Source: a virus
Virus record (IMG/VR): IMGVR_UViG_3300042557_000981
Coordinates: 1-35,558 of that record
DNA: 35,558 bases
Reading direction: 5' to 3' (one strand)
The notes below the pieces were generated by a model. The model searched no databases. It saw only the letters and a program-made list of their open reading frames with translations, and had not been told where the DNA came from. Both the position numbers and the translations under genes were made by a program. Positions 1 to 35,558 of this stretch are shown piece by piece. The number at the start of each line of letters is the position of its first letter. The first letter of the stretch is position 1.

Positions 1-901
1 TACATATTACTATAGCATCTAAACGATTAGGAGATGTTTTAAGACGTAAGCTTACTATAGGATAAAATGTTCCTGCTACTGCTAGTGTTCTTGGAGTGGT
101 TACAGGAATACCTACTGCTTGCTGTAATCCATTTAGTTGATATCCTCCCTCAGATAGTACAGTAGAACATATTTGCTTTAATCTACTTGATGAAGCTGTA
201 GCAGCTGTATTTGTTATTTCATATCTAAGAGGCAAAGAAGCTGTAGTAATATATGTAGATGTAATTAAATTAGCGTGGTTGAATTTATGGCAAACATAAT
301 AATTGCCATCTATAACAAAACCCATTCTAACTGTTCCCACACCTAACCACTCCAAGTCCATAAAAAGAATCTGAGCTTTTGTTAGGTCAAGAGTAATGCC
401 ACTAGGACCTGAACCATTTAATGGGTCAACATTCCAATTTGCTTGAGCAACAGGGGTATTTACTAATGCTCCTGAAACAGAACTTCTTTCAACAAAACTT
501 ACTGTGCTATTATTCTGTTCTAAGTAATAACCATTAGCTGCTCCATAATATCCAACTCTTTGTCTAAGTCCTGTTTTAGCAACATCCATTACAAATGTAG
601 ATAGTACAAGAAGACTCTTACCAGGTTGATATGAAAACACTTTTGTAGTTTCTCTAACCACTTCAGAACCTGATGCTGCTGTTACACCTAAGTTAACCAA
701 CCCTTCATTAGCATCAAATGTAGCAGACCCGCTTACAGCAGTGGCTGTAGACCATAGTCCATTATCATCAAATCTATGACTAGAGTCAAACAATGTAAAC
801 GGTGTACTAACTCTCAGCCTACCAAATGCGTCTATATTAGGAGAGTTTGCATACGAGATAGCTGGACTTATTATACTATATCCTGAATATGATTGTGCCA
901 T
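1..901 (-). CDS. Virion/tail appendage protein, N-terminal part (runs off left edge)
   Basis: About 300 codons are visible; the C-terminus lies beyond the window. The protein starts MAQSYSGYSII and soon carries SPNIDAFGRLRVS followed by TPFTLFDSSHRF, an opening I recall from structural proteins of tailed phages. The rest is rich in Ser, Thr, Gly, Asn and Val, with alternating hydrophobics and no catalytic motif, as expected of a beta-rich tail or receptor-contact protein. It is the last visible gene of the minus-strand module, just after two other appendage-type proteins, which supports a virion role. The exact position in the tail is unknown. The start at 901 leaves 3 nt after the upstream gene's stop. 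Confidence 0.75.
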   Translation of the reverse strand, partial: MAQSYSGYSIISPAISYANSPNIDAFGRLRVSTPFTLFDSSHRFDDNGLWSTATAVSGSATFDANEGLVNLGVTAASGSEVVRETTKVFSYQPGKSLLVLSTFVMDVAKTGLRQRVGYYGAANGYYLEQNNSTVSFVERSSVSGALVNTPVAQANWNVDPLNGSGPSGITLDLTKAQILFMDLEWLGVGTVRMGFVIDGNYYVCHKFNHANLITSTYITTASLPLRYEITNTAATASSSRLKQICSTVLSEGGYQLNGLQQAVGIPVTTPRTLAVAGTFYPIVSLRLKTSPNRLDAIVIC

Positions 902-904
902 ATA

Positions 905-1234
905 TTAACTTATTTCTGTACCCCACACCTGAAATGAGAGGCTACTGTTTCCTGAATACACCCTTATTACATCTGTAGTGGCTAGAGTTACGCCTATTGT
1001 AGCAATAAATGTATCGTTCCCAGCTAACGTTACATCATAATAAAGATAGTCTTTATTAGTAGTTGCGGCACCTCCTGCAGATATAGACACTCTAAATGTT
1101 GTCTGTGTACCACCCCTATTGCATATAGAAATAGAACTACATACGGATGATGTAGCAGCAGGAACAGTGTACAATATTGTTTCTGTTGTTGCAGATGGAC
1201 TAGATTGTCCTAATATTTTGTATACGTTTGGCAT
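905..1234 (-). CDS. Small tail-associated structural protein, 109 aa
   Basis: The product begins MPNVYKILGQSSPSATTETILYTVPAATSSVCSSISICN and then forms a compact, beta-strand-like sequence (FRVSISAGG, YYDVTLAGNDTF, IRVYSGNSSLSFQVWG). This profile, an N-terminal Thr/Ser-rich lead followed by a short sandwich, is typical of small phage tail accessory proteins that report 'tail-associated virion protein' hits; that family name is my inference. It lies 1 nt from the preceding fibre gene and 3 nt before the next, so the three are co-transcribed. There is no signal peptide and no catalytic motif. Confidence 0.7.
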   Translation of the reverse strand: MPNVYKILGQSSPSATTETILYTVPAATSSVCSSISICNRGGTQTTFRVSISAGGAATTNKDYLYYDVTLAGNDTFIATIGVTLATTDVIRVYSGNSSLSFQVWGTEIS

Positions 1235-1235
1235 G

Positions 1236-2651
1236 TTATGCTCCCATTAATAAAAAGTTCATTTCAAATCCTACAGAAGAAACTGTAGGAATAGTTTGTT
1301 TCTTAAGCTTACCACTTGTATCAACTGTAACCATTTCATCTGCACCACCTGTAGCAAGATTACCAAAAACAATATCTCCAGATGTATTCTCCCATGCTCT
1401 ATGTGCAGCACTATTTAAACTAGTAAGTGTAGGACCATAATAAATACCACGTGTAATACCTGAATATGTACCAGTATAATTATAAGTGGGCTGTAAATTA
1501 ATCATTGTACTAGTAGCGGTTCCTGAAGATCTTGCCACTGTACCTGTATTTAATAATATTGGATTCCACCCTTGTGCATCATTTACAGGAGCATTACCAC
1601 TTAAGTTTATAATATCTCCTTGACTCCATGAAGCATCTCTTGTTATATGTCCACTAAACTTATTATCTATTGCACTAAAACTATTTGTTTGTGCATTAAT
1701 AGTATTTGTACCAGTGCCGCCATTAGTTACAGTGATGTTACCATTTATGTATGCAGCTACAGAACCTGCTGTTCCATTTACATCTAGTTTATAAGCAGGA
1801 GTTGCTGTACCTATACCAAGTCTATTATTAGTGTCATCCCAGAAAAAGTTAACATTATCTTGTGCTATTGTTGTTCCATTAGAAAAAAGAACAGAACCTG
1901 CTGTTAAAGCTGGAAGATCAAATTTATTATTAAATGTAGTCCAGTTTGTTGAACTTAAATAACCATCTGCAGATCCAGAAGATTGTGTAATTCCTATTGT
2001 ACCTGTGCCAGTGATAGTGCCCCCTGTAATAGGAGCAGATGTTGCTACAGATGTTACAGCAGATGTAAGATATGTATTAGTATCAAGAGCAAACGTACCA
2101 ACAGCTGTCATCTTTACAAACGGTGTACCACTAATCCATGTAGGATAGTTTAGAGCACCCCATGTACCAACAGTTGGTATAGTGGGGAATGTCTGCCAAG
2201 TTTTATCTCCTCTCCAATATTGACTAGTAGTACCTGCTGTTATTATAGGCTCATATGTAAGAGCTGCTGTAGCAGATGTAAGATAACCTGCAGGATTAGA
2301 AGATAGAGGATAATAAAGTAGGCTAGCTGCTGTAGAAGTTAAATAGTTAGCAGGATTACTACTAAGAGGATAGTAGTTAGTGGATAGATAGGCAGTGAGA
2401 TCTGTTTGAGATGTCAATGTTCCTGTAATAGATCCCCATGTAGCACTACCACCTGTTTGTTGCCATGCTACACCATCCCAGAAATAAGGTGTGAGATTAT
2501 CTGTGTCATACACCATATATCCCTTATCCCCTAAACCAAGACTGCCACCAAGAAGAATTCTGGCAGCTGTACTGATATTATGTAACCTGCTGTTAAACAA
2601 CTGGTTAGCATGTAAATCAATGTCGTGGTAATAGTCTTTTACTAATGGCAT
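1236..2651 (-). CDS. Tail fibre protein with internal repeats, 471 aa
   Basis: The N-terminus (MPLVKDYYHDIDLHANQLFNSRLHN) resembles fibre attachment segments. Residues about 50-70 hold YMVYDTDNLTPYFWDGVAWQQ, a motif common in fibres and tail collars. Next come near-identical blocks YYPLSSNPANYLTS and YYPLSSNPAGYLTS, and then a long Gly/Thr/Asn-rich repetitive shaft with LGIGTATPAYKLDVNG, a typical phage-fibre 'GIGT.P..KLDV' motif. No C-terminal chaperone peptidase such as a peptidase S74 domain is evident; the protein ends FEMNFLLMGA. The likely role is receptor binding. The gene sits between a 155-aa appendage protein (2 nt away) and a 109-aa protein. Confidence 0.85.
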   Translation of the reverse strand: MPLVKDYYHDIDLHANQLFNSRLHNISTAARILLGGSLGLGDKGYMVYDTDNLTPYFWDGVAWQQTGGSATWGSITGTLTSQTDLTAYLSTNYYPLSSNPANYLTSTAASLLYYPLSSNPAGYLTSATAALTYEPIITAGTTSQYWRGDKTWQTFPTIPTVGTWGALNYPTWISGTPFVKMTAVGTFALDTNTYLTSAVTSVATSAPITGGTITGTGTIGITQSSGSADGYLSSTNWTTFNNKFDLPALTAGSVLFSNGTTIAQDNVNFFWDDTNNRLGIGTATPAYKLDVNGTAGSVAAYINGNITVTNGGTGTNTINAQTNSFSAIDNKFSGHITRDASWSQGDIINLSGNAPVNDAQGWNPILLNTGTVARSSGTATSTMINLQPTYNYTGTYSGITRGIYYGPTLTSLNSAAHRAWENTSGDIVFGNLATGGADEMVTVDTSGKLKKQTIPTVSSVGFEMNFLLMGA

Positions 2652-2652
2652 T

Positions 2653-3120
2653 TTATGATAGATAAGCCCAACCTGCTACAGGTTGACTAAATATAACATT
2701 TACAGTGGTATCATTTACATATACAATAGTACCTTGGATTTCCTGTCCAAACTCATCTGTTGTAGTGACATTTGGATTAAACTCTAGGTCATGTGTGAGC
2801 ACCCATAGAGTGGATGCGGGTGTAATACGGAATGACTTACCTACGCCATTATAATTATTTACATTGATGTTTACATAGCAAACATCATCGTGACACATAT
2901 TAATTGGCAACCATTTTTTATAGTTAGTGGCTATATCACAAAAACTTGAATAATCACCAGATGATTGCCAATCAATAAGTTCTTTTCTCATAGTGATAAG
3001 ATCCATGTTGCCATCATTATGGCATGCTGTAATTCCGTATCTTTTATTACGGAAAACATCCATAATTGCATCAGCAAACTTTTTGTTATACTTATCTTTA
3101 TGAGCTAAATAATTCTTCAT
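2653..3120 (-). CDS. Tail appendage/fibre-associated protein, 155 aa
   Basis: Two parts are visible. The N-terminal ~95 residues are mixed, with several Cys/His (TACHNDGNMDL, NMCHDDVCYVN). The C-terminal ~60 residues read like a small phage appendage domain: STLWVLTHDLEFNPNVTTTDEFGQ, then IVYVNDTTVNVIFSQPVAG and AYLS at the end. That 'W.I.HnL...P.V...D..G' pattern recurs at the C-termini of tail proteins. The ATG overlaps the stop of the upstream zinc-ribbon gene (ATGA), indicating translational coupling. Function beyond tail structure is not shown. Confidence 0.7.
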   Translation of the reverse strand: MKNYLAHKDKYNKKFADAIMDVFRNKRYGITACHNDGNMDLITMRKELIDWQSSGDYSSFCDIATNYKKWLPINMCHDDVCYVNINVNNYNGVGKSFRITPASTLWVLTHDLEFNPNVTTTDEFGQEIQGTIVYVNDTTVNVIFSQPVAGWAYLS

Positions 3121-3260
3121 GGTTTAGGAGTTGATAAAGATTGTTCTTTTAACTTATCTTCATAAGCCTGAAGACAAGAGGAGCAAACTTGTTTTCCATC
3201 GCTAGCTGTCTTTTTTTGGCACCCACAGCTAAGTTGTGCGTTACAATTTTGACAAGTCAT
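3117..3260 (-). CDS. Tiny zinc-ribbon protein, 47 aa
   Basis: A short gene read directly from the sequence. The product starts MTCQNCNAQLSCGCQKK, continues ASDGKQVCSSCLQAYEDK and ends STPKP. Three Cys-x-x-Cys-type pairs (CQNC, CGC, CSSC) predict a zinc ribbon. Two things support a real gene: its stop overlaps the next gene's ATG (ATGA), and its start is preceded by the AACCAAAAACCAA leader also seen before other genes here. It lies in the tail module, so it may be a small structural or assembly factor. No enzymatic role can be inferred. Confidence 0.75.
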   Translation of the reverse strand: MTCQNCNAQLSCGCQKKTASDGKQVCSSCLQAYEDKLKEQSLSTPKP

Positions 3261-3279
3261 ATGTTTGGTTTTTGGTTAA

Positions 3280-3837
3280 TCAGCAGTTTGTACACTTAAC
3301 ACCATCTAGTTTCATAAGTCTTTTCTGTGCATACATCAGCAAATCCAACCCTTCTTTGTTTTCATGGCAGTCTTCCACTTTCACTTTAGCAGCATCTATA
3401 AAAGACTTAATCAATCTAAGTTCATCAAGTTGTGCTTTTACATCAGCATCTGGTTCACAAGCAGCCATTTCTAAGTTACAAAGCATTTGATTATACTTAT
3501 TAATAAACTGTGTCACTCTAAGATGAGTGTATTCAACATACACTTTATCATTAGGAGACACAGAATATCTAATAAGATAGATACCATCTGGTAAAATTTG
3601 AGAGCTTTCCCCACATCCAGAAGACTGGATTCCCAAAGCACACGCATTTAGAACAAGATTAAAATTTGATTGTACATTAATTGTATAAGGTGTATTAAAC
3701 CCAGGCACTGTAATTTGAAGCGTTTCACAGGTTATGGGTATAATATCACAATATATAGAAGTATCAAATATCCTAAAAACCCTGGGATTATTTGTATGGG
3801 GAATATCTAAGAAAAGCTGATGAGCGCACGCTGACAT
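3280..3837 (-). CDS. Conserved hypothetical structural protein, 185 aa
   Basis: I do not recognise a named family. The N-terminal ~110 residues look beta-rich (FRIFDTSIYCDII, ITVPGFNTPYTINVQSNFNLVL, DGIYLIRYSVSPNDKVYVEY). The C-terminal ~75 residues are helical and charged (CEPDADVKAQLDELRLIKSFIDAA), ending VKCTNC. This domain order suggests a tail or neck component with a beta head and helical tail. It lies between the large structural gene with a terminator and the zinc-ribbon gene, in the same direction. Eleven cysteines is unusual for a cytoplasmic phage protein and may mean metal binding. Confidence 0.65.
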   Translation of the reverse strand: MSACAHQLFLDIPHTNNPRVFRIFDTSIYCDIIPITCETLQITVPGFNTPYTINVQSNFNLVLNACALGIQSSGCGESSQILPDGIYLIRYSVSPNDKVYVEYTHLRVTQFINKYNQMLCNLEMAACEPDADVKAQLDELRLIKSFIDAAKVKVEDCHENKEGLDLLMYAQKRLMKLDGVKCTNC

Positions 3838-3902
3838 AGCATTATAATTTAGTGATTAGTATTCAATATCAATATACAAAATTTTGCACATTTTACCAAA
3901 AG

Positions 3903-3934
3903 AAAAAAGGGAGGGACATGATGTCCACTCCCTT
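3903..3934 (-). terminator. Rho-independent terminator after the large structural gene
   Basis: Read on the minus strand, GGGAG and GGACAT arms pair with ATGTCC and CTCCC arms and are followed by six T. It lies about 20 nt past the stop of the 460-aa gene. It probably sets a high transcript level for that gene apart from the appendage genes downstream. Confidence 0.8.
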
Positions 3935-3953
3935 TATTCTCATAGGAAATATG

Positions 3954-5336
3954 TTAAGGTGCAGCTGTGGTTGTTGTCGTTGTTGGTGCAGCCGTAGTAG
4001 TAGTTGTTGTTATAGCAGGGTTAGTAACACACCCACCACCAGCAACTGTAGTAACATTAACGTCAGAACAAACTTCCAATTCACCAGCACTATTAATATT
4101 CCAGTTTTCAATCTCAATACCATTACCAGCGCAATTAAGAACAGTTTGAAGGCTATTCAAAAATGCAGTGTTGTCTACCCCTTCAGGTACATAGATAGTC
4201 AACAGATACTGATCATTATCAAATGTTCCAGTGGGGTTATTCAACCTAGGAACATTGTGAAGAATGTTGATTGAGTTGAAGTAGGCATTGCGGTTAAAAC
4301 CAGTCAATGAAGGGTTACCTTCAATTTCTCTCATCCTCAAGCTTTCTACGCGAGAACTATCAGGGAAAGCTTCTTGACGATACCTACCAGCAAGGATAAG
4401 ATCACGAAGAACAGTTTCACCAAGTCCCTGAGCTTGACGAGGCTCTTGGAAAGGAGGAGTGGCAACACCATCAGCATTAACTTGACCAGAAATTGTTACA
4501 CCCTGTACACTGCAAGGATCTCCAGTTTCATCCACCATAGAAGCAAACACACGAAGAGGTTGCAACTCATAGAAATCTGTAGGAGTGAAAGTACAGTTAC
4601 CAAACTTAGTGTCTACATAAGCAACTTCTAAACGAATGCAAGAATCATCTGTATCAGCATTAGCATCTGTAGGATCAAAAGTGCTAGTGTAAGCATTAAG
4701 AGCAGCAACAAAAGCAGCAATTTGAGCGTCAGACGTACCAGCTTGAACAGCTACTGTTACACCATCCCAATCAATAACAGTAACTTTAAAATAGTTCTTT
4801 ACAATTGGATTTTCTACAATTTGCTTGGCCCAGTTGATGGTAGCAATTGTAGGATCTACCAAAGCACCAGTACAAGTGGCAGTGCAATCATCTGTGCAGC
4901 ATCCTGTAAAAGCATCCAGAGTACGATAGATGTTGTGGCTCAAGAAACGCAGAGCAGGAGAACCTTTAATATCCAAACGGAGTCTGTAGGTTTTGCCACA
5001 CTCTAAACCACTTACACAAATCTCTTTAATTTCTGGCTGAGGTTGAACAGAACATGTGGTAAATACACGACTAATGTACTTAGGGTTGATCACCTTAGAT
5101 TTAACAGACTCCTGATAGCCACCATGAACGGGACCAATCTTGTCATTGGTGAAATAAGAACCCTGAGCCAGGATGAAGGGTTTACCAGTGCTTGTTACAG
5201 CAGCAAAAGTCTTAGCATCAAAAAGACCAATTTGACCTGCAGTAAGGTCTGCAGTAGACCCGGATGTTCTAACATCCAATACACCTCCATTGGTCTTACC
5301 AAGGAAGGATTTTCGGAACGCGTGATTAAAATACAT
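3954..5336 (-). CDS. Large structural protein (tail sheath/tube-type candidate) with Thr-Ala-Pro tail, 460 aa
   Basis: The N-terminus (FLGKTNGGVLDVRTSG, then LTAGQIGLFDAKTF) resembles surface-exposed virion proteins that assemble in many copies. The middle contains a Cys-rich insert (FTGCCTDDCTATCTG, near residue 145) and alternating strand-like segments. Near residue 330 there is DSSRVESLRMREIEGNP, suggesting an assembly core. The last ~18 residues are TTTTTTAAP twice, encoded by a near-perfect short DNA repeat. The gene has its own terminator, fitting high expression. Tail sheath or major tail/decoration protein is an inference from size, position after the connector genes and composition; I see no decisive family motif. 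Confidence 0.6.
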   Translation of the reverse strand: MYFNHAFRKSFLGKTNGGVLDVRTSGSTADLTAGQIGLFDAKTFAAVTSTGKPFILAQGSYFTNDKIGPVHGGYQESVKSKVINPKYISRVFTTCSVQPQPEIKEICVSGLECGKTYRLRLDIKGSPALRFLSHNIYRTLDAFTGCCTDDCTATCTGALVDPTIATINWAKQIVENPIVKNYFKVTVIDWDGVTVAVQAGTSDAQIAAFVAALNAYTSTFDPTDANADTDDSCIRLEVAYVDTKFGNCTFTPTDFYELQPLRVFASMVDETGDPCSVQGVTISGQVNADGVATPPFQEPRQAQGLGETVLRDLILAGRYRQEAFPDSSRVESLRMREIEGNPSLTGFNRNAYFNSINILHNVPRLNNPTGTFDNDQYLLTIYVPEGVDNTAFLNSLQTVLNCAGNGIEIENWNINSAGELEVCSDVNVTTVAGGGCVTNPAITTTTTTAAPTTTTTTAAP

Positions 5337-5370
5337 CTTGTTTAAAATTTATGGGTTAAAAAATAAAAAA

Positions 5371-5829
5371 TTATTTTAAGAATATTAGTTTATACTTAAT
5401 AGAGTTAATGGTGCTCTTTATATTGTCAAGATCATTAACTATTTCACTGTGAGGCATAACAGACTGAAGACCATCAATCTTATCTTTCATCTTTCTCAAG
5501 AAGTCCAATCCTTCTTCTACAGAGTTAAGCTCAGCAGGAGCAGTGTTAGGAAGTTCTAAAATCTTTTCTTCTGCACCTTGAAAACCCTCTACAATATCAT
5601 CAGCATGGTCTCCAAAGGCATCATAGTCCAATCCTTTGTGAGCTGCAAATGAACCAAGCCCTGTCACTTTAAGATGGAGCTTATGTAAGCTAGTTACAGC
5701 GTTTAACATATCTTGTGCCAATGCTGCTGTTTGCATACAAAGACCACATGTTTCAGATCCTCCACCCATAGAAACTGTTACTTTCATAGGGCTGGAAGAA
5801 AAAATACTAGGGCGTGTTATCTTTTGCAT
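5371..5829 (-). CDS. Dps/ferritin-like protein, 152 aa
   Basis: The segment HKLHLKVTGLGSFAAHKGLD, followed by YDAFGDHADDIVE, matches the Dps ferroxidase signature. By alignment to E. coli Dps (H51, H63, D67, D78, E82), the ligands would be H52, H64, D68, D77 and E81. The H-to-H spacing of 12 and H-to-D spacing of 4 are kept, and two residues are missing before the D77 helix turn. The rest is all-alpha, as in Dps. Known Dps proteins form 12-mers that oxidise iron and protect DNA. An N-terminal CGLC (residues 28-31) is extra. The position inside the virion module, 12 nt after the connector candidate, is odd and may mean virion association. Confidence 0.7.
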   Translation of the reverse strand: MQKITRPSIFSSSPMKVTVSMGGGSETCGLCMQTAALAQDMLNAVTSLHKLHLKVTGLGSFAAHKGLDYDAFGDHADDIVEGFQGAEEKILELPNTAPAELNSVEEGLDFLRKMKDKIDGLQSVMPHSEIVNDLDNIKSTINSIKYKLIFLK

Positions 5830-5841
5830 ATATAATATAAT

Positions 5842-6546
5842 TTACGAATTTCTTTGCGCATTACCAACATTTCTTTGATAATTTGTTATATCAGCAATAT
5901 CTCCTGCTAAAATAGCCACTGCTTCATCTATAATTAACTCAACTATGTCATCTTTAAACTCACAAGGATAATCTTTACTAAAAGCTCCTCCTGTTCTAGG
6001 ATCAGCGCAATTAATAAAGCCTACATCTTGAGGTCTTCTATAATAAGTGAGAGTGCCACGAACAATCTCAAACTTATCATTTGTAAAGATTTTCACTTTA
6101 TTCCCAGCTATAGTACAAAAGGTTTCCCCCCACTCAAAGTTTGGAGACTTATAACTGTCTCCTAACAAAGCGTTTACGTTTGCCTCTTCACCAAGATAAA
6201 CAGTAAATAGTCTTTCTGGGCAGCAATCATCCACTCCATAAACTGAAGCCCTTATAAAACTAAAATAGTCTAAAGGAACAAGTTCACTTTCATAATAGAG
6301 AGGTCTCTTTACTAAATTAGTAAAAGGATCAGACTTTAAAAGAACTTGCAAATCATCTATCATCACAACACTTTGCTCAGATGATTCTTTTCTGTTATTC
6401 AAACCACGAAGGCTTCTTCTCACCCATTCCAACTGTGCTTTATTAAAAGCTTCCTGAATTTGCCAGCATTCTATATTGTCATAATCCATAGAAGCCAGCT
6501 TGTTCAGTCTTTCTTTAAATTTTATTTGTAATAAAGCATTTGTCAT
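5842..6546 (-). CDS. Head-tail connector/neck protein candidate, 234 aa
   Basis: The N-terminal ~75 residues are helical (LNKLASMDYDNIECWQIQEAF, then NKAQLEWVRRSLRG). The rest is mixed beta, with the strand YYRRPQDVGFINC and a C-terminal helix (DIVELIIDEAVAILAGDIAD). A helix that ends in a 'DeavailAgdi' segment is typical of adaptor or neck proteins that bind the portal. The size, placement between capsid and tail genes, and lack of catalytic motifs agree. The name of the family is not certain. It follows the 82-aa basic protein by 1 nt. Confidence 0.6.
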   Translation of the reverse strand: MTNALLQIKFKERLNKLASMDYDNIECWQIQEAFNKAQLEWVRRSLRGLNNRKESSEQSVVMIDDLQVLLKSDPFTNLVKRPLYYESELVPLDYFSFIRASVYGVDDCCPERLFTVYLGEEANVNALLGDSYKSPNFEWGETFCTIAGNKVKIFTNDKFEIVRGTLTYYRRPQDVGFINCADPRTGGAFSKDYPCEFKDDIVELIIDEAVAILAGDIADITNYQRNVGNAQRNS

Positions 6547-6547
6547 T

Positions 6548-6796
6548 TTAACATTTCCATTTTCTAAGAGACTTGTTAATACGACTATTAGGATCGTTAG
6601 CAGTCTTAGATGAAGTGAGTTTCTTTTTCATACCTGACATCCTAGCGCAAAATGACTTTTTCCTAGAACCTCCCTGAGGCTGAGGTGCTTTAAGATTACC
6701 ACCTGTAGCCTTGTTATAGGATGCTCTACCTTTTGCGTTAAGTCCACCAGAAGGACTCTTACCTTCCTTTCTTTGCCAAGCTGGTGTCTTTGCCAT
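6548..6796 (-). CDS. Conserved small basic phage protein, 82 aa
   Basis: The sequence TPAWQRKEGKSPSGGLNAKGR, then YNKATGGNLKAPQPQGG and KKSFCARMSGMK, ending in NDPNSRINKSLRKWKC, is a strongly conserved pattern I recall from many large marine and freshwater phages (annotated as a DUF, possibly DUF6321). It is very basic and glycine-rich, lacks hydrophobic core segments, and probably binds nucleic acid or other virion proteins. The start overlaps the upstream lipoprotein gene by 38 nt in another frame. It belongs to the run of tiny basic genes between the capsid and tail modules. Confidence 0.8.
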   Translation of the reverse strand: MAKTPAWQRKEGKSPSGGLNAKGRASYNKATGGNLKAPQPQGGSRKKSFCARMSGMKKKLTSSKTANDPNSRINKSLRKWKC

Positions 6797-6941
6797 GGGT
6801 TACTGTTTTAACACTATCCACTTTAATGCTATCAGCTTTTACACAAACTGTTGTATCACAATGTACAGTTTCTGTTTCTGTAGGACCGCATCCAACTAAA
6901 GACAAAGTCACAACTGCTCCAATCAAAATAAACTTTTTCAT
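6759..6941 (-). CDS. Small lipoprotein, 60 aa
   Basis: A classic lipoprotein signal is visible: MKKFILIGAVVTLSLVGC, with lipobox LVGC and the lipidated Cys at residue 18. The mature part (GPTETETVHCDTTVCVKADS, then KVDSVKTVTHGKDTS) is short, polar and Thr/Val-rich with two Cys, with no known domain. It should be exported and anchored in the host envelope. Candidate roles are lysis (spanin-like) or superinfection exclusion, but neither is shown. It overlaps the following basic gene by 38 nt, which suggests a real gene embedded in the late operon. Confidence 0.7.
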   Translation of the reverse strand: MKKFILIGAVVTLSLVGCGPTETETVHCDTTVCVKADSIKVDSVKTVTHGKDTSLAKKGR

Positions 6942-6943
6942 AA

Positions 6944-7093
6944 CTACTTTTTGTTTTTACTTTTTATTTTACGTTCTTGTTTAAGCATTTCAGGAGTGGG
7001 CTTTTTGCCAGATCCCTTATTTGCACGAATGTTGTCCCAAAGTCCTCTTTGAGAATATGTGCCATCCTTGCGTTTAATCATCTGTTTAGCCAT
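6944..7093 (-). CDS. Tiny basic phage protein, 49 aa
   Basis: Read directly on the minus strand. The product starts MAKQMIKRKDGTYSQRGLWD, continues with NIRANKGSGKKPTPEMLKQE, and ends in a Lys run. The 'GLWDNIRANKGSGKKPT' block is a conserved pattern I recall from uncultured Bacteroidota phages. It is extremely basic, so DNA or RNA binding or a minor virion role is plausible; nothing more can be said. The stop lies 3 nt upstream of the lipoprotein start and the ATG lies 2 nt after the preceding stop. Confidence 0.75.
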   Translation of the reverse strand: MAKQMIKRKDGTYSQRGLWDNIRANKGSGKKPTPEMLKQERKIKSKNKK

Positions 7094-7094
7094 A

Positions 7095-7358
7095 TTATTT
7101 ACCTTTACTTAGACGTTTTGGTGTACCGCAACTACCACCCATTTTCATTTTAGTTGCAGATCCACCCATTTTTTTATATCCCATTTTATTTCTAACTTCT
7201 GTAGGAAGTTTAGAAAGTCCCACTTTACCAGGAGGTACATCTTTTAAAGAACCACCCATGGCCATTTTAGGTTTTTTACCTGCCGCCTTCATAGCCATTG
7301 CAATAGCGGATTGTTGTTTTGGGCTCTTAGCAGAACCACCTTTTTTCATTTGATACAT
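7095..7358 (-). CDS. Lys/Met/Gly-rich basic protein, 87 aa
   Basis: The product is built from low-complexity basic repeats: KKGGSAKSP, PKMAMGGSLK, YKKMGGSATKMKMGGS, ending GTPKRLSKGK. The recurring K-M-G-G-S unit occurs in several small proteins encoded next to phage capsid genes. Positive charge and lack of a hydrophobic core suggest it packs against DNA or bridges virion proteins, by inference only. It is one of a tight run of four tiny basic genes separated by 1-3 nt, all read in the capsid direction. Confidence 0.75.
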   Translation of the reverse strand: MYQMKKGGSAKSPKQQSAIAMAMKAAGKKPKMAMGGSLKDVPPGKVGLSKLPTEVRNKMGYKKMGGSATKMKMGGSCGTPKRLSKGK

Positions 7359-7360
7359 AG

Positions 7361-7519
7361 TTATTTCTTTTTAGCCATTGCTTTAAAGGTTTTGGCAAGG
7401 TTGTATCTCTTAGTACCAGGACGACATGTAGGACCACCAAACTTAGATCCTGTACATACACCCTCTGTACCTCTGCGTTTAATAGACGCTGTTGCTTTTT
7501 GAATCCAACCTTTTGCCAT
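7361..7519 (-). CDS. Tiny basic protein with two Cys, 52 aa
   Basis: The product begins MAKGWIQKATASIKRRGTEG, continues VCTGSKFGGPTCRPGTKRYN, and ends MAKKK. 'GVCTG.KFG.PTC.PG..RYNLAKTF' looks like a small conserved basic phage protein. The two Cys may bind a metal or form a cross-link. The gene lies between the 338-aa structural gene (11 nt upstream) and the 87-aa repeat protein (2 nt downstream), which argues for co-expression. Its role is unknown. Confidence 0.7.
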   Translation of the reverse strand: MAKGWIQKATASIKRRGTEGVCTGSKFGGPTCRPGTKRYNLAKTFKAMAKKK

Positions 7520-7530
7520 AACTTTAAATA

Positions 7531-8547
7531 TTATTGATTCCAGTAGTGCTCCACCTTCTTGGTAAGCTTGATGAGAATCTCTTCATTCAGCGGATTCCTA
7601 AGATATTCAGCCACATCTGAAGCAGTTCTTCCAAGCATAGTTACACTTTCCATGTCATACAAGAAGCCATCAGCCTTTACAGATATAAACCTATAGTAGT
7701 TACAATCTTTAATAATGGCTCTAATTTTCAGACTTTCCATATCAAGGTTGACAGTATCCAAGAATCTTTGAGCTGTACGCTTTTTATCCTTATCTACAAG
7801 ATCACCATTGATATATCTATCCATATTATCATAAACAATATCATTCGGTGTAGACTTTTTATACTGTGCTGAATTAGGATCAAGCACTTTTGCTACATAG
7901 AACAACTTATTCTGATTCTTGTCAAATAACTTTTGAAGTTCACTAAGAGCTTTATTTCTAAGCTTCTTAACTTCAGTTTTTACAGAGGCTGTTTCTTCCA
8001 ACTTATCAAGATAAAACTTAACTGGTGTTGGGCTCCTGCGAGCATCATCCAATGATTTAGAAATCATTGAGAAACCACCTGCTTCTATAGCATATAATTT
8101 AATAAGATCATAAGGGTCTTTATCAGGTTCTAAATAAACAGGCTCATTGCCCACCCTAATTTTAATCTTATCCCAAAGTTCTCCGTTGTCAGGTTTAAGC
8201 AACTTAAGCTTATTCCAAAACTCCTTATCATCAGGATCCACTACATTAGCAGCTAAAGATTTTTCCAAATGAGAAACCACTCTGCGGATTTCTGTAACCT
8301 TAGCTTCTTGCTCATCTAAAGGAAGACTTTTAACTTCAGGAGAAAACTCATTTAGTCCTGTAAGGTATCTCTTAATACCGTTGATTTCTAAACAAGCCAG
8401 TTGTTCTTCATGAAACGCTCCTTCAAATAAACTTAGTCCATATTTTTGCAATCCCATGTTCTCTACACCAGAATCAAAAAAAGGACGAATTGCAATAGTT
8501 GACCTTTTGTTTTGTGGGTACTTCTCCACAATAGTTACACTACTCAT
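7531..8547 (-). CDS. Conserved hypothetical late protein, 338 aa
   Basis: I do not recognise a domain. The protein is mainly helical and charged. Near residues 25-35 is the motif FDSGVENMGLQKYGLSL, the middle has several coiled-coil-like stretches (VKTEVKKLRNKALSELQKLF), and the C-terminus contains ITLIKLTKK-like helices ending VEHYWNQ. It has no signal peptide or membrane segment. The leader before the ATG contains AAACCAAAAAACCAACAA, as for other genes here. The position between capsid-proximal and tail-proximal genes suggests a structural or assembly role, but this is inference from neighbourhood. Confidence 0.7.
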   Translation of the reverse strand: MSSVTIVEKYPQNKRSTIAIRPFFDSGVENMGLQKYGLSLFEGAFHEEQLACLEINGIKRYLTGLNEFSPEVKSLPLDEQEAKVTEIRRVVSHLEKSLAANVVDPDDKEFWNKLKLLKPDNGELWDKIKIRVGNEPVYLEPDKDPYDLIKLYAIEAGGFSMISKSLDDARRSPTPVKFYLDKLEETASVKTEVKKLRNKALSELQKLFDKNQNKLFYVAKVLDPNSAQYKKSTPNDIVYDNMDRYINGDLVDKDKKRTAQRFLDTVNLDMESLKIRAIIKDCNYYRFISVKADGFLYDMESVTMLGRTASDVAEYLRNPLNEEILIKLTKKVEHYWNQ

Positions 8548-8608
8548 TTGTTGGTTTTTTGGTTTATATTAAAATCTGTAAACCAATAGGTTTACAATCT
8601 GTAAATTC

Positions 8609-8845
8609 TTAGTCAAGAAGTTTGGAAATCAAACTACGTTGTGTCAGATCTTCCTCATTCTTAAAAGCTCTAGCTTCTGCTTTAGCAAGTTCATTTTCTG
8701 TAAAAAGAAGACACCTAGGATTAGATCCATCAGCATCCTTCACCCATACAGAAATATAAGAAGCACTCTCATTTGAAAAGGCTTTGGTTTTAATGTTTTC
8801 CACCTTAACCAATCTGCCCAAACGTGTAAAGATTTCGCATGCCAT
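8609..8845 (-). CDS. Small conserved hypothetical protein, 78 aa
   Basis: The product (MACEIFTRLGRLVKVENIKT, then SYISVWVKDADGSNPRCLLF) has a compact alpha/beta profile: strands around residues 10-20 and 30-50, then two helices ending SLISKLLD. It has no catalytic motif or membrane segment. It begins 1 nt after the stop of the preceding 148-aa gene and belongs to the same late operon. Function unknown; a small virion or assembly component is the simplest guess. Confidence 0.65.
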   Translation of the reverse strand: MACEIFTRLGRLVKVENIKTKAFSNESASYISVWVKDADGSNPRCLLFTENELAKAEARAFKNEEDLTQRSLISKLLD

Positions 8846-8846
8846 G

Positions 8847-9293
8847 TTAGTCTATTTTTACAATTTCAAAATAAAAGTAGAGAAGTCCCCAGTCATCAGC
8901 ACCTTCTAAATTCTTTATTTGAATTTGAAACTGGTCTCCTGAAAATCCTCTGCCAATTATAACAGGAGTACATGAACTAGTATCAGAATATACAGAGAGT
9001 TGAATATAAAACTTTTCATGCTCATATGTAATCTCTTTATTCTGAAGATAAATAGAAATAGAGTCTGTACCAGGATCAGCATTAAAAACTTCTACAACTC
9101 CTTTTTTAGAAAAAATTCTTAAAACATTAGTATCATCAACATCAATTTCATAATACTTAATGTCATTAATATCCCTAGAAAGTCTATTAACATGAGCAAT
9201 TCTAGCTAATGCACTTTCTGCATCACTGTATCCCTGTTGAATCGCCCTATCAGGAGATTTAGGGTTCATTATCAATCTTTTAAGAGATATCAT
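8847..9293 (-). CDS. Hypothetical virion protein with beta-rich C-terminal domain, 148 aa
   Basis: The first ~40 residues are helical (MNPKSPDRAIQQGYSDAESA, with LARIAHVNRLSRDIND). The remaining ~105 residues alternate strands: YYEIDVDDTNVLRIFSKKG, YLQNKEITYEHEKFYIQLSVY, DDWGLLYFYFEIVKID. This looks like a small beta-sandwich, such as a capsid decoration or neck subunit, but no family is identified. It follows a 35-codon gene by 3 nt, downstream of the capsid gene in transcription order. Confidence 0.65.
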   Translation of the reverse strand: MISLKRLIMNPKSPDRAIQQGYSDAESALARIAHVNRLSRDINDIKYYEIDVDDTNVLRIFSKKGVVEVFNADPGTDSISIYLQNKEITYEHEKFYIQLSVYSDTSSCTPVIIGRGFSGDQFQIQIKNLEGADDWGLLYFYFEIVKID

Positions 9294-9296
9294 TTT

Positions 9297-9404
9297 TTAT
9301 AATTTTTTAGTTAACTGTGCACCTACTAAGGGTTGCAAGTCCTTCATGCGGCCTCCATGGTGAGCGTACTGTAGGTAGAGAAGAGAGTGTGAGCGGGAGC
9401 TCAT
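9297..9404 (-). CDS. Possible micro-gene, 35 aa
   Basis: An ATG-started frame of 35 codons. It begins MSSRSHSLLYLQYAHHGGRM and ends KDLQPLVGAQLTKKL, with the stop 3 nt before the ATG of the 148-aa gene. The product is basic with several His. The gene-like spacing and the A-rich stretch between stop and next start support translation. The DNA is more GC-rich than its surroundings and overlaps no other gene. It could also be a chance frame inside a structured intergenic RNA. Confidence 0.4.
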   Translation of the reverse strand: MSSRSHSLLYLQYAHHGGRMKDLQPLVGAQLTKKL

Positions 9405-9439
9405 TTTACAATGTGCCCCCTTGCACACATCTCTTTAAT

Positions 9440-9601
9440 TTACTTTTTTCTTTTGCCAACTGATCCAGCCTTGCTAGTAATTGCTGTAGATTTTACAACA
9501 CCTTTACCAGCGTTCATTCCAACTTTTACGCCTTTAGAACCAGGCTTCATTTGTGCCCAAGAAGGAGCAGAAGACTTAGAAGTTTTAGGATTACCTGCCA
9601 T
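9440..9601 (-). CDS. Tiny basic Gly/Ser/Lys protein, 53 aa
   Basis: Read on the minus strand just after the capsid gene's terminator hairpin. It begins MAGNPKTSKSSAPSWAQMKP, continues GSKGVKVGMNAGKGVVKSTA, and ends VGKRKK. It is strongly basic and lacks hydrophobic segments, like the other tiny proteins of this module. A role as a minor capsid-associated or DNA-binding protein is plausible but unproven. The start is preceded by an AT-rich leader (TTAAATATAAATCAAATG). Confidence 0.65.
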   Translation of the reverse strand: MAGNPKTSKSSAPSWAQMKPGSKGVKVGMNAGKGVVKSTAITSKAGSVGKRKK

Positions 9602-9637
9602 TTGATTTATATTTAATTGTTATTAAACATATGAAAG

Positions 9638-9672
9638 ACCTGGGGGCTGATCTTACGGTAAGCACCCCAGGT
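9638..9672 (-). terminator. GC-rich hairpin after the major capsid gene
   Basis: ACCTGGGG pairs with CCCCAGGT, and an inner CTTAC/GTAAG arm closes a one-base loop. Only a weak T tract (TCTTT) follows on the minus strand. It may be a partial terminator or an mRNA-stabilising hairpin that raises capsid protein output relative to downstream genes. Confidence 0.6.
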
Positions 9673-9682
9673 ACATATTCAA

Positions 9683-11290
9683 TTAGAATGAACCACCAGT
9701 AACAGGATTTCTCATAACGATCTTCAACACTTTGGTTGGATCTTTAACCCAGATAGCTGGCATAGTTTGAGTCATAAACACGCGATATCCATTGAAGTTT
9801 CCAGAAGACTGGAACCCTTGTGTTCTACCCATATAGTCCATAGTACCATTCTGATAGAACCACTTCAGTTGATTATCCCAAGACAGCTTCAGAAGATAGA
9901 TGTTGTCATTGGTGTTGTCAGTGATATCAAAGATAATGAAATTGTAAGAAGACAGAGGGAAACCATCAATAATGGGATTCTCAATGTCGTTAGTGTGTAC
10001 GTTGTCAAATGCAGGATTAAGAACAAACTTAACATTTGCCAAGAACGGGATGATGTAGCTAGTGTATGCAAATCCAAAGTTCAGATCCATGCCCTTGCCA
10101 GTTACTGCTCCAAGCTCATGTGCATTAAGAACCAGGCCAGAGTTTACAGCCTCTTTCTTAATAGCCTCATTAACAAGTTTCATACCACCCAAGCCTGTTT
10201 GAACAATCAAAGCTCTATTGGGCTCAGGACCTTGGAATTCAACACGACCATTGAAGAAGTTGAAGATTTCACTCTTAAACAGATCAAGGTTGAAAGAACC
10301 ACGGTTGTAAATACGCTTGTAAGAGTTGTCAAGTTGCTTCCACAGACCCACAGAAAGACGAATGTCATCAGGACCATCTTGCTTAACCTTTCCACCTTGA
10401 CCCCACATGAGGTAGGTTTCAATGTCATTAGCAACTTTAGTCAGGTGAGCAGCTTCCAAAGTGGTAAGGAAAGAACGAGTGAGCTGACCAGAAGAATAAG
10501 CCTTCTTAATGTAGTCTTTGCCCATTTGCTCAAGGCTGGTGATGGAGGGATCCAGAGTTTTGTCAAAGTTTCTCCAAAGCTCTACAACAGGAATAGTACC
10601 ATCAGCTTTCATACCACCTTTCAGCATAAGGTCTGCACGACTAGAAATGCTGTAGTGTACGTGAGCTTCTGCACCACCTACAAAGTTGTAAAATTCACGG
10701 AAACCTGCAGACACTGAACCAAGATCAGAGAATCTTTCTCCATACTCTCCGCGAGCAGAACCCTTACGGAAGATCTTAGTGCCAACTTTCAAATACTTGT
10801 TATCCAAGAATTTGTTGTTGTCATTGTTTACAAGCTGTACAGTGTAGATGAAGCTATCACCTGTAGGGATAACATCATCAGCAGTGATGTACATTTCCAC
10901 ACCATTGTACTTATCATAAGTGATGATATCACCATGACCAAAAGTACGTTTGTTAAGCTTAATCTTAAAGGTTTGACCGTCAACACCTTTAGTGATGTTA
11001 GTTGGTTCAATGTCCTCTACGATGTAAGGAAGGTCCTGTGCTACAGGAATTTGCCATTTGTATTCACCGCGCGCGTTGTCTACCATAATCACATTCTTGC
11101 CACCAAAAGAAGACATCTGGTACAGGGGCATTTCTACCTTCTGTGCCATAGCCCACAGATCTACGGGACCAAGGTCAGTAGGTTCTGCGCTCTTAAGGAG
11201 ATTAGACAAGTGATATGAATCAACGTGAGAACTAGTATGATACTGGTTGTCACGCAGGAATATACCATTGTTTAAAACTGGGGTTGCCAT
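9683..11290 (-). CDS. Major capsid protein, HK97-fold candidate, 535 aa
   Basis: Identification rests on three points: size, position directly after the scaffold-like gene in the portal-scaffold-capsid order, and profile. The N-terminal ~70 residues are helical and arm-like. A long mixed alpha/beta region follows with P-domain-type motifs (GEYGERFSDLGSVSAGFREF, then LMLKGGMKADGTIPVVELWR). The C-terminal half has extended strands (VKFVLNPAFDNVHTNDIENP, then AIWVKDPTKVLKIVMRNP). Codon use favours C-ending and G-ending codons more than neighbours, as in highly expressed genes. A terminator-like hairpin follows. Exact HK97 assignment would need structure prediction. Confidence 0.85.
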   Translation of the reverse strand: MATPVLNNGIFLRDNQYHTSSHVDSYHLSNLLKSAEPTDLGPVDLWAMAQKVEMPLYQMSSFGGKNVIMVDNARGEYKWQIPVAQDLPYIVEDIEPTNITKGVDGQTFKIKLNKRTFGHGDIITYDKYNGVEMYITADDVIPTGDSFIYTVQLVNNDNNKFLDNKYLKVGTKIFRKGSARGEYGERFSDLGSVSAGFREFYNFVGGAEAHVHYSISSRADLMLKGGMKADGTIPVVELWRNFDKTLDPSITSLEQMGKDYIKKAYSSGQLTRSFLTTLEAAHLTKVANDIETYLMWGQGGKVKQDGPDDIRLSVGLWKQLDNSYKRIYNRGSFNLDLFKSEIFNFFNGRVEFQGPEPNRALIVQTGLGGMKLVNEAIKKEAVNSGLVLNAHELGAVTGKGMDLNFGFAYTSYIIPFLANVKFVLNPAFDNVHTNDIENPIIDGFPLSSYNFIIFDITDNTNDNIYLLKLSWDNQLKWFYQNGTMDYMGRTQGFQSSGNFNGYRVFMTQTMPAIWVKDPTKVLKIVMRNPVTGGSF

Positions 11291-11320
11291 AGGGCTTAAA
11301 ATTTAAAGGGTTAATAAAAA

Positions 11321-12577
11321 TTATCGTTTAAAAATATTTTGTGGTCTAGATATTTTTCTAGGTTTATTTTCTGGTTCTTCATGGTAAGAATTTGAATTCT
11401 TACGAGACTGTTCTGTTTTTAGCTGCCTTACAGTTTGTTCAACTGCTTCATTTTTACCTTGCTTCATCAGCGTAGTCCTATAATTTTCAGGATCTGAAAG
11501 TAACCAAAGAGCTTCTGCAATCAAGGGATAGTTGGGTTCAACAAACTGATATCTTTCTAAAAGGTGTCCTAAAAGGTTTGTAGGTTTACCAGAAACAGAA
11601 GGATATTGAGGTTGAACAAGTCCACTATACAGCTGTGCTTGTGTTTTCTTATCAAGCTTAAGACCATTAATTTCAGCAGGTCTTAACGCTTCAAAAACAT
11701 TTTGCATGTAAGCATCAGCTGCAGCTTCTTGTTGTTGCTTAAGTTGTTCTTGTTCAGCAAGCTGATATTGAATAACCTCCTCATGCATCGCATCCAACTT
11801 AGGCTTAAACTGTTTAGCCTTTTTTTCAAGAACACCAAGATCTTTCCATGTAGAAATTTCTTCCTCCATTTCTTCTGTAGTGCTATGCAAACCTTTTGCT
11901 TGCAAATAGCTTCTAACAATCATTTCTTGGTCATTCTCATCTTCAGGGTTCATTTCTCTAACCTGCTCAACCTGAGCCAAGGCTTGGAAAAGACCCTTAA
12001 GATCTGAACCTCCATCTGCTACATACTTAGCTGCATATTGCAACTCTTCAGGCAGACTCTCAAAGAACTGTGCTGGAGTTTGGGAAGCCACCTCTTGTTT
12101 AAGGTTGCTTATATTGGCTTGCCAAAGCTCTTCTATATCTTTTTCTGCAAGACCACCAAGGTAGTCATCCAGACTTTGTTTACTTTCATCATAGTCGTCA
12201 AATGCAAACATTTCATTTGACTCAATGCGCTTTTTAAGGAATTCAACCAGTCCTGACTTTTCAGTGCGTGGTCTTCCTCCTTTTGTCTTTGAGGGTTCTT
12301 CATCAAGTTCATCCTCAGGAAGAAGCTCCTTATCAAGACTATTAAGAACTTCTGTTGTTTCTAAAGAGGCTTCTTTTTCTTCAGGAGTTTTCTTTTCTTC
12401 CTCATCTAGAAAACTAAGATCTGCTTTTCCAGAAGAAAAAAAGTTAGGCTTCTCTTCTTTATCGGTGTTTGGAGTGAGAATACTATCTGCTCCAGGTGCA
12501 CCCAACCAACTATCAATATCTACATCAACTTCCTGGACACTTGTTTGTACAGGGTTATTGGGTTGTTTCTCAATCAT
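11321..12577 (-). CDS. Scaffold-like head assembly protein, 418 aa
   Basis: The N-terminal ~110 residues are very acidic and disordered (KKTPEEKEASLETTEVLNSL, LPEDELDEEPSKTKGGRPRT). The middle holds long charged helices, including QYQLAEQEQLKQQQEAAADA at about residues 275-295. The C-terminus is basic (RKISRPQNIFKR). An acidic, coiled-coil protein with a basic C-terminal tail placed between portal and capsid genes is the standard arrangement for scaffolding proteins, whose basic tail binds the capsid protein. No protease motif is visible. The leader has AAAAACCAAACG before the ATG. Confidence 0.7.
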   Translation of the reverse strand: MIEKQPNNPVQTSVQEVDVDIDSWLGAPGADSILTPNTDKEEKPNFFSSGKADLSFLDEEEKKTPEEKEASLETTEVLNSLDKELLPEDELDEEPSKTKGGRPRTEKSGLVEFLKKRIESNEMFAFDDYDESKQSLDDYLGGLAEKDIEELWQANISNLKQEVASQTPAQFFESLPEELQYAAKYVADGGSDLKGLFQALAQVEQVREMNPEDENDQEMIVRSYLQAKGLHSTTEEMEEEISTWKDLGVLEKKAKQFKPKLDAMHEEVIQYQLAEQEQLKQQQEAAADAYMQNVFEALRPAEINGLKLDKKTQAQLYSGLVQPQYPSVSGKPTNLLGHLLERYQFVEPNYPLIAEALWLLSDPENYRTTLMKQGKNEAVEQTVRQLKTEQSRKNSNSYHEEPENKPRKISRPQNIFKR

Positions 12578-12688
12578 ATACGTTTGGTTTTTATTTTGTT
12601 TGTATAATTTAATATACGATTTAAACTCTAAAAATTTAAAAAACTAAAATCTTAAAACACCTAAGGCATGGATTATAGAGCTATGATT

Positions 12689-15439
12689 TTATTTTTTCTT
12701 TTCAGAATTCTTTGAAACATCATATTTGTTCTTATTTTCTCTAGCTATTTCTAGCTGCTTATCAGCAATTTCTTTTTGAGTTTGAAGCTTTTCTCTCTCA
12801 ATTCCAAGCTTTTGACTATTAAATTGATTCTTATTCACCTCACTTTCTCTTTTGAAATTCATGGTGTCCTGATACTGCTGTTGTTTTCTAATATCCTCCA
12901 TGGCATCAAGATAATCAGACTGTTCATTCTTGTTTATATCCACCTGTGCACCATAGCCAGATGCTCTAATCTGTGCTTCCATAAGCCTTGCTTGCCTATC
13001 TTTATCAGCCTCTTCAGATTTAAACTGCATTTGCATCTGCATTTGTTTCTCTTGAGAAGCAATCTGCTCTTGTTGCATTTGTTGTTGTTGCTGCTGCTCA
13101 GCTTGTTTTTGAGCAAGCGTTTTCTCCTCAGCTGCTTTAAGAACACCTGTAAGCTCAGCAATAGACTCAGATTTAATCACATTTCCAAGATCATATATAG
13201 AAGCACCTGTAGTGTTGTTATTGATTGCCAAAGACTTAAGCTGCTCCATCACTGCCCTAGAATTGGTCTTAGTGGTACAGAATATGTTAATGTCTCTCAT
13301 TAAAAGGTTTGTTCCATTAATCTGAAAGTTAACCTTTTCGTCTGCACCTGTTACATATTGAAGACGAAGACTGGGCTTTTTAGAGTTGTAATACTGAGCT
13401 AAGTCAGTTCTCATCTGATGCACACGCGGCATGAGGTTGTCACTATGCTGTATAAAGTATTGTTCTGTTTGAGCATAAGAAGCATTCATTGCTTGCTCTA
13501 CAGCTGTAGCAGTTTGCTGTTGGGCTATCTGTGCACCCATTCTTTGCTGATTCAAACCTATCACCTCAAATGCTTGGTTCTTAAAATACTGAGCAAGTTG
13601 TATCCTAGACATCAACCTCTGGGTTTGCTCTAGATTTAGCACTTGATAATGCTGGAAGTTTAATGCATTCTCTGTATTTGTAATAGAGGTGTCTAAGGGT
13701 AGCATTTGGAAGTTCTTCATTGCTACATATGCTTTAGCCAAGTTGTTCTTGCCCCAGTCTTCTCCAAGTGAGTGACGAGGAAGAGCATTCTGATCTAGCA
13801 TAATAACAGTGCCAAGTTCATCCACAAGGATGTCAGCAATCTGATTATTTACAATGTTATATCCAATTTGGAAGGGTTTCATCAAATCCACCAGACTTAC
13901 AGACCTTGTATTTCTATCACCAAAAATTGATCCTTCTACAGGAAGCTTGCAGCCATAAATGGTGTGGTCTCCTTTAAACTGAAAAGGAAGTCTTCCAGGC
14001 TTACCACCATGAAGGCCAAGATAGATGGGGTTAATACCACCTGGGTTATTCATACCCCAGAATGTAGGTCTGTTAGGACCAATTTTAATACCACCCCAAA
14101 CCTCATTAATCCAAATCCAATCAACATGCTCACCAAAGACAAGATTATCTTTTGTCTTTTGTTTATATATTGCAGTGTTATACTGTGGCTTATCTGTAAT
14201 TTTGTAATCCTGAGATATGATTTCCTGACTTAATTCTCCTTGGTCTGAAATTTTTGTAAGGTGGCCCACTTTTCTTTGAGACTTCCAATAAATAGTTGAC
14301 ACCCTGAGCATATAGCTTTTACCAAAATCCTGTAGATCTTCTGAATCAGATAGAATCCACTGAACAATATCGCCAGTTCCAAGCTTGCTATCATACAGAG
14401 AAGTGAACTGCCTATAAGCCAATGAAGGCATTTGGGTGTTCCATTCATGAGTTCTTGTAGGGTCATAGTAAGTTCCATCATTTTGATATCCTTGTACGGC
14501 ATAGCCAGCTGAACGTATAGGATAGATGACCTCAAGTGCTTCTAGTTGCTCTTGTGTCATCATCCATCCATATTTGTCTATAACATCTGAAACACTCATC
14601 ATATCTGTCTTACCTATCCAGTTACCATCAGAAACATATCTAATATCTGGAGACTTATGATAGAATGTAAGTAGAGGATTCCATAGTTCTACATCATAAT
14701 CATCTTCATTCATCTTAAAATGCCAAAACTCTCTGTCTGTAATTAGCATATCTCTAAATGCTCTTTCTTCTAGTTCCTGCATTTTAAAACGCTCTTCATC
14801 TACAGCCATTTGATGAGAAGCCCACTCCTCAATCATTGATCTATAATCTTTTCTAAAAAACTCCTCTATCTCAGGAAGTTTTTTAAGATTGTCAGGAGAC
14901 ATTGCTTTTTGAGCTTCCTCATCTTCCAAGTCCATTCCTTGATTTAACATCTCAATCAGCATCTTCCTTTCAGCACCTTGAAGAAGCACATCCTCTATCA
15001 TCTTGCGCTTCTCCTCTAACATCTCATTGTATGACATGTCATCCACCGCTCTAAACATAATCCTAGAACTACGTTTAGAAAACTCATTGGTGAGAACATT
15101 AATTACATTAGGAATAATGGGGTAGAACTTAAGCTCATATGCAGAGACATCTTCTTTAGTGAGTGTTTCTATGAGATCTGCCATCTCATTGTCTTCCTCC
15201 ACTATATAGTCTTGTTTATCTATAATGCCTCTTGCCAGCTTGTAGTTTTTGGAAAGTCTGCGTGCATTTCTACGCAGTTGTCTCATGCCTTGCCACTCTA
15301 ACCAATCCAGGTTCCAGGCTCTCCACTCATCATCCTTTTCTTTATCTGATAAAAACTGAATAGGCTGGGTGAGTGTACCCATCTTATTATATTCAGCTTT
15401 TTTACCAGCTTTAAGATCAAGTGCGTTATATATTTGCAT
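12689..15439 (-). CDS. Portal protein, 916 aa
   Basis: A large protein directly downstream of TerL, the usual portal place. The N-terminal ~110 residues include WRAWNLDWLEWQGMRQLRR. A core follows with many Trp/Tyr-rich portal-like segments (YYDPTRTHEWNTQMPSLAYR, near 335; FKGDHTIYGCKLPVEGSIFG, near 505). Residues ~620-700 are helical (LNQQRMGAQIAQQQTATAVE), as in the portal crown. The C-terminal ~140 residues form a Gln/Lys-rich coiled coil with runs of Q. This tail is longer than in most portals (400-700 aa), consistent with large Bacteroidota phages. The ring forms the DNA channel and binds terminase. Confidence 0.85.
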   Translation of the reverse strand: MQIYNALDLKAGKKAEYNKMGTLTQPIQFLSDKEKDDEWRAWNLDWLEWQGMRQLRRNARRLSKNYKLARGIIDKQDYIVEEDNEMADLIETLTKEDVSAYELKFYPIIPNVINVLTNEFSKRSSRIMFRAVDDMSYNEMLEEKRKMIEDVLLQGAERKMLIEMLNQGMDLEDEEAQKAMSPDNLKKLPEIEEFFRKDYRSMIEEWASHQMAVDEERFKMQELEERAFRDMLITDREFWHFKMNEDDYDVELWNPLLTFYHKSPDIRYVSDGNWIGKTDMMSVSDVIDKYGWMMTQEQLEALEVIYPIRSAGYAVQGYQNDGTYYDPTRTHEWNTQMPSLAYRQFTSLYDSKLGTGDIVQWILSDSEDLQDFGKSYMLRVSTIYWKSQRKVGHLTKISDQGELSQEIISQDYKITDKPQYNTAIYKQKTKDNLVFGEHVDWIWINEVWGGIKIGPNRPTFWGMNNPGGINPIYLGLHGGKPGRLPFQFKGDHTIYGCKLPVEGSIFGDRNTRSVSLVDLMKPFQIGYNIVNNQIADILVDELGTVIMLDQNALPRHSLGEDWGKNNLAKAYVAMKNFQMLPLDTSITNTENALNFQHYQVLNLEQTQRLMSRIQLAQYFKNQAFEVIGLNQQRMGAQIAQQQTATAVEQAMNASYAQTEQYFIQHSDNLMPRVHQMRTDLAQYYNSKKPSLRLQYVTGADEKVNFQINGTNLLMRDINIFCTTKTNSRAVMEQLKSLAINNNTTGASIYDLGNVIKSESIAELTGVLKAAEEKTLAQKQAEQQQQQQMQQEQIASQEKQMQMQMQFKSEEADKDRQARLMEAQIRASGYGAQVDINKNEQSDYLDAMEDIRKQQQYQDTMNFKRESEVNKNQFNSQKLGIEREKLQTQKEIADKQLEIARENKNKYDVSKNSEKKK

Positions 15440-15441
15440 GA

Positions 15442-15525
15442 TTATGAATAAGTTATGGTGGTAAATACAATATTACCAGTCCATGTGCTGGTGAACAAAT
15501 AGTTCATATTAACAGTGTATGTCAT
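15442..15525 (-). CDS. Possible 27-codon gene between TerL and portal
   Basis: The ATG overlaps the TerL stop as ATGA, and the stop lies 2 nt before the portal ATG. The product (MTYTVNMNYLFTSTWTG then NIVFTTITYS) is hydrophobic and aromatic, possibly a single strand-rich or membrane-like peptide. The exact tiling with both neighbours is the main evidence; at 27 residues it could still be a chance frame that only couples translation of portal to terminase. Confidence 0.45.
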   Translation of the reverse strand: MTYTVNMNYLFTSTWTGNIVFTTITYS

Positions 15526-17714
15526 CTTATGTTCTTAAAGGCATTTCTTTTAGGAGCCATGGATAATCCGCTATGAGAACTTCCAATATGCCTAAATGGA
15601 TTATAATTTAATTTACTAAATTTCTTTGAGTTTTCCAAATTATTATGCTTAACTTCTATGCGCTTAGATAAACCTCTATTTGACTGTTGCACCTTAGCAA
15701 AAGCTATTAATGCACAGAATGCCACCAGCCTATCCACGTTAAGCCCATCTCTGTATGCTTGCATTTCCTTTAGAAGCATTGGGTCAGGGATTCTCTCCAC
15801 CCCATAAATGGTCTTCACTATTGTACCATCAGGCAAGGTTTCATGGTCAAGCTCTTCTTGTAAAAATTCTATGCCATATGATAGAACAGTGCCTTTAAAA
15901 AGTGTGCCCACGTTCTTCCAGCCATACTGCTGAAATACATTTCTGTTTGCACCTATATCTTTTAAGAACAATATCATGTCTTTGGGAACCAGATAACGCT
16001 GCTTCTTCTTAGATATCATGTATTGTATAAAAAGAGCTACGTTATTTTCCACTAAAGTCCAAGCATTATACCATTCTATAAGAAGTTCTAAACGCTCATG
16101 TGTTTTGTTGATGTCATCAAACCTACCACACCAGCTAGCTACAATAGCATCTCTTTCTATAACATTCTTCACCTTACCATCCCCGTCATCTGTTATCACC
16201 TCTACAGGATTCTTGTAAACATATATGGAACAAAGAGAGTCTGATGTTGTGGTCTTACCTTCTCCTACAGGATCTATAGAGGCATAATACATTCCAAAGG
16301 CTGGATCTTTGTGAGGACGTTCGTATATACATATCACCCCCTCTTTATTTTCTGTTTTCTTAGAAAGAGGAAACTCAGAAATAGGAATCTTTCTTGATTC
16401 AGTGGCAATTATCTTTCCTTCAGCATTTCTACTAACATCTAAATATTCTACAGGATAGTTTTTCTCAGATATTCTCTGGAGCTGTTTAGAAACAAGATGA
16501 GGAGGAAACACACTCACCTTTCTTGTAGCAAATGCTTCCTGAATAGTTCGTGGATGCTGGGATATTTCTAGCTGGTAGGCTTCAGGAGAAAGATCTTTCT
16601 TTAGTTTTTCAAATTCTTTGTTTAATGCTTCTAAAGCTTCTTCCACCAAAGAGTTTCCATAGTCGTCTATATAGGGAGGCATGGACCACTGCTCTGGAAT
16701 AAACAGACCAGTGACCCCTATTGTACCATCCCCATCTATAAGATCTGACTCCACCCCATAGAAACCATTTACATCAGGATTAAGAATGTATTCTTTCATG
16801 GGTTCACACTGATCCAGGTCACCCACTGATCCTGCTGCAATAAATTGTCCTGTAATAATATGCCCTGATTTTAGGGCAGGTTTCATAAACCCATAAGTGT
16901 CATCCATCTTTGGAGCAATACCAGCTTCCTCATGAAAGAAATATGTAACTGGTCCACCGACACCGTTTGTAGGATCTTTTTCAAAAGAATAAGAGTTTAT
17001 TGTAGATTTTAAACCTCTGTATGTATCCCTGTTGTTAATCCTCACTTTAATCTGCTGTTGCCATGCCCCCACCTTGTCTGGTTCAGCAGGTCTATACCAT
17101 GCAGTGTGCTCATTAAGGAAATTCTTATATTCATTTAGAAACTTCCAGGATCCTTTCTCGTTAATGTAATCTTTAAGACTTGCGCCTATTTTCAACACAG
17201 CACCCTCTTCAAAATACCACTGGTTAATAAGCTTAGCCATGTGAAAATAAGAAGAAGCTATCTGACGTTTCTTAAGAATAATAACATGCTTATAGTGCAA
17301 CTCTGCTAATATCTCATATAGTGCCATGTGATATTGAGCATCCCTCACCTTGGCAAAGTCAAACCTTTTTTCTTCCTTGTCATATATGGGAAGAAAGTTC
17401 AACCACATGTAATAATCTCTAGAAAGGTACCAAGTGTTGGTATTATTTTTTACAATTATTCCATTTCGACACTTGTTCTTTTGATCATCCCAATATGCAA
17501 TAAAGTCTTTTGTCTTTACAGGAGCTGCACAGTAAAATCTTTGTTTTTGAAACTTCCTTCCCTCAGCATTGAATATCAGTGTACTTTCGTCAAATGCATA
17601 CTCACCAGGTTGTTTGAACAGAGGAACAAGAAAGTCTCTAAACTCCTCACGCGTAGCAAACTCTGTAGTGGTCCATTGATCATTTGAATATGTAGGTACA
17701 CTTATGTAACTCAT
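15522..17714 (-). CDS. terL: Terminase large subunit, 730 aa
   Basis: This is the ATP-driven packaging motor with an endonuclease domain. The ATPase has a degenerate Walker A (HVIILKKRQIASSY, residues 143-156) and a Walker B at 257-263 (TYFFHEE). The RNase H-like nuclease domain shows acidic candidates: D481 in YYASIDPVGEG, E556 in TLVENNVALF, and D661 in LNVDRLVAF. Length fits the long TerL type seen in large Bacteroidota phages. Upstream is a 64-aa gene with a 4-nt overlap, and portal lies downstream. The lysine/arginine in 'KKRQ' with Ser replacing the usual GKT is common in phage terminases. Confidence 0.92.
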   Translation of the reverse strand: MSYISVPTYSNDQWTTTEFATREEFRDFLVPLFKQPGEYAFDESTLIFNAEGRKFQKQRFYCAAPVKTKDFIAYWDDQKNKCRNGIIVKNNTNTWYLSRDYYMWLNFLPIYDKEEKRFDFAKVRDAQYHMALYEILAELHYKHVIILKKRQIASSYFHMAKLINQWYFEEGAVLKIGASLKDYINEKGSWKFLNEYKNFLNEHTAWYRPAEPDKVGAWQQQIKVRINNRDTYRGLKSTINSYSFEKDPTNGVGGPVTYFFHEEAGIAPKMDDTYGFMKPALKSGHIITGQFIAAGSVGDLDQCEPMKEYILNPDVNGFYGVESDLIDGDGTIGVTGLFIPEQWSMPPYIDDYGNSLVEEALEALNKEFEKLKKDLSPEAYQLEISQHPRTIQEAFATRKVSVFPPHLVSKQLQRISEKNYPVEYLDVSRNAEGKIIATESRKIPISEFPLSKKTENKEGVICIYERPHKDPAFGMYYASIDPVGEGKTTTSDSLCSIYVYKNPVEVITDDGDGKVKNVIERDAIVASWCGRFDDINKTHERLELLIEWYNAWTLVENNVALFIQYMISKKKQRYLVPKDMILFLKDIGANRNVFQQYGWKNVGTLFKGTVLSYGIEFLQEELDHETLPDGTIVKTIYGVERIPDPMLLKEMQAYRDGLNVDRLVAFCALIAFAKVQQSNRGLSKRIEVKHNNLENSKKFSKLNYNPFRHIGSSHSGLSMAPKRNAFKNIR

Positions 17715-17905
17715 AACTCTTTGAGTTTGTCAACATCTCCTTTGTGTTTACTTACTAGACTAATAAGAGTTTCAATATTGCTGCTTCTTAATATTTCTGC
17801 AGTGGTATAATCACTCCAATATTCATTATAAAGATCTCTAGGAATTGCTGCCCACTGAGAAGTGTATATGTTATAATGAAACACCCAATTTTGTAAATGC
17901 TCCAT
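17711..17905 (-). CDS. Small conserved hypothetical protein, 64 aa
   Basis: The product (MEHLQNWVFHYNIYTSQWAA, with IPRDLYNEYWSDYT) is aromatic-rich in its first half and ends in a helix (VSKHKGDVDKLKEL). It has no membrane segment or catalytic motif. The stop overlaps the TerL start (ATGA), so the two are translationally coupled. The ATG follows the glycosyltransferase stop by 1 nt. Tyr/Trp-rich peptides of this kind occur near carbohydrate-active proteins, but the role here is unknown. Confidence 0.65.
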   Translation of the reverse strand: MEHLQNWVFHYNIYTSQWAAIPRDLYNEYWSDYTTAEILRSSNIETLISLVSKHKGDVDKLKEL

Positions 17906-17906
17906 G

Positions 17907-19007
17907 TTATTCAGTTAAATAGTCAATCCAAATTTGTTTTGCTCTTCTAGAAAACCTTCTTAAGAATTTTTTATTTTGTTCAGCATTAGCATCTGAATCA
18001 TTATAAATGTTATAAAGAGTGGATGCAATATCTCTAGAGTCTGTTGTATCTGCAAAAGATTTTTTATCAATCCAATCAATTTCAGAAGATGTCACCATTG
18101 GAACACCCTGGCTAATCAAATCTGCTGTAACAAGATTGAATGTTTCAGACAAAGACACTTGCATACCAATGTCCATCTGACGACAAATCTGCAAAAAGGT
18201 TTCTTTATCATACCAGTCATGCTTAACAAGAACATGACCCTTTGATGCAAGAGAGTTAAACAAGCTTTCCAGGTTTCTTAATATAGACTCCCCTCTTTGT
18301 TCCACTCTAGTGACATTGATATGGAAGCGAAGCTTTTTACCAATCTTTTCTGTAAACATCACAGCTGCCATTGCCTGAATAAGATGATTCTTCAAAGGAC
18401 GAATTGCCCCAAAGCAAGCAATATCAATATGTGTTTTATTCTTATTTATATCTTTTTCATTAAAAGTTGTGGGATAGTAGTTAGGAAGATAAAGTACTTT
18501 TTCTCTCATCTTTTTCTGAGAAATATCATCAAAGAGTTGAAAATAAAACTCCATATCTTTCTCCATTCTTCTAGAGTTTACAGCCACATAAACATTGTCA
18601 ATTAACAAATATCTATATAGCCAATTAAAACTCACTCCCTCACTTGCAATAAAAGGAATCTCACTATGCACACGAATAATCCATTCTACAGTGGGATGGA
18701 GAGCTTTAAGAACCTCCAATTTTTCAGGAACCACCCACAGTGCTTCAATAATAACATGTGTGGGTTTGTATAAAGCCACTTCTCTGTCAATGTCATTGTT
18801 ATCTACAACAACAACCAGTTTGCTAGAAAAACCAAATGTTTCATCTAACATTTCTGATACATAGCTTGCAGAATTTAATAATCCTGTTGTAAGGATTTGA
18901 CCACTGCTGTATTCAAGACCAGCAGAATAATCATCAATGTCATTATGCAACTCTCTTTGCTTAAGGATGAAAAGAATTTTTTTCTTTTCAATTTTTTTTC
19001 TACTCAT
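17907..19007 (-). CDS. GT-B-fold glycosyltransferase (GT4-like), 366 aa
   Basis: The protein shows a two-domain GT-B layout. The N-terminal domain carries FILKQRELHND and VIIEALWVVPEKLEVL. The C-terminal domain has FGAIRPLKNHLIQAM (residues 199-213), the typical 'G.....K....' nucleotide-sugar loop, and SLSETFNLVTADLISQGVP (285-303), the EX7-type donor-binding region with E288. Such enzymes transfer sugars from nucleotide donors onto protein, DNA or glycan acceptors. Its place between a terminase-proximal gene and TerL, in a single operon, suggests modification of virion or host surface, though the acceptor is unknown. Confidence 0.75.
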   Translation of the reverse strand: MSRKKIEKKKILFILKQRELHNDIDDYSAGLEYSSGQILTTGLLNSASYVSEMLDETFGFSSKLVVVVDNNDIDREVALYKPTHVIIEALWVVPEKLEVLKALHPTVEWIIRVHSEIPFIASEGVSFNWLYRYLLIDNVYVAVNSRRMEKDMEFYFQLFDDISQKKMREKVLYLPNYYPTTFNEKDINKNKTHIDIACFGAIRPLKNHLIQAMAAVMFTEKIGKKLRFHINVTRVEQRGESILRNLESLFNSLASKGHVLVKHDWYDKETFLQICRQMDIGMQVSLSETFNLVTADLISQGVPMVTSSEIDWIDKKSFADTTDSRDIASTLYNIYNDSDANAEQNKKFLRRFSRRAKQIWIDYLTE

Positions 19008-19027
19008 TTTTTATAAAAGTTTAGGGG

Positions 19028-19540
19028 TTATTGATCGTATGCCAGGTTTTGTCCTCCTCTTACGCTAGACTGTTGTTCATCCTGAAGGTCTTTGTAAACC
19101 CCTTTGAATGATTGTCTTACAGCATCAAATCTCTCTGCTATTCTAAGGATGGCTGTTGCTGATCCATCTCTTCCAGAGGTCACTTGTTCTGTAGCCATGA
19201 ATGTGGCCATGTTGTCCAATGCAATTTTAATTCCTTGATAGGCTCTGTATGTAGGAGTTTCATACATCTTTTTGCACATTGCCAGTGCTTTTACAATTAC
19301 ATCTTCATCCACACTAAAGTCTGCATCTATTTCTTTAAGGATGAGTTCTTCCTTGTCTTGCTCTAAAATATCAAAAAAAGGATTGAGATCTGGGTTGGGA
19401 CAGGTCATGTAAAACAGATAGGAGTATATTTTAAGGTGGTCTTCAGGAAACTCATCCATCACATCCTTAAGAAACTTAAGAGTGTAACAATGTTCTGATG
19501 GTGTCACCTTACCTCCCTGTATATCAAATAGTCTAATCAT
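19028..19540 (-). CDS. Conserved head/packaging module protein, 170 aa
   Basis: I chose the ATG at 19540 because it overlaps the upstream stop as ATGA; an upstream ATG at 19588 would overlap that gene by 52 nt. The product (MIRLFDIQGGKVTPSEHCYT, then LKFLKDVMDEFPEDHLKIYS) is helical, with LNPFFDILEQDKEELILKEI and a disordered C-terminus (QQSSVRGGQNLAYDQ). Its size and place upstream of terminase make it a candidate small terminase subunit or assembly factor, but no DNA-binding motif is visible, so this is only a suggestion. Confidence 0.65.
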   Translation of the reverse strand: MIRLFDIQGGKVTPSEHCYTLKFLKDVMDEFPEDHLKIYSYLFYMTCPNPDLNPFFDILEQDKEELILKEIDADFSVDEDVIVKALAMCKKMYETPTYRAYQGIKIALDNMATFMATEQVTSGRDGSATAILRIAERFDAVRQSFKGVYKDLQDEQQSSVRGGQNLAYDQ

Positions 19541-19836
19541 TTGCTTTCTTTTAAAAAGTCCATGTTCCTCACGGCTCCTTTTGGCCATCTAGATTTTTTA
19601 ACTTTCCAATCTTCTGGAATAGGAGGTGTCAAACTTTCTCCTGTTGTAGGATTACCATACACAATCAAATCATTTTGATCCACTGTACGTATAAGTCCTG
19701 AGTGATATATACGTACAATAAACTGTGGATTTGAAGTGACACTACCTGTAATCATAAACATTACAAGGCACTCCCCCAGCTCTTTGGCATAAGCATCAAA
19801 GGGATTGTGTATTTCATGTACAGTTTGCGTAATCAT
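19537..19836 (-). CDS. Conserved hypothetical protein, 99 aa
   Basis: The product (MITQTVHEIHNPFDAYAKEL) has a compact beta-rich centre (CLVMFMITGSVTSNPQFIVR, IRTVDQNDLIVYG) and a Pro/Lys-rich end (PPIPEDWKVKKSRWPKG). No family is recognised. It sits in the DNA-handling/packaging operon, 4 nt after the 81-aa gene, and its stop overlaps the next start (ATGA). Function unknown. Confidence 0.65.
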   Translation of the reverse strand: MITQTVHEIHNPFDAYAKELGECLVMFMITGSVTSNPQFIVRIYHSGLIRTVDQNDLIVYGNPTTGESLTPPIPEDWKVKKSRWPKGAVRNMDFLKESK

Positions 19837-19840
19837 GCTT

Positions 19841-20086
19841 TTATTTATTATGGGGATTCATAGGCTTGAGGGGAGTGTCATTTCCTCTAGTTTTAACACC
19901 TATCAACTTGTCTTCATACTGTTTACCATACACACTCACCAGTAACACTTCTTTTGCCAACTCATCCCTATGGATGGTGTAGGTTCCCTTTGTAGACTGG
20001 TATTTAAAAACAACCTCATCAGGAAGTGTTCCTTCCTTGTGCTTCTGTATAAGCTCAATGAGGGTGGGTATTTTTTCTTCTGACAT
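19841..20086 (-). CDS. Conserved hypothetical protein, 81 aa
   Basis: The product (MSEEKIPTLIELIQKHKEGT) has an N-terminal helix and then a short beta section (VVFKYQSTKGTYTIHRDELA) with VLLVSVYGKQYEDKLIGVKT. There are no catalytic motifs. The gene starts 1 nt after the nuclease gene ends. The ATG/stop spacing is typical of the operon; the role is unknown. Confidence 0.6.
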   Translation of the reverse strand: MSEEKIPTLIELIQKHKEGTLPDEVVFKYQSTKGTYTIHRDELAKEVLLVSVYGKQYEDKLIGVKTRGNDTPLKPMNPHNK

Positions 20087-20087
20087 C

Positions 20088-20900
20088 TTATTTCTTTTGA
20101 TCTCTCAACCAGTTTACAATATCTATTGCCTCTTTCTTGAGATAGGGGAGATCATAATCCACCACATCTGTTACAATGGGGTCTCCATTTGTGTCAAGGG
20201 CTGTAATGGGGTTGTCAAACTTATCACGCCCCGCCTCTTCAAAAATAATATGGTGGATGCTCAGACTACCAGGCTTAAGTTTTGGATTGTGCTTAAGAAT
20301 AATAAACATATACAAACTAAGCTGTAGGGCATAATGATTAAGATGACAATCATCAAGATGTGCCACAGGAGCACTCATCTTTTGTGTTATTCCTTCCCAA
20401 TTTGTATACCCCTCTGTCTTGATTTCCTTGTTTGTCTTGTAGTCTGTAATGTGCACTTCCCCATTCACCACTTCTACAAGGTCAGACTGTCCACATATGT
20501 TAGCAGACTTCAAATATACCATGTGCTCAGGATAGACACCATCTGTCAACTTTTGATTGGGGGAATGTTTAATTCCATCAATTTCGATGGGTTTAAAAAT
20601 CTTTATCATGCTTCCCCTTCTCTCCATTGTTTCAAATGAACATATATCAGACTCCCTGCAATTGTGATACCATGTACCCAATGTAGTGGCTCTGTTAGCC
20701 TCAGCCTTCCATGCATGTTTGATTTCCTCAGGTGTCATACCATACCACTTACTCTTCCTATTTCTAGAAGACTTCTCTGCTATTTTATCAGCATCAAATG
20801 GTTGCTTAAAATTAGATATTACACTTGTAACACTTGACCAATCTGCCCCATCCTCACTTCTGTATTTGTGATCGTGGGGTGTAAATTTCAATATACTCAT
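20088..20900 (-). CDS. PD-(D/E)XK nuclease, RecB/Cas4-like, 270 aa
   Basis: The core motif is visible: GTWYH (H79), YPEHM (E125), ANICGQSDLVEV with D140, and HITDYKTNKEI with D153 and K155, followed by ALQLSLYMF (Q193...Y197). This set (H, D, D-x-K and Q-xxx-Y) defines RecB/Cas4-type exonucleases. The start at 20900 overlaps the upstream stop as ATGA and is preferred over an earlier in-frame ATG that would lengthen the protein by 19 basic residues. It likely acts in recombination, replication or packaging-related DNA processing. Confidence 0.85.
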   Translation of the reverse strand: MSILKFTPHDHKYRSEDGADWSSVTSVISNFKQPFDADKIAEKSSRNRKSKWYGMTPEEIKHAWKAEANRATTLGTWYHNCRESDICSFETMERRGSMIKIFKPIEIDGIKHSPNQKLTDGVYPEHMVYLKSANICGQSDLVEVVNGEVHITDYKTNKEIKTEGYTNWEGITQKMSAPVAHLDDCHLNHYALQLSLYMFIILKHNPKLKPGSLSIHHIIFEEAGRDKFDNPITALDTNGDPIVTDVVDYDLPYLKKEAIDIVNWLRDQKK

Positions 20901-21226
20901 ATTCCTAATTTTTTGTTTAACATTTCCTCCTCCTCTTCTGTCATTTCTGCCTTCCACTTCTTAAGAGGACAATCAGAACTTAAACTCCTTGTCTTTAGGG
21001 ACAAACTGCACCCACATCCCCCCTTCTTTTCATTACAGCATGGTTGTGTTCCAGGCATTGTACATCCCTCCCCTGTGACATCATACAGCTTGCAGTTTTT
21101 ACAAACAAACATCCTGTATTCTGCTACAGCTTCCACATGCTCTTTCTTAAATATGGAATTAGCAATACCTTCTATAATTTCACTCTTGTGTTTCCAGATC
21201 TTGAAGATGTTGGCTCCCAGATTCAT
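20897..21226 (-). CDS. Cys-rich zinc-binding protein, 109 aa
   Basis: Central residues hold FVCKNCKLYD, EGCTMPGTQPCC and KKGGCGCSLSLKTR followed by SDCPLKKWKAE: about eight or nine cysteines, likely binding one or two zinc ions. The flanks are helical (KIWKHKSEIIEGIANSIF; EEEEEMLNKKLGI). The gene overlaps the HU/IHF-like gene by 47 nt, longer than usual but in a clean alternative frame. It sits between the HU/IHF-like gene and the nuclease, so a DNA-related role is plausible. No catalytic motif. Confidence 0.75.
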   Translation of the reverse strand: MNLGANIFKIWKHKSEIIEGIANSIFKKEHVEAVAEYRMFVCKNCKLYDVTGEGCTMPGTQPCCNEKKGGCGCSLSLKTRSLSSDCPLKKWKAEMTEEEEEMLNKKLGI

Positions 21227-21581
21227 TTTTGTTTTGTTTAATAAGTTCTTTACGTTGGTTTTCTTCTTCCATCATTGTCTTAAGACTCCTTAAGTCAAAA
21301 AGCTTTTCTGCTATCTTAAACCTTTCTGTTATTTTTTGAAGCCCCTTGAGTTTGTTTACATCTTCCCACTTTTCCAGGTGTTCAATCTTCTCATCTATTT
21401 TCCAATGTTTCACTACAAAATCACCAAGGTTGGTGACATGCACACGCTGGTGTTTCAATGAAGAAAGACTCATCCTCACCTCTTGCCAGTAGAACAGCAT
21501 CAAATCCCCCACCAAACTTTCAGAAAGAGACAGCTTCTCAGCCACCTCAGGTATAAAATCCTTAGCTTTCTTTGGCCTCAA
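21180..21581 (-). CDS. HU/IHF-like DNA-binding protein, 133 aa
   Basis: The N-terminal ~65 residues follow the HU/IHF pattern: KAKDFIPEVAEKLSLSESLV, then helix VGDLMLFYWQEVRMSLSS, then LKHQRVHVTNLGDFVVKHWK, equivalent to the 'i.l.gfGtF' strand before the DNA-binding arm. The C-terminal half is a long charged helix (LKGLQKITERFKIAEKLFDL) not found in bacterial HU. Such proteins bend DNA; phage versions are common beside packaging genes, including in crAss-like phages. It overlaps its neighbours on both sides by 20-47 nt. Confidence 0.75.
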   Translation of the reverse strand: MRPKKAKDFIPEVAEKLSLSESLVGDLMLFYWQEVRMSLSSLKHQRVHVTNLGDFVVKHWKIDEKIEHLEKWEDVNKLKGLQKITERFKIAEKLFDLRSLKTMMEEENQRKELIKQNKNESGSQHLQDLETQE

Positions 21582-21933
21582 GAGAAAGTATTTTGAGATT
21601 CAAAAGGATGTTTCCAGAAGATATAATGTTCATCCCAGGATTTATAAATATTTTCTTTTTGTTCTTTCCCTCCTTAACAATAAGACTTTTTTTCTCACAC
21701 TTTGTAATGGAGTTCCTTGCACTCTGACAAGAAGAAAATATTTTTTTATCATACACCTTAGAACAAAAAGATGTAAGCTCTTGCTCACCCTCTAAAGCTA
21801 AATAAGTGAGGCAGTCTAAATCTGCCTCACTTAATTGTATCTTGGAAACATAACAATGCGTAACTATCTGGTACTTAGTGACTTCCCAGGTGTTCATCAC
21901 CGCCTTCTTTTCCACTTGACTTACAACTGCCAT
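21562..21933 (-). CDS. Winged-helix-like DNA-binding candidate, 123 aa
   Basis: Residues ~35-105 look like a winged helix: LSEADLDCLTYLALEGEQEL, then VYDKKIFSSCQSARNSITKC as the recognition helix, then LIVKEGKNKKKIFINPGM as the wing. This matches MarR-like or replication-initiator-type modules, but length and divergence prevent naming a family. It sits with PhoH-, HU- and nuclease-type genes, so it may regulate or bind phage DNA. The start at 21933 leaves 2 nt from the preceding gene. Confidence 0.6.
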   Translation of the reverse strand: MAVVSQVEKKAVMNTWEVTKYQIVTHCYVSKIQLSEADLDCLTYLALEGEQELTSFCSKVYDKKIFSSCQSARNSITKCEKKSLIVKEGKNKKKIFINPGMNIISSGNILLNLKILSLEAKES

Positions 21934-21935
21934 TT

Positions 21936-22289
21936 TTATTTGGAAGTTTTAAGTTTTCTAGAAGGCTTTTCTGCTGCCTCTTCTTTAGGACCAGGAATCA
22001 ACACTTCATCACCCAGCTTTACGCCAGCATCAACAAGCTCAGGATTTGCATCCAAATCTTCTTGTGTAATGGTGTGAGGCACAGTTCCTTGTGGAGGAGT
22101 TTGCTGTTGAGGGTTGGTGATTTGTGCTACAAAAGAAAGAGCCTTGAGCTCTTCTGCTCTGGCAACAGCAAGCTTGGTGTTAAGCTCCTGCAGTTCAAGC
22201 TGCACTTTCTTTACATCAATTTGCTCTTGGAAAAACTGCATGAGTTCTTCTTTAGTGGGAGGCGTTTGCTCATGTACTTGTTCTGACAT
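21936..22289 (-). CDS. Coiled-coil hypothetical protein, 117 aa
   Basis: Three parts are visible: an N-terminal polar lead, a helix VQLELQELNTKLAVARAEEL (residues ~29-48) with a clear heptad pattern, and a Pro/Gln-rich linker (QQQTPPQGTVPHTITQEDLD) before a basic tail (EKPSRKLKTSK). No family is recognised. It probably oligomerises through the coiled coil. The leader before the ATG contains AAACCAAAAACCAATAAT. Confidence 0.6.
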   Translation of the reverse strand: MSEQVHEQTPPTKEELMQFFQEQIDVKKVQLELQELNTKLAVARAEELKALSFVAQITNPQQQTPPQGTVPHTITQEDLDANPELVDAGVKLGDEVLIPGPKEEAAEKPSRKLKTSK

Positions 22290-22305
22290 ATTATTGGTTT
22301 TTGGT

Positions 22306-22608
22306 TTACAAATCTAAAATAGAATCATCACCCTTCTCATTAACATCAACAGTGTTATACTTTATAAACTTCTTAAAGAACTCCTTATAGTTGGTGTCTA
22401 TGATATAACTATCCCCTGTGTTGGTGAGAACAGTGGTGCAGTTATAAGAAATAGAATCTTCATCATCAGAGCTAAGCTTAGCTGCATCCACTATAGACAT
22501 ATGAAACACAAAGGGCATCCACTTACCAACATCCTCTAGCCCTATAAGATCTGCTGTTTTAACATCCATTGCGTGGCACTGTACGTTGCATTCGTGAATT
22601 ATGTTCAT
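22306..22608 (-). CDS. Hypothetical protein, 100 aa
   Basis: The product (MNIIHECNVQCHAMDVKTAD) has an N-terminal Cys/His cluster, a central strand-rich section (ISYNCTTVLTNTGDSYIIDT) and a C-terminal DVNEKGDDSILDL. It could be a small enzyme-like or regulatory fold, but no motif can be named. It stands alone between the PhoH gene and the coiled-coil gene, each side separated by 16-70 nt. Confidence 0.55.
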   Translation of the reverse strand: MNIIHECNVQCHAMDVKTADLIGLEDVGKWMPFVFHMSIVDAAKLSSDDEDSISYNCTTVLTNTGDSYIIDTNYKEFFKKFIKYNTVDVNEKGDDSILDL

Positions 22609-22680
22609 AATATAATATACTAAATAAGTTTAAACTTAACAAATGTATGATATAAATTTTTGGTTAATATAATTAACTTA

Positions 22681-23334
22681 TCAACACTTATCATATTCAT
22701 AGTCCAATATCTTTCCCACCAGGTCAGATCTGTGGTTGTGCTTAAGCTTCACCCACTTAATCTCACTTATCCTCTTAGAAAGCTCTATTATATAGGAGAG
22801 CCCGTTAAAAGCATCCCTAATGTCCTTTTGCTCATTGTCCCCATTAATAATAATTTTACCATCCTTTCCAAGCCTTGTGAGGATGGCTAACATCTCTGCC
22901 TTTGTAAGGTTTTGCGCCTCCTCTACAATAAGCACATCATCTATTGTCTTCCCCCTAATAAACTGTACAGGGAGAGCATTAACCTTCTTACCCGTAATAA
23001 GCTCATCTATCTTCACCTTATCATAGCACTTAAGAAGGTTTTCCTGGAAGGCCTCCAGATAGGGGTCAAACTTCTCACTAAGAGACCCAGGGAGAAACCC
23101 CAGAGAATGTCCCACCTCTACAGCTGCCCTTGTAACTAATATCTGCTCACACTCCTTCTTAAACAAAAAGTCAAGGGCTGTCACTGCTGACACAAGAGAC
23201 TTACCACAACCTGCCCTCCCTGTAATAACCACTATCTGATTCTCCCTAATAATCCTCTTAGCTTCCTTCTGCTCATCATTAAGAGTGATCTTATACTTAA
23301 TCTCATTCTTCCTTTCTCTATTAGACTCTTTCAT
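22681..23334 (-). CDS. phoH: PhoH-like ATPase, 217 aa
   Basis: Walker A is at 39-46 (GRAGCGKS), Walker B with acidic pair at 134-142 (VLIVEEAQN), and the PhoH signature GDNEQKDI at 165-172, ending in a C-terminal region with HNHRSDL. The family has an RNA/DNA-helicase-like P-loop ATPase fold, and PhoH is widespread in phages though its role is unclear. At 217 residues it is a minimal single-domain form. It is the first gene of the minus-strand module, facing the divergent non-coding region, so its promoter probably lies in 23335-23486. Confidence 0.9.
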   Translation of the reverse strand: MKESNRERKNEIKYKITLNDEQKEAKRIIRENQIVVITGRAGCGKSLVSAVTALDFLFKKECEQILVTRAAVEVGHSLGFLPGSLSEKFDPYLEAFQENLLKCYDKVKIDELITGKKVNALPVQFIRGKTIDDVLIVEEAQNLTKAEMLAILTRLGKDGKIIINGDNEQKDIRDAFNGLSYIIELSKRISEIKWVKLKHNHRSDLVGKILDYEYDKC

Positions 23335-23486
23335 ATAATACTATTTTAGTTACAATACAATATACAACTAACCCCCCACACTTCCTAATTTGGAAACTAC
23401 CCCCTAGTATGTTAGAGGGTGTGATGGCCTCCTACCCAACTGCTCCCCTCCTTAAATTTAGCAGCACTAAACCCCTGCTTTATTTT

Positions 23487-23750
23487 ATGAAAGGAATGAT
23501 GACTTTAAAACAATTCTTGGCATTTATCGGTGTAATGGAATTAACGTTTATTAAATTAAACGGCCGTGCTTTTTGTGGTACTCCTGTCGGTACAATATTT
23601 AAAGCAAAGGACTTTGATGAAAAAGGTAAACGATTTGTAACAGTACACCGTGGTGGTAAGGATAAAGCCGGCAATGACTATTCCCATTTGGAAGGTACAT
23701 TATGGCTTGTAAATTCCGCTGCACAAGTGGACGGCACTTACTCCGAGTAA
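23487..23750 (+). CDS. Small conserved hypothetical protein, 87 aa
   Basis: The body reads TFIKLNGRAFCGTPVGTIFK, then AKDFDEKGKRFVTVHRGGKD and HLEGTLWLVNSAAQVDGTYS, a strand-rich profile of a small conserved phage protein. In-frame ATGs occur at 23487, 23496 and 23499; I use 23487, while translation further upstream (from 23409) looks like unstructured sequence and was rejected. Codon use is more GC-rich than neighbours (CCG, CGG, CGT). The stop lies in a hairpin and a strong terminator follows. Confidence 0.6.
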   Translation: MKGMMTLKQFLAFIGVMELTFIKLNGRAFCGTPVGTIFKAKDFDEKGKRFVTVHRGGKDKAGNDYSHLEGTLWLVNSAAQVDGTYSE

Positions 23751-23786
23751 GGCCACACCCGTAAGGGTGTATTGACGGAGTGTACC

Positions 23787-23833
23787 AACAACTTAACTAA
23801 TTGTTATACAAATAGTTAGTTAAGTTGTTTTTT
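23787..23833 (+). terminator. Strong rho-independent terminator
   Basis: AACAACTTAACTAA pairs with TTAGTTAAGTTGTT over 14 bp, followed directly by a run of T. It ends the 87-aa gene's transcript. A small ACACCC-GTAA-GGGTGT hairpin, with an outer ACTCCG/CGGAGT arm overlapping the stop codon, precedes it. Confidence 0.85.
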
Positions 23834-23928
23834 TTCCTTTCATAAATTGGGTTAGGGTAGTGTGAATGTGTGGTAGTAATCCACCTCTCATTCCTTTAAC
23901 TGCTTGATTCTCACTATCTTATAAAAAA

Positions 23929-24410
23929 GTTGGTGCGGATAGGATGGCTATAATTCTTTAAGGTTGATAAACCTTGACAATCCTGTGGGGCTACTATGTG
24001 GTTCTTTTTAGATATTATCAGTATCTATTAAGTATCAAACACTCTGATAAAGTGTAATCACAAGTTAGTGCAGACTATAAAATCAGGAACTTTAACAATA
24101 GGCTTGAGAATCTATTGTAGTTTAATGGATATACAAATCCTGTTTAAAACTATTATCCAAATTGAAAAAATTCCATCAATTTGCAATTGCTAGAGTAGTG
24201 GAATACTCTTATTAAGGTCTATATAGTGCGCTATAGAAACCAACTGTTTGTAGAGATAGGCAATTTCTCTTTAATGCATATTGGTAACATGCATGAATAC
24301 ATTCAGTTTAATTTAAAGCAAGCCTGAGCCTAAATCAAGCCAGGAAGTAATCTACCAAAGATTGCGAGTCCTCAACAAGCTGTTAAATCAGCCAACATTC
24401 TTTTTTAGTA
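23929..24410 (+). ncRNA. Candidate large structured RNA (~470 nt), family unknown
   Basis: No convincing gene is present in this ~480-nt tract, but hairpins are dense. Ends pair as GTTGGT/GCCAAC (23929-23934 with 24391-24396). Inside lie AAGGTT/AACCTT (23960/23970), ACAATAG/CTATTGT (24095/24112), AGAGTA/TACTCT (24192/24204), TCTATA/TATAGA (24218/24232), ATGCAT/ATGCAT (24274/24289) and AATCT/AGATT (24349/24359). A T-rich end follows the closing helix, as in a terminator. The strand is inferred from this end and from its neighbours. I checked for RNase P and group I intron cores and found none that hold. A search against the large phage RNAs GOLLD and ROOL would be the first test. Confidence 0.5.
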
Positions 24411-24559
24411 GTTATTTTTTCTTATATGGGATAAAGCATAGAAAAAAATCTACACCTCTTGAAGGTTACCAAAGAGTATAAATAAATGGTAGCTCACGTG
24501 ACCATTAATAGAAACAACCTTAAAACCTTTCTCTGTAGGTATATACAGATACAATAGTT

Positions 24560-24799
24560 ATGATAACACTTACACAAGCAGTGATGAACCAAGTGGTCAT
24601 TAATGAATATAATAACTACAATGAAGCAATGGAACATTTAGACCAACAAGGTGTTGTACATCTAGGGTGGTTAAATGCAGGTATTCACATACCAAAGCAT
24701 TTAAACTGTCAGAAGGTGTATTCTAACCGTTCAGGTAGTTCTTGTCTTTATTGTGATCCTATATATAGAATCTCTTATTCTGTAGATATGGGAGATTAA
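24560..24799 (+). CDS. Hypothetical protein between structured RNAs, 79 aa
   Basis: The product begins MITLTQAVMNQVVINEYNNY, continues NEAMEHLDQQGVVHLGWLNA, and contains CQKVYSNRSGSSCLYCD, a Cys pair (CLYC) suggesting metal binding. Codon use resembles neighbouring plus-strand genes. A leader of about 100 nt can fold as AAGGTT/AACCTT enclosing AATGGT/ACCATT. No family is recognised. It is one of only two genes embedded in the non-coding tract, so it may act with those RNAs. Confidence 0.5.
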   Translation: MITLTQAVMNQVVINEYNNYNEAMEHLDQQGVVHLGWLNAGIHIPKHLNCQKVYSNRSGSSCLYCDPIYRISYSVDMGD

Positions 24800-24806
24800 G
24801 TCTTTA

Positions 24807-25258
24807 AGGTTGGTCTCTCTCTGTAAAGGGAAGGCCAACCTCTATTCTAGGTTATTGGTAATCCTTGGAAACCATTTGGTATAGTCAGTATACACCAACA
24901 ATAAGTAATCTGACATTTATGACATCAAATTTTGATTCCCTGGAAAGGGTTGTACAGCTTGTAGGCCATTGTACGTAATTAAAAACAACCTTCTGATGAT
25001 GCTAACAGCATTAGTGCTAAACAACACTATAAACTGTTTGTTTAATGCACCACAACTCACTTCCCAAGGGTGAGCAGATGTACACACTTATAAGAGATAC
25101 AGTAACTAGATAGTAATAGGCTAGTTACCACCGTAACAGGTATCTCATTAGACAATCAGGAAGCTGAGCGTCTTAGTGTACATCTGAGTGCAGAGGGGAC
25201 AACATGAGGCAGGCTTCTTGTAGCTTCTAGACTACAGGAAGCAGCCTCATTTTTTTTC
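24807..25258 (+). ncRNA. Candidate structured RNA A, containing repeat motif and terminator
   Basis: A ~450-nt non-coding tract with ordered hairpins: AGGTTGG/CCAACCT (24807/24835), CCCT-GGAA-AGGG (24938-24949) and GTACA/TGTAC (24952/24970). It then has the repeated motif at 25008-25197 (see findings) and an 18-bp terminator hairpin at 25204-25250 followed by eight T. In the motif, GCATTA/TAATGC and CTCAC/GTGAG arms precede the block TCCCAAGGGTGAGCAG. An 11-bp helix then spans 25075-25186, closing on CTGAGTGCAGAGGG, with an inner GAGATAC/GTATCTC arm. Confidence 0.6.
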
Positions 25259-25291
25259 AAGAATAGTAGATAGCGCTGTCTCTATTCTATA

Positions 25292-25351
25292 TTAAGTAAG
25301 TCGCTAACTAGCAGATTGGTGCTCGGCCAAAAGTTCCCAAGACTTACTTAA
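25292..25351 (+). ncRNA. Small structured element closed by an 11-bp stem
   Basis: TTAAGTAAGTC (25292-25302) pairs perfectly with GACTTACTTAA (25341-25351). A TTGG/CCAA hairpin (25316/25327) lies inside. It could be a short RNA, an mRNA leader or a regulatory element. It does not fit a tRNA. A preceding AGAATAG/CTATTCT hairpin (25260/25282) lies just after the terminator. Confidence 0.45.
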
Positions 25352-25360
25352 CGAAACCAT

Positions 25361-25396
25361 ACCCAGTATTGTAAACAAGGGACTGGGTTAATTTTT
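25361..25396 (+). terminator. Terminator upstream of the 122-aa gene
   Basis: ACCCAGT (25361-25367) pairs with ACTGGGT (25382-25388), then T-rich sequence follows. It lies 58 nt before the start of the 122-aa gene, so it may act as an attenuator-like element or end the preceding RNA. Confidence 0.6.
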
Positions 25397-25402
25397 GTGT
25401 TG

Positions 25403-25439
25403 TTGGTTACTTCCATTATAACAAGTATTATGTAACCAA
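25403..25439 (+). promoter_or_regulatory. Leader hairpin before the 122-aa gene
   Basis: TTGGTTAC pairs with GTAACCAA (8 bp) 14 nt before the ATG. The downstream arm contains the AACCAA leader motif seen before several genes here. Pairing could hide that motif and limit translation, by inference only. Confidence 0.4.
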
Positions 25440-25453
25440 ATAAAAAAAACAAC

Positions 25454-25822
25454 ATGGAAAAGATCTTTAACGGCACACCACATGCCATAAATGTGGTAGA
25501 AGGTGCTACTTTTAACAGTAGCATTAGAAAGTACACAGGTGGTACTGTTGTACTAAGCATACCATCTAATGGTATGTTAAATGCCAAAATCTCTGCAGTA
25601 GACTTACCTGCAGTAGATGGTATTCCAGTGTTTGGTAAGTCCATCATTGGAGTAGATGCATTGCCTGAAGGCTTTGACATCTACATAGTGTCTGCTCTCT
25701 ATTCATCTGCTGCAAGGGCAGCAGGTATGGATATGAGTAAGATCTTCACTGTGGCTGATCCAGTGATGAATGATGATGGTACTACATTTGTAGGATGCAG
25801 AGGCATATGTCCTGCATTCTAA
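25454..25822 (+). CDS. Conserved phage protein of unknown function, 122 aa
   Basis: The sequence contains FNGTPHAINVVEGATFN, then IPSNGMLNAKISAVDLPAVD, and EGFDIYIVSALYSSAARAAGM followed by IFTVADPVMNDDGTTFVGC. The 'YIVSALYSSAARAAG...VADPV..D....GC.G..PAF' pattern resembles small conserved phage proteins I recall; no function is established. It is compact and predicted alpha/beta. It sits between two structured RNA tracts with a terminator before and after it, so it has its own transcript control. Confidence 0.7.
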   Translation: MEKIFNGTPHAINVVEGATFNSSIRKYTGGTVVLSIPSNGMLNAKISAVDLPAVDGIPVFGKSIIGVDALPEGFDIYIVSALYSSAARAAGMDMSKIFTVADPVMNDDGTTFVGCRGICPAF

Positions 25823-25918
25823 TCAGCCTGACCTAAGCATGTCATTAAACTGCTTATTTTTTCACACATTAAAATCAAAAATATGCACTGTCCTATGGGA
25901 AGGGGGTTGAGTGTGCAT

Positions 25919-25950
25919 ATAAACAAGAGCAACCCTGCTTGTTTATTTTT
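25919..25950 (+). terminator. Terminator after the 122-aa gene
   Basis: ATAAACAAG (25919-25927) pairs with CTTGTTTAT (25938-25946), followed by T residues. An alternative upstream stem TATGCAC/GTGCATA (25882/25913) and a possible ACTGTCC/GGGACAGT pairing (25888/26032) overlap it, so more than one fold is possible here. Confidence 0.75.
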
Positions 25951-25959
25951 AAAATACGC

Positions 25960-26111
25960 GCTGCCAAAGCCCTTGTAGTAGTCATCCTACTACTGGTTCT
26001 TTTCATCTGGCCAGATGATACACTATAAGAGGGACAGTACAGCTTTGCTTTGAAGACTGCATTTAGCCAGTGCAAGTGAGTGGAGAGTCATGCTCTCAAA
26101 GTCTTCTTTTT
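25960..26111 (+). ncRNA. Candidate structured RNA with terminal T-tract
   Basis: Hairpins include GTAGTAG/CTACTAC (25975/25987), and GAAGACT/AGTCTTC (26052/26100) enclosing GAGAG/CTCTC (26083/26093), followed by TTTTT. The tract ends like a terminated small RNA. It lies between the 122-aa gene and repeat copy B, and no gene is supported inside it. Confidence 0.45.
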
Positions 26112-26152
26112 AAAATATTTCCCAATGCACATATCTCACGTGGTGTAACCAC

Positions 26153-26444
26153 CTGATTAATATATCCTGCCATTTATGGTCTCATAGGATGAAAACTTTA
26201 ATCAGCTCCCAAGGGTGAGCAGTTGTAATTCTTAATTAGTATTAGCAAGTACTCAATCTATCCCTTAATCCGTAAAGCAGTGTTCCTGTAGGATGCAAGA
26301 TAGATGTTATGCTGTGCGGATTACAACTGTGTGCAGAGGGATAATTTGTGATTATTTGTAATAGTCTCCTTTAAGAAGGCTGAAAACAGAGTTTTTAGCA
26401 CTGGAGTTTGAATAGGGGATTTAACGCAGAACCAGCTATTACAA
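26153..26444 (+). ncRNA. Candidate structured RNA B, containing second copy of repeat motif
   Basis: This tract holds the second copy of the motif found in RNA A. CTGATTAA/TTAATCAG (26153/26198) and GCTC/GAGC (26205/26217) arms precede the identical block TCCCAAGGGTGAGCAG (26207-26222). A ~12-bp helix then opens, with an inner ATCTATC/GATAGAT arm (26256/26299), and closes on CTGTGTGCAGAGGG (26327-26340). A further 9-bp stem TTGTAATAG/CTATTACAA (26356/26436) follows. Unlike copy A there is no strong T-tract terminator after it; a gene starts at 26523. Confidence 0.6.
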
Positions 26445-26522
26445 GTAATTGCAAAAAAGATTAAATAGGTGAATCTTACTACCAATAAGTGTAAGAATAA
26501 TTAAAAATTTAAAATTAATCCA

Positions 26523-26879
26523 ATGAGAGGAAACACTAATGCTCTAACAGAGTTGAAAACATATCTCGATGACAAAAGCGCTGTAAAATGTGCTGAAATT
26601 TTGTATCGTCCATGTAGTCTTTGGGAGGAAAATATTCCTCAAAACAAAGACTTATTCCTTCCAATAGGATACACACAAGAAGAATTTAATTCTTTTTTAA
26701 AAGAATTAGATTTTAATTATGATTCTGGCTACGGCGGCCAAGAATTATATGGTGTGATATGGTTGGAGGATGGTACATGGATGAGCCGTGGAGAGTATGA
26801 TGGCTCAGAGTGGTGGGAACACAATGTAGTTCCTGAAATACCCAATCACTTATTTTCTCACAAACAAATTAAAATATAA
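26523..26879 (+). CDS. Hypothetical protein, 118 aa
   Basis: The product (MRGNTNALTELKTYLDDKSA) has an N-terminal helix, then CAEILYRPCSLWEENIPQNK and FNYDSGYGGQELYGVIWLED followed by SRGEYDGSEWWEHNVVPEIP. Aromatic and acidic residues dominate the second half, as in small phage proteins of unknown role. It has no membrane segment. It follows RNA B and heads the plus-strand small-gene run, starting after an AT-rich leader with TTTAAAATTAATCC. Confidence 0.6.
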   Translation: MRGNTNALTELKTYLDDKSAVKCAEILYRPCSLWEENIPQNKDLFLPIGYTQEEFNSFLKELDFNYDSGYGGQELYGVIWLEDGTWMSRGEYDGSEWWEHNVVPEIPNHLFSHKQIKI

Positions 26880-26881
26880 CT

Positions 26882-27022
26882 ATGATGAAAAAACTTTTTG
26901 TTTTTCTACTAATTGCTTGCAGCTTAATTAGTTGCAAGCAAAGTCAGCATGAATGTGTTGACAAAACACACGACAAATGCGATGGTATTTGTGAGTGTGA
27001 CGGCTTTGAATGTTCTATTTAA
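26882..27022 (+). CDS. Small Cys-rich lipoprotein, 46 aa
   Basis: Residues 1-18 form a signal peptide ending in lipobox LISC (MMKKLFVFLLIACSLISC). The mature part (KQSQHECVDKTHDKCDGICE, then CDGFECSI) has five Cys, so it may be a disulphide-bonded or metal-binding exported peptide. The reading frame is intact from ATG to TAA, and the leader is A-rich. Likely role: envelope-localised accessory function; not determined. Confidence 0.6.
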   Translation: MMKKLFVFLLIACSLISCKQSQHECVDKTHDKCDGICECDGFECSI

Positions 27023-27040
27023 CTCACTAAAACCAAACAT

Positions 27041-27283
27041 ATGCAGTATCACATTTTTCAATCTGTTGGACCAAGAAGGTTCACAGAAACGGATGTACAA
27101 CCAAGGGAATACGCAGGATTTGTAGAAGCAACTTCTTTAGAAGATGCTTATGCAAAATCCCAAAATGTTGATTGTGATTGGAATCCACATCAACCATGTC
27201 GTTCCACGTCAGTGGGAGATGTAATCCAAGATGACACTGGATTTTACATGGTGCTTGATAAAGGATTTCGTCATTTATCATAA
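27041..27283 (+). CDS. Conserved small phage protein, 80 aa
   Basis: The sequence MQYHIFQSVGPRRFTETDVQ, then YAGFVEATSLEDAYAKSQNV, and PCRSTSVGDVIQDDTGFYMV resembles a small protein common in large Bacteroidota phages ('CRSTSVGDVI.D...FYMV...GFR'). It is mixed alpha/beta and has two Cys near residues 45-55. The leader AAAACCAAACAT before the ATG follows the recurrent motif. Function unknown. Confidence 0.75.
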   Translation: MQYHIFQSVGPRRFTETDVQPREYAGFVEATSLEDAYAKSQNVDCDWNPHQPCRSTSVGDVIQDDTGFYMVLDKGFRHLS

Positions 27284-27290
27284 TTGTCAT

Positions 27291-27362
27291 AAACTCCAGG
27301 GAGAGAATAATCATCAACCGTAGTAAATATGCGCGTTTAGGTTATTCTCTCTACGAGTTTTT
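27291..27362 (+). terminator. Long hairpin with T-run, likely terminator or leader element
   Basis: AAACTC (27291-27296) pairs with GAGTTT (27355-27360), and GAGAGAATAA (27301-27310) pairs with TTATTCTCTC (27342-27351), around a 31-nt loop. T residues follow. The large loop is unusual for a simple terminator; it may also regulate the next gene (MazG-like). Confidence 0.45.
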
Positions 27363-27390
27363 AAATGCAAAACCAAAAATCACATTATAT

Positions 27391-27615
27391 ATGGGAAAGT
27401 TTAAAGATGAAGGCAATGCAGCACTAGCCTTGGCAGAAGAATGTGCTGAAGTTATACAGGTGATAAACAAACTGTATAGGTTTGAAGGGGCACATTGGGA
27501 TGAAATCCCTGAAGGTAAAGAGAAAACCAGATGGGAACAGTTGTCAGAAGAAATGGTTGATATAATGTATCAGTGGGAAAGATTAAAATCTTTAAGGTAT
27601 GAAAAGATTAGTTGA
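27391..27615 (+). CDS. MazG-like nucleotide pyrophosphohydrolase domain protein, 74 aa
   Basis: The MazG signature is visible: ALAEECAEVIQ (E16, E17, E20) and, near the end, SEEMVDIMYQ (E53, E54, D57), the EExxE...ExxD metal-binding pattern. The first half also has LYRFEGAHW. MazG-type enzymes hydrolyse NTPs (including ppGpp in E. coli) to monophosphates; phage copies are thought to reset nucleotide pools. At 74 residues it is a minimal single-domain form, which may act as a dimer. It overlaps the next gene by 17 nt. Confidence 0.75.
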   Translation: MGKFKDEGNAALALAEECAEVIQVINKLYRFEGAHWDEIPEGKEKTRWEQLSEEMVDIMYQWERLKSLRYEKIS

Positions 27616-27832
27616 TATGTTAGCAGTCTTGCTTGGGCTGTTAACATTACTTATACTAGGGGCAGAGCCTTCTGGTACAAGCGAAAAATCCCTACAGGAT
27701 TACCAAAACTATTGTGATAACTATGGAACATATGTTCTATGGGCATGGGTTGTCACATTATGTACGTTGATTATTGTAGGAATTGTAAATCACATAAACC
27801 ATAAAAAAAAATGGATAAAATCAAAAACTTAA
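27599..27832 (+). CDS. Small membrane protein, two TM segments, 77 aa
   Basis: Hydrophobic stretches LAVLLGLLTLLILGA (residues ~8-22) and YVLWAWVVTLCTLIIVGIVN (~45-65) predict two membrane helices, with a basic C-terminus (NHINHKKKWIKSKT) on the cytoplasmic side. It overlaps the MazG-like gene at its start and the next membrane protein at its end by 22 nt. No family is recognised. It may form part of a small membrane gene cluster of unknown role. Confidence 0.6.
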   Translation: MKRLVDMLAVLLGLLTLLILGAEPSGTSEKSLQDYQNYCDNYGTYVLWAWVVTLCTLIIVGIVNHINHKKKWIKSKT

Positions 27833-28035
27833 TGCTGTGGACAGTTATTTTAATACTGATATACATGCATTACAAGGTAATTAGGCTTTTTGCTGAAAAC
27901 AAAGAGCCTGAATTCAAGACAGAATACCGCGTAGAACTACGTGGAGATTCTGCAATTATTAAAAACAACTACAGTGAGACATTTATATGTCCCATTGATA
28001 GTATTCCTAACGTTTTAATAAAGGATAATCAATGA
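27811..28035 (+). CDS. Membrane-anchored small protein, 74 aa
   Basis: The N-terminal segment LMLWTVILILIYMHYKVIRL is a membrane anchor, followed by a soluble part with strands (EFKTEYRVELRGDSAIIKN and FICPIDSIPNVLIKDN). This layout resembles phage inner-membrane accessory proteins. Function unknown. Its start overlaps the preceding gene and its stop overlaps the next start by 4 nt, suggesting a translationally coupled set. Confidence 0.6.
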   Translation: MDKIKNLMLWTVILILIYMHYKVIRLFAENKEPEFKTEYRVELRGDSAIIKNNYSETFICPIDSIPNVLIKDNQ

Positions 28036-28229
28036 CACCTTTAGAAAAAACAGAAAGGAAATTCACCAATCTATTAGATGGTGGAATAATTAATGGTGCA
28101 TCTGTGCGCACTATTATAGAATATTACGAAGCACAGAGAATAGGACAGCCTGTTAAGGTGGTTCTAAAAGATAACTTCCTTGATAACTTCATAGAGGAAG
28201 AAATAAAACAAATTGAAGAAGATCAATAA
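28032..28229 (+). CDS. Small hypothetical protein, 65 aa
   Basis: The product (MTPLEKTERKFTNLLDGGII then NGASVRTIIEYYEAQRIG) is mostly helical and ends in an acidic helix (FIEEEIKQIEEDQ). It has no membrane segment or motif. Its start overlaps the upstream stop (ATGA). It is likely a soluble partner of the small membrane proteins, by context only. Confidence 0.6.
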   Translation: MTPLEKTERKFTNLLDGGIINGASVRTIIEYYEAQRIGQPVKVVLKDNFLDNFIEEEIKQIEEDQ

Positions 28230-28242
28230 CCCCAAAAAAACA

Positions 28243-28386
28243 ATGTTTATGAAAAAAATCAGTTTAACCCCAACTGAATTCTGCCTGTTTAGGCAAATTG
28301 CTAACTTCTTGTATACTTATGCTGTTTCTAGTGGCATAATTCTAATAGAAGCAGATGCAAAACTTCTTGAAAATCTTGGCTACTAA
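28243..28386 (+). CDS. Tiny helical protein, 47 aa
   Basis: The product (MFMKKISLTPTEFCLFRQIA, then NFLYTYAVSSGIILIEADAK) is a compact alpha-helical sequence. The 'L(S/T)PTEF.LFRQIANFLYTY' pattern appears in many Bacteroidota phages as a small gene of unknown role; I recall it from similar genomes. A second start at 28249 is possible. The stop lies just before two palindromic repeats. Confidence 0.6.
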   Translation: MFMKKISLTPTEFCLFRQIANFLYTYAVSSGIILIEADAKLLENLGY

Positions 28387-28394
28387 TCACCAGG

Positions 28395-28465
28395 GCTCAC
28401 TGGTGAGCTCCTAATTAAACCATTATAGTATTAATGGTATAGTTATACAGCTCACTGGTGAGCTC
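28395..28465 (+). repeat. Two identical 16-bp palindromic repeats
   Basis: GCTCACTGGTGAGCTC occurs at 28395-28410 and 28450-28465, 55 bp apart start to start. Each has a GCTCAC/GTGAGC inverted repeat around TG. Extended pairing with CACCAG upstream of the first copy is possible. The pair lies in a 111-bp gap between two tiny genes, a layout fitting operators, a processing site or mRNA hairpins. Confidence 0.65.
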
Positions 28466-28497
28466 TGGTATATTTTTACACTTAAAAACTGACAAAA

Positions 28498-28641
28498 TTG
28501 AAAAATCTATTTCTTTGGCTGCTTGTAATAGCAGTTGTAACTATCTTATTATCAAGCTGTTATACAAGTGGCTATGGTTGTAAAGGTAGGAGTAGGAGTA
28601 TAACTGGTGAAGGATCGCATAAGCGTGGCACCAGATTTTAA
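28498..28641 (+). CDS. Small lipoprotein with TTG start, 47 aa
   Basis: From TTG at 28498 the frame reads KNLFLWLLVIAVVTILLSSC, a signal peptide with lipobox LSSC, then YTSGYGCKGRSRSITGEGSH and a basic end. No ATG occurs in frame upstream. The 'YTSGYGCKGR' end resembles tiny lipoproteins of related phages. It is likely exported and attached to the envelope; role unknown. Confidence 0.55.
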   Translation: MKNLFLWLLVIAVVTILLSSCYTSGYGCKGRSRSITGEGSHKRGTRF

Positions 28642-28658
28642 ATCATTAAATTTATACA

Positions 28659-28880
28659 ATGAAAAGTCTTATTGCAATCCTGTTGTATACAGGAGTATTT
28701 ATGGGTATGTTCTTAACCCTTTCACTAATAGGGGTTATGTGGGGCAGCACTTATACAGAAGTGCTTGCTGACCACTCATGGTTTTTTGTATATACAATTT
28801 TTATTGGGTGGTGGCTACCTTTAATTCCTCTTAGAGAGTATATTGGTAAACACCAAGATTATTTTAACGAATATTTCTAA
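28659..28880 (+). CDS. Small two-TM membrane protein, 73 aa (paralogue pair)
   Basis: Two hydrophobic helices are visible: IAILLYTGVFMGMFLTLSLI (residues ~4-23) and WFFVYTIFIGWWLPLIP (~41-57), with a conserved C-terminal LREYIGKHQDYFNEYF. The protein is a clear paralogue of the 73-aa gene at 31720 (shared MKS..AI, SL.G..W..TY, W..YT...GWWL, PLREY...H..YF). Both have a small lipoprotein-like frame nearby. The family role is unknown. Confidence 0.7.
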   Translation: MKSLIAILLYTGVFMGMFLTLSLIGVMWGSTYTEVLADHSWFFVYTIFIGWWLPLIPLREYIGKHQDYFNEYF

Positions 28881-28897
28881 ACTAAAAATTTATAGAA

Positions 28898-29947
28898 ATG
28901 CAGAATATAACTATTGTTAAAAGAGATCAGCATATACAGGATTTTCTTGATATGCAACCAAGTATAAGCAAAAATCTAAAATTTGTTAATGAAATGTCTT
29001 CTAGACAGTTTCATGAAGCAAATCTTTGTATAGATGGTGAAAAGATTTATTTTTCTTGCAGCACAATGAAAATATGCAAGGGAAGTAAAGGCGCATTCTA
29101 TATAAGGAAAACAAAAAAAGATGGCTTTACATATGAGAATAAAAAACTCAAAATATGGTTTGGTAAAAGCATATTTGAGTTGCCTTATGTCTCCAGTGTA
29201 TTTGCCCATCTTAACTGCAATTGGCTCAATTATAAACTGATGCCATATATTACCAAGACGGTTGCAGAAAAAATACTTTCAAAGAAGATTACAAATAACA
29301 TTGATCTTCTTAAAGAGTATTTAAAGTTAATGCGTATCAACGCAAGCCCTAAAATGCTTTATTGTCTTATTAACCGTAAAGACATAAACAAAATGGCTCT
29401 TCTTCGTAATTTTTCTGTAGCAAAAGATGTTAATCATGCTATAGAATATCTCCAAGGTGATGACCATCATGCAATTGATATGATAGACCAAGCATTTATT
29501 TTGCAGAGAAAAATTGATTTCTCTTGGTCTCCTAATAGAATGCGTGAAGAACATTCCAAATGGACAAAGGAAATTATGGAGGCAGAAATAAATGAAATGG
29601 ATGATAAAGAAATAGAAGGTTTGGAAAAATATGAAACATTTACACCAACTGGGTTTAAACTTTTGAAAACACAAAAAGAAGTGTTTCAAGAAGGTAAAAT
29701 CATGTCCCATTGTATTTATACGAGTTATTGGTCACGTATAAAAAATGGAAATTATCTTGCCTATCATATCTCTATTAACGGAGAAGAAGCCACTCTTGGC
29801 TTAAATATTAATTCAGATGGATCTTTACAATTTTCACAGTGTCATTCAAAATATAATGGCTCTGTATCAGAAAATATAAAATCCAAAGTTGAAGATTTTT
29901 TTAAAAAAATAGGAAATGAAAAAGAAACATGCTTTCTTCCTTATTAA
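28898..29947 (+). CDS. PcfJ-like protein, 349 aa
   Basis: The C-terminal half carries the PcfJ-type pattern: EVFQEGKIMSHCIYTSYWSR, then GNYLAYHISINGEEATLGLN, and LQFSQCHSKYNGSVSENI. Residue block MSHC...Y.....G and the ATL.L strand match PcfJ-like proteins found in conjugative elements and Bacteroidota phages. The N-terminal half is charged and unassigned (FLDMQPSISKNLKFVNEMSS). The role of PcfJ is not well established. It starts after an A-rich leader and ends overlapping a 61-aa gene by 32 nt. Confidence 0.75.
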   Translation: MQNITIVKRDQHIQDFLDMQPSISKNLKFVNEMSSRQFHEANLCIDGEKIYFSCSTMKICKGSKGAFYIRKTKKDGFTYENKKLKIWFGKSIFELPYVSSVFAHLNCNWLNYKLMPYITKTVAEKILSKKITNNIDLLKEYLKLMRINASPKMLYCLINRKDINKMALLRNFSVAKDVNHAIEYLQGDDHHAIDMIDQAFILQRKIDFSWSPNRMREEHSKWTKEIMEAEINEMDDKEIEGLEKYETFTPTGFKLLKTQKEVFQEGKIMSHCIYTSYWSRIKNGNYLAYHISINGEEATLGLNINSDGSLQFSQCHSKYNGSVSENIKSKVEDFFKKIGNEKETCFLPY

Positions 29948-30101
29948 AGAAATTCTCTTTGGCAGAGTGAGAGAGCCTGTAGATACTATATCTACAGGCT
30001 TTCATACTGTCTATCCAAGAGAAAGAATGCCTTTTCAGCAATGGCTGAAACAACATAGAGTGAGTATGCTCTATGATCGTAAAAGAGTTGAAATCAATTA
30101 A
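29916..30101 (+). CDS. Small basic protein, 61 aa
   Basis: The product (MKKKHAFFLIKEILFGRVRE, then PVDTISTGFHTVYPRERMPF) has the central pattern 'STGFHTVYPRERMPFQQWLKQ', which resembles small phage genes following PcfJ-like proteins. It is basic with no membrane segment. The overlap with the PcfJ-like gene (32 nt) argues for coupled expression. Function unknown. Confidence 0.6.
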   Translation: MKKKHAFFLIKEILFGRVREPVDTISTGFHTVYPRERMPFQQWLKQHRVSMLYDRKRVEIN

Positions 30102-30118
30102 CCATTAAAATCAAAAAA

Positions 30119-30913
30119 ATGACAAAGTCAACAACAAAAAAAGCAACACAAAAAAAACTTCAAATTGAGTACAAAGCAGCACTCAAAAGCATGAAATGGT
30201 TGTCTCTTAATGGTAACATTAAGTTTAATTATTTGGCAGGTATCAACCGACCAATTAATCCTTCACAGGTGACTAAACTTGCAAAGTCTTTAGAAATGAT
30301 AGGAGCTATTAGACCAGTTGTAATTGCTGAATTAGCATTTATTACTGGTAAATTGGCTAAATACATCATTGATGGACAGCATCAGTTTAATGCACTTATT
30401 CGTCTTGGTTGGGAAATTCCATATGTAACAATTCAAGTGAAGGATAAGCAAGATCTTGTAGAAAAAATTGCTATGCTGAATGCCAGTTCTAAAACATGGA
30501 GTATGCAGGATTATGTTACAGCATGGTCAAGTCTTAAGGATGATTATGTGAAACTTAATCATTACTATCAAGTTTATGATTTTGAAATTACAGAAGTTGC
30601 TTTTATTCTAATGAATAATGTTACAACCAACGGTAGTACTAATAGAATTATCAAAGGTGGTGAATTTGTTATTAAAAATGAAGCAAAAAATGTAGAAATC
30701 TTAAATCATACAACTGACATGCTGAAGATTGTACCAAGGATGAATCGCTTTGAGAATAGATATGCTATTAAAGAGTATGTCAAATTCTTGAGAACAACTC
30801 CTAAATATGATCATCAATTGTTTTTGTCAAAACTTCAGAAGAACAAAGAGAAGTTTGTTCTTGCCACTCAAGAAGAAGGCAAACTGTCTGAACTGTTTGA
30901 GAAACTCTCTTAA
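30119..30913 (+). CDS. ParB/Srx-fold protein, 264 aa
   Basis: The first ~130 residues follow the ParB nuclease-like fold: INRPINPSQVTKLAKSLEMI, RPVVIAELAFITGKLAKYII, then DGQHQFNALIRLGWEIPY, the 'DG.HR..A' motif with Gln in place of Arg. The rest is helical, with AMLNASSKTWSMQDYVTAWS. ParB-type proteins bind DNA and some have CTPase or nuclease activity; phage forms may act in regulation. Terminator-flanked on the 3' side. The Gln in the motif may mean altered chemistry. Confidence 0.75.
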   Translation: MTKSTTKKATQKKLQIEYKAALKSMKWLSLNGNIKFNYLAGINRPINPSQVTKLAKSLEMIGAIRPVVIAELAFITGKLAKYIIDGQHQFNALIRLGWEIPYVTIQVKDKQDLVEKIAMLNASSKTWSMQDYVTAWSSLKDDYVKLNHYYQVYDFEITEVAFILMNNVTTNGSTNRIIKGGEFVIKNEAKNVEILNHTTDMLKIVPRMNRFENRYAIKEYVKFLRTTPKYDHQLFLSKLQKNKEKFVLATQEEGKLSELFEKLS

Positions 30914-30925
30914 TTTACATCTTAA

Positions 30926-30966
30926 CCAAATGTGTACCAGACATTAAGTTTGGTACACATTTTAAA
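30926..30966 (+). terminator. Terminator after the ParB-like gene
   Basis: AAATGTGTACCA (30928-30939) pairs with TGGTACACATTT (30951-30962), 12 bp, with a short T tract. The stem is near symmetric so it could act on both strands. Confidence 0.75.
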
Positions 30967-30975
30967 ACAAAAACT

Positions 30976-31470
30976 ATGAATTTTAATTATCATCATGATG
31001 CTTCCACAATTCCTGAAGGATTGGGAGTAGACCAAGAAACACAAACACGGGCAATGGAAATAGTTTTCTTTACTACTATTTCTAACTATTTGATTGCTAG
31101 TGAGTTTTACGACACCTTTGATGAAGCCCCTCAAAAATTGAAAACTATGACGGGTGACATTGAAGCATCAATTAATCTTGTTTCTTCTACAGTTGAGAAG
31201 GATTTTATGTTGCTTATGTTTAAAAACTATCATGAGATTGCTATTAACGCACTTGCTCATTATAAGTTTTTGAGTAAAGCAGACGAGAATGAAAAAAGGA
31301 AATTGGAAATCTTTATGAAAATTGCAGAGTTGAAGGCTCAAGATGATATAAAAGATGGAAATATTTATACAAAGCCGGAATATATGATGAAAAGGATTGA
31401 AGAAGTGAGAAACTCAAATTTTAATTTTGAGAAGTATTACGCGGCTTGTCAAAACCTTCAGCATGTATAA
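30976..31470 (+). CDS. Hypothetical protein, 164 aa
   Basis: The product starts MNFNYHHDASTIPEGLGVDQ and is mostly helical, with FFTTISNYLIASEFYDTFDE and YHEIAINALAHYKFLSKADE, then NEKRKLEIFMKIAELKAQDD. No motif or family is recognised. It ends overlapping the ATG of a replication-initiator-like gene by 8 nt, so the two are probably co-translated. Confidence 0.6.
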   Translation: MNFNYHHDASTIPEGLGVDQETQTRAMEIVFFTTISNYLIASEFYDTFDEAPQKLKTMTGDIEASINLVSSTVEKDFMLLMFKNYHEIAINALAHYKFLSKADENEKRKLEIFMKIAELKAQDDIKDGNIYTKPEYMMKRIEEVRNSNFNFEKYYAACQNLQHV

Positions 31471-31723
31471 GACTAGGTTTGGAATGGTTAGTGGTATAGT
31501 CCTGAGAAACCCTGATATATCTATTAGGGCTAAGGGACTATACTCCTATTTGTCAACCTTTATTGACAAAAAAGGTGAAACATTTGTTTCTGTAGAGAAA
31601 ATGGCTGAAGAAAATGATATTTCAGTTTCCACAGTTAAAAGATTACTTGCAGAACTAAAAGAAAAGCAGGTGATTCAAAGAATATCTAACATTAAATCAA
31701 CAACAATAACAAAATTTATATGA
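31463..31723 (+). CDS. Helix-turn-helix replication-initiator-like protein, 86 aa
   Basis: I start at 31463 (MYKTRFGMVSGIVLRNPDIS) because an upstream ATG adds 12 unlike residues. The fold matches the winged helix of Bacteroidota rep-like proteins: IRAKGLYSYLSTFIDKKGET, FVSVEKMAEENDISVSTVKR with the recognition helix, and LLAELKEKQVIQRI. Full initiators are longer, so this may be a short regulator or a truncated initiator. The last 4 nt overlap the next gene (ATGA). Confidence 0.75.
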   Translation: MYKTRFGMVSGIVLRNPDISIRAKGLYSYLSTFIDKKGETFVSVEKMAEENDISVSTVKRLLAELKEKQVIQRISNIKSTTITKFI

Positions 31724-31941
31724 AGTCAATTGTCGCTATTATTATTTATGCCGTAACATTTTTAGGCTTTTTCTTTATAATAAGCCTTGTAGGACTACTT
31801 TGGTTGCCTACATACAGAGATGTAATTACCTCTGTAGAGTGGTTTATTATATATACTCTCACTCTGGGATGGTGGTTGTCCTTTTTTCCATTGCGAGAAT
31901 ATTACATGAAGCACAAGAAATATTTTCAAAATAATTTCTGA
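31720..31941 (+). CDS. Small two-TM membrane protein, 73 aa (paralogue pair)
   Basis: Hydrophobic helices IVAIIIYAVTFLGFFFIISL (4-23) and WFIIYTLTLGWWLSFFPLR (41-59) match the gene at 28659 in length, order and conserved residues, and the C-terminus YYMKHKKYFQNNF is alike. The two probably arose by duplication. Translation is coupled to the preceding HTH gene by ATGA. Confidence 0.7.
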   Translation: MKSIVAIIIYAVTFLGFFFIISLVGLLWLPTYRDVITSVEWFIIYTLTLGWWLSFFPLREYYMKHKKYFQNNF

Positions 31942-31950
31942 AGGAATTGG

Positions 31951-32094
31951 ATTTTATTCCTATCTTTATGCTTGATGAGCTGTAACAGCAGTTCAAAATT
32001 GTACAAAAAACCAACCAAAAGAGAACTAAAAAAGGCTATGGAATATTCTAGTTGGGAATATATAATCCCTACGCCCAAGGGTTCTGCTTTTTAA
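31951..32094 (+). CDS. Lipoprotein-like frame without a canonical start, 47 aa
   Basis: Reading from 31951 gives ILFLSLCLMSCNSSSKLYKK, a hydrophobic stretch with lipobox LMSC, then PTKRELKKAMEYSSWEYIIP and an end at TAA. The only ATG in frame (31975) falls inside the signal. Upstream in the same frame is the TGA of the membrane gene. Possible starts are ATT at 31951 or an unknown mechanism; a sequencing error or decay is also possible. Confidence 0.35.
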   Translation: MLFLSLCLMSCNSSSKLYKKPTKRELKKAMEYSSWEYIIPTPKGSAF

Positions 32095-32100
32095 AATAAG

Positions 32101-32182
32101 TATCAGCACTTATTCCCTAATCATTTTTAAATCATTAAAAAAGAGGGGTTAAGATTGTTAACGAATTGTATAAGTGCTGATA
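32101..32182 (+). repeat. 13-bp perfect inverted repeat just upstream of the tmRNA
   Basis: TATCAGCACTTAT (32101-32113) is repeated in inverse form as ATAAGTGCTGATA (32170-32182), 56 nt apart. The right arm ends four nt before the tmRNA's first base. It could form a processing hairpin in the precursor, terminate the lipoprotein-like transcript or act as an operator for the tmRNA promoter. Confidence 0.65.
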
Positions 32183-32186
32183 TTAT

Positions 32187-32580
32187 GGGGGTGACAGGTA
32201 TTGACCTGTTAATGAAGGTGAGTGCACATGTAGACAAAGTAGGAATGTCTTTAAATACCTGCAAACAATAAACGCTAAGACACAATCTGAGCGTGTAGCA
32301 GAAGGTGAAGCAATCCTTGCTTCTATTTTTGCAGATGAGGCAGTAGCTGCCTGATCACTACGGGGGAGTTATCCCTGGCAACAGAAAATAACATACAGTG
32401 GACTTTCCTAGTTTCACACTTGATAGCCAAAACTAGGTGGTGGAGATGCTGACCAACTGGTTGGTTCCCATAGGGTGCAGATGACGGGGGATCTTTCCTC
32501 TTGATTATCAGTACTAAACATGTGATACGCTGTGCTCATTGTTCTTAACAGACACCAGGGTTCGATTCCCTGCACCTCCA
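32187..32580 (+). ncRNA. ssrA: Phage transfer-messenger RNA (tmRNA)
   Basis: The ends pair as a tRNA-like acceptor: GGGGGTG (32187-32193) with CACCTCC (32573-32579), then A. The T-arm is CAGGG-TTCGATT-CCCTG (32556-32572). A tag frame ends at TGA (32352-32354). From GCT at 32274 it reads AKTQSERV, then AEGEAILASIF and ADEAVAA, a 26-residue tag ending in the typical -AVAA degron. Other frames from the nearby GCA stop after five codons. It rescues stalled ribosomes by trans-translation; the long tag resembles those of tmRNAs in other large phages more than the short bacterial ones. CCA is not encoded. No SmpB gene is seen in the window. Confidence 0.92.
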
Positions 32581-32615
32581 CTGATCATGAGGGTTTAAAA
32601 ACCCGCGAGGTAAAC

Positions 32616-32645
32616 GGTCCTTGTTTCTACAGGGACCTATTTTTT
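32616..32645 (+). terminator. Terminator after the tmRNA
   Basis: GGTCCTT (32616-32622) pairs with AGGGACC (32631-32637, one G-T), followed by TATTTTTT. A small GGGTTT/AAACCC hairpin lies between the tmRNA end and this stem. Confidence 0.8.
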
Positions 32646-32662
32646 CACTAAAGATAAAAACA

Positions 32663-32827
32663 ATGAAATTTTTAAAGAACCTTTTTTGTAAAGACCAAAC
32701 AGAAAAACTAAAGAAATTAGAAGAAGAAAACGGCGTATTAAAGCAAAAACTTGAAGAAAGGCAGGAGGTGATAAACAAAACAAATGCCTATTGGAAGAAG
32801 AAATTACATGCTAAAAACAAATTATAG
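32663..32827 (+). CDS. Coiled-coil small protein, 54 aa
   Basis: The product (MKFLKNLFCKDQTEKLKKLE, then EENGVLKQKLEERQEVINKT) has a heptad helix from residue ~12 to 42 and a basic end. The start at 32663 fits an A-rich leader (AAAAACA-ATG). An ATG at 32621 lies within the terminator and was not used. Function unknown; probably oligomeric. Confidence 0.6.
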   Translation: MKFLKNLFCKDQTEKLKKLEEENGVLKQKLEERQEVINKTNAYWKKKLHAKNKL

Positions 32828-32906
32828 CACTATAATCCCCATTTGTTATATATAAGTGGTTGTTTTATAACAATTATGCACTAGTTTTAGTAAATAAAAC
32901 TACAGA

Positions 32907-33161
32907 ATGTTATATCAACTACCTAATGGAAAAGTTATTGAAATAAGCACAGAGCAGTTTATTGAGATGACTGATGAAGAACTTGAGTATCTGATTGCAT
33001 ACAATTATGGTGAAGGAATGGAAGATCCTTGGTTTGGTTCTGTACTAAAAAAAGGATCACCACCTGAGCAAGTTGAGGAAACTATTCCTGAAATAACAGA
33101 TTTATCTCAAGATGAAAAGTATTTAGATCTTGACATAGATGAAGGTCTTATAGAAGAATAA
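32907..33161 (+). CDS. Conserved small acidic phage protein, 84 aa
   Basis: The opening LYQLPNGKVIEISTEQFIEM, then TDEELEYLIAYNYGEGMEDP, is a pattern I recall from small conserved proteins of Bacteroidota phages. The C-terminal third is acidic (IPEITDLSQDEKYLDLDIDE). The leader carries an AGTTTTA/TAAAACT hairpin just before the ATG. Function unknown. Confidence 0.7.
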   Translation: MLYQLPNGKVIEISTEQFIEMTDEELEYLIAYNYGEGMEDPWFGSVLKKGSPPEQVEETIPEITDLSQDEKYLDLDIDEGLIEE

Positions 33162-33184
33162 TGGTTAACAAATCAATTAAACGC

Positions 33185-33213
33185 ACGCTAAGATGGTTTT
33201 CTTAGCGTTTTTT
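33185..33213 (+). terminator. Terminator after the 84-aa gene
   Basis: CGCTAAGA (33186-33193) pairs with TCTTAGCG (33200-33207), followed by six T. Confidence 0.85.
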
Positions 33214-33239
33214 ATTTTTAAAACTTTAAATTAAAAACA

Positions 33240-33695
33240 ATGTCAAAAGTTAAAATCGTCAGTGATGAAAATGGAAATGTAGTAACCATATCTTCAAATA
33301 ATCCAGAGTTTGCTTGGATTATTTTGGAACAAAATGCTACACAAATGGAAAATGGTTGGTTGAGAAAAGTTACAAAAAAGGCAAGAATTATGGGTAAAAC
33401 CACTGATCTTGTAGAACTTAAATATACAAAAAATACAGAACTTCCTGGTAAAATTGTAGTTGTAGAATCTTTAACACCATTTAATTCTTCTGACTCAGAA
33501 AGAGATCTTAAGATTGCTGGTGACACAGGTGTTATTTGCCGTGTAAATGATCAACCCATTTATAGGAGAACATTCTATACAAGTGATTCCACTGCAGAAG
33601 ATGTATATGTACAGCATACAAATTCTGATGAAATCAAACAAGTACAAAAAGCTTTGAATTCTGTAAAAGGACTGAAGATTCCTGTAAATCTTTAA
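33240..33695 (+). CDS. Conserved phage protein (DNA-associated candidate), 151 aa
   Basis: The product has a beta-rich profile: SKVKIVSDENGNVVTISSNN, then WIILEQNATQMENGWLRKVT, ELPGKIVVVESLTPFNSSDS and LKIAGDTGVICRVNDQPIYR followed by RTFYTSDSTAEDVYV. I recall the 'LPGKIVV.ESLTPFN...DLKIAGDTGV.CRVDDQPIYR.TFYT' pattern as widespread in Bacteroidota phages with no settled function; a single-stranded DNA-binding or replication accessory role would fit its fold type, but is a guess. It sits between two terminators, so it is an independent transcript. Confidence 0.75.
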   Translation: MSKVKIVSDENGNVVTISSNNPEFAWIILEQNATQMENGWLRKVTKKARIMGKTTDLVELKYTKNTELPGKIVVVESLTPFNSSDSERDLKIAGDTGVICRVNDQPIYRRTFYTSDSTAEDVYVQHTNSDEIKQVQKALNSVKGLKIPVNL

Positions 33696-33712
33696 TTCCA
33701 TGTGTTTTTTGG

Positions 33713-33744
33713 AGGGCTCAGGAGAAATTCTGAGCCCTTTTTTT
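33713..33744 (+). terminator. Terminator after the 151-aa gene
   Basis: AGGGCTCAG pairs with CTGAGCCCT (9 bp), followed by T residues. Confidence 0.88.
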
Positions 33745-33766
33745 ATAAACTTTAAATTTTAAAAAC

Positions 33767-34273
33767 ATGAATGAGAACAAAACAATTTCGGTAAACTCAA
33801 AAGGATTTGTAGTAAACTTTACAGATTCTAACAAACATCGGTTTATACCCTTTGTAAGGCAAGATCTTCCAAGAATGATGTCTGCCAAATACCAGGAAAT
33901 TGAAAAGCCTGTGTTTAATAAAACACAACAAAGACTTTATTCTGAAGCTCTTTATGGTACAAAACTGTACACACAAGAAGAAATTCAGAAAATGCCCAAG
34001 TCCAGGGTGTTACAAATTATTGATATTTGTTATAAGGCACAAAAATTCATTAATAGATGGAAGCAGGAAATTGTAAGTGAAAAAGTTGACAATTTATTGT
34101 TATCTTTATTTCCCAAATCTTCTATTGTGAAAGCTTTTGCAGATGTTAAAGGTTATGATGACACTTTGAAAGTGAATTATAGTTTCAAAGATCTTGGATT
34201 GGATCAAATTAAAATTGCTGATAAACTTATTTCTTGGTCTTTGCTTCCTAAAAACTTTTACGAACTACAATGA
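33767..34273 (+). CDS. Conserved hypothetical protein, 168 aa
   Basis: The product (KTISVNSKGFVVNFTDSNKH then RFIPFVRQDLPRMMSAKYQE) has an N-terminal strand section and a helical remainder (LYTQEEIQKMPKSRVLQIID, DICYKAQKFINRWKQEIVSE). No motif is recognised. Its stop overlaps the HNH-type gene (ATGA), so the two form a coupled pair; a nucleic-acid role is possible. Confidence 0.65.
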   Translation: MNENKTISVNSKGFVVNFTDSNKHRFIPFVRQDLPRMMSAKYQEIEKPVFNKTQQRLYSEALYGTKLYTQEEIQKMPKSRVLQIIDICYKAQKFINRWKQEIVSEKVDNLLLSLFPKSSIVKAFADVKGYDDTLKVNYSFKDLGLDQIKIADKLISWSLLPKNFYELQ

Positions 34274-34656
34274 ATGTAAAACTTAAAAAGTGTGCTGGAT
34301 GTGAACAAATGAAATACATCTGGAAGTCACACGGTAAAGAAAAGTATTGTCAACAATGTTGGTATTCTATTGAGAAGCCCAAATCTATTTCCCCTGTCTC
34401 TGCAAAGAGACGGGTGGAGATGGATGAATATTCTAAAAAAAGAACAGCATTTCTTATAGTGAAACCACAATGTGAAGCAAAACTTGTAAATTGTACTATT
34501 AAATCAACAGATGTGCATCATAAAACAGGCAGGGTGGGAGATAACTATTTGAAAATATCTAGTTGGTTAGCGGTATGTAGGAATTGTCACACATGGATAG
34601 AGAATAATCCTGTAGAAGCAAAAGAATTAGGATATTCAGAATCAAGACTTGACTAA
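34270..34656 (+). CDS. HNH/NinG-like endonuclease candidate, 128 aa
   Basis: An N-terminal Cys pair (KKCAGCEQMK) with CQQCW forms a zinc site, and the nuclease part has VDVHHKTGRVGDN-like STDVHHKTG, followed by LAVCRNCHTWIENNP with the terminal HNH-type Cys/His. This arrangement (C..C, then HH, then C..CH) matches HNH endonucleases such as NinG or restriction-like homing nucleases. It precedes the tRNA cluster. Cleavage target unknown; it may act in recombination or homing. Confidence 0.75.
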   Translation: MNVKLKKCAGCEQMKYIWKSHGKEKYCQQCWYSIEKPKSISPVSAKRRVEMDEYSKKRTAFLIVKPQCEAKLVNCTIKSTDVHHKTGRVGDNYLKISSWLAVCRNCHTWIENNPVEAKELGYSESRLD

Positions 34657-34662
34657 CATACA

Positions 34663-34734
34663 GGTTCTATAGTTTAATGGATAGAACGGTTGCCTTCTAA
34701 GCTACAGATCCAAGTTCGATTCTTGGTGGAACCA
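34663..34734 (+). tRNA. tRNA-Arg (anticodon TCT)
   Basis: Acceptor GGTTCTA/TGGAACC, D-arm, anticodon loop CTTCTAA with TCT (34-36), and T-arm CCAAG-TTCGATT-CTTGG. One U-U mismatch in the anticodon stem. Reads AGA codons, frequent here. Confidence 0.9.
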
Positions 34735-34743
34735 CATGCGTAC

Positions 34744-34829
34744 ACTCAGGTGGTGGAACTGGTATACACGCAGCACTTAAAATGCTGTTCTCAGTAATGA
34801 GAGTGTGGGTTCGATTCCCATCCTGAGTA
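34744..34829 (+). tRNA. tRNA-Leu (anticodon TAA)
   Basis: Class II tRNA: acceptor ACTCAGG/CCTGAGT, anticodon stem CAGCA/TGCTG with loop CTTAAAA, long variable arm (TCTC/GAGA), and T-arm GTGGG-TTCGATT-CCCAT. Reads UUA, common in AT-rich genes. Confidence 0.92.
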
Positions 34830-34831
34830 CA

Positions 34832-34901
34832 ATAAACAGGTACACGCTTCCCATCTAGAAGGATAATGAAGGAAATAATACGTTCCCTAAGACCTGTTTA
34901 T
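34832..34901 (+). ncRNA. Structured element closed by a 10-bp stem between tRNAs
   Basis: ATAAACAGGT (34832-34841) pairs perfectly with ACCTGTTTAT (34892-34901). Inside, CTTC/GAAG (34846/34856) and GGAA/TTCC arms give a three-way-like fold. The ends look like a tRNA acceptor but there is no T-arm, so it is not a tRNA. Confidence 0.45.
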
Positions 34902-34903
34902 AT

Positions 34904-35004
34904 AGTCAGGTAGTGGATATGTAAACGGGCTCAAGCTCGATAAGGCAAAATGGTATGCTTCTCTTTACGAGACCACATTACGGGTTCGAATCCTGTCCTG
35001 ACTA
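34904..35004 (+). tRNA. Aberrant tRNA-like gene, identity uncertain (Leu/Ser-type?)
   Basis: Acceptor AGTCAGG/CCTGACT and T-arm ACGGG-TTCGAAT-CCTGT are perfect. The 5' part (GTGGATATGTAAACG) resembles the D-arm of the neighbouring tRNA-Leu, suggesting a class II origin. At 101 nt it is 15 nt longer than that tRNA, and no normal anticodon stem-loop can be drawn. Competing stems GTGG/CCAC and GTAAA/TTTAC span the middle. It may carry an insertion or be decaying. Confidence 0.5.
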
Positions 35005-35020
35005 CTAAAAATTAAACAAC

Positions 35021-35260
35021 ATGAAACAGACATCAATAGAATGGTTAAAAAAAGAACTTGAAGATTATGGTTCACCTTCACATTTAAATTTAGATTGGGA
35101 AACATTTGATGAATTGATTGAACAAGCCAAAGAAATGCACAAACAAGAAATAATAGATGCTCACATAGAAGGACAAAGAGTTTTTGACAAGCATGACCAT
35201 ACACAATGGACAACTGACCAGGCAGAACAATACTATCAAGAAACATTTAAAAAAGATTAA
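35021..35260 (+). CDS. Conserved small phage protein, 79 aa
   Basis: The product (MKQTSIEWLKKELEDYGSPS) has an N-terminal helix, then EQAKEMHKQEIIDAHIEGQR and a C-terminal TTDQAEQYYQETFKKD. The 'EQAKEMEKQ.IIDA...G' and 'AEQYYNETF' pattern is common in Bacteroidota phages and prophages as a small gene of unknown function. It follows the tRNA cluster directly. Confidence 0.7.
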   Translation: MKQTSIEWLKKELEDYGSPSHLNLDWETFDELIEQAKEMHKQEIIDAHIEGQRVFDKHDHTQWTTDQAEQYYQETFKKD

Positions 35261-35262
35261 TT

Positions 35263-35424
35263 ATGAAAACATTTGGACTATTCATGATCGTATGGTTAGT
35301 ATCTATTCTTATATCATTTAATATATGGAAACATGTTACAATAGAAGAAATGCTTAAAATGGTATTAGCTACACAAATAGCTTATATAATGTATAAATTA
35401 ACTAAAGAAGAATCAAAAGATTAA
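35263..35424 (+). CDS. Small membrane protein, 53 aa
   Basis: The first 21 residues (MKTFGLFMIVWLVSILISF) form a membrane helix, and a second hydrophobic stretch (MLKMVLATQIAYIMYKL) follows residue 30. It starts 2 nt after the previous stop and ends 2 nt before the next start, consistent with an operon. Role unknown. Confidence 0.6.
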   Translation: MKTFGLFMIVWLVSILISFNIWKHVTIEEMLKMVLATQIAYIMYKLTKEESKD

Positions 35425-35426
35425 TT

Positions 35427-35558
35427 ATGACATTAATGATTGACCCACCATCAGGATGGCAGTATGGGTTTCCTAAACCTATTCCTGAAGATAGAAGAAA
35501 GGATGTTCTTGTATGGCTGGTAGAACAAGGTTATCCTCAAAAGCTTATAGATGCGTTT
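35427..35558 (+). CDS. Conserved small phage protein, 5' part (runs off right edge)
   Basis: Only 44 codons are visible: MTLMIDPPSGWQYGFPKPIP, then EDRRKDVLVWLVEQGYPQKL. The 'DPPSGW.YGFPKP.PE' and 'WL.E.GYP..LID' pattern recurs as a small protein of Bacteroidota phages. Function unknown. Confidence 0.65.
   Translation, partial: MTLMIDPPSGWQYGFPKPIPEDRRKDVLVWLVEQGYPQKLIDAF

Follow-up and report, generated by a model that had tools for sequence, protein, structure and literature searches.

A probable twister ribozyme variant without P3, present twice in one viral sequence and common to related crAss-like phages

The window analysed here, a stretch of 35,558 nucleotides (positions 1 to 35,558 of IMG/VR virus record IMGVR_UViG_3300042557_000981), contains two similar elements, copies A and B, on the same strand around a small gene, which raises the question of what RNA they encode and what it does. 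The initial annotation had read them as a selected RNA structure of no known family, kept by compensatory changes. Its first shared block, TCCCAAGGGTGAGCAG, was exact at 25062-25077 and 26207-26222; with up to 3 mismatches it occurred 0.15 times per window in shuffled sequence, and no shuffle gave two. The second block was present as CTGAGTGCAGAGGG and CTGTGTGCAGAGGG, starting at 25184 and 26327, 106 and 104 nt beyond the first. The helix said to join the blocks was also verified, as CAGATGTACAC/GTGTACATCTG at 25075-25085/25176-25186 in copy A and CAGTTGTAATTC/GGATTACAACTG at 26220-26231/26318-26329 in copy B. The region between the blocks folded more stably than shuffles (z -3.5 for copy A and -2.6 for copy B), and the proposed inner arms, GAGATAC/GTATCTC (A) and ATCTATC/GATAGAT (B), lie within it.

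Relatives were collected from IMG/VR. The first pattern (CCCAAGGGTGAGC, 95-125 nt, GTGCAGAGGG) matched exactly on 42 stretches, whose alignment revealed a longer conserved RNA, (U/C)AAUGCACCAUAACUCACUUCCCAAGGGUGAG-[hairpin CAGUUGUAAU...AUUACAACUG]-AGUGCAGAGGG. With widened patterns, at least 167 distinct copies were found on at least 175 contigs, the true number being larger. The covariance model R1 was built from 40 relatives and contained no copy of form B, the form with an L4 insertion to which copy B belongs; it matched copy A at 25030-25211 (88.7 bits, E 8.6e-25) and copy B at 26110-26354 (38.0 bits, E 3.1e-9). The features of both copies were listed in Table 1.

Table 1. Coordinates of the two ribozyme-like copies and adjacent elements in the window
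Feature	Position	Strand	Basis
Hatchet ribozyme, associated, outside the motif	23954..24088	+	Rfam RF02678, 82.4 bits, E 8.7e-16
Copy A, form A of the twister-like ribozyme, from P1 through P1'	25038..25202	+	R1 and descriptor match
Copy A P1 5' strand UUGUU	25038..25042	+	partner GACAA 25198-25202; sequence
Copy A UAA of L1	25043..25045	+	register as UAA of Rfam RF03160; cut predicted
Copy A P2 5' strand UGCAC	25046..25050	+	partner GUGCA 25188-25192; covariation
Copy A P4 CUCAC/GUGAG with L4 UUCCCAAGG	25056..25074	+	P4 covariation; L4 matches twister GUCCCAAGCC
Copy A P5, long branched hairpin between P4 and P2	25075..25186	+	covariation; fold against shuffles
Copy A P2 3' strand GUGCA and L1 3' strand GAGGG	25188..25197	+	sequence
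Intrinsic terminator (GAGGC... stem and U run), immediately 3' of copy A	25205..25257	+	hairpin -26.7 kcal/mol, then T run
Copy B, twister-like ribozyme form B (L4 insertion)	26118..26345	+	R1
Copy B CAA of L1	26123..26125	+	sequence; cut predicted
Copy B P4 5' strand CUCAC	26135..26139	+	partner GUGAG 26215-26219 across the insertion
Copy B P6, shortened, GUGGuguaaCCAC	26140..26152	+	only a short GUGG/CCAC hairpin left
Copy B P7 CUGAUUAA/UUAAUCAG	26153..26205	+	covariation in form B relatives
Copy B L4 core CUCCCAAGG and P4 3' strand	26206..26219	+	sequence
Copy B P5	26220..26329	+	covariance-model match; fold against shuffles
Copy B P2 3' strand and GAGGG	26331..26340	+	sequence

The pairing was evaluated on the 40-sequence alignment, in which 87.9% of cells were paired, compared with 73.1% in shuffled alignments and 26-54% with slid partners. 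Double-sided changes numbered 203 against 67 in shuffles, and none of 500 shuffles reached the pairing or the change figure. Together with the 167 or more distinct copies, these figures strongly supported a selected structured RNA present twice in the window. RNAalifold returned the same P1, P2, P4 and P5 unprompted. Among 132 form A copies, the 5-bp P4 kept its pairing in 654 of 660 cells although its two strands took 26 different sequence combinations, and P2 was seen as GCAC/GUGC, GCGU/ACGC and GUGU/ACAC. P1 had been left out of the search patterns; in these 132 copies the flanks paired in exactly the register of twister (67% of cells, 50% in shuffles, z 9.9), and shifted registers gave no such pairing. 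The trinucleotide (U/C)AA stood directly 5' of P2 in 31 of 40 copies from a set collected with no constraint on the 5' side. Since the search patterns included CCCAAGG and GAGGG, the conservation of these two is not independent evidence. The length of P5 ranged from about 34 to over 300 nt across the group, and L1 had two extra nucleotides in a few copies (L007, L020, L022 and L028).

What, then, is this RNA? The phage RNA reads P1-YAA-UGCAC-CAUAA-CUCAC-UUCCCAAGG-GUGAG-P5-A-GUGCA-GAGGG-P1', and the type P1 twister family of Rfam (RF03160) reads ccuu-UAA-cgCc-GC-P3-cCG-GUCCCAAGCC-CGg-UAAA-gGcg-GAGGG-aagg, with the same element order and conserved loops. The core consists of Y^AA, P2 (UGCAC:GUGCA), P4 (CUCAC:GUGAG), L4 UCCCAAG, GAGGG and a closing P1. 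In twisters, P1, P2 and P4 are essential, P0, P3 and P5 are optional, P3 occurs in 78% of annotated examples, and strongly conserved nucleotides lie in L1 and L4 (PMC5408937). The three essential stems were present in type-P1 order, as judged from the P1 register, the covariation of P2 and P4 and RNAalifold, and the conserved L1 and L4 nucleotides, (U)AA, GAGGG and UCCCAAG, were found on comparison with the RF03160 alignments. A descriptor made from the Rfam twister-P1 consensus had a single match in the window, copy A, where chance would give 0.03; it also matched 5 of the known twisters compared. Reciprocally, R1, a model made only from phage sequences, was applied to Lachnospiraceae DNA (27 kb), and its best matches fell on Rfam twister sites in the same register (L274:1492-1567 with E 0.016, L275, then L278 and L273), the best E being modest and one match at rank 4 not being a twister. 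These results suggested that both copies are, very probably, self-cleaving ribozymes of the twister fold with type-P1 connectivity, a variant without P3 and with a long P5, in which copy B carries a two-arm insertion in L4; cleavage is predicted at the Y-A step, and small-gene transcript processing is the likely role. The claim of no known family was not supported, since the core is that of twister, though the Rfam models miss both copies.

This miss was complete: the Rfam twister models reported none of the copies even at E<=10, and Rfam as a whole gave no family for the motif in the window either at the gathering cut-off or at E<=10. The phage RNA scores below the RF03160 gathering cut-off of 67.2 bits, which is a model cut-off and not a defining structural feature; the Lachnospiraceae twisters compared also fall below it (37-58 bits), so the cut-off is narrow. 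The miss probably stems from the lack of P3 together with the inserted P5. The Rfam twister models thereby overlook a whole group, and among open papers no report of this variant was found.

Part of the original drawing of the arms had to be revised. In copy B, GTGAG pairs with CTCAC, 75 nt upstream, and not with GCTC; the CTCAC/GTGAG pair covaries in relatives. The upstream arms of the two copies were not equivalents as had been drawn; the copy B arm, CTGATTAA/TTAATCAG, stood as a true inserted arm that covaries in relatives, whereas the copy A arm GCATTA/TAATGC would sequester the cleavage site and the P2 strand, and just 2 of 129 relatives have GCATTA at that place.

Form B has two arms, P6 and P7, inserted between the P4 5' strand and CCCAAGG, on the 5' side of L4. 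In 31 form B copies, P4 covaried across the insertion (CUCAC/GUGAG, CUCAU/AUGAG, CUAUC/GAUAG, CUACA/UGUAG), and a covarying P7 of 6-10 bp was present in 29 of the 31 as parsed. A long P6 arm, GUGG[AUAURAAG]ACUUCUUA..UAAGAUGU[GAAA]CCAC, was found in 28-29 of them, its internal loop hardly varying; many of the copies had been retrieved via the P6 string, so that P6 conservation was partly selected for. P6 or a near copy was also present in copies found without that string (L002, L006, L014, L037, L039, L042 and L133), and its outer end covaried (UCUUA/UAAGA, UCUUG/CAAGA). Judging from these letters, form B might be a natural allosteric ribozyme, the P6 loop (AUAURAAG/GAAA) sensing a ligand or a phage or host protein and toggling twister cleavage of the small-gene transcript, a proposal that we consider unlikely. 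Among ribozymes, a conserved module placed inside the catalytic loop would be an unusual feature.

Further structures were considered in the sequence around copy A. The segment 24945-25030 before it is shared with L003 (GCTTGTAGGYCATNGTRCGTAAT..AAAAACAACCTTCTGATGATGCTAA); TGTAC/GTACG appears to have changed there to TGCAC/GTGCG in a compensatory way, and the segment may be a further structured RNA. A hammerhead at 24930-25045, considered for its CUGAUGA, was rejected on reading; stem I has no room and Rfam is silent. An intrinsic terminator shared as part of the motif was likewise rejected, for although copy A is followed by one, terminators were not enriched 3' of the ribozyme among relatives.

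By analogy with twister chemistry, the RNA would fold P2, P4 and P5, after which CCC of L4 would pair with GGG of GAGGG (T1; in copy A, this GGG could pair with CCC at 25063-25065) and a C of L2 could pair with a G of L4 (T2). The T1 and T2 partners were present in the copies; their letters never vary, so the pseudoknots are beyond the reach of covariation. These contacts would position the Y-A step, which lies 5' in L1, in the active site, and the predicted cuts, between Y and A, are U25043^A25044 and C26123^A26124. After cleavage the upstream RNA would end in a 2',3'-cyclic phosphate, and the RNA that begins with the ribozyme would carry a 5'-OH.

The surroundings of these sites were compared across loci. 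Structural genes run leftward and small genes rightward from a point of divergence, and the ribozyme is situated a short way downstream of that point. Of the neighbours 2-4 kb upstream, nearly all lie on the opposite strand; genes downstream, and those up to about 1.5 kb upstream, share the strand of the ribozyme. In the window, the opposite-strand block includes matches to terminase (24-26% identical to those of Crassvirales and Flavobacterium phages), portal (31% identical to that of Leptolyngbya phage Lbo-JY46) and major head protein. The ribozyme variant is common to many related crAss-like phages. One copy only was present at 160 of 175 loci, and 22 of 24 phage records of 90-127 kb had one or two covariance-model matches at a single locus. 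At L133:9868-10288 (minus strand) two copies stand back to back, the second starting about 2 nt past the GAGGG of the first. Elsewhere the searches were negative: a 16-mer search of bacterial genomes gave at least 120 stretches, about the chance level by our own estimate, and the model confirmed none of 80 loci tested; blastn with copy A, and likewise with a relative, gave no real match among 50,697 named phage records; and the model found nothing over FPSV-S29 and Lbo-JY46 (full) or phi14:2 and cr55_1 (half).

The predicted cuts fall near the start of the rightward small-gene transcript, where a multi-gene RNA would be split and its leader removed, and because of this placement we regard such processing as the most likely, and the simplest, role. 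In the window they would separate the region of a 79-aa ORF from copy A and the terminator, and that of a 122-aa ORF from the sequence beyond. Formation of circles and control by a ligand are conceivable, but they lack support. The role of self-cleaving ribozymes in bacteria and phages is a long-standing question, and what underlies their gene associations is not yet understood (PMC10085705). One ribozyme fold at one fixed place, near the start of the small-gene block in many related crAss-like phages, with helices changing freely, makes the role testable in phage infection.

Several other elements were recorded in these genomes. A second conserved motif without an Rfam family, ACTCTCATCCAAGCAGG ... 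AAGGGTTGCAACCTTGTGAGAGT, with ends pairing as ACTCTCA/TGAGAGT, usually lies 100-300 nt upstream of the ribozyme; it occurs at about 35 of 158 loci (e.g. L028, L069 and L087) and none was seen in the window. The human gut crAss-like phage cr55_1 (L419) carries a hatchet and RAGATH-22 (29283-29382, 32071-32271) in its rightward block. The window encodes a tmRNA at 32187-32583 with an unusually long predicted tag (AKTQSERVAEGEAILASIFADEAVAA) and an exact repeat, GCTCACTGGTGAGCTC, at 28395-28410 and 28450-28465, 55 nt apart. Rfam tRNA matches of about 109 nt at L012:4783-4891, L075:3697-3805 and L087:3121-3230 correspond to tRNA genes that contain an insertion or have an extended variable arm.

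Could the fold have been retained without cleavage? A twister-derived RNA that no longer cuts might have a structural use or bind a protein, for instance as an mRNA stabiliser or a 5' cap against nucleases. Such a use would fit the next ORF starting within 60 nt of the ribozyme at 45 of 139 loci, a P5 base (CAGUUGUAAU) more conserved in sequence than pairing alone needs, and the poor P1 of copy B (2 of 5 pairs). However, the loops of the active core, YAA, UCCCAAG and GAGGG, are retained while the helices vary freely, and a scissile YAA is not expected to persist under merely structural use; we consider this reading quite unlikely. Highly improbable, in our judgement, is a new structural class such as a 5' UTR riboswitch whose likeness to twister is convergent. 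The silence of Rfam and the strongly conserved, aptamer-like internal loop of form B would suit it, but the likeness extends over P1 register, P2, L4, GAGGG and element order, the reciprocal search lands on known twisters, and form A, by far the commoner form in the searches made, has no aptamer-like domain.

A further proposal adds a function and leaves the fold as it is: a hatchet upstream and the twister downstream would release an RNA to be circularised by host RtcB. The two lie about 1.1 kb apart on the same strand in the window and with the same spacing in L001 (hatchet at 5635-5767), and 5'-OH and 2',3'-cyclic phosphate ends suit RtcB. On the other hand, Rfam placed a hatchet in only 1 of the 24 long phage records and a simple pattern found it at few other loci (L013, L051 and L059), no phage RtcB was found in the 24 records, where RNA_ligase gave one weak match below the cut-off, and the prevailing single ribozyme copy per locus also speaks against it, so that we hold circularisation to be very unlikely. 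Cleavage by a twister-fold ribozyme is the reading that we prefer.

Among known ribozymes, twister-sister has a vague general resemblance to twister, but it lacks pseudoknots and cleaves on the opposite loop strand (PMC5408937), and it had no Rfam match in the window. Hatchet (RF02678) occurs in the same phage region and shares the string GUGCAGA, which is taken to be a coincidence; a hatchet variant, suggested by this string, was rejected, as the helices and element order differ and RF02678 matches only the upstream site, with nothing in 24900-26500 at E<=10. Twister type P3 and type P5 (RF02684 being type P5) have the same fold in other circular permutations, whereas the phage RNA has its termini in P1 and not in P3 or P5, and cmscan of the window reported neither. 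Compared with twister type P1 (RF03160), the phage RNA has no P3, a very long P5 set directly on P4, and a 5-bp P2; P5 and one A replace the single-stranded UAAA before P2', L4 ends in GG and not GCC, and form B adds its two arms within L4. It agrees with type P1 in the order P1-L1-P2-P4-L4-P2'-L1'-P1', in UAA, UCCCAAG and GAGGG, in the P1 register and in the potential T1 (CCC:GGG) and T2 pairs, and a P5 is among the optional stems accepted for twister (PMC5408937).
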